From: Salegentibacter salinarum
GTDB lineage: Bacteria > Bacteroidota > Bacteroidia > Flavobacteriales > Flavobacteriaceae
NCBI RefSeq assembly: GCF_900168115.1
Contig: NZ_FUZC01000011.1
Location: 62,001 to 126,000, forward strand
Reading direction: 5' to 3'
DNA length: 64,000 nt
The notes beneath the pieces were generated by a model that was given only the letters and a program-made list of their open reading frames with translations, did no database searches and was not told the DNA's origin. Positions 1-64,000 of the stretch are shown here, piece after piece. Every line of letters starts with the position of its first letter. Position 1 is the first letter of the stretch. The translations under genes and the position numbers were made by a program.

Positions 1-482
1 ACCACGTCCTGCAATTCTCTTCTTAAATAACCACTTTCATCAACGCTGCCTACTAAGAAAGCGGCAATTTGTTCTTCGGTTTCATCAAACCTAAGTGTAC
101 TTAACTGCGTGGTTAAATATTGTGTAAACGAAGTTCCAGAAGCGTAAGGCACGCTTTTTTCATCATCGTCTGCACTGTAATTATTGGCTTGCAGCCGGTA
201 ACTTGGTACTTCGTCGTCGCTTAAATATTCATCAACATCAATTTCAGCTTCTATAGATTCGGTTCCTTCATCTTCTCGCTCTCTATCACTATAATCGTCT
301 TCATATTCCTCATATTCATCCTTGGTTTCCACCTTGCCATCTTCCAATGCCGGATTTTCTTCCAGCTCCTGTTTTATACGCTGCTCAAAAGCCTGCGTAG
401 GAAGTTGTATAAGCTTCATCAGCTGGATTTGCTGGGGGGAAAGCTTTTGGGATAATTTGAGATTTAATTGCTGTTTAAGCAT
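1..482 (-). CDS. rpoN: RNA polymerase sigma-54 factor RpoN, N-terminal part (cut by window edge)
   Basis: Sigma-54 directs RNA polymerase to -24/-12 promoters that need an enhancer-binding activator. The visible part starts MLKQQLNLKLSQKLSPQQ and continues IQLMKLIQLP, then a glutamine- and glutamate-rich stretch (EQRIKQELEENPAL). This is the region I activator-interaction domain of sigma-54. An acidic linker follows (about residues 55-90) and then the start of the core-binding domain with DESGYLRREL. About 160 residues are visible; the DNA-binding C-terminus lies beyond position 1. I chose the ATG whose complement is at 480-482 because it gives the canonical family start. It lies on the same strand as asnS and the pseudouridine synthase; rpoN next to asnS is, as I recall, a common order in this phylum. 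Confidence 0.93.
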   Translation of the reverse strand, partial: MLKQQLNLKLSQKLSPQQIQLMKLIQLPTQAFEQRIKQELEENPALEDGKVETKDEYEEYEDDYSDREREDEGTESIEAEIDVDEYLSDDEVPSYRLQANNYSADDDEKSVPYASGTSFTQYLTTQLSTLRFDETEEQIAAFLVGSVDESGYLRRELQDV

Positions 483-623
483 ATATTTATTTTACTTTAC
501 TCACGTGCCGGTGAGATTTATTCTATTTTAACGCAAGGTCAAAACAATTGTTGTTTACTACAAAAATAAGCAAAACAACGCGACACAGCCTTTGGCATAG
601 TAAATGATTGTGGTAAAATTTTG

Positions 624-1493
624 TTAAGTATTCGTAGAAAACCTCTTAATTTCCCTGAATTTCTTCGGAAGCGGAAGTTCTAACTTCATCATTTTTTTAG
701 TAACAGGATGTTGAAATTCAAGTCCGGTGGCCGCGAGAAATAAGCCCCCTTTTTTTATACTTTCTGAAGTTTTACCGTAAAGTTGATCGCCAACAATAGG
801 ATTTCCATTTCCAGCTAAATGGATTCTTATCTGGTGGGTTCTCCCGGTTTTTGGAAAAGCTTTAACCAGACTGAAATTTTCATTTTTCAGCTGAAATTGC
901 TCCAAAACCTCGCTGTGTGTTTCAGCATCTTTTTCTTCAATCTTATCGTTTAGAATAACTGAAGTTGAAAGACTTCCAAAGACAAGCGCATGATAACTTT
1001 TCTGAATCTTTTTTTCTTCAAAAAGTCTGTTTAAATCTACCTGAACCGATTTACTCTTCGCGATAAGCAATAATCCTGAAGTTGGATTGTCTAAACGGTG
1101 AACGGGCAGGGGAGCAGGTAAAGCATCTTTGACTTTAGATTCCTTTAAATTAAAAGCTAATGCATTCTCAATAGTTTTAAAGTAATTTCCGCTGGTGGGA
1201 ATTCCGGCAGGTTTATGGATAACCGCTAGGTAATCATCTTCAATAATCACCTCCAGTTTTAAAGTAAAGGTTCTTTTTACCGTAGTGTCAGCTTCAAGTA
1301 ATTCAAGCTTTTGTCCTTCCTTAATCCAATCTGAAGTTTTTGCGGGTTGCCCCTCTAAAAGAATGAGTTCTTTTTTTAGAGCTTTTTTTAACGAACTTTT
1401 TGTAGGCAGGGAAGTAAAAATAGAGACCGCATATTCCTGTAACCTGATTTTTTCAGCAACAGCAGGAACGATATGCGTTTCTTTGATTTTCAC
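624..1493 (-). CDS. RluA family RNA pseudouridine synthase
   Basis: Enzyme of the RluA/RluC/RluD family that isomerises uridine to pseudouridine in rRNA or tRNA. Residues 1-70 resemble an S4-like RNA-binding domain (start codon context TDWIKEGQKLEL-like strand order). The catalytic domain holds HRLD at 132-135, with D135 the nucleophilic aspartate, followed by NPTSGLLL where most family members have RDTSG. The RTHQIRIHLA motif and the G-D-x-x-Y-G stretch near the C-terminus are also present. Length (289 aa) is normal. It sits between rpoN and asnS on the same strand. The exact uridine target cannot be read from sequence; an RluA-type tRNA/23S enzyme is most likely. Confidence 0.88.
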   Translation of the reverse strand: MKIKETHIVPAVAEKIRLQEYAVSIFTSLPTKSSLKKALKKELILLEGQPAKTSDWIKEGQKLELLEADTTVKRTFTLKLEVIIEDDYLAVIHKPAGIPTSGNYFKTIENALAFNLKESKVKDALPAPLPVHRLDNPTSGLLLIAKSKSVQVDLNRLFEEKKIQKSYHALVFGSLSTSVILNDKIEEKDAETHSEVLEQFQLKNENFSLVKAFPKTGRTHQIRIHLAGNGNPIVGDQLYGKTSESIKKGGLFLAATGLEFQHPVTKKMMKLELPLPKKFREIKRFSTNT

Positions 1494-1540
1494 AGTAATT
1501 ATTTTGTTAAATGAGAAGCTGTCTAAAGAGTTCTTACTTA

Positions 1541-1622
1541 CGTCAAGCTGAACTTGTTTCAGCTTCTAACATGATTTAAATCTCATTAAAAATTAGATTC
1601 TGAGATAAATTCAGGATGACGG
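1541..1622. repeat. Dispersed palindromic repeat, family A copy 1
   Basis: An imperfect inverted repeat whose left arm is CGTCAAGCTGAACTTGTTTC and whose right arm reads AGATTCTGAGATAAATTCAG followed by GATGACG. Similar arms recur at 8310-8399, 36223-36254, 37423-37484, 43436-43484, 62741-62837 and 63511-63588, always between genes. Left-flanking bases gctgtctaaa (1518-1527) match the outer arm of the copy at 63488. It is directly followed by a second hairpin (1634-1666), as also occurs at 36223-36313. Confidence 0.75.
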
Positions 1623-1633
1623 TGGGCTAAAAA

Positions 1634-1666
1634 AAACCTCACAGGTTTTCAAAACATGTGAGGTTT
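1634..1666 (-). terminator. Hairpin downstream of asnS, probable terminator
   Basis: AAACCTCACA (1634-1643) pairs with TGTGAGGTTT (1657-1666) around a short loop. A-rich DNA on the left gives a U-tract for transcripts running leftward out of asnS, whose stop is at 1675. A near-identical hairpin occurs at 36283-36313, so this is also part of a repeated element. Confidence 0.65.
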
Positions 1667-1674
1667 AAAAATCT

Positions 1675-3117
1675 TTAAAACTCCGCGTTTCCGGGGAATC
1701 TTGGGAAAGGAATTACATCCCTGATATTTCCCATTCCGGTTACGAATTGTACCAATCTTTCAAACCCAAGTCCGAAGCCACTGTGCACACAGGTTCCAAA
1801 CTTACGGGTATCAAGGTACCACCACAATTCCTTTTCGTCAATATTTAATTCCTTCATTTTATTCTGAAGTACGTCTAAACGCTCTTCTCTTTGCGAGCCG
1901 CCTACAATTTCTCCAATTCCCGGGAAAAGTATATCCATTGCTCTCACCGTTTTTCCATCTTCATTAAGGCGCATATAAAAAGCCTTGATGTTTGCAGGAT
2001 AATCAAATAAAATCACCGGACATTTAAAGTGTTTTTCAACTAAAAAACGTTCGTGTTCGCTTTGCAAATCAGCGCCCCATTCTTCAATGATATAGTTGAA
2101 TTTCTTCTTTTTGTTCGGTTTTGAATTTTTAAGGATTTCTATAGCTTCAGTATAACTTACCCTTTTAAAATTGTTGTCTAATACAAAATGAAGTTTATCC
2201 AAAAGTCCCATTTCGCTACGATCTGCTTTGGGTTTAGCTTCTTCTTCAGCATTAAAGCGTTTATCTAGAAATTCAAGATCGTCCTGGCAGTGATCTAAAA
2301 TATATTTTAATACATATTTTATAAAATCTTCAGCTAAATCCATATTGCCATCCAGATCACAGAAAGCGACTTCGGGCTCTATCATCCAGAATTCAGCTAA
2401 GTGGCGGGAAGTATTGGAGTTTTCAGCCCTAAAAGTTGGGCCAAAAGTATAAATTTGACCGAGACCCATCGCATAGGCTTCGCCTTCTAATTGCCCCGAA
2501 ACCGTTAAGTTGGTCTCTTTTCCGAAGAAATCTTCCCGAAAATCTATGCTGCCATCTTCGTTCTTTGGCGGGTTTTCCATATCTAAAGCACTAACCCTAA
2601 ACATTTCCCCGGCACCTTCGGCATCACTTCCGGTAATAATTGGCGTGTTTACATAATGAAAGTTATTTTGCTGAAAATAACTGTGTACAGCGAAAGACAG
2701 TTTAGAACGTACCCGCATAATGGCGCCAAAAGTATTAGTGCGCACCCTTAAATGGGCCTGTTCCCTAAGTTTTTCAAGACTATGGCGCTTTGGAGAAAGA
2801 ATGGTAAGTTTTACTTCTTCGGGATTTGCGTCCCCAAGAATCTCGAATTTTTTAACTTCAATCTCAACTCGTTGTTGATTTCCCTGGCTTTCAACCAAAG
2901 TACCTTTTACAGAAACTGCGGCACCAACGGTGATTCTTTTTAGCTCCTCCTGGTCAAAATTTTCAAAATCTATTACACATTGCAGGTTGTTAATGGTAGA
3001 ACCATCGTTTAAGGCAATAAAGCGATTGCTCCTAAAAGAACGTACCCAGCCGTTCACCTCAAATTCCTGTAGAAATTGATTGCTGTCTAATATTTCAGCA
3101 ATTTTTGCTTGTATCAT
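1675..3117 (-). CDS. asnS: Asparagine-tRNA ligase
   Basis: Cytoplasmic class IIb aminoacyl-tRNA synthetase that charges tRNA-Asn with asparagine. The N-terminal OB-fold anticodon-binding domain spans about residues 10-105 (VNGWVRSFRSNRFIALNDGS). The catalytic domain holds motif 2, FRAENSNTSRH at 229-239, and motif 3, GFGLGFERLVQFVTG near the C-terminus. An insertion of about 90 residues after motif 2 (roughly 255-345, containing DLEFLDKRFNAEEE) is typical of bacterial AsnRS. Length 480 aa matches the family. The start ATG is preceded by an intergenic gap rather than another gene. I am confident this is AsnRS rather than AspRS because of the ENSNTSRHL signature. Confidence 0.96.
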   Translation of the reverse strand: MIQAKIAEILDSNQFLQEFEVNGWVRSFRSNRFIALNDGSTINNLQCVIDFENFDQEELKRITVGAAVSVKGTLVESQGNQQRVEIEVKKFEILGDANPEEVKLTILSPKRHSLEKLREQAHLRVRTNTFGAIMRVRSKLSFAVHSYFQQNNFHYVNTPIITGSDAEGAGEMFRVSALDMENPPKNEDGSIDFREDFFGKETNLTVSGQLEGEAYAMGLGQIYTFGPTFRAENSNTSRHLAEFWMIEPEVAFCDLDGNMDLAEDFIKYVLKYILDHCQDDLEFLDKRFNAEEEAKPKADRSEMGLLDKLHFVLDNNFKRVSYTEAIEILKNSKPNKKKKFNYIIEEWGADLQSEHERFLVEKHFKCPVILFDYPANIKAFYMRLNEDGKTVRAMDILFPGIGEIVGGSQREERLDVLQNKMKELNIDEKELWWYLDTRKFGTCVHSGFGLGFERLVQFVTGMGNIRDVIPFPRFPGNAEF

Positions 3118-3230
3118 TTATGTAAGATTTAGAAAGAACAAATATAATTTTTCCGTCTCAGCCTGCAAAGCAAGCCGGTTTTTATTAATCTCTCCAGAGG
3201 GTTTATTTCCCCAAAGGCTTGCCTAGAATA

Positions 3231-3262
3231 AAAAAAAATTTCCGAAGCGTACTTCGAGGACT
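3231..3262 (-). terminator. Probable intrinsic terminator of the RND exporter gene
   Basis: Read leftward, TCC..GAAG-TACG-CTTC-GGA forms a small stem-loop and is followed by AA and nine T residues (complement of the A-run at 3230-3238). It lies just beyond the exporter stop at 3280. A further palindrome, cttcgaggacttacctcgag, overlaps it. Confidence 0.5.
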
Positions 3263-3279
3263 TACCTCGAGGTTCTTAA

Positions 3280-5703
3280 TTATCTTTCTGAATTTTTAGA
3301 TTCCTCTTTTTCAATTTCGGCCTCGTCTTCATCGGTTTCTATAATTTTCATGGCGGGCTCTTTCAGCACTTCTTTATTAGCAATGTTTTTCTCTAAGGAA
3401 AGCAATAAAGAAGGAAGCAACAGCAAATTGGCAAGCATCGCAAAAAGCAGGGTTGCAGAAACAAGTCCACCAAGAGCAACAGTTCCGCCAAAACTACTAA
3501 TCATAAATACTGAAAATCCAAAAAACAGCACAATAGAAGTATAGAACATACTTACACCGGTTTCCCTTAAAGCAGCATAGACCGAACGTTTTATTTTCCA
3601 GTTGTTGGCTTTTAATTCCTGCCTGTATTTTGCTAAAAAGTGAATGGTGTCATCTACCGAAATCCCAAAAGCAATACTAAATACAAGAATTGTTGAGGGT
3701 TTAATAGGAACACCTAAAAAGCCCATCATTCCCGCTGTTACCAGTAAAGGAAGTAAGTTAGGAACCAGTGAAACCAGGATCATTCTAAACGATCTAAACA
3801 TCCAGGCCATAAATAATGCGATTAATAAAATGGCCAGGGAAAGCGAAATAATAAGGTTTTTTACCAAATAATTAGTTCCTTTCTGGAAGATGAATGCTTT
3901 ACCCGTCATAGAGATTTCATAGCGCTCTTCCGGAAAGATTTTATTAATCTGTGGCCAGAGATCTTCTTCCAGCTCTTCCATTTTATCCGTTCCCACATCT
4001 TTCATATAAGTGGTAATCCGGGCATATCTACCCGTACTGTCTATATAAGAGGTGAGCAGATTTTCATTTGAAGAAAAACCTTTGGCATAGGGCATGATAA
4101 AATTCTGTTCCTGCGAACTCGGTAATTGATAATATTGGGCATCGCCGTTATAAAACGCCTGTTTTGAATATTTTACCAGCCGTGTTATGGAAATTGGTTG
4201 AGAAAATTCGGGAATTTCAGCGAGATGATTTTCCAGTTCTTCCATGCGTTTCAGCGTAGCAGGTTTTAAAACACCATTTTTCCGTTTGGTATCTACAAGT
4301 ATTTCTAAAGGCATCACCCCGTCAAATTCTTCTTCAAAAAATTTAATATCCTGGAAAAATTCAGCTTCTTCGGGCATATCCTCCAATAAACTTCCCGAAA
4401 TTTTTATGGTGTAAATTCCAATAATACTCGCAACCAGAAGAACTATAGAGGTTATATAAATACTAATGCGGCGATGTCTCACCATTTGCTCCATCCAATT
4501 CACAAAACCACCAATCCAACGCTTGTTAAGGTGTTTAAGATGTTTGCGTCTTGGCAAATTCATATAACTGTAGATAATTGGAATTATCAGCAGACTTAGA
4601 ATAAAAATCGCCACAATATTTATTGAGGCTACAATACCAAATTCTTTTAGTAGCGTGCTATCAGTAAGGATAAAAGTTGCAAAACCCGATGCGGTGGTAA
4701 TATTGGTCATTAAAGTGGCATTTCCCACTTTTGTAATTACCCGTTGCAGAGATTTCGCCTGGTTCCCATGTTTTTTAATTTCCTGCTGATATTTATTTAT
4801 CAGGAAAATACAGTTAGGAATTCCTATTACAATAATTAATGGCGGGATAAGCGCAGTAAGCACCGTTATTTCATAATTAAACAAACCAATTACGCCAAAA
4901 GCCCACATCACCCCAATACAAACCGTAATCATTGAAATAATTGTTGCTCTTATTGATCTAAAAAAGAAGAAAAATATAAGCGAAGTTACTCCCAGTGCTG
5001 CGAGGATGAAAAGGCCGATTTCATCAATTATATTCTGGGAATTCAGTGTTCTTATGTAAGGCATTCCCGAGACCTTTACATCTATACCGGTTTTTTCTTC
5101 AAAATTAGCGATGAGTGGCTGCAATTCATCTATTACAAAGGTTTTTCGTTCTTTTGAATTTACAATCTCTTTATTTAAATAAATGGCCGATTGTAATGTG
5201 TTGGAATGCGAGCTATAGACCAGGTTTTCATAAAATGGCAACTCGTTATAAAGCTCATCCTGATATTGCTGAAGTTCTTCTTCGGTAGGATTATCTTCGG
5301 TAATAAAGGGCACCATTTCAAAGCGGCTTGGATCTTCAAACTTTTTTAATTTGTGAAGATTACTAACCGAAATGGCATAATCTACCGCGGGGTAGGCCTC
5401 TAGAGTTTTGGTAAGCTCTTTCCAGGCTTCAAAATTTTCTGGTTTAAAGAGCGTAGAATCTTTTACGCCAAGCAGCACAAGATTTCCTTCTTCTCCAAAC
5501 TTATCCAGAAACTCGTTGTAGGCAATATTGTCTTCGTGATCGTCTGGTAAAAGGTTGGCTTCAGTGTAAGAAAACCGCATGTTTTTCCATTGCGTAGAGA
5601 AAAACACCGTAGTGGCGATAATAAGTAAAAGTATAATAATCCTGTTACGCAAAATTAATCGCGCAACTGAGTTCCAGAATCCGAAACTAAAAATCTTAGC
5701 CAT
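3280..5703 (-). CDS. RND superfamily (MMPL/SSD-type) exporter
   Basis: Large inner-membrane transporter, 807 aa, predicted to use the proton gradient to move a hydrophobic substrate or act on lipids. The layout is the two-fold RND pattern: one transmembrane helix at about 17-35, a periplasmic domain of about 180 residues, then a five-helix bundle (about 225-390), a helix at about 415-435, a second periplasmic domain (about 440-630), and a second helix bundle (about 635-785). The second half carries FGISVDDTIHFLAKYRQEL, the charged helix 4 motif of MMPL proteins. The C-terminal tail is short and acidic. No membrane-fusion partner or outer-membrane channel lies next to it, so it is of the stand-alone HpnN/MMPL type. 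Substrate unknown. Confidence 0.85.
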   Translation of the reverse strand: MAKIFSFGFWNSVARLILRNRIIILLLIIATTVFFSTQWKNMRFSYTEANLLPDDHEDNIAYNEFLDKFGEEGNLVLLGVKDSTLFKPENFEAWKELTKTLEAYPAVDYAISVSNLHKLKKFEDPSRFEMVPFITEDNPTEEELQQYQDELYNELPFYENLVYSSHSNTLQSAIYLNKEIVNSKERKTFVIDELQPLIANFEEKTGIDVKVSGMPYIRTLNSQNIIDEIGLFILAALGVTSLIFFFFFRSIRATIISMITVCIGVMWAFGVIGLFNYEITVLTALIPPLIIVIGIPNCIFLINKYQQEIKKHGNQAKSLQRVITKVGNATLMTNITTASGFATFILTDSTLLKEFGIVASINIVAIFILSLLIIPIIYSYMNLPRRKHLKHLNKRWIGGFVNWMEQMVRHRRISIYITSIVLLVASIIGIYTIKISGSLLEDMPEEAEFFQDIKFFEEEFDGVMPLEILVDTKRKNGVLKPATLKRMEELENHLAEIPEFSQPISITRLVKYSKQAFYNGDAQYYQLPSSQEQNFIMPYAKGFSSNENLLTSYIDSTGRYARITTYMKDVGTDKMEELEEDLWPQINKIFPEERYEISMTGKAFIFQKGTNYLVKNLIISLSLAILLIALFMAWMFRSFRMILVSLVPNLLPLLVTAGMMGFLGVPIKPSTILVFSIAFGISVDDTIHFLAKYRQELKANNWKIKRSVYAALRETGVSMFYTSIVLFFGFSVFMISSFGGTVALGGLVSATLLFAMLANLLLLPSLLLSLEKNIANKEVLKEPAMKIIETDEDEAEIEKEESKNSER

Positions 5704-5781
5704 GGGAAGTTTTTAAGCGAGCGCAAAGGTATAAAAAGGAAGCTTATTTAATGCTGTTTAAACTCCTAAAGTAGCTCAGGC

Positions 5782-8235
5782 TTAAATATCTAAATGAAAA
5801 GTGAATTTAAATGCGAAATTTTCATTGAAATTCGGCATACTATAAGGTCCATAGCGATAGGCGGCTCCAAGGCCGAAACCAACCAGTATTTTTTGTAATT
5901 CTATTCCAAATTCATGATAACCGCGTTTTAAACTTTTAAAGGGCATACTATGTCTTTCGGGATTACTAATATCCCCGATGGCGTGGCGGGAAATAAAAAC
6001 AAGTTCCGGTTGAATCAACCTGTGAACATTTATGGGCCTTAATTGATGTTTTATATGCAACATGGCCTGCTTATCACTAAAAAACTCGTTGTAAAACATG
6101 GTTTCAAAACTGCGCCTTCCTGCCACCGAGAAACGACTTAAAATTCCTTCCCGAGAAGGACTGTTAGGTAGGGCGTGGTATAAATGGGTGAGCGGGACGT
6201 CACCGGTTGCATAATTTCCTTCCAGGATAATTTCGGTTCGGGATTGGTTTAGCCTTTTAATTTCGTGTTCTACCAAGAGACCAAATTTTGTGTAGTCAAA
6301 ATCGCTCCCTAAAACTCCTGAAATCCCTTTTGTGATTTCTCCCGTAAATTTTGGATAGCCTTTTTCTATTAAATTGGTAGAATTTGGCGTTTTTAGAAAT
6401 TTGGCAAACGGCCTCCACAAGAAAGAGAATGTAGCTTCAGAAAGTGTGTATTCAGAAAATTCCTGCCCGTTTAGTAAAAAACTGTAATCGCGGGTTTGGG
6501 AAATATCACTTTTAGAAAACTGGAGCTCAGTTTTAAAATCAGACCCGAATCTCTGAGTTAACCCACTGCTTAATGTACGATGCTGATAGAAAAAATTAAT
6601 ATTTACAAAGCGCGGCTCGACAATAGAGAAATCGTTTTTACCCTGTAGGTAGCTGAAACTTCCGGTTTCAACAATATCGCGGGTGTAATTGAATTTAAGA
6701 TCGGTTTCGGTAGCTTTGTTTAAATGAATTGCAGTCCCCAGGTTATATTTAAAAACTTCGTCTTTGGTACCATACACCAGGTAGCCGTTTAAACTATATA
6801 TATCTGATAATTGTTGGTTGGTCTTACCGCCAAATCCCAGGCGAATTCCTTCATAATTATTGAATTTAAAGAATTTTCCAAGATCGAAATCCCAAAATCC
6901 CACCGGAATATAGCCGGTTGAAACCGATTTTTGAAAGCTAATTTTTTCTTCAACTTCTTTTTCTTTAATAAGTCTTTCTGCACGTTGGCGACTAAACTTA
7001 TTTTGCGAGCTTATAGCTTCAGTCCTGTTTTCTTCCCAAAAGCTATCTTCGCGGGAAATCGCAGTAGAATTAACCAGAATTTCAGCTGAAGTTTCTAAAG
7101 TTTCATTAGAATTCAGCTGAATATCGAAATTAGTGCTGGTCACGTTTAAAAACAGGTTGGGATCACTTTTTCCGGGTGCAAGGATATTATTTAGAATAGA
7201 TTCTTTCTTCTGAAGCGTTCCTGCAGAGATGACTCCGCCAAAAACCGAAATCGCCTGGTCGCCATTTCCGGGTCTAATTGTAATTTTTTGAGTTTTTGGA
7301 AACCATAAGTTTTCCTCGGGGAAATATTCATAATCCTGGTCTATTTCCAGTTTTATGGCTCCCAAAAGTTGTGCTTTTGCTTGCTGTATGGCGTAGGTTT
7401 CAGTATCTAAATAAAGAATGCCCTCCAAACCTGCCACAGCCCGTTGCCTTTTTGGCTTAAAATAAATTACATAAGCCGGTTGGGAAGTTGTCGTGGTGTC
7501 TAAAATTTTAAACGAATAATTTCTGAAAGCAGAATTTTGGAGAGGTGCGGCATAATCGGTATCAAAAATTCTAAAATCTTTATCGTAGAGTGAAAATGGA
7601 TTTACCGAAAGTGATAAAATCTCATAGACCGGTTTTTCAAATCCGGCGGTTTTTAAAGCCTGAACTTCTTCTTTTAAACCTTCTTTTTGGGAATAATAAA
7701 ACTTGGAAACTTTCTCTGAAAAATAACTTGCAGCCGAATTAATCACGGTTCCAATTTCAAGATTGGTACTATCGCTCGCCATTTCCAAGGCGGCAGATTC
7801 ATTGTCTACAATAAATTTATTATAGTTTTTAAAATTGAATTTTTGTAGTTTTTCTTCAGGATCGTTTTTGGGTTTTCGCGCAATGGCCTTTGCAATAATC
7901 GCATTCGCTTTATTTTCCCCTGAAGAAATAGTTACCGCAGCAAGGCCTTCAATTTTAGGAGTTAATTTAATCCGTACAAATTCTACGTTCTTTGAAACCT
8001 TAAAGTTTTGCGTTTCAAAACCAACATAAGAAATACTAAGCTGGGTTTCCTCTTCTGTAAGTGTAATGGAAAAACTACCGTCTATTTTACTTAAGTCTTC
8101 TTTGTCGCCATATGTTATTTTGGCGTAGGCGAGGGGGTCACCGGTTTGTTTGTTCACAATTCTTCCACGTAGTGGTTGCTGAGCACAAATACTAAAGGAA
8201 AATAACAGAAAAATAAGCAATAACGGAGAACGCAT
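5782..8235 (-). CDS. DUF5686 and carboxypeptidase-like regulatory domain outer-membrane protein
   Basis: A signal peptide (MRSPLLLIFLLFSFSICAQ) is followed by a carboxypeptidase regulatory-like beta-sandwich (about residues 22-95: GRIVNKQTGDPLAYAKITYG, then SYVGFETQNFKV). The remainder, about 700 residues, is the DUF5686 region typical of Bacteroidota, with alternating amphipathic strands and aromatic-rich turns that suggest an outer-membrane beta-barrel. It ends FTFHLDI. The family occurs widely in Flavobacteriia; its function is not known to me. It sits 77 bp upstream, on the same strand, of the RND exporter start, so co-transcription is possible. No TonB plug domain is visible, which separates it from TonB-dependent receptors. 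Confidence 0.82.
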   Translation of the reverse strand: MRSPLLLIFLLFSFSICAQQPLRGRIVNKQTGDPLAYAKITYGDKEDLSKIDGSFSITLTEEETQLSISYVGFETQNFKVSKNVEFVRIKLTPKIEGLAAVTISSGENKANAIIAKAIARKPKNDPEEKLQKFNFKNYNKFIVDNESAALEMASDSTNLEIGTVINSAASYFSEKVSKFYYSQKEGLKEEVQALKTAGFEKPVYEILSLSVNPFSLYDKDFRIFDTDYAAPLQNSAFRNYSFKILDTTTTSQPAYVIYFKPKRQRAVAGLEGILYLDTETYAIQQAKAQLLGAIKLEIDQDYEYFPEENLWFPKTQKITIRPGNGDQAISVFGGVISAGTLQKKESILNNILAPGKSDPNLFLNVTSTNFDIQLNSNETLETSAEILVNSTAISREDSFWEENRTEAISSQNKFSRQRAERLIKEKEVEEKISFQKSVSTGYIPVGFWDFDLGKFFKFNNYEGIRLGFGGKTNQQLSDIYSLNGYLVYGTKDEVFKYNLGTAIHLNKATETDLKFNYTRDIVETGSFSYLQGKNDFSIVEPRFVNINFFYQHRTLSSGLTQRFGSDFKTELQFSKSDISQTRDYSFLLNGQEFSEYTLSEATFSFLWRPFAKFLKTPNSTNLIEKGYPKFTGEITKGISGVLGSDFDYTKFGLLVEHEIKRLNQSRTEIILEGNYATGDVPLTHLYHALPNSPSREGILSRFSVAGRRSFETMFYNEFFSDKQAMLHIKHQLRPINVHRLIQPELVFISRHAIGDISNPERHSMPFKSLKRGYHEFGIELQKILVGFGLGAAYRYGPYSMPNFNENFAFKFTFHLDI

Positions 8236-8285
8236 AGGTTTTTCTGAATTATGAACAAAAATTAATTAAGCACTAAATTAAAAGA

Positions 8286-8423
8286 GGCTGTTTGAGAGGT
8301 GGTAATAACGTCATCATGTCCCGGAATTTCGGGATTGTTCCAGGATATAACCTGTTGAATTATAACAAGTTGCAATCTGAAATAAAATCAGCTTGACGAA
8401 ACCAAGACTTCTCAAACAGCCTG
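8286..8423. repeat. Long imperfect inverted repeat with outer arms, family A copy
   Basis: Outer arms AGGCTGTTTGAGAGG (8286-8300) and the reverse complement CTTCTCAAACAGCCT (8409-8423) enclose a family A core that runs from CGTCAT at 8310 to GACG at 8399. A smaller palindrome, cccggaatttcggg, lies inside. It is 28 bp beyond the frr stop, so it may also end frr transcription. The outer-arm plan matches the element at 63488-63610. Confidence 0.75.
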
Positions 8424-8451
8424 TAATTTACTATAAGAAACTGAATTTGTG

Positions 8452-9006
8452 TTATATAGTCATGATTTCTTTTTCCTTGTTTTCAAGGATAGCGTCAATA
8501 CGGATAATGTGGGCATCAGTCAATTCCTGAACCTCGTTTTCGGCATCTCTAAGTAAGTCTTCAGAAATATCCAGCTTTTTTAATTCGTTGTTTGCCGTTT
8601 TTCTATCGTTTCTTACGCCAATTTTAGCATCTTCTGCCTCGGCTTTTGCCTGTTTTGTAAGCTGTTTACGGCGTTCTTCGGTTAGTGGCGGAACGTTTAT
8701 AATAACATTTTCCCCATTATTCATAGGGTTAAAACCAAGGTTGGCCTGCATAATTCCTTTTTCAATTTCAGGAATTAGTTTTTTCTCAAACGGCTGAACA
8801 GAAATAGTTCGTGCATCTGGGGTATTCACGTTGGCAACTTGTTGAAGCGGAGTTTGAGCTCCATAATATTCTACCATTACACTCCCAAGCATTGCAGGGT
8901 TGGCTTTGCCGGCACGAATGTTTTGCAATTGTTTTTTAAGGTGTTCAATAGCCTTGTCCATGCCTTCTTTAGCAGAGTCTATAATAAATTGAATTTCGTC
9001 TTCCAT
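8452..9006 (-). CDS. frr: Ribosome recycling factor
   Basis: Splits post-termination ribosomes together with EF-G. The 184-aa length is exact for the family. Recognisable blocks are HLKKQLQNIRAGKANPAML (the long helix start), VEYYGAQTPLQQVANVNTPD (domain II), PLTEERRKQLTKQAKAEAED, and the C-terminal helix LTDAHIIRIDAILENKEKEI. It lies 30 bp downstream of pyrH on the same strand; the pyrH-frr order is widespread in bacteria and implies a shared transcript. Confidence 0.97.
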   Translation of the reverse strand: MEDEIQFIIDSAKEGMDKAIEHLKKQLQNIRAGKANPAMLGSVMVEYYGAQTPLQQVANVNTPDARTISVQPFEKKLIPEIEKGIMQANLGFNPMNNGENVIINVPPLTEERRKQLTKQAKAEAEDAKIGVRNDRKTANNELKKLDISEDLLRDAENEVQELTDAHIIRIDAILENKEKEIMTI

Positions 9007-9036
9007 TTTTAAAAAATATTAGTTGAGCGTAAATCT

Positions 9037-9744
9037 TTATAAATTAACTTTTGTACCTATTCTTTCACCGGTCACTACTTTTAGAAGGTTTCCGGGGGTA
9101 TTCATATCAAAAACAATTATTGGTAGTTCGTTTTCCTGGCTTAAGGTGAACGCCGTGGTATCCATTACTTTTAGGCCTTTTCTAATCACATCGTCAAAAG
9201 AAATAAAATCGAATTTTGTGGCTTTCTTATCCTTTTCAGGATCGGCATTGTAAATTCCGTCTACGCGTGTTCCTTTTAAAATAACATCGGCGTGAATTTC
9301 AATAGCTCTTAAAACTGCGGCAGAATCTGTGGTGAAATAAGGATTTCCGGTTCCGCCTCCAAAAATTACCACGCGGCCTTTTTCTAAATGGCGCATGGCT
9401 TTTCTTCTAATAAAAGGTTCAGCAACTTCATTGATTTTTATAGCCGATTGCAGCCTGGTTTGAACTCCGGCATCTTCCAGCGCACTTTGTAAAGCTAAAC
9501 CGTTAATTACCGTAGCAAGCATTCCCATATGGTCTCCCTGCACCCTATCCATTCCTTTACTGGCTCCGGCCACTCCTCTAAAGATATTTCCGCCGCCAAT
9601 AACAATGGCTACTTCTATTCCCTTATCGATCACTTGTTTAATCTCTTCGGCATATTCTGCCAACCGATCAGGATCTATGCCGTATTGGCGTTGTCCCATT
9701 AATGCTTCTCCCGATAATTTTAATAGTATTCTCTTGTAATGCAT
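9037..9744 (-). CDS. pyrH: UMP kinase
   Basis: Phosphorylates UMP to UDP in pyrimidine nucleotide synthesis; hexameric and of the amino-acid kinase fold. Visible motifs are KLSGEALMG at the N-terminus (phosphate binding), [11 protein letters not shown] (glycine-rich loop), and the [17 protein letters not shown] segment near the C-terminal half. Length 235 aa is normal. It is the first gene of a pyrH-frr unit and has a well-placed -7 box at 9767-9774, 22 bp before the ATG. Confidence 0.97.
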
Positions 9745-9766
9745 AGCCTTTTTGTAGTGATTGGTG

Positions 9767-9774
9767 CAAATATA
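9767..9774 (-). promoter_or_regulatory. -7 promoter box of pyrH-frr
   Basis: Leftward TATATTTG matches the Bacteroidota -7 consensus TAnnTTTG. It sits 22 bp upstream of the pyrH ATG. A clear -33 TTTG is not present; a TTTTAC-like stretch is at about the right distance. Confidence 0.6.
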
Positions 9775-9931
9775 GGTAATATCTTAAATTGTAAAATAAC
9801 ATATTCACAATCAATCTTCCGCTAATTACTGATTTTTTTATTGGAGTCTAAGTTTCATTTCAGTTAAAATTTTATGAGTTTATTTTAAAATGTCAAGCAT
9901 GGATTAAGATTACAAATGGCTAGGTTTTTGC

Positions 9932-9939
9932 TATCTTTG
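9932..9939 (+). promoter_or_regulatory. -7 promoter box of the membrane zinc protease gene
   Basis: TATCTTTG matches TAnnTTTG and ends 22 bp before the ATG at 9962. I do not see a good -33 box at 19 bp. Confidence 0.6.
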
Positions 9940-9961
9940 GATTAACAAAACAGAGAAGAAA

Positions 9962-10648
9962 ATGTTAGGATATTATGTTATAGCAGGACTCATTTTTATA
10001 GTGAGTTTATATGTAAGCAATAAATTAAAGAGTAAGTTTAAAAAATACTCTGAAGTGCATTTGCAAAACGGTATGAGCGGAAAAGAGCTCGCCGAGAAAA
10101 TGTTACGGGACAATAATATTACCGATGTAAAAGTAATTTCCACCCCCGGAATGTTGACAGATCATTATAATCCGCAGAAAAAAACCATTAATCTGTCTGA
10201 AGGGGTTTACAGCCAGCGAAATGCTGCAGCCGCTGCCGTGGCAACACACGAAACAGGTCACGCCATTCAGCACGCTAATGCTTATAGCTGGTTAACCATG
10301 AGAAGCCAGTTAGTGCCGGTGGTAAGCGTGGCTTCAAGATTTTCACAATGGGTGATTTTTGGAGGATTAATCTTAATGGCCACTACTGCCCTTGGAAGTA
10401 CTATATTGCTTATTGGAATTATCATGTTTGGAATGGGAACTTTATTCAGTTTTATAACTTTACCGGTAGAGTATGATGCGAGTAAACGCGCTCTAGCCTG
10501 GTTGGAAACCGAAAATATGGTTTCTGGTCCAGAACATGAAGCTGCCGAAGATTCCCTCAAATGGGCCGCAAGAACTTATGTTGTTGCCGCCGTTGGTTCT
10601 TTAGCCACTTTACTTTACTTCCTTAGTATTTATATGGGAAGAGATTAA
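9962..10648 (+). CDS. YugP-type neutral zinc metallopeptidase, membrane-bound
   Basis: Putative membrane zinc protease of the YugP family (Zn_peptidase_2). An N-terminal helix (residues 3-20) anchors it. The zinc-binding motif HETGH is at 96-100 and is followed by AIQHA. Three more hydrophobic segments follow (about 112-135, 140-160 and 205-222), and the glutamate-containing stretch PVEYDASKRAL is the usual third-ligand region. Length 228 aa is typical. The gene is monocistronic, with a -7 box upstream and a bidirectional terminator downstream. Physiological substrates of this family are poorly known. Confidence 0.87.
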   Translation: MLGYYVIAGLIFIVSLYVSNKLKSKFKKYSEVHLQNGMSGKELAEKMLRDNNITDVKVISTPGMLTDHYNPQKKTINLSEGVYSQRNAAAAAVATHETGHAIQHANAYSWLTMRSQLVPVVSVASRFSQWVIFGGLILMATTALGSTILLIGIIMFGMGTLFSFITLPVEYDASKRALAWLETENMVSGPEHEAAEDSLKWAARTYVVAAVGSLATLLYFLSIYMGRD

Positions 10649-10683
10649 TATTGAAAATATTCTACGGAAAATTTTATAAAAGA

Positions 10684-10713
10684 AAACCCGCTTCAGCTGA
10701 AGCGGGTTTTTTA
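10684..10713. terminator. Bidirectional terminator between the zinc protease and ferritin genes
   Basis: AAACCCGCTTCAG (10684-10696) is followed at once by its exact reverse complement CTGAAGCGGGTTT (10697-10709) and more T. It lies between the convergent protease and ferritin genes and would work in both directions. Confidence 0.85.
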
Positions 10714-10719
10714 TTGTAG

Positions 10720-10747
10720 TTAGATCCCGAAATAAATTCAGGATAAT
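10720..10747. repeat. Half copy of dispersed repeat family A
   Basis: TTAGATCCCGAAATAAATTC followed by AGGATAATG matches the right arm of family A (compare 1593-1622 and 63561-63588). No left arm is present. It sits just inside the ferritin 3-prime flank. Confidence 0.55.
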
Positions 10748-10757
10748 GCTGTTAGTT

Positions 10758-11288
10758 TTATTCTGTACTTTTATTTCTAATTTGCGGAATACGCTCATCC
10801 AGTAATTTAAGGCCCAGGCCTTCAGTGCCCATAAGATCAAATAACTCTAGCGCACGGCGCATTGTTTGCTCTTCTTCCATTTGTTCTGCTATAAACCACT
10901 GTAGAAAATATTCGGTGGTATAATCGTTTAGCTTTCGGCATTTTCCTACAATATTGTGAATTGATTTGGTGATAGCAATTTCCTGGTCTAAAGCAGTTTC
11001 AAAGATTTCCTCCAAAGATTTGAAATCGTGGTTTACGCCACTAACTTCAGGAGAATAAGCGGTACCGCCGTTATCGTTAATAAATCTAAAGATCTTCATC
11101 ATATGCTCTCTTTCTTCTGCAGCCTGCTCGTAAAAGAAATCGGCGCTATTAGAAAGGGCATTGTGATCGCACCAGGATGCCATAGCTAAATAAGCTGATG
11201 ACGAGTGTGCTTCTTTTTCAATTTGTTTATTTAAAAGATCCATTACATCTACATGGATACTCAAATTTTGTCTTACTAAATCTTTCAT
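10758..11288 (-). CDS. Ferritin (iron storage)
   Basis: Four-helix-bundle iron-storage protein, 176 aa, of the bacterial non-haem ferritin type (FtnA-like). Ferroxidase ligands can be placed: E26 with Y33 in EAHSSSAY, E59 and H62 in EREH, then a further glutamate in helix C (EIFETALDQE) and EQMEEEQTMRRALELFDLM in helix D. It oxidises Fe(II) and stores it as a ferric mineral in the cytoplasm. It stands alone, with a hairpin-containing leader upstream (11340-11390) and a shared terminator downstream. I see no haem-binding methionine of the bacterioferritin type, so plain ferritin is preferred. Confidence 0.93.
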   Translation of the reverse strand: MKDLVRQNLSIHVDVMDLLNKQIEKEAHSSSAYLAMASWCDHNALSNSADFFYEQAAEEREHMMKIFRFINDNGGTAYSPEVSGVNHDFKSLEEIFETALDQEIAITKSIHNIVGKCRKLNDYTTEYFLQWFIAEQMEEEQTMRRALELFDLMGTEGLGLKLLDERIPQIRNKSTE

Positions 11289-11339
11289 TTCTTTATATTT
11301 TAACTCTATAGCGGCTTGGTACAGGTCTAATTCATTGCC

Positions 11340-11390
11340 TTATACCTCGCCAACTTTTGCTACCGGCATCATACCGGTTTTATTAGTCAT
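11340..11390 (-). other. Ferritin upstream leader with a 16-codon ORF and hairpin
   Basis: Between the ferritin gene and its upstream neighbour, the leftward strand carries ATG ... TAA encoding MTNKTGMMPVAKVGEV. The palindrome ACCGG-TATGATG-CCGGT (11362-11378) lies inside it. The stop is 51 bp before the ferritin ATG. Whether it is translated is unknown; it could be part of the 5-prime leader. Confidence 0.3.
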
Positions 11391-11467
11391 TTTCTATAAA
11401 ATTAGCCAAATAGAGACTAACAACCTAATTGTGTATAGAATTTAGAAGTAGTCTAAAGTGAAATAGA

Positions 11468-11782
11468 TTAAACTGAAGTGGTAAGCAGGGAATTTAGTTC
11501 TAGCATAGCGAAAGAACCGGTAATAAATTCTTTAAGGTCTATGCATTCTAAGGTATTAAAAACAAAAAAGTGTTGCCGATTGCAAAGCATAAGCATTTCC
11601 AACCCGTGATGGTTTTGCCCGTTAAAATGGGAATCAAGGTTTATTTCCTTAACCTGTTGTCTAAAGGCTAAAAACTGGCAAAAACCCAGCTGAATGGTTT
11701 TATGCGGAAATTCAATGAAAAAGCACCGTTGCTTATCACATTGATAAGAAGTAAAGAATTGAGATTGGTGTAATACTTTCAT
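11468..11782 (-). CDS. Uncharacterised small protein, 104 aa
   Basis: I do not recognise the family with certainty. The product is soluble, without signal peptide or membrane helix, and rich in phenylalanine, cysteine and histidine in its first two-thirds (QCDKQRCFFIEF, FCQFLAF, LCNRQHFFVF). It ends LELNSLLTTSV. It lies between ferritin and an Lrp regulator on the same strand, with more than 150 bp before ferritin, so it is probably a separate unit. The coding frame is open across the whole interval, and the codon use resembles its neighbours. A metal-related role is a guess from the Cys/His content and neighbouring ferritin. Confidence 0.6.
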   Translation of the reverse strand: MKVLHQSQFFTSYQCDKQRCFFIEFPHKTIQLGFCQFLAFRQQVKEINLDSHFNGQNHHGLEMLMLCNRQHFFVFNTLECIDLKEFITGSFAMLELNSLLTTSV

Positions 11783-11825
11783 GCTGCCGCCAAAATTAAT
11801 TCTTATTTAGAATAAATCCAAAGAA

Positions 11826-12296
11826 TTAAATTTTGATTTGCCTTTTTATTTGCTGATTTAACGAAATAAAGGTTTCTGTTCTCGAAACCCCTTCTATAGC
11901 CTGGATATCTTTATTGAGCACATTCATTAAATGCTCGTTATCCCTGCACAATATTTTAATAAAAATAGACCAGTTTCCTGTGGTGTAGTGGCACTCAATT
12001 ACTTCGGGAATTTGGCTGAGTTGTTTTACAGCCTGCGGATTACTAACCGCCTTATCCAAATATACCCCCACAAAGGCCATGGTTTTATAACCAAGCATGC
12101 GGGGGTTTATCATAAGTTTAGAGCCTTCAATTAAACCTGCTTTCTCCAGTTTACGTAACCGCTGGTGAACTGCTGCTCCGGTAATCCCAATATTCCTGGC
12201 AATTTCAAGGATAGATTTTTTGGCATCTTCCATTAAGAAATTCAGGATGGTCTTATCTATACCATCTATAACAACAGTTTCATTTACAACTTTCAT
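11826..12296 (-). CDS. Lrp/AsnC family transcriptional regulator
   Basis: DNA-binding regulator that responds to amino acids. Residues about 10-60 form the winged helix-turn-helix (ILEIARNIGITGAAVHQRLRKLEKAGLIEG). Residues about 70-150 are the RAM ligand-binding and oligomerisation domain (AFVGVYLDKA ... ECHYTTGNWSIFIKILCRD). Length 156 aa is normal. It lies 51 bp downstream of the saccharopine dehydrogenase-like gene on the same strand, so regulation of lysine or related amino acid metabolism is plausible but inferred only from position. Confidence 0.92.
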   Translation of the reverse strand: MKVVNETVVIDGIDKTILNFLMEDAKKSILEIARNIGITGAAVHQRLRKLEKAGLIEGSKLMINPRMLGYKTMAFVGVYLDKAVSNPQAVKQLSQIPEVIECHYTTGNWSIFIKILCRDNEHLMNVLNKDIQAIEGVSRTETFISLNQQIKRQIKI

Positions 12297-12347
12297 CTGG
12301 GAGGTTTATTAGTTAAAGAGCTAAAGTAGCAAATTGAATTCAAAAAT

Positions 12348-13721
12348 TTAATTTCCCACCTCTCCAAAAGGGTTGTAGCCCAAATATTCAGTCTCTTTTT
12401 CTTTAAAAATAATATCGTGTTTCTCTAATTCTTTAAGGATGGGTTCATAAACCTCTTTCTTAATAGGAAGCTGAACGCCGGGTGTGGTAATTTCGCCCTT
12501 TAAAATTTTTAAAGTAGCAATTGCCACTGGAAGCCCAACCGTTTTTGCCATCGCGGTTTCAGTTTGGTCTTTCCCGATATGCACCATGGTTGCGTCTATC
12601 TGTTTTTTCTCACCATTTAATTCGTAACCAAATTTATGGTACATCACAATCATATCTTTATCATCTGGCGCGAGGCTCCATTTGTCCATTAAAATCTTTT
12701 GCAGGGCTTGGGCAGGCGTGGCATTTTTAATTCCTATTTTTTTGTCTTTATTAAATAAATCCAGCTCCAATAGTTTTTCCCACATGACATCGTCCTGATC
12801 TATCTTCAGGTTATGCCGAAGTTTAAGTTCTACAGTATCGGTAGGTGAATAAGGGAGAAAGGAATTCACAAAATCGCGATAGCTCATATTTTCTGAATCT
12901 TTCATAGTAAAGCTATCGTCGGTCATTCCAAGCTGAACAAACATATTCCACGCCCGGCTGAAGCCAACCCTTCTGATGGTACCGCGGTACAAGGTAAGTA
13001 CGTCTTCCAGACCGTAAATACTCATATAATCCAGCGAATTTCTATTGGCATAACCTTCAAATTTACCGTAACCTTCGATGTGCAGGAATTCGGTTCTTCT
13101 AAATAGACGGTGATATGGAATGTATTTGTATTTTCCTTCCTGAATAAATTCGGCTACACCGCCTTGCCCCGCAACTACAACATTCCTGGGATTCCAGGTA
13201 AATTTGTAGTTCCATAAATTGGTATCACTTTCAGGAGCAACGAGGCCGCCGGTAAAAGATTCAAATAAAAGTAAATTTCCGCCTTTATCCCGGATACGGT
13301 CTATAACCTGCATCGCACTCATATGGTCAATCCCGGGATCAACCCCAATTTCATTCATAAATATGAGTCCGTTTTCCTTTACTTCTTCATCTAAAGCTTT
13401 CATTTCTTTACTAATATAAGAAGCGGTCACCATATTCTTTTTGAACTTCACGCAGGCTTTGGCAACTTCAATATGAAATCTCGCCGGAAGCATGGAAATT
13501 ACGATATCTGCACTTTTAACTGCATTTTCCCTGCTTTCAGCACTAAAAACATCTAAATGAAAAGCTTCGCAATGCTGTTTGCTTCCGCAGGCATTTTTAG
13601 CATTTTCAAGCTCAATATCTCCAATTCTTAAAAAGAGATCTTCGGTCCCGGCTTTGGACAAAAGATGATCGATTAGGACAGAAGTAGATTTTCCCGCCCC
13701 GATTATTAAAATGTTGTTCAT
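12348..13721 (-). CDS. Saccharopine dehydrogenase family protein (Lys9-like)
   Basis: NAD(P)-dependent oxidoreductase. The N-terminal Rossmann motif is ILIIGAGKSTSVLIDHL (residues 4-20), and the phrase MNEIGVDPGIDHMSAMQVID (about 122-141) is characteristic of saccharopine reductase/dehydrogenase. The C-terminal part (FTGGLVAPESDTNLWNYKFTWNPRNVV) matches the saccharopine dehydrogenase C-terminal domain. Length 457 aa fits. In eukaryotes this enzyme works in lysine metabolism; in Bacteroidota the precise substrate is not established to my knowledge. An Lrp regulator follows on the same strand. Confidence 0.88.
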   Translation of the reverse strand: MNNILIIGAGKSTSVLIDHLLSKAGTEDLFLRIGDIELENAKNACGSKQHCEAFHLDVFSAESRENAVKSADIVISMLPARFHIEVAKACVKFKKNMVTASYISKEMKALDEEVKENGLIFMNEIGVDPGIDHMSAMQVIDRIRDKGGNLLLFESFTGGLVAPESDTNLWNYKFTWNPRNVVVAGQGGVAEFIQEGKYKYIPYHRLFRRTEFLHIEGYGKFEGYANRNSLDYMSIYGLEDVLTLYRGTIRRVGFSRAWNMFVQLGMTDDSFTMKDSENMSYRDFVNSFLPYSPTDTVELKLRHNLKIDQDDVMWEKLLELDLFNKDKKIGIKNATPAQALQKILMDKWSLAPDDKDMIVMYHKFGYELNGEKKQIDATMVHIGKDQTETAMAKTVGLPVAIATLKILKGEITTPGVQLPIKKEVYEPILKELEKHDIIFKEKETEYLGYNPFGEVGN

Positions 13722-13789
13722 AAAATAAATTAGTTTTGTGTAGTTGTTTACGAATGTATTAAATCTTTAACTCATAAAAAATAACCCAA

Positions 13790-14179
13790 ATGAATAGGAA
13801 ATTTTTAATAACAGGGGTAATTTTTGGACTTTTAGCGGTAATAATTGGTGCTTTTGGTGCACATGGTTTAAAACCGCTACTAGATGAAACAGCCAGGGAA
13901 TCTTTTGAAACCGGAGTAAAATATCAAATGTATCATGGCTTATTGTTACTTTTTATAGGAGGTTTTAAAATGCATTCATTTCGCTTTCAAAAACCAATAT
14001 TTTTTCTGCTTTTATTTGGCGTAATTTGCTTTTCTGGATCTATATATTTACTCGCTACGAATAATTTAACAACTATAGATTTTACGGGTATTGCATTAGT
14101 CACCCCTCTGGGAGGCACGCTATTAATAGCCGCATGGATTTTTTTACTGGTAGAATTTGTAAAAATAAAGACGAAATAA
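13790..14179 (+). CDS. DUF423 small membrane protein
   Basis: A 129-aa inner-membrane protein with four hydrophobic helices (about 5-23, 45-60, 68-87 and 98-122). The signature FGAHGLKPLLDE (residues 22-33) and VKYQMYHGLLLLFIG identify the DUF423/YwdK family. The role is unknown. It is read divergently from the saccharopine dehydrogenase-like gene and followed by pckA after 75 bp containing a promoter box. Confidence 0.88.
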   Translation: MNRKFLITGVIFGLLAVIIGAFGAHGLKPLLDETARESFETGVKYQMYHGLLLLFIGGFKMHSFRFQKPIFFLLLFGVICFSGSIYLLATNNLTTIDFTGIALVTPLGGTLLIAAWIFLLVEFVKIKTK

Positions 14180-14216
14180 TTTAAGAAAGTTTAGCAGTTT
14201 ATCTGTATAAGATTTA

Positions 14217-14224
14217 TAATTTTG
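14217..14224 (+). promoter_or_regulatory. -7 promoter box of pckA
   Basis: TAATTTTG matches TAnnTTTG and ends 30 bp before the pckA ATG. No convincing -33 TTTG is at 19 bp, so this is a moderate-confidence call. Confidence 0.5.
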
Positions 14225-14254
14225 TACTCATAACAAACCACACACTTTAAATTT

Positions 14255-15856
14255 ATGTTTGCAAACACCCAAACTACGAAAACGATTTCGTTAGAAAGCT
14301 ACGGGATCAAAAATGCAACGGTACATTACCAGTTATCTCCTGAAGAACTTCATTACGATACTTTAGAACATGGCCTTGGTACCGAAACAAATTCTGGCGC
14401 CTTAGCTATTAACACTGGAGCTTTTACCGGTAGATCTCCAAAAGATCGTTTTATTGTAAAAGATGAAATCACCTGCGACAAAGTTTGGTGGGGAGATATC
14501 AATATTCCGTTTGATGTTGCCAAGTTCGATAAACTTTACGATAAGGTTGCCGAGTACCTATCTAATAAGGAAATCTACGCTCGCGATGCCTATGCTTGTG
14601 CCGAAGAAAAATACCGCTTAAATATTAGGGTGGTAAGTGAATATCCCTGGTCTAATATGTTTGCATATAATATGTTTTTAAGGCCGGAAGAAAATGAGCT
14701 TGAAAACTTCAAGGAAGAATGGCTAATTCTGAACGCTCCCGGTTTCAAGGCAGATCCTGAAGTAGACGGCACGCGCCAGGAAAATTTTGCTATTCTTAAT
14801 TTCAGTAAGAAAATTGCTTTAATTGGAGGAACCGGTTATACCGGGGAGATTAAAAAAGGAATATTTTCAGCCTTAAACTTTATACTTCCGGTATATAAAA
14901 ATACGCTGCCCATGCATTGCTCGGCGAATGTTGGGGAAGATGGTGATACCGCAATATTTTTCGGACTTTCAGGTACGGGGAAAACCACTTTATCTGCAGA
15001 TCCTAACAGAAAATTAATCGGAGACGATGAACACGGTTGGACCAAGGAAAACACAATTTTTAATTTTGAAGGAGGCTGTTACGCTAAAGTAATTAATCTT
15101 ACTGAAGAAAACGAACCCGATATTTACCGTGCAATCAAGCCGGGGGCTATTCTGGAAAATGTAATCCTGGATGATGAGGGGAATGTTGATTTTTCTGACA
15201 CCAGTATTACCCAAAATACAAGAGTTAGTTACCCTATTCATCATATAGATAACATTCAAGTGCCTTCAGTAGGTGAAAATCCTAAGAATATATTCTTTTT
15301 AACGGCTGATGCTTTTGGGGTTTTACCTCCAATAAGTAAACTTACACCCGGCCAGGCGGCTTATCATTTTATTAGTGGTTATACCGCAAAAGTGGCAGGG
15401 ACCGAGGCCGGGATTGATGAACCCGTACCAAGTTTCTCAGCTTGTTTTGGTGCGCCTTTTATGCCTTTGCATCCTACCAAATATGCCGAAATGCTAAGCG
15501 CTAAAATGAAAGAAGCAGGAGTAAATGTTTGGTTAATTAATACTGGGTGGACCGGCGGACCTTATGGAACAGGAAGCCGGATGAAATTGAAATTCACCCG
15601 TGCAATGATTAGCGCTGCGCTAAATGGCGACTTAAAAGATGCTGAATTTAATACACATAATATGTTTGGCCTGCAAATGCCATTAAATTGTCCTAATGTT
15701 CCTGCGGAAGTTTTAAATCCCAGAAACACCTGGAAAGACACTGCAGCTTACGATAGAAAAGCAGGGGAGTTGGCAAATTCCTTTAAAAAGAACTTTGAAA
15801 AGTTTGAAGCATATGCTAATGATGAAATTATGGCCGGCGGGCCAACTTCCTCCTAG
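14255..15856 (+). CDS. pckA: Phosphoenolpyruvate carboxykinase (ATP)
   Basis: Converts oxaloacetate and ATP to phosphoenolpyruvate, CO2 and ADP; entry step of gluconeogenesis. Kinase-1a motif GLSGTGKTTLS is at 237-247, followed by the GDDEHGW metal-binding region. FTGRSPKDRF (residues 57-66) and RVSYPIHHI are the substrate-binding segments of the ATP-dependent type. Length 533 aa is typical for the ATP form; the GTP form is longer and unlike it. It is monocistronic, with a strong terminator at 15886-15919. Confidence 0.97.
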   Translation: MFANTQTTKTISLESYGIKNATVHYQLSPEELHYDTLEHGLGTETNSGALAINTGAFTGRSPKDRFIVKDEITCDKVWWGDINIPFDVAKFDKLYDKVAEYLSNKEIYARDAYACAEEKYRLNIRVVSEYPWSNMFAYNMFLRPEENELENFKEEWLILNAPGFKADPEVDGTRQENFAILNFSKKIALIGGTGYTGEIKKGIFSALNFILPVYKNTLPMHCSANVGEDGDTAIFFGLSGTGKTTLSADPNRKLIGDDEHGWTKENTIFNFEGGCYAKVINLTEENEPDIYRAIKPGAILENVILDDEGNVDFSDTSITQNTRVSYPIHHIDNIQVPSVGENPKNIFFLTADAFGVLPPISKLTPGQAAYHFISGYTAKVAGTEAGIDEPVPSFSACFGAPFMPLHPTKYAEMLSAKMKEAGVNVWLINTGWTGGPYGTGSRMKLKFTRAMISAALNGDLKDAEFNTHNMFGLQMPLNCPNVPAEVLNPRNTWKDTAAYDRKAGELANSFKKNFEKFEAYANDEIMAGGPTSS

Positions 15857-15885
15857 CATTATTTTTAATTAGTTAATTGATTCAA

Positions 15886-15919
15886 AAAAATCCGGTGTAA
15901 AGTGCACCGGATTTTTTAT
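15886..15919 (+). terminator. Rho-independent terminator of pckA
   Basis: AATCCGGTG (15889-15897) pairs with CACCGGATT (15905-15913), then a T-rich tail. It starts about 30 bp after the pckA stop. Confidence 0.88.
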
Positions 15920-15982
15920 TTAAAAAATATAAATGGAAGGTAATCTTAATTCACTAAGTGAGGTTTAAAATTCTTCTATGAA

Positions 15983-16729
15983 TTATTTTTTGTTTGCTTC
16001 CGCAATATATTTTTGCAGGGCCATCGTCATAGATGGTGTATCTGGAGTTGGCGCTTTAATATTTACGGTTAAACCGTGTTCTTTAGCGGCCTTTATTGTG
16101 GTATTGCCAAACACTGCAATTTTAGTTTCTTTCTGCTCAAAATCTGGGAAATTCTCAAATAAAGATTTGATTCCGCTTGGGCTAAAGAATACCAGGATGT
16201 CATAAGTTACGTCGCGTAGATTAGAAAGGTCACTTACTACAGTTTTATAAAAAGTAGCCTGTTTCCATTCAACACCTAATTTATCTAGTGTTTTAGGTAC
16301 ATCTGGCTTCAGCATATCTGAAGATGGTAATAAAAACTTCTCGTTCTTATATTTCTTAATAAGCGGAGAAAGATCGGCAAAAGTTCTTTTCCCAACATAA
16401 ATTTTCCGCTTGCGGTAAACCACATATTTTTGTAAATAATAAGCTACAGCTTCACTCAAACAAAAGTATTTTAGGGTGTCTGGCACCTTAAAACGCAATT
16501 CTTCGGCAATTCTAAAAAAATGATCAACAGCATTACGGCTGGTAAGAATAATTGCAGAATATTTGGTAAGATCTACTTTTTGCTGGCGTACTTCTTTAGA
16601 AGAGACACCTTCTACGTGAATAAAAGGGATGAAATCAATTTTTACTTTTTGTTTTTCCTCAAGCTCAAAATAAGGAGAGTTCTCTACTTTAGGTTCGGGC
16701 TGGGAAACTAAAATTGTTTTCACTTTCAT
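15983..16729 (-). CDS. hemD: Uroporphyrinogen-III synthase
   Basis: Cyclises hydroxymethylbilane to uroporphyrinogen III in haem synthesis. The 248-aa protein begins VKTILVSQPEPKVENSPYF, has the IDFIPFIHVEG strand and the DLTKYSAIILTSRNAVDHFF helix, and later VKQATFYKTVV-like and DILVFFSPSGIKSLFENF, then IAVFGNTTIKAAKEHGL, the two-domain HemD pattern. HemD sequences diverge strongly; the family assignment rests on these scattered blocks. It is transcribed leftward just after a DUF4271 gene (28 bp apart), as I recall seeing in other Flavobacteriia. Confidence 0.87.
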   Translation of the reverse strand: MKVKTILVSQPEPKVENSPYFELEEKQKVKIDFIPFIHVEGVSSKEVRQQKVDLTKYSAIILTSRNAVDHFFRIAEELRFKVPDTLKYFCLSEAVAYYLQKYVVYRKRKIYVGKRTFADLSPLIKKYKNEKFLLPSSDMLKPDVPKTLDKLGVEWKQATFYKTVVSDLSNLRDVTYDILVFFSPSGIKSLFENFPDFEQKETKIAVFGNTTIKAAKEHGLTVNIKAPTPDTPSMTMALQKYIAEANKK

Positions 16730-16757
16730 ATATCAATACTTTTATTTGGTCCTTAGT

Positions 16758-17360
16758 TTAAATTGTAATTAGCTTGTACAAAATAATATAGGGGGCAATT
16801 TCGAGAGCGCAAAGGTACAAAATAAAATAAAACCAATTGCCAGTAATAAGGGTTTGATTTTCGCGGTAAATCAATAACAGGCTAAAAAAATTGCTTAGGA
16901 CTAAAATACCCAATAAAGTATATAGGGCAAAAGCGGTAGGAGTAAAGGTATAAACGAATATTAAGCTGGGAATTAATAATATAAGTCCTATGAAATTGCG
17001 GTAGCTAATTTTTTGATAGAGGTAAGAATCTATTTGTGGGTCTAAATCAAAGACGTTGCCAACTATCTTTTCCAGCCCAAATTTTAGTAGTACAAAACTG
17101 CCATAAGCGGTGGCAATACGTATAAAAACAAAAGCCGGATTTAAAGTTGTATCCTTCCAAAAGAAACTGAAAAACAGGTAGAAAAGCAGCGAAAAGGAGA
17201 TGAGATGAACAAAAAAAAGCAAAATGTTAAAAGGATGAAAAGCCTTGTTCTTCTTTCCTCTAAACATCATAAATTTGTTAGAGGAAAGCAGTGAAAGAAA
17301 ATCCTCAAAACGTTGTGGATATGCTGTTCTTACAGTAGCCAGTAATAGAAATGCACCCAT
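16758..17360 (-). CDS. DUF4271 integral membrane protein
   Basis: A small inner-membrane protein with about six hydrophobic helices, arginine-rich loops (YPQRFEDFLSLLSSNKF near the start), and the FGLEKIVGNVFDLD segment of the DUF4271 family. Function unknown. The first ATG gives 200 aa, but the open frame continues upstream through residues that read EAIERHIVSLDWITLTL, which look like family sequence, with no ATG, GTG or TTG. The true start may therefore be a rare codon such as CTG at 17412-17414, close to the -7 box at 17431-17438. It precedes hemD on the same strand by 28 bp. Confidence 0.75.
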   Translation of the reverse strand: MGAFLLLATVRTAYPQRFEDFLSLLSSNKFMMFRGKKNKAFHPFNILLFFVHLISFSLLFYLFFSFFWKDTTLNPAFVFIRIATAYGSFVLLKFGLEKIVGNVFDLDPQIDSYLYQKISYRNFIGLILLIPSLIFVYTFTPTAFALYTLLGILVLSNFFSLLLIYRENQTLITGNWFYFILYLCALEIAPYIILYKLITI

Positions 17361-17430
17361 TAACGTTAGGGTGATCCAGTCTAGTGAAACAATATGTCTT
17401 TCTATGGCTTCCAGGATTAAAACTTTTTTG

Positions 17431-17438
17431 CAAATGTA
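17431..17438 (-). promoter_or_regulatory. -7 promoter box of DUF4271-hemD
   Basis: Leftward TACATTTG matches TAnnTTTG. It lies about 70 bp before the annotated ATG at 17360 but under 20 bp from the upstream in-frame codons, which supports a longer protein. Confidence 0.6.
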
Positions 17439-17496
17439 TAATTATTTTGAGGTTAAAACTTGAAGGTGATGCCGCGAAACGAAGATTTAAAATGCA

Positions 17497-17504
17497 TACA
17501 TTTG
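17497..17504 (+). promoter_or_regulatory. -7 promoter box of the mannosyltransferase/dihydroorotase unit
   Basis: TACATTTG matches TAnnTTTG and ends only 16 bp before the ATG at 17521, leaving a very short leader. It is divergent from the box at 17431-17438, with the same eight bases. Confidence 0.6.
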
Positions 17505-17520
17505 TGCAAAAATTGGTAAG

Positions 17521-18255
17521 ATGGTAAAGGGGATAGTCATTGTACCCACCTTTAATGAAATTGAAAACATTGAGCGACTGGTTAGAAACGTGTTTTCTCA
17601 ACATACACAATTTCATATTTTGGTAGTAGATGATAATTCTCCCGATGGCACTGCAACCCTGGTAAGAACACTGCAGGCCGAATTTCACGAAGGTCTTTTT
17701 CTTGAAGAAAGAATGGGGAAATTAGGTTTGGGAACAGCTTACATTCACGGTTTTAAATGGGCGCTGCAAAGGGATTACGAGTATGTTTTTGAGATGGATG
17801 CCGATTTTTCTCATAATCCTAACGATCTTATTAGGTTATACAATACCTGCAAAAGGAATAATGCTGATGTTGCCATAGGTTCCCGTTATAAAACCGGGGT
17901 TAATGTAATTAACTGGCCTATGAGCAGGGTTTTATTATCCTGGTTGGCATCTAAATATGTAAGATTTATTACCGGAATGGATATTCATGATACCACAGCC
18001 GGTTTTGTTTGTTATAAAAGAAAGGTGTTGGAAACTATAGATCTGGACAGCATACAGTTTGTGGGCTATGCCTTTCAGATAGAAATGAAGTTTAAAGCAT
18101 ATTTACTGAAATATAATTTAGAAGAAGTCCCCGTAATCTTCACAGATAGAACACGAGGAACTTCAAAAATGAGTGGCTCCATAATTTCCGAAGCCATTTT
18201 TGGGGTAATAATAATGAAGATTAAAAGTCTTTTTAAGCAGATTAAATTGAAATGA
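17521..18255 (+). CDS. Polyprenol monophosphomannose synthase (GT2)
   Basis: Glycosyltransferase of family 2 that transfers a sugar, probably mannose from GDP-mannose, to a polyprenyl phosphate at the inner face of the membrane. The Rossmann-like start is GIVIVPTFNEIENIERLV; the nucleotide-binding DDNSPDGTA is near residue 39, EMDADFSHNP near 98, and GSRYKTGVNV near 120. Length 244 aa and the lack of C-terminal transmembrane helices match the single-domain Dpm1 type. It overlaps the dihydroorotase gene by 4 bp (ATGA), so the two are translationally coupled. The DUF2723 protein at 54741 could use its product, by inference only. Confidence 0.88.
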   Translation: MVKGIVIVPTFNEIENIERLVRNVFSQHTQFHILVVDDNSPDGTATLVRTLQAEFHEGLFLEERMGKLGLGTAYIHGFKWALQRDYEYVFEMDADFSHNPNDLIRLYNTCKRNNADVAIGSRYKTGVNVINWPMSRVLLSWLASKYVRFITGMDIHDTTAGFVCYKRKVLETIDLDSIQFVGYAFQIEMKFKAYLLKYNLEEVPVIFTDRTRGTSKMSGSIISEAIFGVIIMKIKSLFKQIKLK

Positions 18256-19595
18256 AGAAAGTCTTAATCAAAAACGCGAAGATTGTAAACGAGGGTAAAA
18301 TTAAAGAAGCCGATGTTTTTATTGAAGGTGGAATAATTGTAGAAATTGCCGAAAGCATTAGTGCCAAATCGCCTGATGTACAAATTTTTGATGCCGAAGG
18401 AACGCATTTATTACCCGGTGTAATAGACGATCAGGTGCATTTTAGGGAACCCGGGCTTACTCATAAAGAAAATATAGAAATGGGATCTCGGGCAGCTGTG
18501 GCCGGCGGAATCACTTCTTTTATAGAAATGCCTAACACGCTCCCACAAACCACCACTATAGAAGAATTAGAAAAGAAATTTGAGTTGGCGGCAGAAAGAT
18601 CTTATGCCAATTACTCTTTTATGTTTGGTGGTACAAACGATAACCTGGAAGAAATTCTAAAAGTAGATCCTAAAACTACGGCAGCTTTAAAGTTGTTTTT
18701 AGGTTCATCTACGGGGAATATGCTGGTAGACGATGAAAAAGCATTAGAACAAATTTTTTCAAAATCTCCTTTGCTTATCGCGGTGCATTGTGAAGACGAA
18801 GCAACTATTAAAAAGAATCTGGATGAATATATAGAACGCTACGGCGACGATATTCCAATTGAATTGCACCCCCAAATTAGAAGCGAAGAGGCTTGTTATA
18901 AATCATCTGCCAGGGCGGTGGCACTGGCCAAAAAAACCGGCGCGAGATTACACGTTTTTCACGTTTCTACAGCAAAAGAGCTGAGTTTATTCAGCAATAA
19001 GAAAAAACTCAAAGATAAAAAGATTACGGCTGAGGTTTGTATACACCACCTCTGGTTCAACGATTCTGATTATAAGAAGAAAGGAACCTTGATTAAATGG
19101 AATCCTGCGGTTAAAACCAAACAAGATCAGGATGCTTTAATGAAAGCTTTGAATGACGACCTTTTGGATGTTGTAGCTACAGACCACGCTCCGCACACTA
19201 AAGAAGAAAAGAAAAATGTGTACACAAAGGCCCCAAGTGGTGGCCCGATGGTGCAACATTCTCTTGCTGCAATGTTGCAGTTTCATCACCAGGAGAAGAT
19301 TTCTTTAGAAAAGATTGTAGAAAAAATGTGCCACAACCCGGCTATTTTGTTTGATATTAAAGATCGCGGATTCATTCGTGAAGGTTATAAAGCCGATTTG
19401 GTGCTGGTAGATCTTAACGCACCATGGGCAGTACAACCAGATAATATTCAGTATAAATGTGGCTGGTCTCCTTTTGAGGGTGTAACCTTTAAGTCCCGGG
19501 TTACACATACTTTTGTGAATGGTAATTTGGTGTATAAAAATTTCAAACATCAGCCTTTTGCAAATGTGGCAGAGCGTTTGCAGTTTGACCGATAA
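18252..19595 (+). CDS. pyrC: Dihydroorotase, Bacteroidota type
   Basis: Zinc amidohydrolase that closes carbamoyl aspartate to dihydroorotate in pyrimidine synthesis. The first metal motif reads DDQVHFREPG, so residue 61 is Gln where most amidohydrolases have His (HxH); H63 remains. The bridging lysine is K147 in AALKLFLG, metal histidines are H179 and H237, and the catalytic aspartate is D311 in DHAPH. I recall the same Gln in Bacteroides homologues, so it appears to be a clade feature rather than a defect. Length 447 aa is normal. The 5-prime end overlaps the mannosyltransferase and the 3-prime end is 1 bp from a DUF4296 lipoprotein. Confidence 0.92.
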   Translation: MKKVLIKNAKIVNEGKIKEADVFIEGGIIVEIAESISAKSPDVQIFDAEGTHLLPGVIDDQVHFREPGLTHKENIEMGSRAAVAGGITSFIEMPNTLPQTTTIEELEKKFELAAERSYANYSFMFGGTNDNLEEILKVDPKTTAALKLFLGSSTGNMLVDDEKALEQIFSKSPLLIAVHCEDEATIKKNLDEYIERYGDDIPIELHPQIRSEEACYKSSARAVALAKKTGARLHVFHVSTAKELSLFSNKKKLKDKKITAEVCIHHLWFNDSDYKKKGTLIKWNPAVKTKQDQDALMKALNDDLLDVVATDHAPHTKEEKKNVYTKAPSGGPMVQHSLAAMLQFHHQEKISLEKIVEKMCHNPAILFDIKDRGFIREGYKADLVLVDLNAPWAVQPDNIQYKCGWSPFEGVTFKSRVTHTFVNGNLVYKNFKHQPFANVAERLQFDR

Positions 19596-19596
19596 T

Positions 19597-20130
19597 ATGT
19601 TGAAAAAACTTTTCTTACTGTTTTTTATATGTGCTGCATTTGCTGCCTGTCAAAATATTGAAAAATCCGAAAGGCCTGAAAATCTTATTCCCGAGGATAA
19701 AATGATAGATGTAATTGCTGAAATTTTCTTAATGCAATCGGCCAGGAATTTTAATAAACGCATGTTTGAAAATACGGGAATTAGGGGGCAGGAATATATT
19801 TTCGAGAAGTACGAAATAGATAGCGTTCAATTTAAGCGCAGCAACGATTATTATGCTGATAATTATGAAGTTTATCAACGTATCTACGATAGTGTAAAGA
19901 ATCGTTTCGAAAAATTAAAAGTTGAACTGGATACCTTGCAACAGCAGGAACAACAAATTAAAGATTCTATTGCAAAAGTAAGGCGTGATTCGTTGGGAGT
20001 AGAGGAAGATTCATTAAACCCTGAGGAAGAAAGGAAAATTGAAGAAATTTCTGATTCTTTAATTAATGAAAAAGATTCGCTCGGCAGAAGAGTTTTAGAT
20101 AGCCTGCCACAACCAAGGTCCCGAAACTAA
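19597..20130 (+). CDS. DUF4296 lipoprotein
   Basis: A 177-aa secreted lipoprotein. MLKKLFLLFFICAAFAAC is a lipoprotein signal with the modified cysteine at C18. The body begins NLIPEDKMIDVIAEIFLMQSA, the DUF4296 signature, and the second half is a charged, probably coiled-coil segment rich in D, E, K, R and S. I start at the ATG at 19597, one base after the dihydroorotase stop; an upstream extension would lose the signal peptide. The 3-prime end overlaps the convergent epimerase gene by 4 bp. Function unknown; the family is common in Bacteroidota. Confidence 0.85.
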   Translation: MLKKLFLLFFICAAFAACQNIEKSERPENLIPEDKMIDVIAEIFLMQSARNFNKRMFENTGIRGQEYIFEKYEIDSVQFKRSNDYYADNYEVYQRIYDSVKNRFEKLKVELDTLQQQEQQIKDSIAKVRRDSLGVEEDSLNPEEERKIEEISDSLINEKDSLGRRVLDSLPQPRSRN

Positions 20131-21140
20131 GATTTATCCTGTTTGAAGAATTTAGCAGTTTGAGCAATTACCTTTTTCATAGGAGTAAATTCAAAACCTA
20201 GGCTTTCTTTAATTTTCTTATTTGAATATTTTGAATGCTGAAATAAAGTGTTTACTGTGTTTTTGGTTATTTGTCTTTTAGCTCCAAAGAATCCACCTAT
20301 TTTCTGAAAAATCCAACCTACCCAAAGCATCCATTTTTTGAGCGCTTTTTTAGGTGCAGGTTTATTTAATTCGGTTGCAGTTTGTTCAAAAACAGCTTTA
20401 AAACTCATATTTTCAGAAACCAGGATATAAGCTTCATTTTTTATTTCAGCCTCCATAAGCTGTTGCATCACATTTACTACATCTTTTACCCCAACAAACC
20501 CCGCTATTTTAGGAAAATGATAGTTCATTCCCTTATCAATTTTCGAAAAAATTTGTCCTGTACCTTCTTTCCAAAATCCCGGGCCAATAATTATTCCGGG
20601 TTTTACAATTACAGTAGGCACGTCTTCCTGGGAACCTCTCCAGGTTTCAATTTCGGCACCGTATTTAGAAATAGCATAATCGCTATGGTCTTCTTCGGGA
20701 TTCCACATTACACGCTCAGTAATTTCTTTCTTGTTTAAACTCCTGCCCAATGCCGCAACACTACTTACATAGCAAAGTTTTTCAATTTTAAAGGCCACAC
20801 AAAGGTTTACAATATTTGCAGTGCCTTCAATATTTATTTTTCGAAGTTTTTTATCATCTCCAGGATCAAAGGAAACAAGTGCGGCGCAGTGATAAACATA
20901 TTTTATATTCTCAAAAGCTTTGTTGAGTTGTGGGATATTGGTGATATCGGCTTCAAACCATTCAATTTGCCGAAATAGAGACTTTGCTTCTTCAGTAGAA
21001 GTATAATAATTGAACACGTGCTCAACTGCAACAAGATCGCTGTTTTTTCTATGAAGGGCCCTTACTTCTTTCCCGGCTTTTAATAAATTCAGCAATAAGT
21101 GTGAACCCACCAATCCGGTGCCGCCTGTAACTAAAATCAT
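20127..21140 (-). CDS. NAD-dependent epimerase/dehydratase (extended SDR)
   Basis: Extended short-chain dehydrogenase. The NAD-binding motif GGTGLVGSHLL begins at residue 6; the catalytic YxxxK is YAISK (near residue 155), with the preceding serines in SSVAALG. The C-terminal half is variable and ends in basic residues (KFFKQDKS). Length 337 aa fits nucleotide-sugar epimerases or 3-beta-hydroxysteroid-type reductases, so the substrate is unclear. The convergent overlap with the DUF4296 gene is 4 bp. Confidence 0.85.
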   Translation of the reverse strand: MILVTGGTGLVGSHLLLNLLKAGKEVRALHRKNSDLVAVEHVFNYYTSTEEAKSLFRQIEWFEADITNIPQLNKAFENIKYVYHCAALVSFDPGDDKKLRKINIEGTANIVNLCVAFKIEKLCYVSSVAALGRSLNKKEITERVMWNPEEDHSDYAISKYGAEIETWRGSQEDVPTVIVKPGIIIGPGFWKEGTGQIFSKIDKGMNYHFPKIAGFVGVKDVVNVMQQLMEAEIKNEAYILVSENMSFKAVFEQTATELNKPAPKKALKKWMLWVGWIFQKIGGFFGAKRQITKNTVNTLFQHSKYSNKKIKESLGFEFTPMKKVIAQTAKFFKQDKS

Positions 21141-21269
21141 GGGGTAAATATACCAAAACCACTTAGGAAAAATAAGAGTTTATGGTATCTTTACCCGATA
21201 ATCGAGATTAAAATCCTCGAGATTATCCAAGAAATTAAAAATTTTATTTCTTAAAACTACCTCGGGTAC

Positions 21270-21299
21270 TTGCTCCGAGCTTATTTACTATTATTTTTG
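21270..21299 (+). promoter_or_regulatory. Promoter of tyrS with -33 and -7 boxes
   Basis: TTG at 21270-21272 and TATTTTTG at 21292-21299 are exactly 19 bp apart, the Flavobacteriia spacing. The -7 box ends 18 bp before the tyrS ATG. A palindromic tract, ctcgggtacttgctccgag, lies at the -33 box. Confidence 0.7.
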
Positions 21300-21317
21300 A
21301 GCAAAATTATTTGAATT

Positions 21318-22613
21318 ATGAATAAGAATTTTGTAGAAGAACTTACCTGGAGAGGGATGTTGCACGATGTTATGCCGGGGACCGAAGAACACCTAAAAGA
21401 AGGAATGCGCGCTGCTTATGTTGGAATTGATCCTACGGCCGATTCCCTGCATATTGGCCACCTTGTGAGCGTGATGATGCTTAGACATTTTCAGCTTTGC
21501 GGACACAAACCTTTTGCTTTAGTTGGTGGAGCTACGGGTATGATTGGCGATCCCTCGGGGAAATCTGCAGAGCGGAATTTACTTGACGAAAAAACTTTAC
21601 GCCACAATCAGCAAGCTATAAAAAACCAGCTTTCTAAGTTCCTTGAATTTGGTAAAGAAGAGGAAAATGCAGCCGAAATGGTGAATAATTACGACTGGAT
21701 GAAAAATTTCAGTTTCCTTGAATTTATTCGGGATGTTGGGAAACATATCACCGTAAATTATATGATGGCCAAAGATTCGGTGAAAAAGCGTTTGTCTTCT
21801 GATGCTGCTGAAGGAATGTCTTTTACCGAATTTACTTATCAGTTAGTTCAGGGATACGATTTTCTACATTTATTCAGAGAAAAAGATTGTTCCCTGCAAA
21901 TGGGAGGCAGTGATCAATGGGGAAATATCACGACGGGTACCGAGATGATTCGCCGTATTGGAAATGGAAAAGGCTACGCATTAACCTGCCCACTGATTAC
22001 CAAAGCCGATGGTACTAAATTTGGAAAAACCGAAGGTGGAAATGTTTGGTTAGACCCAAACCGTACTTCGCCTTATAAATTCTACCAATACTGGTTAAAT
22101 ACAAGCGATGATGATGCTGAAAAGTATATCAAGATATTTACTTTACTAAGTAAAACCGAAATAGAAAGGCTTATTGAAGAGCATAAAGAAGCGCCTCATA
22201 AGCGTGTGCTTCAAAAAACTTTAGCCGAAGAAATTACGGTAATGGTTCATTCCCGCGAAGATTATGAGAATGCTGTAAAAGCATCTGAAGTTCTCTTTGG
22301 AAAAAGTACCGCAGCCGATTTAAAATCTTTGAATGAAGCTACATTTTTAGATGTTTTTGAAGGCGTACCCCAAGCTGAAATAGCTAAAACTGAAATAGAA
22401 GAAGGCTTAGATATGATCGCGGCTTTATCGGCTAAAACCAATTTCCTGCAATCCAATGGCGAAGCCAGAAGAGCGTTAAAAGAGAATTCAGTTTCTGTTA
22501 ATAAGGAAAAGATAAAAGAAAATTACACCATTACTTCCCAGGATCTTATAAATGATAAATATGTAATTATCAATAAAGGGAAGAAGAATACCTATATTAT
22601 TAGGGCAATTTAA
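21318..22613 (+). CDS. tyrS: Tyrosine-tRNA ligase
   Basis: Class I synthetase charging tRNA-Tyr. HIGH is exact at 45-48; the second catalytic motif is KFGKT in [14 protein letters not shown], the KMSKS equivalent of bacterial TyrRS. The tyrosine-specific segment [13 protein letters not shown] and [11 protein letters not shown] are present. An S4 RNA-binding domain forms the C-terminus (about residues 365-431, ending KNTYIIRAI). Length 431 aa is typical. It is monocistronic and has its own promoter. Confidence 0.97.
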
Positions 22614-22639
22614 ATCGCCGGTTAGATTAGTAAAATACA

Positions 22640-22670
22640 AAGCCCCGTAAACAGGATGTCTACGGGGCTT
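22640..22670. other. Strong stem-loop after tyrS
   Basis: AAGCCCCGTA (22640-22649) pairs exactly with TACGGGGCTT (22661-22670). No T-tract follows on the tyrS strand, so it is either a weak terminator or the structured leader of the short ORF at 22693. Confidence 0.55.
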
Positions 22671-22692
22671 GCAACTAACTAACCAATCTAAT

Positions 22693-22791
22693 ATGAAAAA
22701 ATTTCACTTAGCCTGTAAGAATCATTTCAATCACAAATTCATTCTTACATTTAATAAGACGAGAGAAGTCCTGAAAATTTACATGCTTTAG
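22693..22791 (+). CDS. Possible 32-aa ORF after a stem-loop leader
   Basis: ATG to TAG encoding a 32-residue basic peptide that starts MKKFHLACKNHFNHKF and ends KIYML. It follows the hairpin at 22640-22670 and a tract reading gcaactaactaaccaatcta. That arrangement resembles the upstream part of SusC-type TonB receptor genes in Flavobacteriia as I remember them, so it may be a decayed 5-prime end left behind after loss of a receptor gene, or a real short peptide. It is not supported by codon statistics at this length. Confidence 0.3.
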   Translation: MKKFHLACKNHFNHKFILTFNKTREVLKIYML

Positions 22792-22854
22792 TAAACTTTA
22801 ACTATAAAGTACTGATATTTAAGTTTTTATTGGCGAATGTTGATAGGAGAAGGC

Positions 22855-23832
22855 TTATAGAAGTAGCAGGTTGCATCCCCGAATATCACTATTATCAAAT
22901 CTTCCAAGAATTTCGGTTTGATTCTCCTGAATTTTTCTACCTAAATCCTGGGTAGCAATAAATGAACAAGAGTTAAAATTGGCCAAATCTATTACGTTGA
23001 TTCCCCCCGTTTTGTGCGCTGGAAGGTAACTTAAGGCATCTTCGGCATCACGAATAAGAATCTTCATCCAGGGTGGAGTATTAAAAATTCCATCTCCTTT
23101 TGAATATGCCTGCGAAAGTAACTCCGTCATCCCGTATTCACTATGAATTTTTTCTATTCCAAAACCTTTTGAAAGTACTTGATGAAGTTCTTCCCTAATC
23201 ATTTCCTTGCGCCGACCTTTCATCCCCCCAGTTTCCATTATCGTAGTATTTTTTAAGTTAAAATCGTAATTTTCAACCAAATCGAGTAAGGCAAAAGATA
23301 CGCCCAGAAGGAGTGTTTTTTTTTCGCTTTTATCTAATGCTGTAAGCTTATTTTGAAGGCTTTCCAGATCATTCAGATAAAATCCGCTTTCAGGGTGTTT
23401 GCTTAGTTTTATAAGCCTATCGGCCATATAAATTAGCGAAGACCCCTGGCGCTCTAAATAGGAAGGCAGCAGTGCTAAAACAACCATTTCTTCCGGTTTT
23501 CCGTAGAAAATCTCAAAAGCTTTTAAAAAACTTTGCTCGTAAACTTTTAAATTGGTTACGTAATGTTTGCTGGTTGTGGCACCGGTAGTTCCGCTGCTGG
23601 TGAAAATGATTTCTTCTGAATTTGTACCCGAAACCACTTTTTTCTTCTTAAAGAATTCTATGGGTAAAAAAGGGATCTCCTCAAGAGTAGCAACATTTCC
23701 CGGATTTCGATTTAATAACTCGCAAAATTCCCGGTAAACCTTATTTTGCTGAAACTGGTAAGAAAATACTTCGAGAGCAATTTCATTAAAATTTTTCTGA
23801 TTAGAAATATTAAAAATTCTTTCAGATAACAT
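22855..23832 (-). CDS. LuxE/PaaK-like acyl-protein synthetase or acyltransferase
   Basis: Adenylate-forming-type enzyme related to LuxE, which activates fatty acids as acyl-AMP and transfers them to a cysteine or another acceptor. Visible blocks are LEEIPFLPIEFFKKKKV, the phosphate-binding loop IFTSSGTTGATTS (about residues 75-87), ETGGMKGRRKEM (about 201-212), and HSEYGMTELLSQAY (about 235-248). Length 325 aa is close to LuxE. No luciferase genes are nearby. In Flavobacteriia such a protein often occurs near cell-envelope genes; its substrate is unknown. Confidence 0.82.
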   Translation of the reverse strand: MLSERIFNISNQKNFNEIALEVFSYQFQQNKVYREFCELLNRNPGNVATLEEIPFLPIEFFKKKKVVSGTNSEEIIFTSSGTTGATTSKHYVTNLKVYEQSFLKAFEIFYGKPEEMVVLALLPSYLERQGSSLIYMADRLIKLSKHPESGFYLNDLESLQNKLTALDKSEKKTLLLGVSFALLDLVENYDFNLKNTTIMETGGMKGRRKEMIREELHQVLSKGFGIEKIHSEYGMTELLSQAYSKGDGIFNTPPWMKILIRDAEDALSYLPAHKTGGINVIDLANFNSCSFIATQDLGRKIQENQTEILGRFDNSDIRGCNLLLL

Positions 23833-23892
23833 TCTTGTGGTTAAATTTAGAAAAGCGAAGTTAAGAAATCTTAGAAATGCCTGAAGCTTGGA

Positions 23893-24237
23893 TTATCTCA
23901 CAACCAATTTCCTGGTGGCGGTGGCTTCTTCTTCTTTGATTTTTAGAATATAAATTCCTGCACTCAGAGCCGAAACATCAAGTTCTTTTCCTCTTAATTT
24001 GGTGCGTTGTACTGGTTTCCCCAAAACATTGTAAATCTGGATCTCTTTTTCTTTATTCTGGGAAGTACTAATATAAACCTTTCCATTAGTAACCGGGTTA
24101 GGGTAAATAGATAGGCCTTCTATAGGAATTTCTGTCTTATTCCCCGAGCTGGTAGTATCCTGCGCATACGCCGCATTTGGTGCAGAGAATGTGAGGAAAA
24201 TAGCTAATATGAAACTATAGAAGTAGTATTGCTTCAT
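23893..24237 (-). CDS. Small secreted protein consisting mainly of a T9SS type A sorting domain
   Basis: The 114-aa product has a signal peptide (about residues 1-26, ending AAYAQ) and, from residue 38, a type A Por secretion tail: IEGLSIYPNPVTNGKVYIS, then IQIYNVLGKPVQ and LSAGIYILKIKEEEATATRKLVVR. Only about 12 residues lie between the signal and the sorting domain, so no cargo domain is present. It might be a self-contained secreted peptide, a truncated remnant, or a decoy for the sorting machinery. It has its own gap to both neighbours. Confidence 0.85.
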   Translation of the reverse strand: MKQYYFYSFILAIFLTFSAPNAAYAQDTTSSGNKTEIPIEGLSIYPNPVTNGKVYISTSQNKEKEIQIYNVLGKPVQRTKLRGKELDVSALSAGIYILKIKEEEATATRKLVVR

Positions 24238-24328
24238 TCTTTATTATCGAGGTTTATACAAAACTACAATAAAATTTCAAAAACGATGCCAGATTTATTG
24301 TGTAATTAATCTTAATGTTATATTAAAA

Positions 24329-24356
24329 AAAGCTGCCGTGTGAGGGCAGCTTTTTT
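24329..24356 (-). terminator. Terminator of the beta-helix lipoprotein gene
   Basis: AAAGCTGCC (24329-24337) pairs with GGCAGCTTT (24345-24353); A/T runs on both sides. It lies just beyond the stop at 24381 of the leftward gene. Confidence 0.82.
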
Positions 24357-24380
24357 CTTTGGCTAATAAATTTAAATAAG

Positions 24381-25586
24381 CTATTCTTCGAATCCTCCCA
24401 TCGCATCGAATCTTGTCCAACCCTCAAATTCAGATAAATCTGCTCCGGTTGCTTCTTCGTTCATTGAGATTAATTCCTCTACGATATCACTTTCATCAAC
24501 ATTATTTACTACCAGGTTTGTGTAGTCGTAGAAATGAGTATTGGTGAATTCCAGATCTCCATTTTCCACCTCCTGAAGTTGATCGTTGACGAATATCATA
24601 GTTTCGTAGTTATATCCAACGATGTTGTCAAAAACTCCACCGGTTCCTTGTTTAAGATCAAAAGCGGCTTTTCCTTCTCTGTTGTGACCTCTTAAAGTCA
24701 CATTGCTTACCGTAGGTTTTGCACGTGGTGTTGCATTGTTCTCACCACTTCTGCTGGCTAATTCAAAAGCAAAGTCGCCTGTACCATCATACTGGTAAAT
24801 TACCGCGTTGTCAATGGTACCTCTGTAACCTTCGTCCCAGTCTATAGAATCATCTTCCATGCCTACTGCAGAGATATTTGTGGCATTAACAGTACCCCCA
24901 TAGAATTCAAACCCGTCATCCGCACCTTCAAATGCTTCACAGTTTTCTACTACTGTACCGCTACCTACTGCGAAAAATGAAAAGGCATTGAATTCAAATT
25001 GGCCATCAGAAGATGCCTGACCGGCATATTCTACACGGACATAGCGAAGCACTCCAGAATCGTCTTCATCGTCTTCACCCCCATAAGGTAATTGCCCAGC
25101 TTCAGATTGTGATTCACCTCCCGGTGCGTTCATTCTGGCACGACCGTGAATTCCAATTCCTCCCCAGTCTCCATCACCACCTTCTGAATTTTGGTTTTCA
25201 GAAGTAAATACAATTGGTTGTGAAGCTGTTCCTTCGGCTACGATCCTTCCGCCTTGTTCAACAAAAACAAGGTTTACTCCTGCTTCCTGGTCTTCAGCCG
25301 TAACAGTAAATGTAGAACCTTGTTGGATAGTTAATGTCGCTCCGTCTTTTACAGTAACTGCTCCTCTTAAGGAGTAATCTCCTGTTTCAACTAAAAGATC
25401 TTCGGTGATGTCGCCTTCGAGAACAGTTCCCTGTAGTACGCCATCATCACCTCCTCCGTTGTCATCATCTGTGGCAATGTCATCCACATCATCAGTTGGC
25501 TGTAATCCATCATCATCACTGCTACAAGATGTAAATCCTGCAAGTAAAGACAGTACAAAAAGGGTTTTTAAAATTGGTTTTTTCAT
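24381..25586 (-). CDS. Surface lipoprotein with predicted right-handed beta-helix
   Basis: MKKPILKTLFVLSLLAGFTSC is a lipoprotein signal with the lipidated cysteine at C21, followed by SSDDDG, the acidic run that in Bacteroidota often sends lipoproteins to the cell surface. After a D/G-rich linker (about 22-50), repeating short strand patterns (VTVKDGATLTIQQGSTFTV, RIVAEGTASQPIVFTSENQ, ENCEAFEGADDGFEFYGGT) suggest a pectate-lyase-like parallel beta-helix. Length 401 aa. It lies 36 bp downstream of the TonB receptor gene start side, on the same strand, and is the second gene of a receptor-lipoprotein pair. Such proteins are sometimes mislabelled multidrug transporter. A role as receptor partner is inferred. 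Confidence 0.78.
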   Translation of the reverse strand: MKKPILKTLFVLSLLAGFTSCSSDDDGLQPTDDVDDIATDDDNGGGDDGVLQGTVLEGDITEDLLVETGDYSLRGAVTVKDGATLTIQQGSTFTVTAEDQEAGVNLVFVEQGGRIVAEGTASQPIVFTSENQNSEGGDGDWGGIGIHGRARMNAPGGESQSEAGQLPYGGEDDEDDSGVLRYVRVEYAGQASSDGQFEFNAFSFFAVGSGTVVENCEAFEGADDGFEFYGGTVNATNISAVGMEDDSIDWDEGYRGTIDNAVIYQYDGTGDFAFELASRSGENNATPRAKPTVSNVTLRGHNREGKAAFDLKQGTGGVFDNIVGYNYETMIFVNDQLQEVENGDLEFTNTHFYDYTNLVVNNVDESDIVEELISMNEEATGADLSEFEGWTRFDAMGGFEE

Positions 25587-25621
25587 AATTTAAAATTTAG
25601 TTGTGGTTAAAATATTTATAG

Positions 25622-28423
25622 TTAAAATTTATACGTTACGTTAACTCCAAAAGTGGTTCCCAGGTCAAAGCTTTCTACAACATTGCTAAACCTGTCTGGG
25701 AAACGAACTTCTTGAGTTGGATCTTGAGTGAATAAAGTTTCTTCGTTAAGTATATTTCTTACGGTTAATTTCACCCCAATATGATCGTTAAATTCTGTGT
25801 TCCAGGACAGATCCAGTTGGTTCATTGGTTTTTCGTAGATTTCATCGGCACCTTCAACACCTACTGCATAAATCCTTTTTCCGTAGGTATTAAAAATGAG
25901 ATTAATTTGAGATTCGGTTTTTTCGGTGTCAATAAGCTCATAGCCTAAGTCGGCATTTAATCCCCAATTTGAAGCCCCCTGTAGCTGGCGCTCTTTATTG
26001 GTAACTACTGCGAATCTTGGGTTATTAGCGTCTGCCGTGGCAACAGAGTTCATTAGGATACCATTGAAGCCAAAGCTTAAATCATCAAGACTTTCAGCCT
26101 TTGTAATGTTTCCTAGATTAACCCTGGCTTCCATTTCTAAACCATATAAATATGCTTCCTCAAAATTGTCGAAGAAAGTTCGGTAACCTACAGATGTAGA
26201 CCTTGCCAATCTTTCGATTGGATCTTCAAGATATTTTCCAAAAGCGGTTATAGCAAAAAGCTCTGAGCTAGTAGGGAATATTTCATATTTAATGTCAAGG
26301 TTGTAGTTAGTAGAGTTTAATAAATCGGGGTTACCAATTACTTGGTTACCATCTCCATTCTGATAAACAGTAGGTAAAATCTCCCTTAACCTTGGGCGTG
26401 TATTTGTTATGGAAGAAGTAAATCTTAAATTAGAATTTTCATTTAATTCATACCTTAAGTTAATAGAAGGATTAAAATCAAATGGTTCGTAAGCTAATTT
26501 TTGATATGGAGTTTGTGGTCTATCTAAAGGCTCCCTGAAAATAATTTCTCTTAATGCGTGTTCTGCTCTTAAGCCTGCTTCTAATATTATTCTATCCCAT
26601 TTTCTAAAGAAGGTAAGATATCCGGCATTTATAGTTTGATCAATTTTACTTGCCGCAGTAGGATCAAAAGTACTATTGTAACTTAAAAATCCTTCGTTAA
26701 ATCCCTGATTAAAGAAGTCTTGCGGGTTATTCGTGTTGAGGTTGGGTAAGTTATTTCTATTTACCTGGGCGGTAATAAATCTGTTGTAAAATTGATATTC
26801 AATATGGTCTAGATTGTGGCCAATTTTGAAGACGGTGTTATAATCTCCTTCTTCATTTTGATCAAATCCTAACTCATATTCCAGGCGGGAATTTACATTC
26901 ATATTCTCTAGGCTCTGGTAGAATTTGAACGGGTTAATGCCATTGGTGGTAATATAATTTGCATCCTCTCCAACCCCTGCAGCTCTTAGTACACGCCTGT
27001 CTGGAACTTCATTATTGCCTAAACCGGCAGATGCTCCAAAATGTATTTGGTGTTTCTTTTCCTCAAATTCAAGATTTCCGGTAAGTTGGAGGGTAAGTTG
27101 ATCGTTTTCGGTATACCTCATGTCTCTTATAAAGAAATCACGATTGTTTAACTGTGTGAACCCGTCATTTCTTCCGTAGGCTTCTCTTATAAAGTTTGAA
27201 GAATTTTGTAGATAAATAGTATTAAAACTTAAGTTTAATTTATTAAAACGGGTATAGTCCAGACTTAATAAAGCTGATTTTTGCGTGCTAAAATTATAAT
27301 TAGTAGAAGTAAAATTCTGACCCGCTGTACCTTCAGAGTTTAATGTACGCTCAACTCCATTTTGTTTACGATGAAAATTCCTGTAGTTCATACTAAAAAC
27401 AAAACCAAGGTTTTCACGATCGTTAGCAAATAAGCGTTGTCCATGAGAAATTCCAAATCGGGTATCAAGGGGAGCATTTTTACTTTCCGGTGTCCAGGAA
27501 GTATTAAATAGGCCGGCCGATTCTTCGGGACTCGCGCTTAAACTAAGGCTATTGATATCCAATTCGGCGGGTAGACTTCTTCCAGCTCCAGTGTATCCTA
27601 AAAACTCGGAATCTCCAGAATTATCAGTAAGAAAATCTTTGAAAGTAGTATTGGTATTGTAGTTAAATCCAAAGTTTATAGTTGTGGTAGGTTTTGCCGG
27701 CGCAGGAGGGGTGTTTATTTTAAAAGTAGCTCCTGCGAAATCACTATAAAGCGATGGGGAGAAAGTCTTTAAAACATCTACTGAACTTACAATATTCGTG
27801 GAAATATAACTTAAAGGAATTATCTTAAAATCCGGATCTGAGGAAGCTACTGGCAGGCCGTTAATCATAAGGTAGTTGTAGCGGTCATCAAGACCACGAA
27901 CAAAAATACCTCTGTCCTGAACCATAGTAATTCCTGATACTTTAGAAACTCCTTGTTCTACATTCGTAACTGCTTTTCTTGAAAGTTCTTCCGCCCCAAT
28001 TGATTGCTGGATCTGGATTGCGTTTTTCTGTTCAAGCAATAAGGCGACTTCAGAATCTTTTCTTGAAACAGTAGAAATAACAACTTCATCCAAAGCAGCT
28101 GCACTGGCTCCTAATCCCGTGTTAATTTCGGTAACTTTCCCTGAAACAACTTCAACATTTGGAATTTGCAATGTTTCGTAACCTATAAAACTAAATTCTA
28201 CCGTGTACGTGCCAGGTTCAATATTTTTCAAGGAGTATAGCCCGTCAAAATCTGAAGTGGTTCCTTTATTAGTTTCTTTAATAATTACATTCGCAAAAGG
28301 AAGGGGTTGTCCCTCCACTTCATTGTCAGATAATTTTCCGGCAATACTACCGGTTGTATCACTTTGCGCTTGCATAGCTACACTTAAAATAAGTAAGCTC
28401 AGGATAGATAAATACTTCTTCAT
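25622..28423 (-). CDS. TonB-dependent outer-membrane receptor with carboxypeptidase-like N-domain
   Basis: A signal peptide (MKKYLSILSLLILSVAMQAQ) is followed by a carboxypeptidase regulatory-like domain (about residues 25-105; GKLSDNEVEGQPLPFANVII, FIGYETLQIPNVEV), the TonB plug (about 125-235, including GISKVSGITMVQDRGIFVRG-like sequence and GLDDRYNYLMING), and a large 22-strand-type barrel ending in phenylalanine (NVTYKF), as expected for BAM recognition. I start at the ATG at 28421-28423, which gives 933 aa with a clean signal; the longer start adds 13 unconvincing residues. No SusD gene follows; instead a beta-helix lipoprotein does. A two-component pair is divergent, 176 bp away. The ligand is unknown. 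Confidence 0.9.
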   Translation of the reverse strand: MKKYLSILSLLILSVAMQAQSDTTGSIAGKLSDNEVEGQPLPFANVIIKETNKGTTSDFDGLYSLKNIEPGTYTVEFSFIGYETLQIPNVEVVSGKVTEINTGLGASAAALDEVVISTVSRKDSEVALLLEQKNAIQIQQSIGAEELSRKAVTNVEQGVSKVSGITMVQDRGIFVRGLDDRYNYLMINGLPVASSDPDFKIIPLSYISTNIVSSVDVLKTFSPSLYSDFAGATFKINTPPAPAKPTTTINFGFNYNTNTTFKDFLTDNSGDSEFLGYTGAGRSLPAELDINSLSLSASPEESAGLFNTSWTPESKNAPLDTRFGISHGQRLFANDRENLGFVFSMNYRNFHRKQNGVERTLNSEGTAGQNFTSTNYNFSTQKSALLSLDYTRFNKLNLSFNTIYLQNSSNFIREAYGRNDGFTQLNNRDFFIRDMRYTENDQLTLQLTGNLEFEEKKHQIHFGASAGLGNNEVPDRRVLRAAGVGEDANYITTNGINPFKFYQSLENMNVNSRLEYELGFDQNEEGDYNTVFKIGHNLDHIEYQFYNRFITAQVNRNNLPNLNTNNPQDFFNQGFNEGFLSYNSTFDPTAASKIDQTINAGYLTFFRKWDRIILEAGLRAEHALREIIFREPLDRPQTPYQKLAYEPFDFNPSINLRYELNENSNLRFTSSITNTRPRLREILPTVYQNGDGNQVIGNPDLLNSTNYNLDIKYEIFPTSSELFAITAFGKYLEDPIERLARSTSVGYRTFFDNFEEAYLYGLEMEARVNLGNITKAESLDDLSFGFNGILMNSVATADANNPRFAVVTNKERQLQGASNWGLNADLGYELIDTEKTESQINLIFNTYGKRIYAVGVEGADEIYEKPMNQLDLSWNTEFNDHIGVKLTVRNILNEETLFTQDPTQEVRFPDRFSNVVESFDLGTTFGVNVTYKF

Positions 28424-28599
28424 TGTTGTGTTTAGTTCTCTGGCGCAAATTAACGGCAGCATTGTAAAGCCTTTGTTAAGCTGAAATTATGTGTTTATGA
28501 TTATAATGTTAGCTTAAGGTTACCAAAGGAGTAGAGCTTACGTAAGTTCAAATTTATGGTTACTTTTACCTCACATTATACCAAATCAACTAAACCAAA

Positions 28600-29283
28600 A
28601 TGAAAAAAAAGGACATTAAAATCTTACTGGTAGACGATGAACCGGATATCCTGGAAATCGTGGGATATAATCTTACAGCAGAAGGATACCAGGTAATTAC
28701 TACAGATAATGGCGCTGATGCTGTAAAACTTGCCAAAAAGAAGAAACCGCAGCTTATTATCCTGGATGTAATGATGCCTGAAATGGATGGGATTGAAGCC
28801 TGTGCACAAATTAGAAAGCTGCCAGAGCTGGAAGAAACCATTATTACTTTTCTTACCGCACGGGGAGAAGATTATTCTCAAATGGCCGGGTTTGATGCTG
28901 GAGCCGATGATTATATCACTAAACCAATTAAACCTAAAGTGCTGGTAAGTAAAGTAAAAGCTTTGCTTAGAAGATTTAAAGATGATACCGCCTCTTCTAA
29001 TGTGGTGAAAATTAAAGACCTTATTATTAATCGCGATGAGTATAAAGTGATTAAAGGTGGCGAAGAAATTATTTTACCCCGAAAAGAATTCGAATTACTT
29101 TCTTTATTAGCATCAAAACCGGGGAAAGTATTTAAAAGGGAAGATATTTTAGACAAGGTATGGGGTGCTGAGGTTATTGTTGGTGGACGAACCATAGATG
29201 TTCATATTAGAAAACTTCGGGAAAAAATTGGAGACGAATGTTTTAAAACCGTAAAAGGCGTAGGCTACAAGTTTGTTGTTTAA
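28600..29283 (+). CDS. PhoB/OmpR-family response regulator
   Basis: Receiver domain at residues 6-120 with acidic pocket D12-D13, phosphoacceptor D56 (LDVMMPEMDG) and K-P in DDYITKPIKPK. An OmpR-type winged helix spans about 135-227 (LPRKEFELLSLLASKPGKVF, then VGGRTIDVHIRKLREKIG). It most resembles PhoB. It overlaps the kinase gene by one base (TAATG). It is divergent from the TonB receptor/lipoprotein operon, which is its most likely target. A phosphate-starvation role is a family-based guess; I could not define a Pho box in 28424-28599. Confidence 0.9.
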   Translation: MKKKDIKILLVDDEPDILEIVGYNLTAEGYQVITTDNGADAVKLAKKKKPQLIILDVMMPEMDGIEACAQIRKLPELEETIITFLTARGEDYSQMAGFDAGADDYITKPIKPKVLVSKVKALLRRFKDDTASSNVVKIKDLIINRDEYKVIKGGEEIILPRKEFELLSLLASKPGKVFKREDILDKVWGAEVIVGGRTIDVHIRKLREKIGDECFKTVKGVGYKFVV

Positions 29284-30353
29284 TGGCAAAAAAGTTTAAG
29301 CGCTCATATAAATTCGCAATAAAGACTTCACTTTATATCACACTTTTTTTGAGTGTGGTGCTGGCAGGTTTTGCCTATTTTACCAGCGGATTTCTAACCG
29401 GGCCGTTTTTTGCTTTTATTTTTATAACTTATTTGGTCTGTTTTTTTATTATTCAATACAGGGTAGAACATTTTATCTATAAACGAATTAAAAAGATCTA
29501 CGATAATGTCTCGCTTTTAGATTCTACCACTTTACAGCCCAGCCAGGTTACTACAGATATGGCTACGCTAACGCGGGAAGTTGAAAAATTCACCAAAGAC
29601 AAAAAACTCGAAATAGAAACCCTTAAGGTTAGAGAAGCCTATAGAAAGGAATTTATGGGAAATGTTTCCCATGAATTAAAAACGCCGCTTTTTACCGTGC
29701 AGGGATATATTTTAACACTTCTGGATGGAGCGATGAAAGATAAAGCTGTCCGTAAAAAATACCTGCAACGTGCCAGTAAAGGAGTGGAACGACTTATTTA
29801 CATTGTGCGCGATTTAGATATGATTACTAAACTCGAAGCCGGGGATCTTCATCTTGAAGAGGAAGATTTTAATATTGTTGAATTGGTGCAGGGCTCGTTT
29901 GATCTTTTAGAGATGAAAGCGGCAAAAAAGAATATCACCTTAACTTTTGATATTGAATATGAAGAGCCTATTTGGGTAAATGCCGATAGGGACAGAATCC
30001 AGCAGGTCCTGACCAATTTAATCGTGAATTCTATTAAATATGGAAAGGAAGACGGTACCACTGAAGTTAGCATAGAAAACCTGATTAAAAATAAGGTAAT
30101 TGTTCGGGTAACCGATAATGGTGAGGGAATAGAAAAAGAAAACCTACCCCGCGTTTTTGAACGTTTTTACCGTGTAGATAAAAGTGGTTCCCGGAAAGAA
30201 GGTGGTTCAGGCCTGGGCCTTTCTATTGTAAAACATATTATTGAAGCTCATAATGAGAAAATATATGTAGAAAGTGTTTTTGGTGTGGGAAGTGAATTTT
30301 CATTTACCCTGGAAAAGAGCAAAGATCTCCCTGAAATCAACACTGAAATTTAG
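29283..30353 (+). CDS. PhoR-like sensor histidine kinase
   Basis: Two N-terminal membrane helices (about 14-32 and 38-58) with almost no periplasmic loop, then a short linker and the kinase core. The phosphorylated histidine is H130 in GNVSHELKTP; N, G1, F and G2 boxes are VLTNLIVNSIKYG, DNGEGI, FERFYRVDKSGSRKEGGSGLGL. The lack of a large sensor loop resembles PhoR of this phylum. Translation is coupled to the regulator by the one-base overlap. The last 17 codons lie antisense to the 3-prime end of the glycosyltransferase gene (30300-30353). Confidence 0.9.
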   Translation: MAKKFKRSYKFAIKTSLYITLFLSVVLAGFAYFTSGFLTGPFFAFIFITYLVCFFIIQYRVEHFIYKRIKKIYDNVSLLDSTTLQPSQVTTDMATLTREVEKFTKDKKLEIETLKVREAYRKEFMGNVSHELKTPLFTVQGYILTLLDGAMKDKAVRKKYLQRASKGVERLIYIVRDLDMITKLEAGDLHLEEEDFNIVELVQGSFDLLEMKAAKKNITLTFDIEYEEPIWVNADRDRIQQVLTNLIVNSIKYGKEDGTTEVSIENLIKNKVIVRVTDNGEGIEKENLPRVFERFYRVDKSGSRKEGGSGLGLSIVKHIIEAHNEKIYVESVFGVGSEFSFTLEKSKDLPEINTEI

Positions 30354-31358
30354 ATCCTGAAATCCTGAAAAATCTTCTAGCAGATCTAATTTTAAAATTT
30401 CAAAATCATCCTGTTTGCAAAAAGGCGCAATGCCTAATTTCATAAAACGTTCAGCTAAATATTCCTGCTCAAATTGGCCGGGAGTAGGAATAAAAAATAC
30501 TTTTTTCTCCAGTTTAGCCAAATCCATGATACTGGTATAACCCGAGCGGCATATAATAATTTCACTGCTAGGAATTACCACCTCAAGTTCTTTAGAAGTT
30601 AGATAGTTTATAATTTCCAGGTTTTTATTTGGAGAAGAAATATTTTCCCCGGTCATAATTCCCCTTATAAAAACAATTTTTTTATCTGAATTTTGAAAAG
30701 CAGCCAGTAATTTTCCTTCCAGCATCGTCCGCTGCGGTTCAGGGCCCGATAAGATCACGGCATAATCATACTTTCTTTGCTGAAGTGATTTAGTAAACCG
30801 ACTAAGCGGGCCGATGTATTTTACGTTTTTGGGCATTTCTTTTAAATGTCCCATAATTCCACTTAAATTTTTATTTCCGGGAGCATCGGGAATCCAGCAT
30901 TTATCAAATTTCGAAATGTATTTTTGGTGTAATTTGCTGCTTAAATAAGTAGTGTTTCCGCTTAAAACACTAAACTGATGCGTGATAAAAGCACATTTTA
31001 TATGCTTATGCCTGCAGCCGGGCCGGTTGTCTGAAATTATTCCGTTCAGTTCATATTTTTCAACCAGACTTCTCGTTACCTTCCTTTCCTGCTGAATTAT
31101 TTTAAGCAAGCGCGGACTTTCAGCAAATATTTTCCATTTAAGTAATCTGGGAGATTTAGTGTAGGTGATATTGTACGAAGGAAGTTCCAAACATTTAATA
31201 TCCGGAAATTCCTTTTTAAGCAATTCCAGTGCGGCACCATCTGAAGCGATAAAAACTTCAAAATCATATTGTTGCAATTCTTTAATAATGGGGATGCATC
31301 GTGTAGCGTGGCCAAGTCCCCAATTTAAAACCGCTACTAAAATTCTTTTCTTCTGCAT
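30300..31358 (-). CDS. Glycosyltransferase of the MurG/UGT-like GT-B type
   Basis: The N-terminal half begins ILVAVLNWGLGHATRCIPII (residues 5-24), the glycine-rich acceptor loop with GHATR, and the C-terminal half holds YAVILSGPEPQRTMLEGKLL, IICRSGYTSIMDLAKLEK and FIPTPGQFEQEYLAERF, the UDP-sugar-binding pattern of GT-B enzymes (DUF1205/MurG related). Length 352 aa. No membrane helix is clear. It converges on the kinase gene, and the two coding ends overlap antisense by 54 bp. The acceptor is unknown; a glycolipid or polysaccharide is plausible. Confidence 0.82.
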   Translation of the reverse strand: MQKKRILVAVLNWGLGHATRCIPIIKELQQYDFEVFIASDGAALELLKKEFPDIKCLELPSYNITYTKSPRLLKWKIFAESPRLLKIIQQERKVTRSLVEKYELNGIISDNRPGCRHKHIKCAFITHQFSVLSGNTTYLSSKLHQKYISKFDKCWIPDAPGNKNLSGIMGHLKEMPKNVKYIGPLSRFTKSLQQRKYDYAVILSGPEPQRTMLEGKLLAAFQNSDKKIVFIRGIMTGENISSPNKNLEIINYLTSKELEVVIPSSEIIICRSGYTSIMDLAKLEKKVFFIPTPGQFEQEYLAERFMKLGIAPFCKQDDFEILKLDLLEDFSGFQDLNFSVDFREIFALFQGK

Positions 31359-31426
31359 TTATCAAATATAATATTAAGGGGCTGTGCGCTATTTTCTTTA
31401 ATTTTACCAAAATATTAAATTAAGGC

Positions 31427-32101
31427 GTGGGAAGTAAGAATAAATTAAGACGATTCAGGGAGAACGAAGCATTTGAAAATGTGATACAACCCTCCCGGGA
31501 AGAGCTGGAGAAAAATCAGTTTCCTTTAAAAGGAAAATGGAATCAAGAGTTTTTTAAAAATGATAATCCTATCGTGCTGGAATTAGGCTGCGGAAAAGGA
31601 GAATATACCATTGGACTTTCAAAACAAGATTCAGAGAAGAATTTTATTGGCATAGATATTAAAGGAGCTCGTTTTTGGAGGGGTGCAAAGACTGCAATAG
31701 AAGACAAGCTTAAAAATGTTGCTTTTTTAAGAACTCAAATTGAATTAATAGATCGCGTTTTTGCGGAAAATGAAGTCGATGAAATCTGGATCACTTTTCC
31801 CGATCCTCAAATTAAATATAAGCGCACCAAGCACCGATTGACCAATGCCGAATTTCTTCAAAAATACAAGCTTATTTTAAAACCTGAAGGTCTGGTAAAT
31901 CTTAAAACCGATAGCGAATTTATGCACGGTTACACGCTTGGCCTGCTTCACGGCGAAGGTCACGAAATTCTTTACGCACATCACGATATTTATAAAAATG
32001 AATATTCCCCTAAAGCAGTTAGGGAAATTCAAACTTTCTACGAAAAACAGTATCTTGATCAGGGAAAACCTATAACTTACATTCAGTTTAGGATAAAATA
32101 G
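31427..32101 (+). CDS. trmB: tRNA (guanine-N7)-methyltransferase
   Basis: Methylates G46 of tRNA using S-adenosylmethionine. The SAM-binding block is VLELGCGKGEYTIGL (about residues 49-63), and WITFPDPQIKYKRTKHRL (about 123-140) is the TrmB active-site signature with the PDP motif. Length 224 aa is normal. The start is a GTG at 31427 (GTG-GGA-AGT). It is divergent from the glycosyltransferase and starts a run of three genes that use non-ATG codons. Confidence 0.95.
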   Translation: MGSKNKLRRFRENEAFENVIQPSREELEKNQFPLKGKWNQEFFKNDNPIVLELGCGKGEYTIGLSKQDSEKNFIGIDIKGARFWRGAKTAIEDKLKNVAFLRTQIELIDRVFAENEVDEIWITFPDPQIKYKRTKHRLTNAEFLQKYKLILKPEGLVNLKTDSEFMHGYTLGLLHGEGHEILYAHHDIYKNEYSPKAVREIQTFYEKQYLDQGKPITYIQFRIK

Positions 32102-32107
32102 GTCTCT

Positions 32108-32731
32108 TTGGAAGAAACAAAACTTTTTCTAATTACTTATTTCGCGGCCTTACTTGGGGTGATTCCTCCTGGTTTGGTGAACATGACAGTTGCCAAAACC
32201 TGTGTAGAAAAAGGAAAGAAAAACGGCCTTTACGTTGCGATAGGTGCTACAATTGTGGTGATTATCCAGGCCACACTTGCTGTTTTGCTTTCCAAGTATA
32301 TTTTTGGAAATGAATTTGTTCAAAATATATTACTGCGTGCAGGGCTTGTAATTTTTATTTTGCTCGCGGTTTACTTTTTTATCCAGGCAAAAAAACGTGG
32401 TGGTATAGAACACCAATCTCGTAAAGCTAATTCCAATAGTATTTTTAAAGGAATGCTTATCGCGGCTTTAAATATTTTTCCTATTCCTTATTTTGTTGCA
32501 ATTGCAGGAGCTCTAAACGTTGGTGTAGGAGATTCTTACGATTGGTCTCGAATTGTAACTTTTATTCTGGCTGCTTCTATGGGAAGCTTCACCACGCTTT
32601 ATCTTTACGTACTGTCTTTTATTAGAATTGAAAAACAAGCCGAAGCTTTCTCCAGGTATTCAAATTACTTTATGGCCGCCCTAATGCTGGTATTGGTTAT
32701 CGTAACTATTTTAAGAATCTATTATTCGTAA
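32108..32731 (+). CDS. LysE/RhtB family exporter
   Basis: Amino-acid or small-metabolite exporter with six predicted membrane helices in 207 aa. LITYFAALLGVIPPGLVNM (residues about 7-25) is the LysE signature with the G-x-x-P-P-G type turn. Charged loop FIQAKKRGGIEHQSRKAN separates the two halves. The start is TTG at 32108, 6 bp after the trmB stop. It is cotranscribed with trmB and the ATL gene by spacing. Substrate unknown. Confidence 0.85.
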   Translation: MEETKLFLITYFAALLGVIPPGLVNMTVAKTCVEKGKKNGLYVAIGATIVVIIQATLAVLLSKYIFGNEFVQNILLRAGLVIFILLAVYFFIQAKKRGGIEHQSRKANSNSIFKGMLIAALNIFPIPYFVAIAGALNVGVGDSYDWSRIVTFILAASMGSFTTLYLYVLSFIRIEKQAEAFSRYSNYFMAALMLVLVIVTILRIYYS

Positions 32732-32733
32732 TC

Positions 32734-33063
32734 GTGGAAGAAAAGAATTTTTTTGAAAGGGTTTACGAAGTAGTAAGACAAATTCCAAAAGGAAAAGTTA
32801 CTTCTTACGGCGCTATTGCCAGAAGCGTAGGTGCCGCAAAAAGTGCAAGAATGGTGGGTTATGCAATGAATTCGGCTAAAAATCTGGACGATGTACCTGC
32901 ACACCGGGTGGTAAATAGAAATGGTTTACTAACGGGAAAAAGTCATTTTGGAGATCACAGCGCGATGCAGCAAATGCTAGCTTCTGAAGGAATTACGGTA
33001 AAAGATAATAAAGTTCAGGATTTTAAAAAGCATTTTTGGGATCCGCAGGAAGATTTTAAATAA
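32734..33063 (+). CDS. Alkyltransferase-like protein (MGMT family without the acceptor cysteine)
   Basis: A 109-aa relative of O6-methylguanine-DNA methyltransferase. The helix-turn-helix and arginine finger regions are kept (GKVTSYGAIARSVGAAKSARMVGYAM), but the PCHRV active-site motif reads PAHRV: alanine at residue 56 replaces the alkyl-accepting cysteine. Alkyltransferase-like (ATL) proteins of this kind bind alkylated guanine, kink the DNA and signal nucleotide-excision repair. Start GTG at 32734, two bases after the LysE-type stop. The pairing with an exporter is probably coincidental. Confidence 0.88.
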   Translation: MEEKNFFERVYEVVRQIPKGKVTSYGAIARSVGAAKSARMVGYAMNSAKNLDDVPAHRVVNRNGLLTGKSHFGDHSAMQQMLASEGITVKDNKVQDFKKHFWDPQEDFK

Positions 33064-33152
33064 ATTTTTCTTCTGAAGTTTTACTATAATCGTGCTTTAT
33101 TATTGCATAGATCAATTATGGGTAAATACTTCGTTTTCTTAGCTTTTCCCCC

Positions 33153-33160
33153 TATATTTG
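33153..33160 (+). promoter_or_regulatory. -7 promoter box of the Mrp-NifU-FNR unit
   Basis: TATATTTG matches TAnnTTTG. It ends about 100 bp before the Mrp ATG at 33262, leaving a leader that contains a nine-codon ORF (33169-33198, MNLYKLVRF) and a gttaaaa-rich stretch. Confidence 0.55.
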
Positions 33161-33261
33161 CGTTTAGAATGAATCTATATAAGCTGGTACGTTTTTAATT
33201 AAAATCCGCTATTTCAGCTTAAAATTGTCCTGAAATTTTCGGGATTATAAAAATGTTTTAA

Positions 33262-34395
33262 ATGAAGTTAGACAGAAAAGAAATATTAAAATCGCTTGAA
33301 ACTATTTCTGTAGCCGGAGAAGGCAAAAATATGGTAGAAAGCGGTGCTGTTCAAAACGTAATGACTTTTGGTGATGAGGTGGTTGTAGACCTTGTTTTAC
33401 AAACTCCTGCTTTACATATTAAAAAACGGGCAGAAGTAGATGTGATGAAAGCTATTCACGAACATGTAGAACAAAAAGCCAAGGTTAAAGTAAATATTAA
33501 AGTAGAGTCTACCGATAAAAAACCAGAAATAAAAGGGAAAGCTCTTCCCGGAATTTCCAATGTTATAGCCGTGGCTTCCGGAAAAGGAGGCGTAGGTAAA
33601 TCTACAGTAACCGCTAATCTCGCGGTAACTTTATCTAAAATGGGCTTTAAAGTAGGAATTTTAGATGCAGATATTTATGGGCCTTCCATTCCAATGATGT
33701 TTGATGTGGAAGCTTCCAGACCGCTATCGGTAAATGTTGATGGAAAATCTAAGATGAAACCTGTAGAAAACTACGGAGTAAAAATTCTTTCAATCGGATT
33801 CTTTACCCAACCAAACCAGGCAGTGATATGGCGTGGACCAATGGCTTCAAAAGCATTAAATCAAATGATTTTTGATGCGGCCTGGGGCGAATTAGATTTT
33901 CTTTTAGTGGATCTACCACCGGGTACGGGAGATATTCATCTTTCAATTATGCAATCACTTCCTGTAACAGGAGCTGTGATTGTAAGTACTCCACAAAACG
34001 TGGCATTAGCCGATGCTAAGAAGGGTGTGGCGATGTTCCGCCAGGAAAGTATCAATGTTCCGGTATTAGGAATAATAGAGAATATGGCATATTTTACTCC
34101 CGAGGAACTTCCTGAAAACAAATATTATATCTTTGGAAGAGAAGGTGCTAAAAACCTTGCAAAAGATATTGAGACCCCCTTTTTAGGCGAAATTCCCCTG
34201 GTACAAAGTTTAAGAGAATCTGGAGATATTGGCCGACCTGCTGCTATGCAGGAGTCTACACCACTGGAAACAGCTTTTCAAGAAATTACCCGTGGGATGG
34301 TTCAGGAAACAGTGAATAGAAACAAAAGTCTGCCTCCAACTGAAGCGATTAAGATCACTACAATGGCAGGATGCAGTGCAGTTAATAAAAAATAA
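33262..34395 (+). CDS. Mrp/NBP35-type Fe-S cluster carrier ATPase
   Basis: P-loop NTPase that carries or inserts Fe-S clusters. Residues 1-85 are the DUF59/MIP18-like domain. The deviant Walker A is GKGGVGKST at 107-115, followed by ILDADIYGPSIPMM (Switch I/Walker-B region) and LVDLPPGTGDIHLS. The usual CPxC pair that bridges the cluster between Mrp subunits is missing; the corresponding segment reads YFTPEELPENKYYIFG. A lone cysteine is near the C-terminus (AGCSAVNKK). I recall a similar cysteine-less segment in other Bacteroidota. Length 377 aa. It is followed by a NifU C-terminal-domain gene with no gap. Confidence 0.9.
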   Translation: MKLDRKEILKSLETISVAGEGKNMVESGAVQNVMTFGDEVVVDLVLQTPALHIKKRAEVDVMKAIHEHVEQKAKVKVNIKVESTDKKPEIKGKALPGISNVIAVASGKGGVGKSTVTANLAVTLSKMGFKVGILDADIYGPSIPMMFDVEASRPLSVNVDGKSKMKPVENYGVKILSIGFFTQPNQAVIWRGPMASKALNQMIFDAAWGELDFLLVDLPPGTGDIHLSIMQSLPVTGAVIVSTPQNVALADAKKGVAMFRQESINVPVLGIIENMAYFTPEELPENKYYIFGREGAKNLAKDIETPFLGEIPLVQSLRESGDIGRPAAMQESTPLETAFQEITRGMVQETVNRNKSLPPTEAIKITTMAGCSAVNKK

Positions 34396-34638
34396 ATGAC
34401 GAGCGAAGAAGTTAAATTAAATGTAGAAAAGGCCCTGGCCGAAATCCGACCTTTTTTGGAAAGTGACGGGGGTAATATTTCCCTGATCGCTATTGAAAAC
34501 GATCGCCTGGTTAAGGTTCGTCTGGAAGGCGCATGTGTAGATTGCACAGTAAACCAGATGACGCTAAAATCTGGGGTAGAGATGACCATTAAAAAGTATG
34601 TGCCGCAAATAGAAAGTGTGATCAATATTCAAAGGTAA
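34396..34638 (+). CDS. NifU C-terminal-domain Fe-S scaffold protein
   Basis: An 80-aa protein equal to the NifU C-terminal (Nfu) domain. It has the cluster-binding CxxC in LEGACVDCTVNQMTLKSGVE (cysteines about residues 47 and 50). Nfu proteins bind [4Fe-4S] clusters and pass them to target enzymes. The start directly follows the Mrp stop (adjacent bases), so the two are translated together; the pairing supports a shared Fe-S delivery role. Confidence 0.93.
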   Translation: MTSEEVKLNVEKALAEIRPFLESDGGNISLIAIENDRLVKVRLEGACVDCTVNQMTLKSGVEMTIKKYVPQIESVINIQR

Positions 34639-34670
34639 GCACCTGGCTTACCACCAAATTTATCAGTAGA

Positions 34671-35732
34671 ATGATTAAAACCGATATACTTATAATTGGC
34701 GCAGGGCCATCGGGCCTTTTTGCGGTTTTTGAAGCAGGATTATTAAAGTTAAAATGTCATTTAATAGATGCGCTCCCACAACCCGGCGGGCAGTGTTCCG
34801 AAATTTATCCTAAAAAGCCTATTTATGACATCCCTGGCTTTCCAGAAGTACTGGCTGGTGACCTCGTGACCAATCTAATGGAACAAATAAAACCTTTTGA
34901 ACCGGGGTTTACCCTTGGTGAAAGAGCGCAGACTATAGATAAACAGGAAGATGGTAGCTTTATCGTGACTACTAATAAAGGAACAAAACATCACGCACCG
35001 GTGGTAGTAATTGCTGGCGGACTGGGAAGTTTTGAACCAAGAAAACCACCTATTGCTAATATAACCGATTTTGAAGATAAAGGGGTTGCTTATATTATTC
35101 GGGAACCGGAAGATTATCGCGATAAAAAAGTTGTGATTGCCGGCGGAGGGGATTCAGCATTAGATTGGGCTATTTATTTAGCCGATGTTGCTTCAGAGGT
35201 TTCCCTGGTACACCGAAGAAATGATTTCCGCGGAGCTTTAGATTCTGTGGAAAAAGTTGAAGAGCTTTCAAAAATTGGAAAAATCAATCTTATTACCAAT
35301 GCTGAGGTAACCGACCTTAAAGGAGAGGAAGGACTGGAAAGTGTAGTAATTACTCATAAGGATTCAGCAAGAGAAAAGGAGATTAAAGAAACCGATTATT
35401 TTATTCCATTGTTCGGGCTTTCGCCTAAATTAGGACCTATTGCAGATTGGGGTCTGCAAATTGAAAAAAACGCGATTAAGGTTGATAATGCCTACGATTA
35501 CCAAACAAATATTCCCGGGGTTTACGCCATTGGCGATGTAAATACATATCCGGGCAAATTAAAGCTCATTCTTTGTGGCTTCCACGAAGCAGCGATTATG
35601 TGCCAAAGCGCTTACCAGCGTATTTTCCCTGATAAGAAATATGTAATGAAATATACCACCGTAAGTGGTGTTAGTGGATTTGACGGCAGTAAGAAAGAAG
35701 CAAAAAAAGAAGTTGTAAAAAGTATAAATTAA
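34671..35732 (+). CDS. Ferredoxin-NADP reductase, thioredoxin-reductase-like
   Basis: FAD flavoprotein that passes electrons between NADPH and ferredoxin. FAD-binding GAGPSGLFAV (residues 9-18) and NADP-binding VIAGGGDSALDWA (about 159-171) are visible; the catalytic CxxC of thioredoxin reductases is absent. The C-terminal part has GIYAIGDVNTYPGKLKLI-like sequence (VYAIGDVNTYPG). Length 353 aa and the C-terminal extension place it with the YumC/FNR type. It lies downstream of Mrp-NifU and upstream of a 2Fe-2S ferredoxin, so a reductase-ferredoxin pair is likely. Confidence 0.92.
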   Translation: MIKTDILIIGAGPSGLFAVFEAGLLKLKCHLIDALPQPGGQCSEIYPKKPIYDIPGFPEVLAGDLVTNLMEQIKPFEPGFTLGERAQTIDKQEDGSFIVTTNKGTKHHAPVVVIAGGLGSFEPRKPPIANITDFEDKGVAYIIREPEDYRDKKVVIAGGGDSALDWAIYLADVASEVSLVHRRNDFRGALDSVEKVEELSKIGKINLITNAEVTDLKGEEGLESVVITHKDSAREKEIKETDYFIPLFGLSPKLGPIADWGLQIEKNAIKVDNAYDYQTNIPGVYAIGDVNTYPGKLKLILCGFHEAAIMCQSAYQRIFPDKKYVMKYTTVSGVSGFDGSKKEAKKEVVKSIN

Positions 35733-35764
35733 AAAAATGAATTGGCTGTAAAGTAAATTATAGG

Positions 35765-35840
35765 CGTCATTACGAACGAAGTGAAGTAATCTCTAAATGA
35801 TTACTGAAAATAACAGATTGCTTCGTGCCTCCCAATGACG
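35765..35840. repeat. Inverted repeat of the GTCATTGCGAGCGAAGCGAAG type
   Basis: The left arm CGTCATTACGAACGAAGTGA (35765-35784, continuing agtaatct) and the right arm AGATTGCTTCGTGCCTCCCA (35815-35834, ending atgacg) form an imperfect hairpin. Arms of this form are widespread short repeats in bacterial genomes. It separates the FNR and ferredoxin genes and could shape or end the transcript. Confidence 0.8.
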
Positions 35841-35871
35841 AATTTTGAAACAGTCCTTTTTTAAGCAAGCT

Positions 35872-36207
35872 ATGTCTGATATTAAAATAACCATTATAGA
35901 CAGGGAAGGGGAAGCCCACGTGGTAGACGCTCCAACAGATATGAATATGAATCTTATGGAAGTGGTTCGCTCTTACGAACTTGCTGCCGAAGGCACCATT
36001 GGTATTTGCGGCGGAATGGCGATGTGTGCTTCCTGCCAGTGTTATATTCTCAATTTCGAGCATATGCTGCCCGAGCAAAGTATTGAAGAGGAAGATATGC
36101 TGGATCAGGCATTTTTTGTTGAAGATAACAGTCGCTTAAGCTGCCAGATTCCCATTACTGAAGAATTGGATGGTTTGGAAGTAAAGCTTGCTCCTGAAGC
36201 ACCTTAA
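35872..36207 (+). CDS. 2Fe-2S ferredoxin (adrenodoxin-type)
   Basis: Small electron carrier. I choose the ATG at 35872 (SDIKITIIDREGEAHVVDAP), giving 111 aa; the longer frame starts inside the repeat. Cluster ligands are in GICGGMAMCASCQCYI (C-x5-C-x2-C) and the last in LSCQIPITEEL, the adrenodoxin arrangement. It probably accepts electrons from the FNR gene just upstream. Across the intergenic region and convergent is DUF3050, a candidate partner enzyme. Confidence 0.9.
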   Translation: MSDIKITIIDREGEAHVVDAPTDMNMNLMEVVRSYELAAEGTIGICGGMAMCASCQCYILNFEHMLPEQSIEEEDMLDQAFFVEDNSRLSCQIPITEELDGLEVKLAPEAP

Positions 36208-36222
36208 TTTTTCGAATTATCA

Positions 36223-36313
36223 CCGTCAAGCTGAACTGATTTCAGCTTCTAACAGGAGATGAAATTAAAGCAATTTCAAATGAATCTCACAGGTTTTCAA
36301 AACCTGTGATGTT
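36223..36313. repeat. Composite repeat: family A half plus hairpin C
   Basis: CCGTCAAGCTGAACTGATTT then cagcttctaac (36223-36253) matches the left half of family A at 1541, and the hairpin AATCTCACAGG-TTTTCAAAA-CCTGTGAT (36283-36310) matches that at 1634-1666. The same A-then-C order occurs in both places. It sits between the ferredoxin and DUF3050 genes, which converge. Confidence 0.7.
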
Positions 36314-36322
36314 TCGCTCATT

Positions 36323-37132
36323 TTATATAGTTTGTAGGTTTTGAGAATCAATATTTTCTAAGATTTCATCTTCTATGCCTTTCCATAAAATAAGTCTTGC
36401 ATCGAGGGCTTCTTCGGCAATTTGCTTTACATCCTCCCATTTTGCCTCATTATCACCGCAGAGTTCTTCAACCATTTTAAAAGCCATGGGTCCGTGCTCA
36501 TCAGCATCCAATTCTATGTGTCGATCAAAATAGTATTTAAAAAGGCTTAGATCTTCATTTGGGAAATTCTGCTGTACATTTTCAATAATTGAAGTGAACA
36601 TTCCGGGGATTAAACCTTCGCGGCCAAAGGTGAAAGCCGATGCTATTTTATGAGATTTTCCTTCGGTAATAACTTCAAAAGTATTCTTTATAAAAATTTT
36701 AATATTGTGCGGAAGTTTGGTAGCCGCAATAAGTAAAAATATATCAGTGCCGTGTGTGACCTGGAGTAAGAAGTCTTTTATCCGGCCTGTATCGGCTCCG
36801 CTTTTTTCCATCGCGTCCAGGTACATTTCAAAATGACTTTGATGTTTTCCGAAATAATTCACATCTGTTTCTTCGGCCAAAACAATTTCGTTTATTAAAT
36901 ACCGGGTTTCGGGATTTCCAACCGGCACCCACGGATTTGTGGTTTTTGTTAGTTTTTCCTGTAAGGCGGTAAGCAAAGACATAAAATCCCATACGGCAAA
37001 AACGTGGTGCTCCATAAAAATTTGCAGATGCTCCGGAGTCTTGATTTTTTGATATAAGGGATGTTCTAAAAGTTGGTTTATTTTAGGCTGCAAGACCTTA
37101 TTTACCTCGTTTATTTTATTTTTGTGTCCCAT
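36323..37132 (-). CDS. DUF3050 protein, candidate haem-oxygenase-like di-iron enzyme
   Basis: A 269-aa, mainly helical, soluble protein of the DUF3050 family. Conserved acidic and histidine residues fall in a pattern suggesting a metal site in a haem-oxygenase/TenA-like helical fold: H42-H43 in EHHVFAVWDF, E82, E87, E88 and H97/H100 in AEETDVNYFGKHQSHF, H127 in VTHGTD, E172, then H205-x3-D209-x3-H213 in DRHIELDADEH. This is inference from motif spacing, not an established function. It converges with the ferredoxin gene, which with its reductase could supply electrons. No signal peptide. Alternatives: a structural helical bundle without metal. Confidence 0.85.
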   Translation of the reverse strand: MGHKNKINEVNKVLQPKINQLLEHPLYQKIKTPEHLQIFMEHHVFAVWDFMSLLTALQEKLTKTTNPWVPVGNPETRYLINEIVLAEETDVNYFGKHQSHFEMYLDAMEKSGADTGRIKDFLLQVTHGTDIFLLIAATKLPHNIKIFIKNTFEVITEGKSHKIASAFTFGREGLIPGMFTSIIENVQQNFPNEDLSLFKYYFDRHIELDADEHGPMAFKMVEELCGDNEAKWEDVKQIAEEALDARLILWKGIEDEILENIDSQNLQTI

Positions 37133-37231
37133 TTTGCAAAAATAAGATTCTGCTTAGGATTTTTAAAATTTAAACATTCATTTAAAATTGAATTAACGCT
37201 AAATTTCAGGTTTTTAAGTTATATTCAAAAT

Positions 37232-37411
37232 ATGGCGACTCAGTTTAAAAATTCATATAATATCATCGTTTTTTATTCAAATAAGTCTAAAGATTATTTG
37301 CAATTAGATGGGGTAGTGGCCCAAAAACCTAAACCGCTTAAGAAAGAATGCTGTGAAAAATATAAAAAGGGCAATCGCTGTAAACGCTGCCCTTGTTTTG
37401 ACTTGTTATAG
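37232..37411 (+). CDS. Small cysteine-rich basic protein, 59 aa
   Basis: Starts MATQFKNSYNIIVFYSNKSK and ends with a lysine- and cysteine-rich tail: KKECCEKYKKGNRCKRCPCF. Five cysteines lie in the last 20 residues, in CC, C-x2-C-x-C spacing that could bind zinc or iron. I recall similar tails in small proteins of other Flavobacteriia, but no function. It lies alone between DUF3050 and the acyl-CoA dehydrogenase gene. The ATG at 37232 is preferred to a longer in-frame start because the family-like part begins here. Confidence 0.65.
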   Translation: MATQFKNSYNIIVFYSNKSKDYLQLDGVVAQKPKPLKKECCEKYKKGNRCKRCPCFDLL

Positions 37412-37422
37412 CTCAACTTTTA

Positions 37423-37484
37423 CGTCACCCTGAATTTATTTCAGGGTCTAAGTTAATTTGAAACTAGATCAAGTTCAGGATGAC
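37423..37484. repeat. Dispersed repeat family A, short copy
   Basis: CGTCACCCTGAATTTATTTC then agggtctaa (37423-37451) and AGATCAAGTTCAGGATGAC (37466-37484) are the two arms with a short spacer. It lies just beyond the stop of the 59-aa gene and may end its transcript. Confidence 0.65.
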
Positions 37485-37513
37485 AATTTAAAGCACTTTT
37501 ATAAAATCATTTT

Positions 37514-38692
37514 TTATTGAAAAGCTGGAATCCCGGTAATATCCATTCCTGTGATTAAAAGATGAATATCGTGAGTACCTTCATAAGTAATTACACTTTC
37601 CAGGTTCATCATATGGCGCATAATGCTGTATTCCCCTGTAATTCCCATTCCGCCTAAAACCTGACGCGCTTCACGGGCTATGTTTATTGCCATTTCCACA
37701 TTATTTCTTTTAGCCATAGAAATTTGGGCTGAAGTCGCTTTTCCTTCGTTTCTAAGTACGCCCAGTCTCCACGCCATTAATTGCGCCTTGGTGATTTCAG
37801 TGATCATTTCAGCAAGTTTTTTCTGCTGAAGTTGGGTTCCTGCTATGGGTTTATCGAACTGCACCCGTTCCTTTGCATATCGCAAAGCAGTGTCGTAACA
37901 GTCCATTGCTGCGCCAATCGCTCCCCAGGCAATTCCGTAGCGGGCGGAATCAAGACAGCCTAAAGGAGCGCCAAGTCCGCTTTTATTGGGCATTAAATTC
38001 TCTTTTGGGACTTTTACGTTATCAAAAATAAGTTCGCCGGTGGCGCTGGCGCGAAGTGACCATTTGTTATGTGTTTCTGGAGTAGAAAAACCTTCCATTC
38101 CGCGCTCAACGATAAGTCCGTGGATTCGTCCATTTTCATCTTTTGCCCAAACAATGGCTACATCGGCAAAAGGTGCATTAGAGATCCACATTTTAGCACC
38201 ATTCAATAAATAATGATCGCCTTTATCTTTAAAATTGGTGGTCATGCCGCTGGGATTGGAACCGTGATCTGGTTCGGTAAGCCCAAAACAACCCATAAAT
38301 TCACCGGAAGCCAATTTAGGTAAGTATTTTTTGCGCTGTTCTTCTGTTCCGTATTTATAAATAGGATACATTACCAGCGAACTTTGTACAGAAGCGGTAG
38401 AACGCACGCCACTGTCGCCTCGCTCAATCTCCTGCATAATGAGTCCGTAGGAGATTTGATCCAGACCGGCGCCACCATATTTTTCCGGAATATATGGTCC
38501 GAAAGCGCCAATTTCGGCTAAACCGCCAATTATAGATTTTGGAAATTCTGCCTTTTGTGCGGCGTCTTCAATTATTGGGGAAACTTCGCGTTTTACCCAT
38601 TCCCGGGCGGCATCGCGAACTATTTTATGTTCATCGGTAAGCAGCTCGTCAATATTGTAATAATCTGGAGCCTGGAAGTTATCTGTTCTCAT
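37514..38692 (-). CDS. Acyl-CoA dehydrogenase, glutaryl-CoA dehydrogenase type
   Basis: FAD enzyme that oxidises an acyl-CoA. GCFGLTEPDHGSNPSGMTT (about residues 134-152) and MWISNAPFADVAIVWAKDE are FAD/acyl-binding segments; the catalytic base is E371 in TYEGTHDIHLL. The TYEGTHDIH motif with the GLTEPDHGS start most resembles glutaryl-CoA dehydrogenases, which make crotonyl-CoA from glutaryl-CoA in lysine and tryptophan breakdown. Length 392 aa fits. Isolated gene; the saccharopine dehydrogenase-like gene at 12348 is a possible pathway partner, but not adjacent. Confidence 0.88.
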   Translation of the reverse strand: MRTDNFQAPDYYNIDELLTDEHKIVRDAAREWVKREVSPIIEDAAQKAEFPKSIIGGLAEIGAFGPYIPEKYGGAGLDQISYGLIMQEIERGDSGVRSTASVQSSLVMYPIYKYGTEEQRKKYLPKLASGEFMGCFGLTEPDHGSNPSGMTTNFKDKGDHYLLNGAKMWISNAPFADVAIVWAKDENGRIHGLIVERGMEGFSTPETHNKWSLRASATGELIFDNVKVPKENLMPNKSGLGAPLGCLDSARYGIAWGAIGAAMDCYDTALRYAKERVQFDKPIAGTQLQQKKLAEMITEITKAQLMAWRLGVLRNEGKATSAQISMAKRNNVEMAINIAREARQVLGGMGITGEYSIMRHMMNLESVITYEGTHDIHLLITGMDITGIPAFQ

Positions 38693-38748
38693 TTGTGCGG
38701 TGTTTTACACAAATGTAACCAAGCTTTTGAAAGCAAACAATTTTAAGA

Positions 38749-39471
38749 TTATAATTTAAGATAGAAGTCTTTTACAAGGATTTTGTAGTCTTCTGTATAA
38801 AAATGCCGTGAAATTTCAATAATAAGTTCATTCTCTTCCTGCTTAATTTCTTTAAAGCTAAAACTCAATAAACTTCTTTTAATTTCTGAAGTTTCATTCC
38901 CGCGAACTCTGGTAATTTTCTTCGGAAAAAGACCAAATTCCTCTGCCAGCGCTATAAAATTTGTTTCTTCTTTATATGGAATAATGGTATTGAATTCTCC
39001 TTCTGAATGAAGTAATTTTGAAACGCCTTCTACTAATTCTGAAAAAGGTAAAGCTTCAGCGAAACGGGCTTTATTTCTACTTGCACTTTCTGAAGTATAA
39101 TCTTCAGCATAAAACGGCGGATTGGAAATTATGAGTTCATATTTTTCCTCATCCTGCATTTCTTCAACAAATTCATCAAACGCAGCGTGATAACAAAACA
39201 AACGATCGCCCCAATTGCTTTGTTCAAAATTATCTACGGCCTGCTCGTAAGCATCATCATCAATTTCCAGAGCATCTATAAGAAGGGCAGAAGAGCGTTG
39301 CGCCAGCATCAAAGCAATTAAACCGGTTCCTGTGCCAATGTCTAGAATACTGTCTGGTTGGTATTCTAAGGAAGCCCATGCGCCGAGTAGGACCCCGTCG
39401 GTGCCAATTTTCATTGCGCAGCGATCCTGTTCGATTTTGAATTCTTTAAACTGAAATGCTTTTTCTGACAT
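38749..39471 (-). CDS. trmN6: tRNA1(Val) (adenine-37-N6)-methyltransferase
   Basis: S-adenosylmethionine-dependent N6-adenine methyltransferase that modifies A37 of tRNA1-Val (YfiC/TrmN6 family). SAM-binding DIGTGTGLIALMLAQRS (residues about 44-60), acidic ALEIDDDAYEQA, and catalytic NPPFY in LIISNPPFYAED (about 128-140) are visible. Length 240 aa is typical. Its start lies about 15 bp beyond the terminator hairpin of tsf, so it must start from a promoter overlapping that region or from read-through. Confidence 0.9.
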   Translation of the reverse strand: MSEKAFQFKEFKIEQDRCAMKIGTDGVLLGAWASLEYQPDSILDIGTGTGLIALMLAQRSSALLIDALEIDDDAYEQAVDNFEQSNWGDRLFCYHAAFDEFVEEMQDEEKYELIISNPPFYAEDYTSESASRNKARFAEALPFSELVEGVSKLLHSEGEFNTIIPYKEETNFIALAEEFGLFPKKITRVRGNETSEIKRSLLSFSFKEIKQEENELIIEISRHFYTEDYKILVKDFYLKL

Positions 39472-39486
39472 TTGATAAAATTAAAA

Positions 39487-39514
39487 AAACCGCTTCTGGT
39501 TAGAGAAGCGGTTT
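39487..39514 (-). terminator. Terminator of the rpsB-tsf transcript
   Basis: AAACCGCTTCT pairs with AGAAGCGGTTT across a short loop, flanked by A and T runs. It follows the tsf stop (39588) on the leftward strand by about 75 bp. Confidence 0.82.
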
Positions 39515-39530
39515 TGGATTTATTGGAGAT

Positions 39531-39570
39531 TTCCGCCTTTACTGAAATAAATTCAGCACAGGCTGCGGAA
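39531..39570. repeat. Inverted repeat carrying a family A-like half arm
   Basis: TTCCGC-CT-CTGAA (39531-39546) pairs with TTCAG-AGG-GCGGAA (39552-39570) around AATAAA. Its core tactgaaataaattcagcac resembles the right arm of family A. It lies between tsf and its terminator. Confidence 0.55.
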
Positions 39571-39587
39571 ATGATCTTAAACTTTAA

Positions 39588-40415
39588 TTATTCTCCTAAA
39601 GCAACTCTTTCAAAAGCTACAACTTTAAGATCTGAATCTACAGATTTTACGTAGTCTGAAACGCTTTGCTTTCCGTCTTTAATAAAAGCCTGGTTGACCA
39701 ACGTGTTATCTTTAAAGTAACGCTGAATTTTTCCCTTTGCTATTTTGTCTAACATATCTTCAGGTTTTCCTTCCTGGCGAAGTGTATCTTTAGCGATTTC
39801 AACTTCTTTATCTATGGTTTCCTGATCTACACCTTCTTCATTAAGTGCGATTGGGTTCATAGCGGCAGCCTGCATAGAAACGTTTTTAGCAGCTTCTTCA
39901 GCACCTTCAGTTTGCTTTGAAAGACCAGTGATTACAGCAATTTTGTTTCCTGCGTGAATATAAGAACCTACAAAAGGAGCTTCTAAAGTTTTAAAAGCAC
40001 CAATTTCTATTTTCTCACCAATTACACCGGTTTGCTCGGTTAATTTATCTTCAACCGAAATCCCGTTATAATCTGCTTTAAGCAATTCTTCTTTTGAAGA
40101 AACGGTTAATGCGATATCTGCAAAGCTGTTGGCCATTTTTACGAAATCATCGTTTTTCGCAACAAAGTCGGTTTCGCAGTTAAGAGAGATAATTACACCC
40201 TTAGTGTTATCATCATTCACTTTAGCAATTGCAGCACCTTCGGCAGAATCTCTATCGGCTCTTTTTGCAGCAACTTTTTGACCTTTTTTACGAAGTACTT
40301 CAATAGCTTTATCAAAATCACCATCTGCTTCAACAAGGGCCTTTTTACAATCCATCATACCGGCACCGGTAGATTTTCTTAATTTGTTTACTTCTGCGGC
40401 GGTTATTTTAGCCAT
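39588..40415 (-). CDS. tsf: Elongation factor Ts
   Basis: Exchanges GDP for GTP on EF-Tu. The N-terminal UBA-like part (ITAAEVNKLRKSTGAGMMDCKKALVEADGD) and TDFVAKNDDF, the EF-Tu-interacting segment, are clear. Length 275 aa is normal. It lies 88 bp downstream of rpsB, the usual order, and has a terminator downstream. Confidence 0.97.
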   Translation of the reverse strand: MAKITAAEVNKLRKSTGAGMMDCKKALVEADGDFDKAIEVLRKKGQKVAAKRADRDSAEGAAIAKVNDDNTKGVIISLNCETDFVAKNDDFVKMANSFADIALTVSSKEELLKADYNGISVEDKLTEQTGVIGEKIEIGAFKTLEAPFVGSYIHAGNKIAVITGLSKQTEGAEEAAKNVSMQAAAMNPIALNEEGVDQETIDKEVEIAKDTLRQEGKPEDMLDKIAKGKIQRYFKDNTLVNQAFIKDGKQSVSDYVKSVDSDLKVVAFERVALGE

Positions 40416-40503
40416 AGTATTGTGTTTTATTTAAAAAAGTCGCTTAGAGACCAACTGTTAGGAAAGAAACTAAACGACTTTTTTGGATGTTATAAATGTT
40501 GTT

Positions 40504-41397
40504 TTATTCTTCTTCGTTAGATGAAGCTTTGTCTAAGGTTTCTTTCTTAGACTCAAGTTTTACATCTTTCTTGGCTTCTTGCATTGCCTTTTTATCTTCG
40601 GCATCTTTAGAAGGAGCTTCAGCTTCTGGTTGCTTTACAGCAGCCTTTGGTGCTTTTGGCTCTTTTTCTTCATTTTCTGCTTTCTCTTTTTTAGAATCTT
40701 TAGAAGCTTTTCTTTCAGAAAGACCTTCTACTATAGAATCTGCAACATAAGAAACCACTTTGTTGATAGACTTTGAAGCATCGTCATTAGATGGGATTAC
40801 GTACTCAACCTCACGAGGATCTGAGTTTGTATCTACCATAGCGAAAATTGGAATGTTTAATTTTTGAGCTTCTTTAATAGCAATGTGTTCACGAGTGATA
40901 TCAACTACAAAAAGCGCTCCCGGAAGTCTGCTCATATCAGAAATAGAACCAAGGTTCTTTTCTAATTTAGCTCTTAAACGATCTACCTGAAGGCGTTCTT
41001 TTTTAGAAAGTGTATTAAAGGTACCATCTTTTTTCATTCTATCTATAGAGGCCATTTTTTTAACAGCTCTACGAATAGTTACAAAATTGGTAAGCATACC
41101 ACCGGGCCAGCGCTCGGTAATGTATGGCATGTTAGCTTTTTCAGCTTGTTCGGCTACAATTTCTTTCGCCTGTTTCTTGGTAGCTACAAAAAGTATTTTT
41201 CTACCGCTGGCTGCAATTTTTGCAAGGGCATCTCCTGCCTCCTGCATTTTAGCAGCACTCTTATATAAGTTGATGATGTGAATCCCATTACGCTCCATAT
41301 AAATATATGGGGCCATATTTGGATTCCATCTTCTTGTAAGGTGTCCAAAATGTACACCTGCATCAAGTAATTCTTTTACTTCTACTTTGTTTGCCAT
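40504..41397 (-). CDS. rpsB: 30S ribosomal protein S2 with long C-terminal tail
   Basis: S2 of the small ribosomal subunit. Core residues 1-235 are canonical (KELLDAGVHFGHLTRRWNPNM, RWPGGMLTNF, LFVVDITREHIAIKEA). The last about 60 residues form a charged tail rich in K, E and A (KASKDSKKEKAENEEKEPKA), which makes it 297 aa, longer than the E. coli protein. Long low-complexity tails occur on S2 in other Bacteroidota as I recall. The opposite strand of this tail looks open because of its composition. Gene order rplM-rpsI-rpsB-tsf. Confidence 0.97.
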   Translation of the reverse strand: MANKVEVKELLDAGVHFGHLTRRWNPNMAPYIYMERNGIHIINLYKSAAKMQEAGDALAKIAASGRKILFVATKKQAKEIVAEQAEKANMPYITERWPGGMLTNFVTIRRAVKKMASIDRMKKDGTFNTLSKKERLQVDRLRAKLEKNLGSISDMSRLPGALFVVDITREHIAIKEAQKLNIPIFAMVDTNSDPREVEYVIPSNDDASKSINKVVSYVADSIVEGLSERKASKDSKKEKAENEEKEPKAPKAAVKQPEAEAPSKDAEDKKAMQEAKKDVKLESKKETLDKASSNEEE

Positions 41398-41565
41398 TTT
41401 TGTAATAGTTTACTTTCTGTTGAAGATAGCAACAAGTAAGTGGCTGTTTTTTATAAACACGGCCTTACCTGTTTAGATGCTAAACTAACTCCCAATAGCA
41501 TTTGGGATAACAACAAAATTCTTTTTAATATTAAATGAACTTTGGAATATAGATTCCAATAAAAA

Positions 41566-41952
41566 TTAACGCTTAGAGAACTGAAATTTCTTACGGGCTT
41601 TCTTCTGTCCAAATTTCTTACGCTCTACCATTCTTGGGTCTCTGGTCATTAAACCTTCTGGCTTTAACACCGCTCTGTTCTCTGCATCCAGTTCTACCAT
41701 TGCTCTTGCAAGTGCAAGACGAATAGCTTCTGCCTGTCCTGTAATTCCACCACCGTAAACATTAGCAATAATGTCGAAGTTATCGTCATTACCGGTTAGG
41801 TTAAGGGCCTGGTTTACTTTATAAAGTAAAGGACCTGTGGTAAAGTAGTCTTTAAGGTCTTTTTTGTTCACGCTGAATTTTCCGCTTCCTTCAGAAACGT
41901 ACACACGTGCAACCGCCGTTTTTCTACGGCCAATTTTGTGAATAACCTCCAT
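41566..41952 (-). CDS. rpsI: 30S ribosomal protein S9
   Basis: S9, 128 aa, with IGRRKTAVARVYVSEGSGKF near the start and the conserved basic tail GQKKARKKFQFSKR, whose last residues reach the P-site tRNA. It overlaps rplM by one base, so the two are coupled. The gap before rpsB (168 bp, 41398-41565) holds only short hairpins, such as CCCAA-TAGCA-TTTGGG. Confidence 0.97.
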   Translation of the reverse strand: MEVIHKIGRRKTAVARVYVSEGSGKFSVNKKDLKDYFTTGPLLYKVNQALNLTGNDDNFDIIANVYGGGITGQAEAIRLALARAMVELDAENRAVLKPEGLMTRDPRMVERKKFGQKKARKKFQFSKR

Positions 41953-42407
41953 TACTTAAGATCGTTTAAGTTAATAGTTTTAGGTTTTTGTGCAGTGTGA
42001 TCGTGATCTGTTCCTGCATAAACCTTTAAATTTCTAAATAGGTCTGCTCCAAGTTTGTTCTTTGGTAACATTCCTTTTACTGATTTTTCGATGATTCTCT
42101 CTGGATTCTTTTCGAATAATTCAGCGGCTGTTAGACTTTTTTGTCCACCCGGGTAGCCGGTGTGACGAATGTATTCTTTCGAATCCCATTTCTTACCGGT
42201 TAAGTTGATCTTGTCTGCGTTGGTAACAATTACGTTATCACCACAATCAACGTGCGGGGTGAAGTTAGGTTTGTGCTTACCTCTTAGTAGCTTGGCTACT
42301 TTAGATGATAGGCGGCCCAACGTCTGTCCTTCAGCATCTACGTGTACCCATTCTTTGGTCACGGTAGCCTTGTTGGCTGATACTGTTTTGTAGCTTAATG
42401 TGTCCAC
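41952..42407 (-). CDS. rplM: 50S ribosomal protein L13
   Basis: L13, 151 aa, with the conserved WVHVDAEGQTLGRLSSKVAK and HVDCGDNVIVTNADKI blocks and GMLPKNKLGADLFRNLKVY. It is the first gene of the leftward ribosomal operon and has a strong promoter at 42481-42511. Confidence 0.97.
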   Translation of the reverse strand: MDTLSYKTVSANKATVTKEWVHVDAEGQTLGRLSSKVAKLLRGKHKPNFTPHVDCGDNVIVTNADKINLTGKKWDSKEYIRHTGYPGGQKSLTAAELFEKNPERIIEKSVKGMLPKNKLGADLFRNLKVYAGTDHDHTAQKPKTINLNDLK

Positions 42408-42480
42408 ACTAATTAAATTTACTTATTATTAAACATTCCATTCCCATTCCCAGCATGAATCATGTCGGGAAATCGGGGTG

Positions 42481-42511
42481 CAAATGTACAATTATAAATT
42501 CATATAGCAAA
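42481..42511 (-). promoter_or_regulatory. Promoter of rplM-rpsI with -33 and -7 boxes
   Basis: Leftward TTTG (complement of 42508-42511) is followed after exactly 19 bp by TACATTTG (complement of 42481-42488). This is a full Flavobacteriia housekeeping promoter, about 75 bp before the L13 ATG. Confidence 0.8.
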
Positions 42512-42720
42512 TCCGAAATTAATTAATTTGTTTTGAGGGAGATAGCTGTACATCAGAATTTTATGATTGAGCTTTTTTTATTAGAATTTTCTCTTCGATT
42601 TCCCCTATTGAAGCTTTATTCCTGCTTTGGTGTTCCAAACTGAATCGGTAAAATACACATAAGTAACGTTAAACGGCAATAACTATGTTAATAAAGTCAT
42701 AAACATTTTCTAATGCGTCA

Positions 42721-42728
42721 TATCTTTG
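42721..42728 (+). promoter_or_regulatory. -7 promoter box of the lipocalin-like gene
   Basis: TATCTTTG matches TAnnTTTG, ending 21 bp before the ATG at 42750. This supports the ATG start rather than an upstream TTG inside the box. Confidence 0.6.
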
Positions 42729-42749
42729 TCTCCCCAAATTGATTTAGCT

Positions 42750-43343
42750 ATGAAAAACCTACTTATTTTTAGAAACCTTAACGCAGTGTTCGGGTTAATG
42801 CTTGTTTTAGTGTCTTGTGAGCCTAATGAAGATTACGCAGCCGAAACTGAAATTACCGCAACTAATGCAATGGCCACTATCACTCCCGAAGATCTTGAAG
42901 GAGAATGGAAACTTTCTGCAATGATTACCGATACCGTTGTAGATCTTAACAGCGATGGTGTATATAATTCTAATATTCTATTGGAAACCGATTGTTTTGT
43001 AGATATGGGTGTTGTTTTTTACGCCGGTGGTGATATGACCACTACCAACTCCAGGCTGGATTTTAGAGCAGGGGTAAATAATAATGATTTTCAATGTCTT
43101 TCCGGCAGATCCGATACCGGGTTTTGGGATGTTGAAAATGAAAACGACCAGGAAAGGTTAGTGATTACCATGACTATTAACGGAGAAACCTATACGCATA
43201 AACGTATATTAGACCGAACAACCAATACATTTGCTTTTGAAATAAACAAATTAGAATCTCAACAATATTTAAACGGTAGCCCAGATGGGACCGATGCTGA
43301 GAATGTAGACGTATTATCTTTAGAATACACTAGAGTAAATTAG
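42750..43343 (+). CDS. Lipocalin-like surface or periplasmic lipoprotein
   Basis: A 197-aa product with lipoprotein signal ending in VLVSC (C23) followed by EPNEDY. The remainder starts LEGEWKLSAMITDTVVDLNSDG (about residues 52-73) and runs through alternating beta strands to a C-terminal VDVLSLEYTRVN, the pattern of the lipocalin-like domain often seen in Bacteroidota lipoproteins (a WxL-containing first strand and an aspartate-rich loop). Function unknown. It is monocistronic with its own promoter box and terminator. Confidence 0.72.
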   Translation: MKNLLIFRNLNAVFGLMLVLVSCEPNEDYAAETEITATNAMATITPEDLEGEWKLSAMITDTVVDLNSDGVYNSNILLETDCFVDMGVVFYAGGDMTTTNSRLDFRAGVNNNDFQCLSGRSDTGFWDVENENDQERLVITMTINGETYTHKRILDRTTNTFAFEINKLESQQYLNGSPDGTDAENVDVLSLEYTRVN

Positions 43344-43375
43344 CAACCTAGCCAATCTTTTTAGTGTTAGATGGA

Positions 43376-43407
43376 AAAACCTCGCAGCTTTGTCTGCGAG
43401 GTTTTTT
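43376..43407 (+). terminator. Terminator of the lipocalin-like gene
   Basis: AACCTCGCA pairs with TGCGAGGTT around GCTTTGTC, followed by a T-run. It is 33 bp after the stop and may also serve the leftward polA gene. Confidence 0.82.
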
Positions 43408-43435
43408 TATCAATTATTTAGATAATTTACATCTT

Positions 43436-43484
43436 AGATCCTGAAACAAGCTCGCCTGTCCGGACGGGCAGGTTCAGGATGACG
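43436..43484. repeat. Family A repeat with inserted palindrome
   Basis: The arms AGATCCTGAAACAAG and GGTTCAGGATGACG enclose CGCCTGTCCGGACGGGCAGG (43453-43472), a separate palindrome. Both parts look like intergenic repeat units. It lies between the lipocalin terminator and polA 3-prime end. Confidence 0.65.
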
Positions 43485-43509
43485 TAGTAAAAATTTTACA
43501 TTTTCCTTT

Positions 43510-46341
43510 CTAATGCGCTTCCAGCCAGTTATTGCCTTCTCCTAGCTCGACATCTAAAGGAACTTCAAGTTTGTAGGCATTTTCCATTTCGTATTGAATC
43601 ATTTTCTTCACTTCTTCCACTTCATCTTTATGGGCATCAAAAACCAATTCATCATGTACCTGTAGCAACATTTTGGTTTTGAATTTTCCTTCATTCAATT
43701 TTCTGTAAATATTGATCATTGCTAGTTTAATTATATCGGCAGCGCTGCCCTGGATAGGCGCGTTTACCGCATTTCTTTCGGCAGCGCCTCTAACTACGGC
43801 ATTTTGCGAATTAATATCTTTTAAATAACGCCTTCTGCCTAAAACCGTTTGCACATAGCCATTTTCCCTGGCAAAAGCCACCTGATCTGCAATGTAACCG
43901 GTGAGTTTTGGATAGGTTTTGTAATAGGTCTCTATAAGTTCTTTTGCTTCAGAACGTGATAAATTGGTTTGGTTGCTCAAGCCAAAAGCTGAAACACCAT
44001 AAATAATCCCAAAATTCACGGTTTTGGCGTTGCTTCTTTGCTCGCGGGTTACTTCATCTATATTTACATTAAAAACCTGTGCCGCAGTAGAAGCGTGAAT
44101 ATCCTTGCCTTCCTTAAAGGCTTTTATCATATTGTCTTCCTCGCTTAGCGCCGCGATAATTCTTAGTTCAATTTGAGAATAATCGGCAGCCAGTAGAATA
44201 TGATTTTCGTCTCGCGGAATAAAAGCTTTTCTTACCTGCCGGCCACGCTCGGTTCTAATCGGAATATTCTGTAGGTTCGGGTTATTGGAACTCAATCTTC
44301 CGGTTGCGGCGATAGTTTGCACATAATCAGTATGGATTCTTCCGGTAGGCTTCTGTACCTGGTTTGGCAACGAATCTACATAAGTATTTTGCAATTTTAC
44401 CAAAGCACGATACATCAAGACGTCTTCTACAATCTTGTGTTCTTTTACTAAAACCGAAAGCACATCTTCACTGGTAGAATACTGGCCGGTCTTGGTCTTT
44501 TTGGGTTTCTTCACCAGAGCCATTTTTTCAAAAAGAATAAGGCCCAGTTGTTTCGGAGAACTAATTTTAAATTCTTCGCCGGCTTCTTTATAAATTCTTT
44601 GTTCCAGTTCTTTAATATCGCTGTCCAAAGCATCAGAAAGGGATTTCAGGAAATTTTCGTCTAAATTTATGCCTTCCAGTTCCATTGCGGCTAAAACTCG
44701 AACAAGCGGAATTTCAATTTCATCAAAAAGTTTTCGGGTTTCTGCTTCTTTGAGTTCCTGCTCAAAGAATTTTTTAAGCTGAAGGGTGACATCGGCATCT
44801 TCAACGCCATATTCGGTTTGCTCTTCCAAAGGTACATCCCACATCGATTTTTGATTCTTTCCTTTTTTACCAATTAATTCTGAAATAGGCTGCGGACTGT
44901 AATTTAAATAGGTTTCGGCCAGCACATCCATATTATGACGCATATCCGGATTTATCAGGTAATGGGCGATCATCGTATCGAAAAGCCTTCCTTTTATTTC
45001 AATATTATATTTAGCTAATACTTTAATATCATATTTAAGATTTTGACCGATTTTTTCAATTTTTTCATCTTCAAAAAATGGTCTTAATTCTTCAATAAGT
45101 TCTTGTGCATTTTCACGTTCTTCTGGAAACGGCAGGTAAAAACCCTTTCCGGTTTCCCAGGAAAAAGCGATCCCAACAAGTTCAGCTTCCAGTGCGTTTA
45201 AACTCGTAGTTTCAGTATCTACACAAACGCTTGTTTGTTTCATTAAATTCTTAAGAAACAATTCCCTGCCCATTTTGGTATTCAGGCTCTGGTATACATG
45301 CGGAGTATCTTTTAATGATTTTCTCCCCCCTGTACTGGCTTCAATTTTTTCTGAATTATCACCGCCAAATAAAGAAAACTGACCTTCGCCGGCGGTTTTT
45401 GAAACTTTTTTAGCTGAAGGAGAATTGGTAACCTGGGTTTGTTGCTGGTCTTCTTCACCGCTAAATAGTTTTATAAATTGATCTCTCAACCTTCTAAATT
45501 CAAGTTCTTCAAAAATCTCCTGGACCTTTTCAGCATCTGGTTGAGAAAGTTCGTAATCTTCAGCGTGGAATCTTACATCGCAATCGGTAAGAATAGCTGC
45601 GAGTTTTTTAGAAAGAATTCCCTGTTCGGCGTGACTTTCAACTTTCTCTTTCATTTTACCCTTTAACTGGTCAGTATTAGCCAGTAATTCTTCCATACTT
45701 CCAAATTGCTTCAGGAACTTTTTAGCAGTTTTTTCACCAACCCCGGGAAGTCCGGGTATATTATCTACCGCGTCGCCCATCATACCAAGAAAATCTATCA
45801 CCTGCTCGGGACGTTCAACCCCAAATTTCTTCTGAACTTCGGGAATACCCCAAATTTCTATTCCATTACCCATTCTAGCCGGGCGGTACATAAAAATATT
45901 TTCGGTTACTAGCTGGGCAAAATCTTTATCGGGAGTCACCATAAATACCTGATAATTCTCTTTTTCGGCTTGCTGGGCAAGGGTGCCAATAATATCATCG
46001 GCTTCACAACCGGGTAATACCACCACAGGGATATGCATGGCATTTAAAATATCCTGGATAATAGGGATGGCCTGCATTATGGGTTCTGGAGTGGCATCTC
46101 TATTGGCTTTGTATTCGGAGAACATTTCGGTTCTTACCTGGCTGCCTTCTTTATCAAAACAAACCGCGAGGTGATCTGGTTTTTCCCGCCTAATAACATC
46201 AAAAAGGGAGTTCATAAAACCCATTATTGCAGATGTATCAAAACCTTTAGAATTTATCCTGGGATTTTTAATAAAAGCGTAATAACCACGAAAAATAAGT
46301 GCGTAAGCGTCTAGTAAAAATAAGCGTTTTTGAGCTGCCAT
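43510..46341 (-). CDS. polA: DNA polymerase I
   Basis: Repair and Okazaki-processing polymerase, 943 aa. The 5-prime nuclease domain occupies about residues 1-300 (LFLLDAYALIFRGYYAF; PGCEADDIIGTLA; FLGMMGDAVDNIPGLPGVGEKTA). The 3-prime exonuclease (about 350-540) keeps the DxE pair in VDTETT, the aspartate in NLKYDIKVL and the Y-x3-D in YGVEDADVTLQ, so proofreading looks intact. The polymerase palm and fingers hold LLAADYSQIELRI, RSNAKTVNFGIIYGVSAFGL and the catalytic VHDELV near the end. No fusion or truncation. Isolated leftward gene with A-rich repeat sequence downstream. Confidence 0.96.
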   Translation of the reverse strand: MAAQKRLFLLDAYALIFRGYYAFIKNPRINSKGFDTSAIMGFMNSLFDVIRREKPDHLAVCFDKEGSQVRTEMFSEYKANRDATPEPIMQAIPIIQDILNAMHIPVVVLPGCEADDIIGTLAQQAEKENYQVFMVTPDKDFAQLVTENIFMYRPARMGNGIEIWGIPEVQKKFGVERPEQVIDFLGMMGDAVDNIPGLPGVGEKTAKKFLKQFGSMEELLANTDQLKGKMKEKVESHAEQGILSKKLAAILTDCDVRFHAEDYELSQPDAEKVQEIFEELEFRRLRDQFIKLFSGEEDQQQTQVTNSPSAKKVSKTAGEGQFSLFGGDNSEKIEASTGGRKSLKDTPHVYQSLNTKMGRELFLKNLMKQTSVCVDTETTSLNALEAELVGIAFSWETGKGFYLPFPEERENAQELIEELRPFFEDEKIEKIGQNLKYDIKVLAKYNIEIKGRLFDTMIAHYLINPDMRHNMDVLAETYLNYSPQPISELIGKKGKNQKSMWDVPLEEQTEYGVEDADVTLQLKKFFEQELKEAETRKLFDEIEIPLVRVLAAMELEGINLDENFLKSLSDALDSDIKELEQRIYKEAGEEFKISSPKQLGLILFEKMALVKKPKKTKTGQYSTSEDVLSVLVKEHKIVEDVLMYRALVKLQNTYVDSLPNQVQKPTGRIHTDYVQTIAATGRLSSNNPNLQNIPIRTERGRQVRKAFIPRDENHILLAADYSQIELRIIAALSEEDNMIKAFKEGKDIHASTAAQVFNVNIDEVTREQRSNAKTVNFGIIYGVSAFGLSNQTNLSRSEAKELIETYYKTYPKLTGYIADQVAFARENGYVQTVLGRRRYLKDINSQNAVVRGAAERNAVNAPIQGSAADIIKLAMINIYRKLNEGKFKTKMLLQVHDELVFDAHKDEVEEVKKMIQYEMENAYKLEVPLDVELGEGNNWLEAH

Positions 46342-46479
46342 CTATGTTTTTTAAAGTCTATAAAACTACAAAACTTATAGCTGCATTTAAAATGCAAGTT
46401 GTAATTTTCAGAAGTTAAAAAGGGATTATAAAAACCTTATTTTTTAGCAAAAAAGATTTAAGACTTAATAAAACAGATA

Positions 46480-47409
46480 TTGAAAAAAATAGCAATAGCC
46501 ATTCACGGTGGCGCGGGGACTTTGTTGAAAGGGATAATGACGCCCGACAAAGAAATTTCCTATAAAAAAAGTTTGGAAACCGCACTTAATGCAGGTTATA
46601 AAATCCTGGAAAATAAAGGGAATGCGGTAGATGCGGTTACCGAAGCCGTGAGAATCCTGGAAGATTCTCCTTTATTCAACGCGGGAAAGGGAAGCGTTTT
46701 TACAAACGCCGGCAGCCATGAAATGGATGCATCAATTATGAACGGTGAAAATCTTGAGGCCGGCGCAGTTTCATTGATTAGCGGGATTAAAAATCCCATT
46801 TTGCTGGCAAAAAATATTATGCAAAAAAGTGAGCACGTTTTTTTAGCGGGAACAGGTGCAATGGAATATGCTAACTTATTAGGCTATAAACTGGAACCGG
46901 AAGACTATTTTTATGATGATTTCAGGTATAATCAATGGCAGGAAATTAAAGATTCTGATAATTTTCAGTTAGATCATAATGTGCAAAAAGATTCCAAATT
47001 CGGGACGGTGGGTGCCGTAGCCTGTGATTTTGAAGGTAATGTGGCTGCAGCAACTTCTACCGGGGGAATGACCAATAAAAAATTTGGAAGAATTGGGGAC
47101 AGCCCAATGATTGGCGCGGGTACTTATGCCAATAACAATACCTGTGCGGTTTCCTGCACCGGCACCGGCGAATTTTTTATTCGCGGGGTGGTTGCTTACG
47201 ATGTTTCCTGTCTTATGGAGTATAAAGGCTTAAGCTTAAAAGATGCTGCCGACGAAGTTGTTCAGAAGCGACTTATATCCATTGGGGGAGACGGCGGTTT
47301 AATTGCTGTTGATGCAAAAGGAAATATTACTACGCCTTTCAATACTGAAGGAATGTACCGCGCGAGTATAGATACCCACGGCACTCAAAAATTAGACATC
47401 TATAAGTAA
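46480..47409 (+). CDS. iaaA: Isoaspartyl peptidase / L-asparaginase (plant-type)
   Basis: N-terminal nucleophile amidohydrolase that cleaves beta-aspartyl dipeptides such as beta-Asp-Arg, the product of cyanophycinase. The precursor self-cleaves before T176 in SKFGTVGAVACD. HGGAGTLL near the start and GRIGDSPMIGAGTYA are also family signatures. Length 309 aa is normal. Start is TTG at 46480 (TTG-AAA-AAA-ATA). It converges with cphB, with only 2 bp between stops. In the local context it likely finishes cyanophycin breakdown. Confidence 0.92.
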   Translation: MKKIAIAIHGGAGTLLKGIMTPDKEISYKKSLETALNAGYKILENKGNAVDAVTEAVRILEDSPLFNAGKGSVFTNAGSHEMDASIMNGENLEAGAVSLISGIKNPILLAKNIMQKSEHVFLAGTGAMEYANLLGYKLEPEDYFYDDFRYNQWQEIKDSDNFQLDHNVQKDSKFGTVGAVACDFEGNVAAATSTGGMTNKKFGRIGDSPMIGAGTYANNNTCAVSCTGTGEFFIRGVVAYDVSCLMEYKGLSLKDAADEVVQKRLISIGGDGGLIAVDAKGNITTPFNTEGMYRASIDTHGTQKLDIYK

Positions 47410-47411
47410 GA

Positions 47412-48275
47412 TTATTCTATAAAACTTTTGGAGGAAGCCATAACTTTAACTTTCCGTTCTTTTAGATAATAACTATCCCCATCTGAAAGCACGTGGGTAA
47501 TTAGGTTAGTCATCGTTAGGGGTGTTCCGTCTTTTAACCGGGCGATATTGTTATGTTTCAGGTTCCCGGGATCAAAAATAATTACCATTCCAGAACCTAT
47601 AATATCACATTCGTTTCCGTTTTTAATTACAATTCCGGTGTCTTCAGCAAGACCAAAACCGATAAGTTGTGGAAATCGCGCAACAGCTTCAGACAACCTT
47701 CCAAAACGACCACGCTGTATAAAGTGGGTGTCAATAATGAGTTCGGGAATAAGATTCAGGCCTTCGCGCAACTTAATAGCGCCTTTAATAAACGATTCTT
47801 TGCTGCTTCCGCCGGTTATCATTTCTTTAGACATACACATAGCACCAGCGCTGGTCCCGGCTAATACAAAATCTTCTTCGTAGTAGCGTTTTACCAATAA
47901 ATCGTGAAAAAGTGTCCCTTTAATATTCCGGGTTATTTTATATTGATTTCCACCGGAAAACATCACGCAATCGGCATCCTTCAGCAAGTTTAGATTTTCT
48001 TCTGAATTTGCTTCTTCTTTTGAATCTATATAGAGATGAGATACATTATTGCAGCCTAATCTTTCAAATGCATCCATATAACTTTGTCCCACTTCATCTG
48101 GTATGCCTGAAGCGGTAGTAATTACAAGAATATTCGCACCATTTCCACCACTTTCATAAACTACCCGGGAAAGAATGCCCTGACTAATATAATCCAACCT
48201 AAAACGGTCGGCTCTATGAAAGCCTTTGTCTTCATTTCCGCCAATGGGTATTAAAGTTCCTTTAATCATATTCAT
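47412..48275 (-). CDS. cphB: Cyanophycinase
   Basis: Serine exopeptidase (S51) that releases beta-aspartyl-arginine from cyanophycin. The nucleophile is S142 in AGTSAGAMCMS; IPIGGNEDKGFHRADRFRL and MFSGGNQYKITRNI (about residues 104-118) complete the family pattern. Length 287 aa is typical, and no signal peptide is seen, so it acts inside the cell on stored granules. The ATG at 48275 or the second one two codons on are both possible starts. It is divergent from cphA, 109 bp apart, and convergent with iaaA. Confidence 0.92.
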   Translation of the reverse strand: MNMIKGTLIPIGGNEDKGFHRADRFRLDYISQGILSRVVYESGGNGANILVITTASGIPDEVGQSYMDAFERLGCNNVSHLYIDSKEEANSEENLNLLKDADCVMFSGGNQYKITRNIKGTLFHDLLVKRYYEEDFVLAGTSAGAMCMSKEMITGGSSKESFIKGAIKLREGLNLIPELIIDTHFIQRGRFGRLSEAVARFPQLIGFGLAEDTGIVIKNGNECDIIGSGMVIIFDPGNLKHNNIARLKDGTPLTMTNLITHVLSDGDSYYLKERKVKVMASSKSFIE

Positions 48276-48384
48276 TTTATAAATAGTCGTAAAAGTAACT
48301 TATATAAGTTGGGGGTCAAATATTACGTACATTTAAATGCGGCTAAATAACAGAGTTTCAGAAAAATAAATAGGTAGGTAAAAT

Positions 48385-51012
48385 ATGAAGATACGGGAAA
48401 TAAATGCTATGCGCGGCCCCAATTATTGGTCGGTTAGAAGGCATAAATTAATTGTCATGGTCCTTGATCTTGAAGATATGGAACAAAAACCAACCAATAA
48501 AGTGCCGGGTTTTAGTGAGCGCATCAAGGCGATGTTTCCAACAATGTATGAACATCGTTGCTCTGAAGGTTGCGAGGGAGGTTTTTTTATGAGGGTAGAT
48601 GATGGTACCTGGATGGGTCATGTTATAGAACATATTGCTTTAGAAATACAAACCCTGGCAGGAATGGATGTGGGTTTTGGGAGAACGCGTGGTTATGGCG
48701 AAGAAGGTGTTTACAATGTGGTTTTTAATTATTTAGAAGAAAAAGCCGGAAGATTTGCCGCAGAAAGTGCGGTGCGTATATGTGAAGCGCTTATTGCAGG
48801 AAGAACGTATAACCTGGAAGCCGATTTACAGGAAATGCGAGAACTTCGTGAGTCTGAAAGGCTAGGGCCAAGTACGGGATCTATTGTAGAGGAAGCCGCC
48901 AGTCGCGGTATTCCGTGGATTAGGCTAAACCAGTATTCGCTTTGCCAGTTAGGTTATGGGGCAAATCAGAAAAAAATTCATGCTACCGTAACCAGCCAAA
49001 CCAGCAGTATTGGTGTAGAACTGGCTTGCGATAAAGAAGATACCAAATATTTACTGGAGCAAGCCGAGGTACTAGTACCTAAAGGCAGAATTATAGAATC
49101 TGCGAAGGAACTAAAAAAGACTATTGCTACAATTGGATTTCCGTTGGTTACTAAACCAATAGATGGGAATCACGGTCGGGGCATTAGCGTAGACATCAAT
49201 TCTATGGAAGCGGCGATTAAAGGTTTTAAAGCGGCCAAAAAAATTTCTAATTCAGTAATAGTCGAGAATTTTATAACCGGAGACGATTATCGCCTTTTGG
49301 TAATAAACCATAAGCTGGTTGCCGCAGCAAAACGCACCCCGGCGCACGTGATAGGCGATGGAAAATCGAGTTTACAAGAATTGATAGATGAGGTTAACAG
49401 TGACCCACAAAGAGGCTATGGTCACGAGAAAGTACTTACCATGATTACGGTTAACGATCTTACCAAAAGTATTATTCAATCTTATGGGTATACCCTGGAG
49501 ACCATCGTAAAAAAAGGGGAACAGGTTATTTTAAAGGATACGGCAAATTTAAGCACCGGTGGAACATCAGAAGATGTAACCGATATGGTGCATCCTTCCA
49601 GTATATTTATGGCTGAAAGGATTTCAAAAATCATAGACCTGGATATTTGCGGAATAGATTTAATGACCACCGATATTAGCAAACCCCTGGAAGAAACTAA
49701 TGGTGCAGTGATAGAAGTAAACGCGGCTCCCGGTTTTAGAATGCACCTTGCTCCGTCTAAAGGAATTCCACGAAACGTGGCAGCAAATGTTGTGGATATG
49801 CTGTTTCCACCGGGAACCAGTGCCCTAATTCCAATAATAGCAGTAACCGGCACCAATGGGAAAACAACGACAACAAGACTTATTGCCCATATGCTTAAGA
49901 TGAAAGGGCACCGGGTTGGTTACACTACCAGCGATGGAGTATATATTCAAAACCGCATGCTTATGCAGGGCGACTGCACAGGGCCATCAAGCGCGGAGTT
50001 TGTACTGCGGGATCCTACCATAGATTATGCAGTTTTAGAATGTGCTCGCGGAGGTCTTTTAAGATCCGGCCTGGGTTTTCATAAATGCAATGTGGGAATT
50101 GTTACCAATGTAACGGGAGACCATTTAGGATTGAAAGGAATACACAGTATTGAACAACTGGCCCGCGTTAAGGGAGTTTTACCGGAAACCGTAACGAAAG
50201 AAGGCTATGCGATTTTAAATGCCGATGATGATTTGGTTTTTAATATGAGTAAAAGTGTAGAAAGCAATGTCGCCCTCTTTTCTATGGACGAGAATAACGT
50301 TCATATAAAAGCTCTGGCAGCGAAAGGTGGCCTGTCGGCTATTTATGAGAGTGGTTATATTACTATTTGTAAAGGCGAATGGAAATTAAGAATTATAAAA
50401 GCTGTGAATGTACCTTTAACCTTTGGGGGAAAGGCAACTTTTATGATCCAGAATGTATTACCGGCTGTGCTTGCAGCCTACGTAAGAGGTTTTAGTGTAG
50501 AAGATATCAAGGTTTCTTTAGAAACATTTATTCCGTCTCCGGGTCAAACCCCGGGAAGGCTTAATTTATTCGAATTTCAAAACTTCCAGGTATTGATAGA
50601 TTATGCGCATAATCCGGCGGGTTTAAGAGCCTTAAAAGATATGCTTGATAAAATGGAAGCTACAATAAAAGTTGGGATTATAGCCGGGGTGGGCGATCGC
50701 CGCGATGAAGATACCAAAGAAATAGGAAGTATTGCTGCAGAGATTTTTGATGAAATAATTATTAGGCAGGACAAGAATTTGCGAGGAAAATCAACCACGG
50801 ATATTAGGGAAATGCTTAAAAAAGGCATTAGAGAGAACCATCCCAATAAGAAAATTACTAATATAGATTCAGAAAAAGAAGCTATTACTTCAGCTATAGA
50901 AAATGCTAAAGATGGTTCTCTTATTGTGCTATGCAGTGATATGGTTGCCGAATCCCTGGAACTCGTGATGAAATTAAAGGAAAAAGAGGTAAAGAAACTT
51001 TATAATTTATAA
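48385..51012 (+). CDS. cphA: Cyanophycin synthetase
   Basis: Makes cyanophycin, a polymer of aspartate with arginine side groups, from Asp and Arg using two ATP-dependent steps. The N-terminal domain covers about residues 1-160, the ATP-grasp part about 170-470 (GNHGRGISVDI near 261; EVNAAPGFRMH near 444) and the Mur-ligase-like part about 480-875 with P-loop GTNGKTTT at 489-496, LECARGGLLRSGLGF, and IDYAHNPAGLRAL. Length 875 aa is usual for CphA. A hairpin terminator follows. Regulation is probably through the divergent promoters in 48276-48384. Confidence 0.95.
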   Translation: MKIREINAMRGPNYWSVRRHKLIVMVLDLEDMEQKPTNKVPGFSERIKAMFPTMYEHRCSEGCEGGFFMRVDDGTWMGHVIEHIALEIQTLAGMDVGFGRTRGYGEEGVYNVVFNYLEEKAGRFAAESAVRICEALIAGRTYNLEADLQEMRELRESERLGPSTGSIVEEAASRGIPWIRLNQYSLCQLGYGANQKKIHATVTSQTSSIGVELACDKEDTKYLLEQAEVLVPKGRIIESAKELKKTIATIGFPLVTKPIDGNHGRGISVDINSMEAAIKGFKAAKKISNSVIVENFITGDDYRLLVINHKLVAAAKRTPAHVIGDGKSSLQELIDEVNSDPQRGYGHEKVLTMITVNDLTKSIIQSYGYTLETIVKKGEQVILKDTANLSTGGTSEDVTDMVHPSSIFMAERISKIIDLDICGIDLMTTDISKPLEETNGAVIEVNAAPGFRMHLAPSKGIPRNVAANVVDMLFPPGTSALIPIIAVTGTNGKTTTTRLIAHMLKMKGHRVGYTTSDGVYIQNRMLMQGDCTGPSSAEFVLRDPTIDYAVLECARGGLLRSGLGFHKCNVGIVTNVTGDHLGLKGIHSIEQLARVKGVLPETVTKEGYAILNADDDLVFNMSKSVESNVALFSMDENNVHIKALAAKGGLSAIYESGYITICKGEWKLRIIKAVNVPLTFGGKATFMIQNVLPAVLAAYVRGFSVEDIKVSLETFIPSPGQTPGRLNLFEFQNFQVLIDYAHNPAGLRALKDMLDKMEATIKVGIIAGVGDRRDEDTKEIGSIAAEIFDEIIIRQDKNLRGKSTTDIREMLKKGIRENHPNKKITNIDSEKEAITSAIENAKDGSLIVLCSDMVAESLELVMKLKEKEVKKLYNL

Positions 51013-51019
51013 ATAAGTA

Positions 51020-51063
51020 AAACCTTAAATTCCAATGCAAAACTGTATTAGAATTTAAGGTTT
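51020..51063. terminator. Bidirectional terminator after cphA
   Basis: AAACCTTAAATTC (51020-51032) pairs exactly with GAATTTAAGGTTT (51051-51063) across an 18-base loop. It lies between the convergent cphA and the glycosylasparaginase-like gene. Confidence 0.82.
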
Positions 51064-51080
51064 AAAAATGGGATGATTCC

Positions 51081-52058
51081 TTATTGAGAAATGTAAGATT
51101 TACTGGTGGTATTTATGTTTTTACTGTCCTGATATTTAACATACGAAAAGCCTTCGTGAATGCAATAAGAACCTATTTCTCCGTTTTTATGTAGAGCTAT
51201 AAATGCAGCTTGAAAATCTTTGTAATTTGGGTTTTGTTTAATAATTCGCTGCACGGCTATTTCACAGGCTTCCTGCGGACTTTTACCCTGTCGCATTAAT
51301 TCAACAATTAGAAAGCTCCCAACACTTTTCAAAATTACTTCGCCCATTCCCGTGGCAACAGCCCCGCCAATTTCGTTATCCAGGTATAAGCCGGCACCGA
51401 TTATGGGGGAATCGCCTACGCGACCATTCATTTTGTAAGCAAGGCCAGAGGTAGTGCAGGCACCGGCAATATCGCCCCTGTCGTCCAGGCAAAGCATTCC
51501 TATGGTATCGTGATTTTCTATGTTAATAACGGGTTTGTATTCTTTATCTATCAGCCATTCTTTCCAGGCTTTTTCCGATTCTTCAGTAAGCAGGTTTTTT
51601 CGCTGAAATCCTTGCTGAATGGCAAATTGTAAAGCGCCTTCCCCCGCAAGCATGACGTGAGGAGTTTCTTCCATAACCTTCCTGGCTACTGAAACCGGGT
51701 GTTCAATTTCCTTTAAATAGACTACGCTGCCGCAGTCTCCGGAAGGAGCCATAATACAAGCATCTAAAGTTACATTGCCATCACGATCTGGTGCGCCGCC
51801 ATTTCCAACCGTAGTATTTTTAAGATTAGCTTCTTCAATTCTAACACCTTGTTCTACGGCATCTAAAGCTGAAGTTCCTTTATAAAGAAGTTCGCCTGCA
51901 GTTTTACTGGCTTCGTGAAAATTCCAGGTGGCGATACAAATTGGTGTAGGCTTTTGCTCCTTTCTAAATGTTGCGGCGTTTAAATTTAAGTTTCCGGGGA
52001 GGAGCCCTACGCCTGCTCCCGCAATTCCGGCAGCTTTTATAAAATTTCTTCGTTTCAT
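51081..52058 (-). CDS. N4-(beta-N-acetylglucosaminyl)-asparaginase-like Ntn hydrolase with Tat-type signal
   Basis: Second N-terminal nucleophile asparaginase in the cluster. MKRRNFIKAAGIAGAGVGLL is a twin-arginine-like signal (RRNFIK), so the mature enzyme is probably exported. The auto-cleavage site is before T185 in ENHDTIGMLCLD, as in glycosylasparaginase (HDT). Other segments, GGAPDRDGNVTLDACIM and GAVATGMGEV, fit. Length 325 aa. It could cleave Asn-linked sugar amides or beta-aspartyl peptides outside the cytoplasm. Its place beside cphA suggests a link to beta-aspartyl compounds but does not prove it. Confidence 0.85.
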   Translation of the reverse strand: MKRRNFIKAAGIAGAGVGLLPGNLNLNAATFRKEQKPTPICIATWNFHEASKTAGELLYKGTSALDAVEQGVRIEEANLKNTTVGNGGAPDRDGNVTLDACIMAPSGDCGSVVYLKEIEHPVSVARKVMEETPHVMLAGEGALQFAIQQGFQRKNLLTEESEKAWKEWLIDKEYKPVINIENHDTIGMLCLDDRGDIAGACTTSGLAYKMNGRVGDSPIIGAGLYLDNEIGGAVATGMGEVILKSVGSFLIVELMRQGKSPQEACEIAVQRIIKQNPNYKDFQAAFIALHKNGEIGSYCIHEGFSYVKYQDSKNINTTSKSYISQ

Positions 52059-52261
52059 ATAAAATAGGTTTCAATTGAAAAAGCTGTGAAAAATACTTCT
52101 TATTGCCGGTATAGTCAAATTTTATAGCTGAACGACGTTTCTGGCACTATTTAGGAATAGAATTCCAGGGTTTTTATAACTAAGACAGGCGTTAAATTAA
52201 ACCTAAACGAAATTTATAAAGTAATGATTAAAAGTATATTCGCAAAAATTTAAGAGTACTC

Positions 52262-53488
52262 ATGCGCTGGATTATATTTATAGTTTTTTTTCTTTTAATA
52301 GAGATTTATGCCTACCAGGCTTTAAAAACTCTTACCCGAAATTACTGGTTAATAATTTTATATTTTGTTATTACCGCTGCGGTTTTGGGGAATTTCCTAT
52401 ATCAATGGCTTACACCTGTGGTAGGTAGTGTCCTCACCGGGGCGCGGGGCTATGCCTTTGGGTTTCTACTTTCGGTATTGCTTTTTAAACTTATCCTTAC
52501 CTTAATTATGTTTGGGGAAGATATTTATAGAATGGGGGTAGCGGGATATGAAAAGTTGTCTTCTTCTAGGGGAAATTTCTCGCTTCCTTCACGTAGAAAA
52601 TTTTTGAGTCAGCTAGCAATGGGACTTGCTGCCATTCCTTTAGCATCGGTTTTATACGGAATGTACCAGGGGAAATATAATTTTAGAGTTTTGCGTTATA
52701 CGTTATATTTTAAAGATTTGCCCGATGCTTTTGACGGTTACCGATTAAGCCAGATTAGCGATGTGCACAGTGGTAGTTTTGATAATAAAAACAAGATTAA
52801 ATACGGCTTAGACTTACTCAACGAGCAGGAAAGCGATATGGTGGTTTTTACGGGCGATCTCGTAAATAATGAAGCTTCAGAAATGGAACCCTGGAAGGAA
52901 ATGTTTGGTCAAATAAAAGCGAAGGACGGGGTTTATTCGATCCTGGGAAATCACGATTATGGCGATTATAAAAACTGGAATTCTTCTGAAGAGAAAAATC
53001 AAAACCTGGATACTTTAAAAGAAACCCACGCCAAGATGGGCTGGCAGCTTTTGCTGAATGAGCATAAGATTATTGAGCGAAACGGTGAAAAAATTGCTTT
53101 GGTAGGAGTGGAGAATTGGGGTGCCGGCGGATTTAAAAAAGAAGGTGATCTTGATAGGGCAGGAGAAGGTTTGAGCGAAAAAGATTTTAAAATTTTATTG
53201 AGTCATGATCCTTCTTACTGGCAGGAAAAAATAAAGAATGATCCTAAACATTATCATTTAACGCTTAGTGGTCATACCCACGGAATGCAGTTTGGTATTG
53301 AAATTCCAGGCTGGTTTAGATGGAGCCCGGTTCAGTATCGCTATCAAAACTGGGCAGGAATATATGAGGAATTTGGCCGTTATATTAACGTAAACCGAGG
53401 ATTTGGGTATTTGGCATTTCCTGGTCGCGTAGGAATTTGGCCAGAAATAAGTGTAATTGAACTCAAAAAAGGCTCAAAACCTGCATAA
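52262..53488 (+). CDS. Membrane-anchored metallophosphoesterase with internal twin-arginine segment
   Basis: Calcineurin-type phosphoesterase of the YkuE group. Three N-terminal membrane helices (about 1-18, 28-50 and 64-85) precede SRRKFLSQLAMGLAAIPLASV (about 110-130), a twin-arginine motif directly before a fourth hydrophobic segment. The catalytic domain follows: D167-x-H169 (SDVHSG), GDLVNN, GNHDYGD, then SHDP and SGHTHGMQFG. This layout suggests export of the catalytic domain by Tat after Sec insertion of the first helices. Length 408 aa. The substrate is probably a phosphomonoester or lipid head group; unproven. Confidence 0.87.
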   Translation: MRWIIFIVFFLLIEIYAYQALKTLTRNYWLIILYFVITAAVLGNFLYQWLTPVVGSVLTGARGYAFGFLLSVLLFKLILTLIMFGEDIYRMGVAGYEKLSSSRGNFSLPSRRKFLSQLAMGLAAIPLASVLYGMYQGKYNFRVLRYTLYFKDLPDAFDGYRLSQISDVHSGSFDNKNKIKYGLDLLNEQESDMVVFTGDLVNNEASEMEPWKEMFGQIKAKDGVYSILGNHDYGDYKNWNSSEEKNQNLDTLKETHAKMGWQLLLNEHKIIERNGEKIALVGVENWGAGGFKKEGDLDRAGEGLSEKDFKILLSHDPSYWQEKIKNDPKHYHLTLSGHTHGMQFGIEIPGWFRWSPVQYRYQNWAGIYEEFGRYINVNRGFGYLAFPGRVGIWPEISVIELKKGSKPA

Positions 53489-53575
53489 TCTGGAGAATTT
53501 GCTATATTTGAGTGAGTGATTGCTCCGGAAATAGTATGAGTTTAGTTGAGGAATTCTAATTAAAAGAAAAGCTAC

Positions 53576-53872
53576 ATGTCAAAATTTGGAGAATTAATAG
53601 ATCTCAATATTCCGGTCTTGTTAGATTTCTATACCGAATGGAATGAAGATTCAAAAGCTATGAGTCCGGTTTTACGGGAAGTTGCCGCTTCTATGGGCAA
53701 TAAGGCAAAAGTGATAAAAATTGATGTAGATAAAAATGCTCAACTTGCCGAAGCGCTGCGGGTAAAAGCTTTGCCAACTTTAATGATCTATAAATCTGGT
53801 GAGATGAAATGGCGCCAAACGGGAGAACAGGACGCTGCAACGCTGGTAGGTATTCTTAAAGAATATATTTAA
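53576..53872 (+). CDS. Thioredoxin-fold protein lacking the active-site cysteines
   Basis: A 98-aa thioredoxin-like protein. The fold is shown by IPVLLDFYTEWNEDSKAMSP and the DVDKNAQLAEALRVKALPTLMIYKSGE segment with the cis-proline. The CGPC site reads N-E-D-S at residues 23-26 (EWNEDSKAM), so redox chemistry is impossible. Other cysteines are absent. It may be a scaffold or regulator. It converges with the deacetylase gene, overlapping its end by 4 bp. Confidence 0.9.
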   Translation: MSKFGELIDLNIPVLLDFYTEWNEDSKAMSPVLREVAASMGNKAKVIKIDVDKNAQLAEALRVKALPTLMIYKSGEMKWRQTGEQDAATLVGILKEYI

Positions 53873-54612
53873 AGTGCTTTAAAACTGAAACCTTTTTCAG
53901 CATAAAATTCCAGGACTTTAGGTAGTGTATATTTTAGATTTTTAAAGGCCTTCCGGCTATCGTGAAAAACCACTGTGCTTCCAACTGAAGCATTATCTAT
54001 CACATTTTTTAAACAGTTTTCTTTAGAAATTCGGTTTTCAAAATCCCCACTTATAACATCCCACATTACTATTTTATAATTCAGTGTTACAAGGGCTGAA
54101 GCCTGTGAATTTTTGATTTTCCCGTAAGGAGGACGAAAGAGTTTTTGCGTTGAAGTTTCGGATTGCGAGTTGCAGGTTGCGGGTTTCGGGTTTTTCTGGG
54201 TTTCTCTTCTTGAATCTTGGGGCTGGTTTTTAATAGCTCTTCTCTCTTCTCTTTTTTCTTTCTTCTTCTTGTTTTCTAATAGTGATTTTTCAGTTTTAAT
54301 TATATTTTCAACATAGACTTCGGTTTTAGTTTTCCACCCGTTTAAATGGTTAAACGTATGGTTCCCAATACTGTGATTTTCTTTTGACAATTGCTGAAAG
54401 ATTTCTGGATTTTTCCTGATGTTGTCACCAATACAAAAGAATGTCGCTTTTGCATTGTATCGCTTTAATTGCTCTAAAACCCAGGGTGTGATTTCTGGAA
54501 CTGGCCCATCATCAAAAGTGAGATAAATGCTTTTTTTACCCTGAATCCGGGTAATTCTGTTGGGATAGAGTTTCCTTAAAATTGAAGGATATTTTATAAA
54601 AAACGGATTCAT
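53869..54612 (-). CDS. Polysaccharide deacetylase (carbohydrate esterase 4) with low-complexity insertion
   Basis: NodB-type deacetylase. YLTFDDGPVPEITPWVLEQL gives the metal-binding DD pair, IGNHTFNH the H-x3-H ligands, and KLFRPPYGKI the RPPYG motif. I start at the ATG at 54610-54612 (NPFFIKYPSILRKL), because upstream lies the terminator of the DUF2723 gene. Between NEXT to LLENK and KLFRPPYG there is an insertion of about 43 charged residues (KKKKEKREERRAIKN ... PATCNSQSETST) coded by a heptamer tandem repeat and a purine-rich tract. The catalytic motifs remain on both sides, so the enzyme may work. Converges with the thioredoxin-like gene. Confidence 0.85.
   Translation of the reverse strand: MNPFFIKYPSILRKLYPNRITRIQGKKSIYLTFDDGPVPEITPWVLEQLKRYNAKATFFCIGDNIRKNPEIFQQLSKENHSIGNHTFNHLNGWKTKTEVYVENIIKTEKSLLENKKKKEKREERRAIKNQPQDSRRETQKNPKPATCNSQSETSTQKLFRPPYGKIKNSQASALVTLNYKIVMWDVISGDFENRISKENCLKNVIDNASVGSTVVFHDSRKAFKNLKYTLPKVLEFYAEKGFSFKAL
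54155..54189. repeat. Five-unit heptamer tandem repeat inside the deacetylase gene
   Basis: On the + strand the units are GTTTCGG, ATTGCGA, GTTGCAG, GTTGCGG and GTTTCGG, consensus GTTGCGG. Thirty-five bases is not a multiple of three, so loss or gain of one unit would shift the reading frame of the deacetylase. The following stretch to about 54275 is pyrimidine-rich (tctcttctctcttctc). Confidence 0.8.
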
Positions 54613-54683
54613 ATTAGAAAAGTGGTTCAGAGGAAAGCTGATTCGGGTTGCAACGTGAAATCTTCTTTCTGTCACTCCGTATC

Positions 54684-54727
54684 TAAAAAAAGTATTCCTG
54701 CAAGGTTCTAAAAATCTTACAGGAATA
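54684..54727 (-). terminator. Terminator of the DUF2723 gene
   Basis: TATTCCTGCAAG (54693-54704) pairs with CTTACAGGAATA (54716-54727) with one G-T mismatch. Read leftward it is followed by a C and seven T residues. It lies just after the DUF2723 stop at 54741. Confidence 0.8.
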
Positions 54728-54740
54728 CATTCAAATTCAG

Positions 54741-57700
54741 TTATTCTTCTACCGCAGAATCTATTCTAAGCGAATTATTTCCCTGATTCAATTCAGGATT
54801 CAAACCTTCCTGAATAGCACTCTCCTGTGGATCTTGCGGGTCTATTTCTTCTTCTTCACCATAAAAATGACGGAACATTTCCAGGTGTTCATTGAATTCT
54901 TCGGCTTTTTCTTCGAGAATTTCTTCGTCCTGATGCACTACCAGTAAATCCACAAGCGCCCGGTAACGCTCAATATCTGATACAATTTCATTGAAATTTC
55001 GATATTGTCTGTCTATATCCCAGCTGCTGTAATATTCGAGGTTTTCTTGGTATTTCTTAGCAATTTTCTCCCAAAGCTCCCTCGCTCTTTCGGGTTCACC
55101 AACTTCATAATAACCGCTTACATAAGGTTCTAATAGAGCATAATATTGAAAATGTTCTACCGGCATATTTTCCATTGCCAGATCCAGCACTTTCTTTGCA
55201 CGTGTAGTATCTTGTTCGTTTAACAGGTTTTCTATCAACCTGGCAAGATTACTCCTATAAGTAATGGAATTTCGACGTGTTTCAGTATCGTGATAAATAT
55301 CGTCTGATCCCATATTACCCCAATCCCAGTTCATTACAATGTCGTACATCTTATCGGTATTGATACGTCCCATATCGTAAGGATTTCTTTGGTCTATTGG
55401 GGTTCTAATAGGAACAAGTTTATAAGCTACACCTTCAAGTTGCAGGTATTCTTTCATCCAAAGATAATCTTCGTCACTAAAGCTTCCGCCGGAAAAATAA
55501 ATTGGCCTTTCCCAATTATTATTAGCAATAATATCCAGCATTAATAATGTATTCTTATAAATAGCTTGCGACTCTATATTAATAACAATTTCATCTACAA
55601 TTTGATCGGCAAAACGTTCTTCTACGATACCGTTTTCTAAAACAGCTTGCTTATCTACCGGAACACTTATGTTTCGCGTAGGGAAGGTGTTTATTGTCTG
55701 GCCGCTTTGTAATTCGGCTTTGGTTCTGGCGTCATCATTCTGAATATAATTCAACCACGTTTTAATAGGAATTGTATCGCGGGTCACTTCTTTGGCAAAA
55801 ACCACGTCGTTCACCCCGTTGTAATCTTCATTTTCAAATTGTGATGGTATGGGGTCACTCTCAAAAGCCTTACGCTTCATCTGGTCTATATACCAGTCGG
55901 TCGCAAAAAGACTCGTATTTACCACTCTAACATCAGTACGGTAACGTTCAATTTGCTGTACATACCAGAGCGCAAAAGTATCGTTATCTCCAATGGTAAA
56001 AATAATACCATTTTCATCTACGGAATCCAGATACATTTTGGCCATGGTGAGGGTAGAATCCCGGCCGCTACGGTCGTGATCGTCCCAGTTTTCTGAAGCT
56101 AAAAGTACAGGAACCGCTAAAATTGATGCGGCTATAACTATAGGTGCCGCGATTTTTGGTTTCAGGAATTTTTTAGCCCAATCAAAGAGGGCGTAGGCCC
56201 CAAATCCGATCCAGATTGCAAAAACGTAAAACGATCCCACTAAGGCATAGTCACGTTCTCGCGGTTCAAAAGGTCTTTCGTTTAGGTAAATTTTTAGTGC
56301 GATTCCCGTAAAAAGGAAAAACACCAGCAGGACCCAGAAATTATTTTTATCTCGTTTAAATTGAAAAACCAGACCAATTAACCCTAAAATTAACGGAAGA
56401 AAATAATAGGTATTTCTGGCTTTGTTGTTTTTTACATCACTGGGGAGATTGTCTTGCGGGCCAACGTGCATCTCGTCTATAAAATCTATACCACTAATCC
56501 AGTTACCGTGCATATCGGTGTATTTTCCCTGGATATCGTCTTGTCTTCCAACAAAATTCCACATAAAATATCGCCAGTACATATAGCCAATCTGGTACTC
56601 TAATAAGTACCCGATATTTGAAGCGAACGATGGTTTTTCAATATTCAAATATTCACCAAATTGCCTTAGAAAGTTATGATAATCGTTATTATCCAATTCT
56701 CCCTGGGCAAAGCGGTTTTGAAATTCGTTTACCGCGCTTACAAGTCTCTCTTCACCCTGGTATTCCGGTTTTATAGTAAAATCTAACGCACCGGTAAAAT
56801 CCATATAATTTGCAGCATGCTGCGAACTCCACATCCTGGGCAGAACTGCTTTATGAGAGTCGTCCAGGTTTTGCTTTGCGTTTTTATAATCGTTTACAAT
56901 AATATATTCCCCGGCTTCTTCGTCTTTTTCATACTTGGGTTTAGCATCGGTATAAGGATTGTCTTCATCTAAACCGGCATACATTTCAGAAAACTGCGGG
57001 CCGTAAAATAAATGGGTTTCCCCGTATTGTTCACGGTTGTAATAGGCTAGTAGCTCTCGCGCATTATCAGGACTGTTTTCATTAATAACCGTAGGAGCAT
57101 TAGATCTTATAGGAAGCATCACCCAGCTGGAAAATCCAATAAGGATAAAAAGTATACAAAGGAATAATGTATTAAGCTGAAAATAATTTTTCTTTCGTGT
57201 ATAATTAATTCCGAAGTAAAAAGCAGCAACAATTACTAAAAGTGCGATAATGGTCCCTGTGTTAAACGGAAGTCCCAGGGAATTAGTGAAAAATAATTCT
57301 GAAGCAGCAAAGAAAGTAAGCGTGTAGGGCAGAAGAAGTTTAAAAATAAACATCAACACAGCTACCACTACAATATTGGCAATAATGAAGTTCTTTACAG
57401 TTACTTTTTTATAATTTTTAAAGAAATATAGAAATCCGATGGCGGGAATGGTAAGCAGTCCCATAAAGTGAACTCCAAAAGATAAACCAACAACCAGGGA
57501 AATAAGAATTAACCAGCGATTTCCGCGGGGTTTAAACATATCGCGTTCCCACAGTAAACCTAAATAAAACATAAGCGCCATTAGGCAGGCGGCCATTGCA
57601 TAAACTTCTGCTTCTACTGCGCTGAACCAAAAACTATCAGTAAAAGTAAAGGCTAAAGAACCTACCAGGGCACTACCCAAAACAGCCATTTTATTGGCGG

Positions 57701-58043
57701 GTTTCAACTTTTCAACAGGGCCGGCCACTTTTAAAACCAGCAGACTTATAGACCAGAACATAAACAAAATAGCAAACGCACTTGCGGCTGCCGACATAAA
57801 ATTTACCATAAGTGCTACCTGGGAATTATCTGGTGCAAATGTGGAAAAGAATGCACCCAGCATCTGATAGAAAGGCGCGCCCGGTGGGTGGCCTACTTCA
57901 AGATTTGCTGAGGTTGCAATGTATTCACCTGCATCCCAAAAACTTGCGGTGGGTTCTAAGGTGAGGGTATAAGTAGTGAGCGCAATTACAAATACAAGCC
58001 ATCCTAGTATTTTATTCCACTTCCTGAAGCTAAAATCTGTCAT
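54741..58043 (-). CDS. DUF2723 large membrane protein (glycosyltransferase-like)
   Basis: An 1100-aa protein with about ten or more N-terminal membrane helices (roughly residues 10-330) and a long, mostly soluble C-terminal part with TPR-like helices (from about 940: RAKKVLDLAMENMPVEHF, REL WEKIAKKYQENL). Motifs TYTLTLEPTASFWDAGEYI near the start and PPGAPFYQMLGAFF are typical DUF2723. The family is related to polyprenyl-phosphate-dependent mannosyltransferases of the GT-C superfamily; the acidic residue pair (DAGEY, W-D-A-G) may be catalytic. A likely sugar donor is the product of the GT2 at 17521. It is alone and leftward. Confidence 0.85.
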   Translation of the reverse strand: MTDFSFRKWNKILGWLVFVIALTTYTLTLEPTASFWDAGEYIATSANLEVGHPPGAPFYQMLGAFFSTFAPDNSQVALMVNFMSAAASAFAILFMFWSISLLVLKVAGPVEKLKPANKMAVLGSALVGSLAFTFTDSFWFSAVEAEVYAMAACLMALMFYLGLLWERDMFKPRGNRWLILISLVVGLSFGVHFMGLLTIPAIGFLYFFKNYKKVTVKNFIIANIVVVAVLMFIFKLLLPYTLTFFAASELFFTNSLGLPFNTGTIIALLVIVAAFYFGINYTRKKNYFQLNTLFLCILFILIGFSSWVMLPIRSNAPTVINENSPDNARELLAYYNREQYGETHLFYGPQFSEMYAGLDEDNPYTDAKPKYEKDEEAGEYIIVNDYKNAKQNLDDSHKAVLPRMWSSQHAANYMDFTGALDFTIKPEYQGEERLVSAVNEFQNRFAQGELDNNDYHNFLRQFGEYLNIEKPSFASNIGYLLEYQIGYMYWRYFMWNFVGRQDDIQGKYTDMHGNWISGIDFIDEMHVGPQDNLPSDVKNNKARNTYYFLPLILGLIGLVFQFKRDKNNFWVLLVFFLFTGIALKIYLNERPFEPRERDYALVGSFYVFAIWIGFGAYALFDWAKKFLKPKIAAPIVIAASILAVPVLLASENWDDHDRSGRDSTLTMAKMYLDSVDENGIIFTIGDNDTFALWYVQQIERYRTDVRVVNTSLFATDWYIDQMKRKAFESDPIPSQFENEDYNGVNDVVFAKEVTRDTIPIKTWLNYIQNDDARTKAELQSGQTINTFPTRNISVPVDKQAVLENGIVEERFADQIVDEIVINIESQAIYKNTLLMLDIIANNNWERPIYFSGGSFSDEDYLWMKEYLQLEGVAYKLVPIRTPIDQRNPYDMGRINTDKMYDIVMNWDWGNMGSDDIYHDTETRRNSITYRSNLARLIENLLNEQDTTRAKKVLDLAMENMPVEHFQYYALLEPYVSGYYEVGEPERARELWEKIAKKYQENLEYYSSWDIDRQYRNFNEIVSDIERYRALVDLLVVHQDEEILEEKAEEFNEHLEMFRHFYGEEEEIDPQDPQESAIQEGLNPELNQGNNSLRIDSAVEE

Positions 58044-58370
58044 TATTGAGTAAAGTTGAGTAGTATGTGGCGAATTTAATAATAAAATTATGAATGCTCT
58101 ATAATAGAAAATTAAATGCTCTTAGGCTTACTTAGAAGCCAGGATGTATTTTTCCATTAAGCCAGCTGTAAGCTGTATTCTGAGCTAGCTTACTAACGGA
58201 AGTTAAAACGAAATATTTTCTGAAACACCTGAAAATAAAGCTGTTTTAAGATTTTGATTTTTATGGATATTTCAGTTAAAATTGAAGTTGCAAAAAATAG
58301 GTTTCATTTTTTGCAGAAAAAGTTTGCGCAATAGAAAGTTTGTTTTAAATTTGCATCCGCATTACAGCAA
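58044..58370. other. Intergenic region before tRNA-Gln
   Basis: These 327 bases hold no convincing gene. The first part (58044-58140) is the upstream region of the DUF2723 gene. The middle contains two short palindromic stretches (ctaagccagctgtaagctg-like at about 58160-58180, and gctagc at about 58191). The last 50 bases form the tRNA promoter. Confidence 0.6.
58323..58353 (+). promoter_or_regulatory. Promoter of tRNA-Gln with -33 and -7 boxes
   Basis: TTTG at 58323-58326 and TAAATTTG at 58346-58353 are separated by exactly 19 bp. It is a textbook Flavobacteriia promoter, 17 bp before the tRNA. Confidence 0.82.
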
Positions 58371-58443
58371 TGGCCTATGGTGTAACTGGCAACACGTCTG
58401 GTTTTGGTCCAGAAGAGTCTAGGTTCGAGCCCTAGTAGGCCAA
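58371..58443 (+). tRNA. tRNA-Gln (anticodon TTG)
   Basis: The cloverleaf folds: acceptor TGGCCTA with TAGGCCA, D-arm GTG/CAC, anticodon stem TCTGG/CCAGA with loop TTTTGGT (anticodon TTG), and T-arm CTAGG/CCTAG with TTCGAGC loop. The discriminator base is A at 58443. CCA is not encoded. It has its own promoter and is followed by a hairpin terminator. Confidence 0.95.
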
Positions 58444-58452
58444 CAAAAATTA

Positions 58453-58483
58453 ACCGAATTCTCAAAAGAGTTCGGTTTTTTTG
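58453..58483 (+). terminator. Terminator after tRNA-Gln
   Basis: ACCGAATTCT pairs with AGAGTTCGGT with one mismatch, then a run of seven T. It starts 10 bases after the tRNA. Confidence 0.8.
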
Positions 58484-58546
58484 TTTTTAGAGCAAAAAGT
58501 TTGTAATACGGTTATTGTTAGAATGCGCTAGCCACAATGATAATCC

Positions 58547-59305
58547 CTAAAAACTAAAGCCAATTCCAATTTGCAATTGCGAAGTGTATTCCCGGGTATT
58601 TAAAGGTGTTTTGCTGTCAAAATAATAATCGTAGATCGTAAAAACCTTAAACCAATCTGCCAGCGGAATGTCCAGCCTAAACTGTTCTAAAAGCCTGTAA
58701 TCTTTAAGATTTTTGTAAAGTGGCTGGTAGTAAACCGTATTGGTAACCGAAAATTTTTTTGATTTAGATAAATAGGAAACAGAAAAATACGTGCTGTTTC
58801 TATGATTGTATTCTGTAGTCCCGGCCCTGTCGCTATATTCAACTTCATACATATAGCTATTGCCCAAATATCCGGTAAAATTCTTCCTGTCTACCCAGTT
58901 TAACCGTAAACCGGCACCCACAAGATTTCTTTGTTCAACCACTAAAAGTTGATTGTATTGGCCCTGTAAAAAAGATTCAAAGCTTAATTTTGAGCTCAGT
59001 TTGTAATTAAAACGTGTGTGCAAAAACCATGAGTTTTGCAAATTACCTGCATCAGAATCTATTAAGCGATAATTTCCCAAAAAGAGATAGGTTCGCTTTA
59101 AATTCTTTGATTTTAACTGTGTGGTTAACGTCCCGTTTATCTGGTTCACCGAAACTCCGTCGTTATTGGAGTGATTAAAGGCAAAATCGGCATTTAATAC
59201 AAACCTGGTAGAATCTATTTGAAGGCGTTTGGTTTCAATATTTACCAATTGTGCCTGCCCCAATAAGGGAAGAAGTAGAAATAATAAAAAGAATCTCCAG
59301 CTCAT
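58547..59305 (-). CDS. DUF481-like outer-membrane protein
   Basis: A signal peptide (MSWRFFLLFLLLPLLGQAQ) and 230 residues of alternating strands (FALNADFAFNHSNN-like, LFLGNYRLIDSDAGNLQNSW, LSFESFLQGQYNQLLV) that end QIGIGFSF with a terminal phenylalanine, as expected for an outer-membrane beta-barrel of the DUF481 type. Function unknown. It is leftward, alone, and transcribed away from the PAS kinase. Confidence 0.8.
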   Translation of the reverse strand: MSWRFFLLFLLLPLLGQAQLVNIETKRLQIDSTRFVLNADFAFNHSNNDGVSVNQINGTLTTQLKSKNLKRTYLFLGNYRLIDSDAGNLQNSWFLHTRFNYKLSSKLSFESFLQGQYNQLLVVEQRNLVGAGLRLNWVDRKNFTGYLGNSYMYEVEYSDRAGTTEYNHRNSTYFSVSYLSKSKKFSVTNTVYYQPLYKNLKDYRLLEQFRLDIPLADWFKVFTIYDYYFDSKTPLNTREYTSQLQIGIGFSF

Positions 59306-59461
59306 TTAAATTTTTTGACAAAACAAAGATAAAAAGTAATGCAAGTCTTCTACAAAAACCAAATTTCTTCTTTTTAATAATCTGAAATTAAAACTCTGTT
59401 TGCTTAGTAATTCATTAAACACTTTGTAATTTAGTTTCCGTAAATACCTAACCTATAAATT

Positions 59462-60694
59462 GTGGCTTTAGAATTTTTTAGAGAAAACGAACAAATATTC
59501 AATACATTATTCGAAGCAGCGTCAGAAGGCGTTATCGTTGTAGATAGCCAGCAAACAATAGTAACGGCCAATCAAGCTGCCCTACTTATGTTTGGTTACG
59601 AAAAGGACGAACTTTTAGGTGAACATCTCAATATTTTAATCCCTTTACGCTACAAATCCAATCACCATCAGCATTTCGACAAGTTTATGAAAGATAGTGA
59701 GAAAAGACAAATGGGTCATGGCCGAGATTTGTTCGGGGTAAAAAAGAATGGAACACAATTTCCGGTAGAAGCGGGATTAAATCCGTTTAAAGTAGATGGG
59801 GAGCGTTTTGTAATGTCTCTAATTGTAGATATAACCATTAGAAAAGAAAACCAGCAGCGCATTAGAGAACTTAATGCCGAACTGGAAGACAAAATTAAAA
59901 TACGAACCCGCGAACTTAGACATACGGTAGATAACCTTGAAAAGGAAATTACAAAGCGAAAAGAAGCCGAAAAACGTATTAAACTCGCACTAAAACAGGA
60001 AAAAGAGCTCAACGAGTTAAAAACCAAATTTCTTTCCCTGGTTAGTCATGAATTTAAGACTCCCCTAAGCGGAATCCTGACTTCGGCGACTTTAGCCGAA
60101 AAATATACTCAAACCGAACAGCAGGAAAAAAGAACAAAACACCTTGCCACCATAAAAAATAAGGTGCATTATTTGAATAATATTTTAAATGATTTTCTTT
60201 CGTTAGAACGCCTGGAATCGGGGAACGTGAATTACAAATACACCGCTTTTAGCCTTAATAAACTGGTAAACGAAGTAATTTATAATGCCAATGTGACTTT
60301 AAAATATGGGCAGGAGATAGAATATGATAGCGAGATGGAAGATATTACCCTGTATCAGGATGAAAAAATCCTGGAACTTATTCTTTCAAATTTAATTGGT
60401 AATTCCATTAAATACTCTCCGGAAAATTCTACAATCTATTTCAGAATATTTCCTGCTGAAGGAAAAATTATCTTTGAAGTTGAAGATGAAGGAATGGGAA
60501 TTCCGCAGAAAGATCAAAAACATATTTTTGAACGTTATTTTAGGGCAGAAAATGCTTTACTAAACCAGGGAACCGGCATAGGACTTAATATTGTTAAAGT
60601 TCATCTTGAAAATATGGGAGGCAATATTAAATTTGAAAGCGTAGAAAATAAAGGTACTAAATTTACCGTAATATTACCTAATCAAAATAGATAA
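59462..60694 (+). CDS. PAS-domain sensor histidine kinase, FixL-like spacing
   Basis: Soluble kinase, 410 aa, without membrane helices. PAS domain about residues 10-125 (FEAASEGVIVVDSQQTIVTANQAA; GVKKNGTQFPVEAGLNPF), coiled-coil about 130-185, then the kinase core with H196 in SLVSHEFKTP, N box NLIGNSIKYS, G1 DEGMGIP and FERYFRAENALLNQGTGIGL. H68 and R88 lie 20 residues apart, the same spacing as the haem histidine and the oxygen-sensing arginine of FixL; such residues are also common in non-haem PAS domains. Start is GTG at 59462. It is followed by a receiver-Crp fusion, a likely partner. Confidence 0.88.
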   Translation: MALEFFRENEQIFNTLFEAASEGVIVVDSQQTIVTANQAALLMFGYEKDELLGEHLNILIPLRYKSNHHQHFDKFMKDSEKRQMGHGRDLFGVKKNGTQFPVEAGLNPFKVDGERFVMSLIVDITIRKENQQRIRELNAELEDKIKIRTRELRHTVDNLEKEITKRKEAEKRIKLALKQEKELNELKTKFLSLVSHEFKTPLSGILTSATLAEKYTQTEQQEKRTKHLATIKNKVHYLNNILNDFLSLERLESGNVNYKYTAFSLNKLVNEVIYNANVTLKYGQEIEYDSEMEDITLYQDEKILELILSNLIGNSIKYSPENSTIYFRIFPAEGKIIFEVEDEGMGIPQKDQKHIFERYFRAENALLNQGTGIGLNIVKVHLENMGGNIKFESVENKGTKFTVILPNQNR

Positions 60695-60734
60695 CCGCTT
60701 ATGTTACTTGAGCGGACATTGAAAATAGTTTAAG

Positions 60735-61769
60735 ATGAAAAAAATACTTTTAATTGAAGACGATGTAACCGTTAGGGAGAATACCGCAGAATTGCTGGAG
60801 CTCTCAAATTATGAAGTAGTAACCGCACCCGATGGAAAAAAGGGTGTAGATAAAGCAAAAAAAGAAATTCCAGATATAATTGTGTGCGACATCATGATGC
60901 CGGAACTTGATGGCTACGATGTGCTTACGCGGCTTTCAGAAGATTCACAAACAAAAGGGATTCCTTTTATTTTCCTTTCAGCTAAAACCGAGCATAAAGA
61001 TGTAAGAAGGGGAATGGATCTTGGTGCAGACGATTATCTAACCAAACCTTTTGAGGAAGAAGACCTTTTAAGTGCCATAGAAAGCAGGCTGGCAAAAGTA
61101 GAGATTTTACAAGCCCAGAAAAAAGATAATAATGATGGGGAAACCATTCAGAATCTTTCCGCTTTTCGCGAAATGATGAGAAACCGGGAACAAATCAGTT
61201 TCAAGGCGGGTGAAAATATTTATGAAGAAGGAAAATCTTCCCTGCATTTTTATATGGTAGAGCGCGGGGTTGTTAAAGCACATAAATACGACAGCCGCGG
61301 TAAAGAAATGATTACCGAATTATATAAAGAAAGTGATTTCTTCGGAAATTTAAGCTTTAATAAGAATTCAGCTTATGGCGAATATGCTACGGCTTTAGAA
61401 GACAGTGTACTTTACGTAGTTTCTAAAGACGAATTAAGAGAGATTCTTAAAAGTAACAGCAATATTAGTATGGAATTGCTGCAGGAAATGGGCGACCATC
61501 TTATGGGCGTAAAAGAGCAACTAATGGAAATTGCCTATGCTTCAGTAAGAAGAAAAACTGCCAGAACAATTTTACTCTTTGCCCATAAAATAAAAAAAAA
61601 CCCACTGCACAGTATTAGAATTTCCCGAGCAGACCTTGCCGGCGTTGCGGGTATAGCTTCAGAAACACTAATAAGAACACTTTCCGATTTTAAAAAAGAA
61701 GGACTTATAGAAATTGAAGGCAGAAATGTGAAACTTCTAAATGCAGAAAAGTTAGAGTCAATTAGTTAA
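60735..61769 (+). CDS. Response regulator fused to a Crp/Fnr-type DNA-binding protein
   Basis: A single chain with a receiver domain (residues 1-120; phosphoacceptor D52 in VCDIMMPELDG; KP in DDYLTKPFE), a cyclic-nucleotide-binding-like domain (about 150-260: SFKAGENIYEEGKSSLHFYMVERGVVKAHK) and a Crp/Fnr helix-turn-helix (about 280-335: ISRADLAGVAGIASETLIRTLSDFKKEG). No cysteine cluster of the Fnr Fe-S type is visible. So the kinase at 59462 could set a Crp-like regulator directly. Distance from the kinase stop is 40 bp. Length 344 aa. Confidence 0.9.
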   Translation: MKKILLIEDDVTVRENTAELLELSNYEVVTAPDGKKGVDKAKKEIPDIIVCDIMMPELDGYDVLTRLSEDSQTKGIPFIFLSAKTEHKDVRRGMDLGADDYLTKPFEEEDLLSAIESRLAKVEILQAQKKDNNDGETIQNLSAFREMMRNREQISFKAGENIYEEGKSSLHFYMVERGVVKAHKYDSRGKEMITELYKESDFFGNLSFNKNSAYGEYATALEDSVLYVVSKDELREILKSNSNISMELLQEMGDHLMGVKEQLMEIAYASVRRKTARTILLFAHKIKKNPLHSIRISRADLAGVAGIASETLIRTLSDFKKEGLIEIEGRNVKLLNAEKLESIS

Positions 61770-61816
61770 TTTTTACAGAACTGACGGGAATCATATTTAG
61801 GATTGATCTTTCACGC

Positions 61817-61824
61817 TATTTTTG
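61817..61824 (+). promoter_or_regulatory. -7 promoter box of the universal stress protein gene
   Basis: TATTTTTG matches TAnnTTTG and ends 29 bp before the ATG at 61854. A palindrome ttggccaa overlaps its right side (61822-61829). A Crp-type half site is not evident. Confidence 0.5.
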
Positions 61825-61853
61825 GCCAAAATTAGTGCTGAAAGGTCAAGCCT

Positions 61854-62600
61854 ATGAATATTTTAATACTTACAGATTTTTCTCCCCAGGCTTATAATGC
61901 TGCACGCTATGCCCTGAATTCAAATTCGGGTGCATCTAAATTTTATGTGCTTCATGCCTCTTCTACCGGCGAAGCTTCAACAATAGATGAAGCGCTTGTA
62001 GATTTTGTTGATAGGCTTAAAAAAGAGCCGGCTGCAAATGGACATTCTTTTTCTACCCTTCCTTTTGCGGATAATCTTATAAATGCAACCCGGAAAGCGG
62101 TAACCGAAAAAAGGATAGATCTACTCGTATTGGGCGCCTCTGGCAAAAATACTTCTAATTTCCAGGGCTTAGGCGGGAATACATGTAATGTGGTAAAAAA
62201 GGTAAAATGCCCGGTGCTGGTGGTGCCTAATTGTGAATTTAAACAATGGGAAAGACTTTATCTTGCTTTAGATTTACGGTTCCCGGTTCATACTGAAGCT
62301 TTACAATTATTGCATAAACTACCCATGGCCAGGGATGTGAGTATAGATGTATGGGAATTTAATTTGAATAATTCTGAAGCACAAATTGATGATTTTAAGC
62401 TTCCCAATTATAAACTGACCCGAAAAACGCTAAAAGAAGAATCAGATTTTTTTGGGAAGTTTTTGCCGGAGGCAAATATAAAAGCCAATGTTATCGTGTT
62501 TTTTGCGCGCCAACTTCATATTACAGAAAAGCTTTTAAACCGGCTTTCTGCTACCGAAACCCGGAAACAAAACCTCCCGGTACTTATTCTTCACGGTTAG
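61854..62600 (+). CDS. Universal stress protein (UspA family), two-domain
   Basis: 248-aa cytoplasmic protein. The first half follows the USP fold (NILILTDFSPQAYNAARYAL ... DLLVLGASGKNTSNFQG, where the G-x2-G-x(n)-G-S/T ATP motif is partly kept, and VKCPVLVVPN). The second half is a degenerate repeat of the fold (LYLALDLRFPVHTEALQLLH) without a full ATP loop. USPs of this kind respond to starvation or low oxygen. It follows the receiver-Crp gene with its own -7 box and could be its target. Confidence 0.85.
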   Translation: MNILILTDFSPQAYNAARYALNSNSGASKFYVLHASSTGEASTIDEALVDFVDRLKKEPAANGHSFSTLPFADNLINATRKAVTEKRIDLLVLGASGKNTSNFQGLGGNTCNVVKKVKCPVLVVPNCEFKQWERLYLALDLRFPVHTEALQLLHKLPMARDVSIDVWEFNLNNSEAQIDDFKLPNYKLTRKTLKEESDFFGKFLPEANIKANVIVFFARQLHITEKLLNRLSATETRKQNLPVLILHG

Positions 62601-62740
62601 ATTTCTAAAATTTGGTTAAAGTTTGCTGTTAGGCTATTAAAGTTAGTCCCTTAGCCCCTGGCATTTTGCTAAATATAGCAGAAAACCTTATGTTTATACT
62701 TCAATTTAAAGAGGATATCTGAGAGATTTTATTTGGGCCA

Positions 62741-62837
62741 AACTGAACTTGTTTCAGACTTTATTGCGAATTAACATCGGGATTCTATCATAACAACTTA
62801 AATTTTGAATATCACAACGATTTCGGCCAGAATGACG
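62741..62837. repeat. Degenerate family A repeat
   Basis: AACTGAACTTGTTTCAGACT (62741-62760) is the left arm and CCAGAATGACG (about 62827-62837) the right arm, with a longer spacer than usual. It lies between the stress-protein and carbonic-anhydrase genes. Confidence 0.5.
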
Positions 62838-62893
62838 ATTTCAATTTTTTCAGATGTTTATAAAGAAAATAATAAATTTTTTAAATAGAAATT

Positions 62894-63460
62894 ATGACTA
62901 AAGACGAAGTATTAAATAGACTTAAAGAAGGTAACGAACGTTTTACTACCGATAAAAAAGAGGGAAAACTACAGGATAAATCGCGCAGGGAAGAATTAAC
63001 CAAAGGCCAGGAACCTTACGCTATTGTATTAAGCTGTGCCGATAGCCGTGTAGTTCCAGAACTTGCTTTTGATACCGGCCTGGGTGAATTATTTACCGTG
63101 CGTGTAGCCGGAAATATAGCTAATAGTTCTTCTATTGCCAGTATGGAATATGCGGTTGCGAATCTTGGAACTGAAATTATTATAGTAATGGGTCACGAAA
63201 GTTGTGGCGCAGTTACTGCTGCTATGAGCGGTGGAGATAATGGTTATAACCTGAACCACCTTGTTTCTCATATTGCACCGGCAATAGCTGCTTCAGGCAA
63301 AGATGCCCCGGTTAATGATGTAGTGAAGAAAAATGCCCAGCTAACCTCTGAAGAGCTTAAAACACGTTCTACCATCATTAAAGATGCTGCAGATAGCGGA
63401 AAAGTGAAAATCGTACCGGCTTATTATAATTTAGACTCCGGGAAAGTAGATTTTCTATAA
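62894..63460 (+). CDS. Beta-carbonic anhydrase
   Basis: Interconverts CO2 and bicarbonate. Zinc ligands are C48 in SCADSRV, H101 and C104 in GHESCGAV, and the D50-R52 dyad of the beta class is present. 188 aa is short to normal. No signal peptide, so cytoplasmic. It stands alone after the stress-protein gene. A long inverted repeat follows. Confidence 0.93.
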   Translation: MTKDEVLNRLKEGNERFTTDKKEGKLQDKSRREELTKGQEPYAIVLSCADSRVVPELAFDTGLGELFTVRVAGNIANSSSIASMEYAVANLGTEIIIVMGHESCGAVTAAMSGGDNGYNLNHLVSHIAPAIAASGKDAPVNDVVKKNAQLTSEELKTRSTIIKDAADSGKVKIVPAYYNLDSGKVDFL

Positions 63461-63487
63461 TATAGCCGACAAGTAAAATTTTAAATA

Positions 63488-63610
63488 GGCTGTCTAAAAA
63501 GGTCTAATTTCGTCAAGTTGAACTGGTTTCAGCTTCTAAGATGTTTTGATTCAAACGGTTTAGATTCTGAAATAAATTCAGAATGACGTTTAAAACCTTT
63601 TTAGATAGCT
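63488..63610. repeat. Complete family A repeat with outer arms, convergent junction
   Basis: The outer arms GGCTGTCTAAAAAGGT (63488-63503) and ACCTTTTTAGATAGC (63595-63609) enclose a family A core from CGTCAAGTTGAACTGG (63511) to GAATGACG (63588). It is the best-preserved copy. It lies between carbonic anhydrase and the haemoglobin gene, which converge, and may serve as a two-way terminator. Confidence 0.8.
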
Positions 63611-63621
63611 TTTTGTATAAT

Positions 63622-64000
63622 CTATTTTCTAGCCTGAAACATCTTTAAATATAAATGTGAAGACATCTTTCGGGCGTTATTTTTTGCCCGGTTGGCGAGT
63701 TCACCTTCATATAATTCCTCTATAGTTTCAAACCATAATTTTAGCCAGATCCCAAAATGATAATTGGAAATCTCCTGGTTATTTTCCTGGTCTACTTTTA
63801 CGTGAACCTTTTGGGGATTGCCTTTGTAGGTTGCTTTAAAAAAGAGGTTGCTTTCCCAGAAATCGGTTAACTTCTCAAAATGCGTATCCCAGTCTTCAAT
63901 TACCTCATTGAAAAAATGACCAATTTCAGGATTTTGCCTTACTTTTTTATAAAATCCGGAAACCAGTAGAAAAACATCTTCCCGGGTTTTAATATCATTC
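63622..64000 (-). CDS. Group III truncated haemoglobin (partial, start beyond window)
   Basis: The visible 126 residues begin NDIKTREDVFLLVSGFYKKV and contain FFNEVIEDWDTHFEKLTDFW, LFFKATYKGNPQKVHVKV and, near the end, ISNYHFGIWLKLWFETIEE, the F-helix region with the proximal histidine of group III truncated haemoglobins, and SSHLYLKMFQARK at the C-terminus. TrHb3 proteins bind oxygen or NO and may be tied to low-oxygen life. The N-terminal A/B helix is cut off. The gene converges with carbonic anhydrase. Confidence 0.88.
   Translation of the reverse strand, partial: NDIKTREDVFLLVSGFYKKVRQNPEIGHFFNEVIEDWDTHFEKLTDFWESNLFFKATYKGNPQKVHVKVDQENNQEISNYHFGIWLKLWFETIEELYEGELANRAKNNARKMSSHLYLKMFQARK

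Follow-up and report, generated by a model that had tools for sequence, protein, structure and literature searches.

The window, the whole 64,000-nucleotide stretch of DNA that was analysed, contains a compact block of three genes (iaaA, cphB and cphA), with polA on its left and a second gene of the Ntn hydrolase type on its right (Table 1). The initial annotation claimed four cyanophycin genes at 46480-52058. All four ORFs are found at these coordinates, intact and free of inner stops, with the named nucleophiles Ser142 and Thr176 and, in the second Ntn protein, Thr185. The iaaA-cphB-cphA part of the claim stands, and the membership of the second Ntn gene falls. In comparison with the nearest relative, seven genes display dN/dS values of 0.010-0.084, i.e. 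purifying selection; iaaA evolves fastest, at 82.5% identity, the other compared genes being 91-99% identical.

Table 1. Features of the cyanophycin block and its borders (positions in the window)
Feature	Coordinates	Strand	Description
polA	43510..46341	-	DNA polymerase I gene, conserved on the left of the block
iaaA	46480..47409	+	Putative isoaspartyl aminopeptidase/plant-type asparaginase, PF01112; Thr176 as nucleophile; lacks a signal peptide; starts with TTG
cphB	47412..48275	-	Predicted cyanophycinase, TIGR02069, PF03575 S51; Ser142
cphB/cphA divergent intergenic region	48276..48384	.	109 bp
-7-like element TACTTTTA towards cphB	48290..48297	-	Weaker form of TANNTTTG
-7-like element TACATTTA towards cphA	48328..48335	+	Form TANNTTTA
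cphA	48385..51012	+	Predicted cyanophycin synthetase 1; domains: N (with Cx19HxxEH starting at residue 59), ATP-grasp, Mur-ligase
Glycosylasparaginase gene	51081..52058	-	Tat signal, Thr185; neighbour probably outside the cyanophycin system

Enzymes encoded by the block and their control

CphA scores 1258.6 bits against TIGR02068 (cut-off 850) and comprises the N, ATP-grasp and Mur-ligase domains at full length. Comparison with characterised synthetases, proposed in the initial annotation, gives whole-length matches to solved CphA1 enzymes: SuCphA1 (7lg5) aligns with residues 1-862 (E 4.4e-293) and a second solved enzyme (7wac) with residues 1-861. With residue roles taken from passages of PMC9427784 and PMC9262961, and the alignment inspected by eye, H263 and R303 are kept in the ATP-grasp site, E212, R317, N388, S390 and R452 among the chain and Asp contacts, and K493, T494, E552, D579 and H580 in the Mur-ligase site. 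One conservative change occurs, the Mg-binding Thr522 of the Mur domain being Ser516 in the window's CphA. Both ATP sites and the N-domain motif for primer making are otherwise retained; thus, the active-site loss that would speak against the enzyme is not seen, and primer-free synthesis is predicted. The ATP-grasp domain would add Asp at the chain end, the Mur-ligase domain would join Arg onto the newly added Asp, and the N domain would cut chains to provide primers.

CphB reaches 212 bits against TIGR02069 (cut-off 126.6) and carries its nucleophile within GTSAGA (pattern GxSAGA). In Synechocystis and 7uqv, the conserved Asp of the DQHF loop is followed by a Gln, presumably important in cyanobacterial/7uqv cyanophycinases; this neighbour of the Asp is Thr in the window's CphB. 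The same position is occupied by Thr or Ser in all CphBs encoded beside either type of Ntn gene (68/68), and we regard the residue as a variant of the phylum rather than a loss. CphB would degrade the polymer to beta-Asp-Arg. The loop, in its difference from the cyanobacterial one, could also accompany a related polymer, with Lys or another side residue in place of the classical Asp-Arg composition, and passages of PMC10206079 state that some CphA1 enzymes accept Lys at lower efficiency. Such a product is very unlikely, given that the chain-, Asp- and ATP-binding residues described in the passages of PMC9427784 and PMC9262961 are kept in CphA. Classical cyanophycin is the expected product.

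IaaA matches PF01112 at 379.5 bits, and its Thr176, within GTVG, corresponds to the first beta-chain residue of solved relatives. The NCBIfam beta-aspartyl-peptidase equivalog of the E. coli type (cut-off 567) is reached neither by IaaA (357.4 bits) nor by the second Ntn protein (131.1 bits). On its likeness to 2zak, IaaA is classed as a putative isoaspartyl peptidase of PF01112, and not as that equivalog. The autocleavage Thr (T176) and the substrate Arg and Asp (R204, D207) are kept in 40/40 cph-type IaaAs. Among the 71 iaaA starts readable by a motif script, some of them from the same assemblies, 70 are ATG and the start of the window's gene (TTG at 46480) is the sole exception. Decay of the gene, considered as a cause, is ruled out because the nearest relative (outside the 71) has a GTG start and dN/dS is 0.084.

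In the family, IaaA orthologues of at least 67% identity are present in 35/36 CphA-positive versus 0/163 CphA-negative genomes, the next matches being at 59%; this threshold was chosen after the gap was seen and, since the genomes are related, the counts are not independent. CphB above 200 bits occurs in the same 35 genomes. In the exception, G089 (82% complete), an AstE/AspA-type gene follows cphA, a type described as a cyanophycin dipeptide hydrolase in passages of PMC10206079. No CphZ-type locus, with an AstE/AspA or M14 gene beside cphA, is found in the window, where the flanks encode PolA, an Ntn hydrolase, a phosphoesterase and a thioredoxin. A gene of AstE/AspA or M14 type is present in locus L065. 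In the IaaA tree, 15 paralogues, one of them (L008) from the window's genome, lie on one side of a branch with support 97/88; as a single clade, the cph group has a weak support of 69/59, with three long rows nearby. A lipobox-like N-terminus is found in 13/15 paralogues versus 0/40 cph-type IaaAs. Thirteen columns distinguish the two groups, none of them attributable to Arg binding from the alignment alone.

Is IaaA a general isoaspartyl repair enzyme, placed beside cphB by accident? The enzymes of two such clusters (one IaaA, one IadA) are published as unspecific, according to passages of PMC10206079, and the fixed adjacent order may be chance inheritance from one ancestor. Promiscuity is known for the IaaA type (passages of PMC10206079), so that linkage to cphA is no proof of substrate. 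Nevertheless, such an accident is decidedly unlikely in view of the distribution of the cph-type enzyme (35/36 versus 0/163, though among related genomes) and of the separate lipoprotein-type paralogue in the window's genome and in many CphA-negative genomes. The favoured role is that of a cytoplasmic enzyme that would split beta-Asp-Arg into Asp and Arg.

Collectively, iaaA, cphB and cphA very probably constitute a complete cytoplasmic cyanophycin cycle, with the exported glycosylasparaginase next door as a bystander. The proposal that the organism makes, mobilises and fully hydrolyses cyanophycin is thus borne out for the cytoplasm, as far as sequence goes.

Concerning expression, the initial annotation rightly noted that the four genes alternate in strand. 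Alternation alone does not establish the separate regulation that it considered probable: cphB and cphA diverge from one shared region of 109 bp; iaaA and cphB are convergent. Among 36 family and genus intergenic regions, the motif TANNTTTG, which we take to be the Bacteroidetes -7 element, is oriented towards cphB in 31 (shuffled mean 2.4, highest 8), and TANNTTTR is oriented towards cphA in 35 (shuffled mean 11.1, highest 19), the shuffled controls preserving single-base content only. The cphA-directed motif is always of the TTTA form, because the TTTG form occurs in 0/36. The full TANNTTTG is absent towards cphA (0/36), and the window displays the weaker -7-like form on both sides. A TTG -33 box 17-23 bases from the -7-like element is found in 0/36 regions towards cphA and in 2/36 towards cphB, the window being one of them. 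It is plausible that cphA and cphB are controlled together, with both genes transcribed outward from the one divergent region.

The adjoining glycosylasparaginase gene

The second Ntn protein, also of PF01112, has its best match in the glycosylasparaginase 1p4k (E 3.2e-109, residues 38-312), which we take to originate from Flavobacterium/Elizabethkingia meningoseptica. Its match to the best isoaspartyl peptidase is weaker (E 5.2e-35). Thr185 corresponds to the first beta-chain residue of solved relatives. In difference from 1p4k, the window's protein has a Tat-like signal (19.6 bits for a cut-off of 16.7), and its gene adjoins cphA; TatC is encoded in the genome, and export is likely.

Within a genus sample of 15 genomes, one of them only 61% complete, the glycosylasparaginase gene is present in 13 (once with an inner stop) and the CphA N domain in four. 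At seven of 11 genus sites, polA, glycosylasparaginase, phosphoesterase and thioredoxin genes follow the window's order with no cph gene, and the other four have no such flanking genes within the fetched stretch. All seven polA-linked sites have an ORF of ∼437 residues for a sugar transporter between polA and the glycosylasparaginase gene, on the strand of the latter and ∼3-4 bases from it (in L096, three bases after). This transporter belongs to the MFS, above the cut-offs of the fucP and gluP models and far below that of NagP. In the window's genome and in G207, where the block also lies at polA, a 91% identical transporter is kept elsewhere. G200 and G211, two of the seven genomes without local cph genes, carry such genes elsewhere, and no remnant of iaaA, cphB or cphA is detected at E 0.01 between polA and glycosylasparaginase in the seven genus mates.

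Similar neighbourhoods occur in the family. Of 38 other CphA loci, 17 have a glycosylasparaginase gene within the stretch that was fetched, and in two (L044 and L081) it adjoins cphA. In 13 of these 17, its immediate neighbour is an ORF of cluster c5 or c10, whose tested members (one or two each) are GH92 and MFS proteins by Pfam. Such neighbours indicate use on N-linked sugars and not on cyanophycin. Asn-linked sugars would be the most likely substrate of the exported enzyme.

The initial annotation regarded all four genes as one system, in which the exported enzyme may act on beta-aspartyl compounds beyond the cytoplasm. Adjacency in the window and in 2/38 other loci (17/38 when the whole fetched stretch is considered), the common PF01112 family of both Ntn proteins and a low beta-aspartyl dipeptidase activity, possible in glycosylasparaginases according to passages of PMC10206079, would fit with this. 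However, the gene is carried by 13/15 genus genomes irrespective of cphA, which is present in 4/15, seven of 11 genus sites associate it with polA and a FucP/GluP-type transporter without cph genes, and 13/17 family loci place it beside a GH92- or MFS-cluster ORF. A single four-gene system is thus scarcely credible; distribution, neighbourhoods, the transporter linkage in the seven genus mates and the likeness to 1p4k lead to its rejection. The evidence points to N-linked sugar use, which removes a misleading fourth gene from the cyanophycin model. The locus is a real, intact and ordinary cyanophycin locus as judged from its genes, with one gene fewer than first claimed.

Distribution and history of the block

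CphA exceeds the cut-off in 36 of 199 genomes of the family (Flavobacteriaceae), almost every one from a different genus. The set of 38 further CphA loci comprises 35 from the family and three more from the genus; in 35 of them the order is iaaA(+) cphB(-) cphA(+), in some with intervening genes. Of the remaining three, L065 has cphA alone, L075 is on a short contig and L082 has all genes collinear. Named genomes provide a set of 80 loci (the best 80 of 591, partly from the same assemblies), of which 60 have the window's order, including those of Polaribacter, Kordia, Winogradskyella, Bizionia, Aequorivita and Psychroserpens. The other 20, some of them on short contigs, consist of ten that lack iaaA but have cphB and cphA in this setting, one with both of these on the same strand and nine with cphA alone. 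The arrangement is therefore not special to the window's organism.

Four observations would agree with a recent horizontal transfer of the block into the polA site: its patchiness in the genus (4/15), a genus mate with the same order away from polA (L080), another with collinear cphA-cphB-iaaA at 49-55% identity (L082), and the position of the block in the window and G207 at the site that holds the transporter in seven mates, both genomes keeping the transporter elsewhere. Such a transfer is rather unlikely when confronted with the wider family. PolA is encoded within the fetched stretch in 28 of the 38 other loci, and the protein distances of CphA, CphB and IaaA track those of PolA (Mantel r 0.62, 0.71 and 0.71; 0/2000 permutations as high) over the 26 loci holding all four genes. 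Further, the gene row of L049 (polA, block, transporter, glycosylasparaginase) is consistent with block loss in the genus mates. The block would thus be a family trait, an old locus often lost, and this nitrogen-storage locus an old, often missing trait of one family.

Ntn lineages in Bacteroidota and comparison with known systems

In a phylum sample, CphA exceeds the cut-off in 46/395 genomes; loci were fetched from 43 of these and added to three already examined, together with two second copies and four below-cut-off loci. Two layouts emerge. In layout A, seen in 13/46 genomes (the three already examined included), an IaaA gene of the window's type is beside cphB. In layout B (22/46), a divergent Ntn gene is located downstream of cphB on the same strand in 21 genomes, and in G458 the pair is on another contig. 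A linked Ntn hydrolase of either type is therefore present in 35/46 CphA-positive genomes, and neither type is found at the fetched loci of the other 11. Pfam scans of some genes beside CphA at loci where no Ntn gene was seen (L136, L155, L159, L162 and L175) yielded no defensible candidate; one in L136 encodes an S41 peptidase.

The layout B enzyme has ∼282 residues and is 31-35% identical to the window's IaaA. Two tested proteins match PF01112 at 257 and 253 bits, 25/25 members keep the seven checked active-site positions, and layout B forms one clade (support 100/99). A search of the 395 genomes yields 25 strong matches (at least 63% identity and at least 363 bits, the next at 136 bits), 22 of them in CphA-positive genomes. 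The three without CphA belong to one family, with an S51 gene nearby in two and a DcuC-type transporter gene in two, a pattern suggestive of import of the polymer or its dipeptides. It is reasonably probable that the two lineages are the missing isoaspartyl dipeptidases of Bacteroidota, recruited separately and retained nearly exclusively where cyanophycin is produced or consumed.

Searches of the literature since 2022 for a cyanophycin dipeptidase in Bacteroidota, subscription papers and preprints being outside their scope, returned only PMC10206079 (Sharon and Schmeing, 2023), and the cyanophycin literature retrieved with Flavobacterium, Chryseobacterium or isoaspartyl peptidase included no paper listed as describing these Ntn lineages. 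As the pathway is already known, the window taken by itself offers a well-formed instance of it. The wider interest is in candidate enzymes, open to testing, for a step printed as undiscovered in Bacteroidota: passages of the 2023 survey use this word for the dipeptidase of Firmicutes and Bacteroidota. The window's IaaA lineage may travel with cyanophycin and represent the step thought missing in the phylum.

Several known systems are comparable. CphA shares whole-length similarity and key residues with the solved SuCphA1 and TeCphA1 (7lg5, 7wac), and differs from them in having Ser516 at the Mg-binding Thr522. Synthase, cyanophycinase and isoaspartyl aminopeptidase genes are reported in Dyadobacter linearis (PMC11573002), cphA together with granules seen by electron microscopy in Flavobacterium sp. 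TH167 (PMC5887021), and cphA expression in Flavobacterium psychrophilum (PMC9723704). The relevant passages of these reports are without gene order, a link of the IaaA lineage to cphA or the divergent Ntn gene. Passages of PMC10206079 describe all three functions as clustered in 49 of the 153 genomes holding all three, and its cphA1-cyanophycinase-iaaA clusters group the same functions as the window. For 86 Bacteroidota genomes with CphA1, the same passages put the share that has IaaA or IadA at 22.1%, whereas a linked Ntn hydrolase is usual in the present samples; samples and thresholds differ, so that 35/46 is not a re-count of the published figure.

CphA and CphB variants

Besides the main synthetase, some loci carry additional CphA-like genes. 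The second CphA-like ORF of L173 has comparable extra matches in L171, L172 and L178; the one member of this set tested for domains has no more than the middle and C-terminal domains of a Mur ligase. A distant second CphA (52-54% to that of the window) occurs at L164 and L169, in two genomes (G276 and G345) that both possess a layout B locus, i.e. a divergent PF01112 Ntn-hydrolase gene downstream of cphB. At other loci no CphB was found. In G089, where cphA precedes an AstE/AspA-type gene, no cyanophycinase match was found genome-wide at E 1e-20, and in three genomes of a single genus (L175, L176 and L177) CphB is absent from the fetched stretch although CphA is present. The DQHF loop of Synechocystis CphB and 7uqv reads DTHF in the window CphB (47412-48275); all CphBs adjoining an Ntn gene (68/68) carry Thr or Ser at the position of this Gln.

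Coordinates of features at fetched loci (L) and on contigs (C) of surveyed genomes (G; G000, that of the window)
Feature	Location	Remarks
Second CphA-like ORF	L173:10800-12491	
FucP/GluP-type transporter	G000:C21:40970-42274	away from glycosylasparaginase gene
Further IaaA	L008 = G000:C17:495491-496438	55% identical; lipoprotein-like N-terminus
cphA, then AstE/AspA-type gene (PF24827)	L065:7968-11714 (G089)	
TonB-dependent receptor, SusD-like protein, IaaA (50%), S51 peptidase, DcuC-type transporter	L195:3501-11259 (G071)	consecutive
Layout B Ntn gene, no CphA in genome	L200:5428-8837	S51 gene present; DcuC-type gene adjoining
Layout B Ntn gene, no CphA in genome	L201:7998-16022	S51 gene present
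Layout B Ntn gene, no CphA in genome	L202:1072-3535	DcuC-type gene adjoining

Candidate enzymes outside the cytoplasm

For a role outside the cytoplasm, the further IaaA of the window's genome is a better candidate than the glycosylasparaginase encoded by the fourth gene. A FucP/GluP-type transporter gene comes directly after the glycosylasparaginase gene in genus mates (L096:6687-8969).

Loci in genomes without CphA

The three genomes with a layout B Ntn gene and no CphA belong to one family. No CphA above the cut-off (850 bits, TIGR02068) was found in G071 either, and its row of five consecutive genes appears to be a SusCD-type locus for the uptake of cyanophycin.
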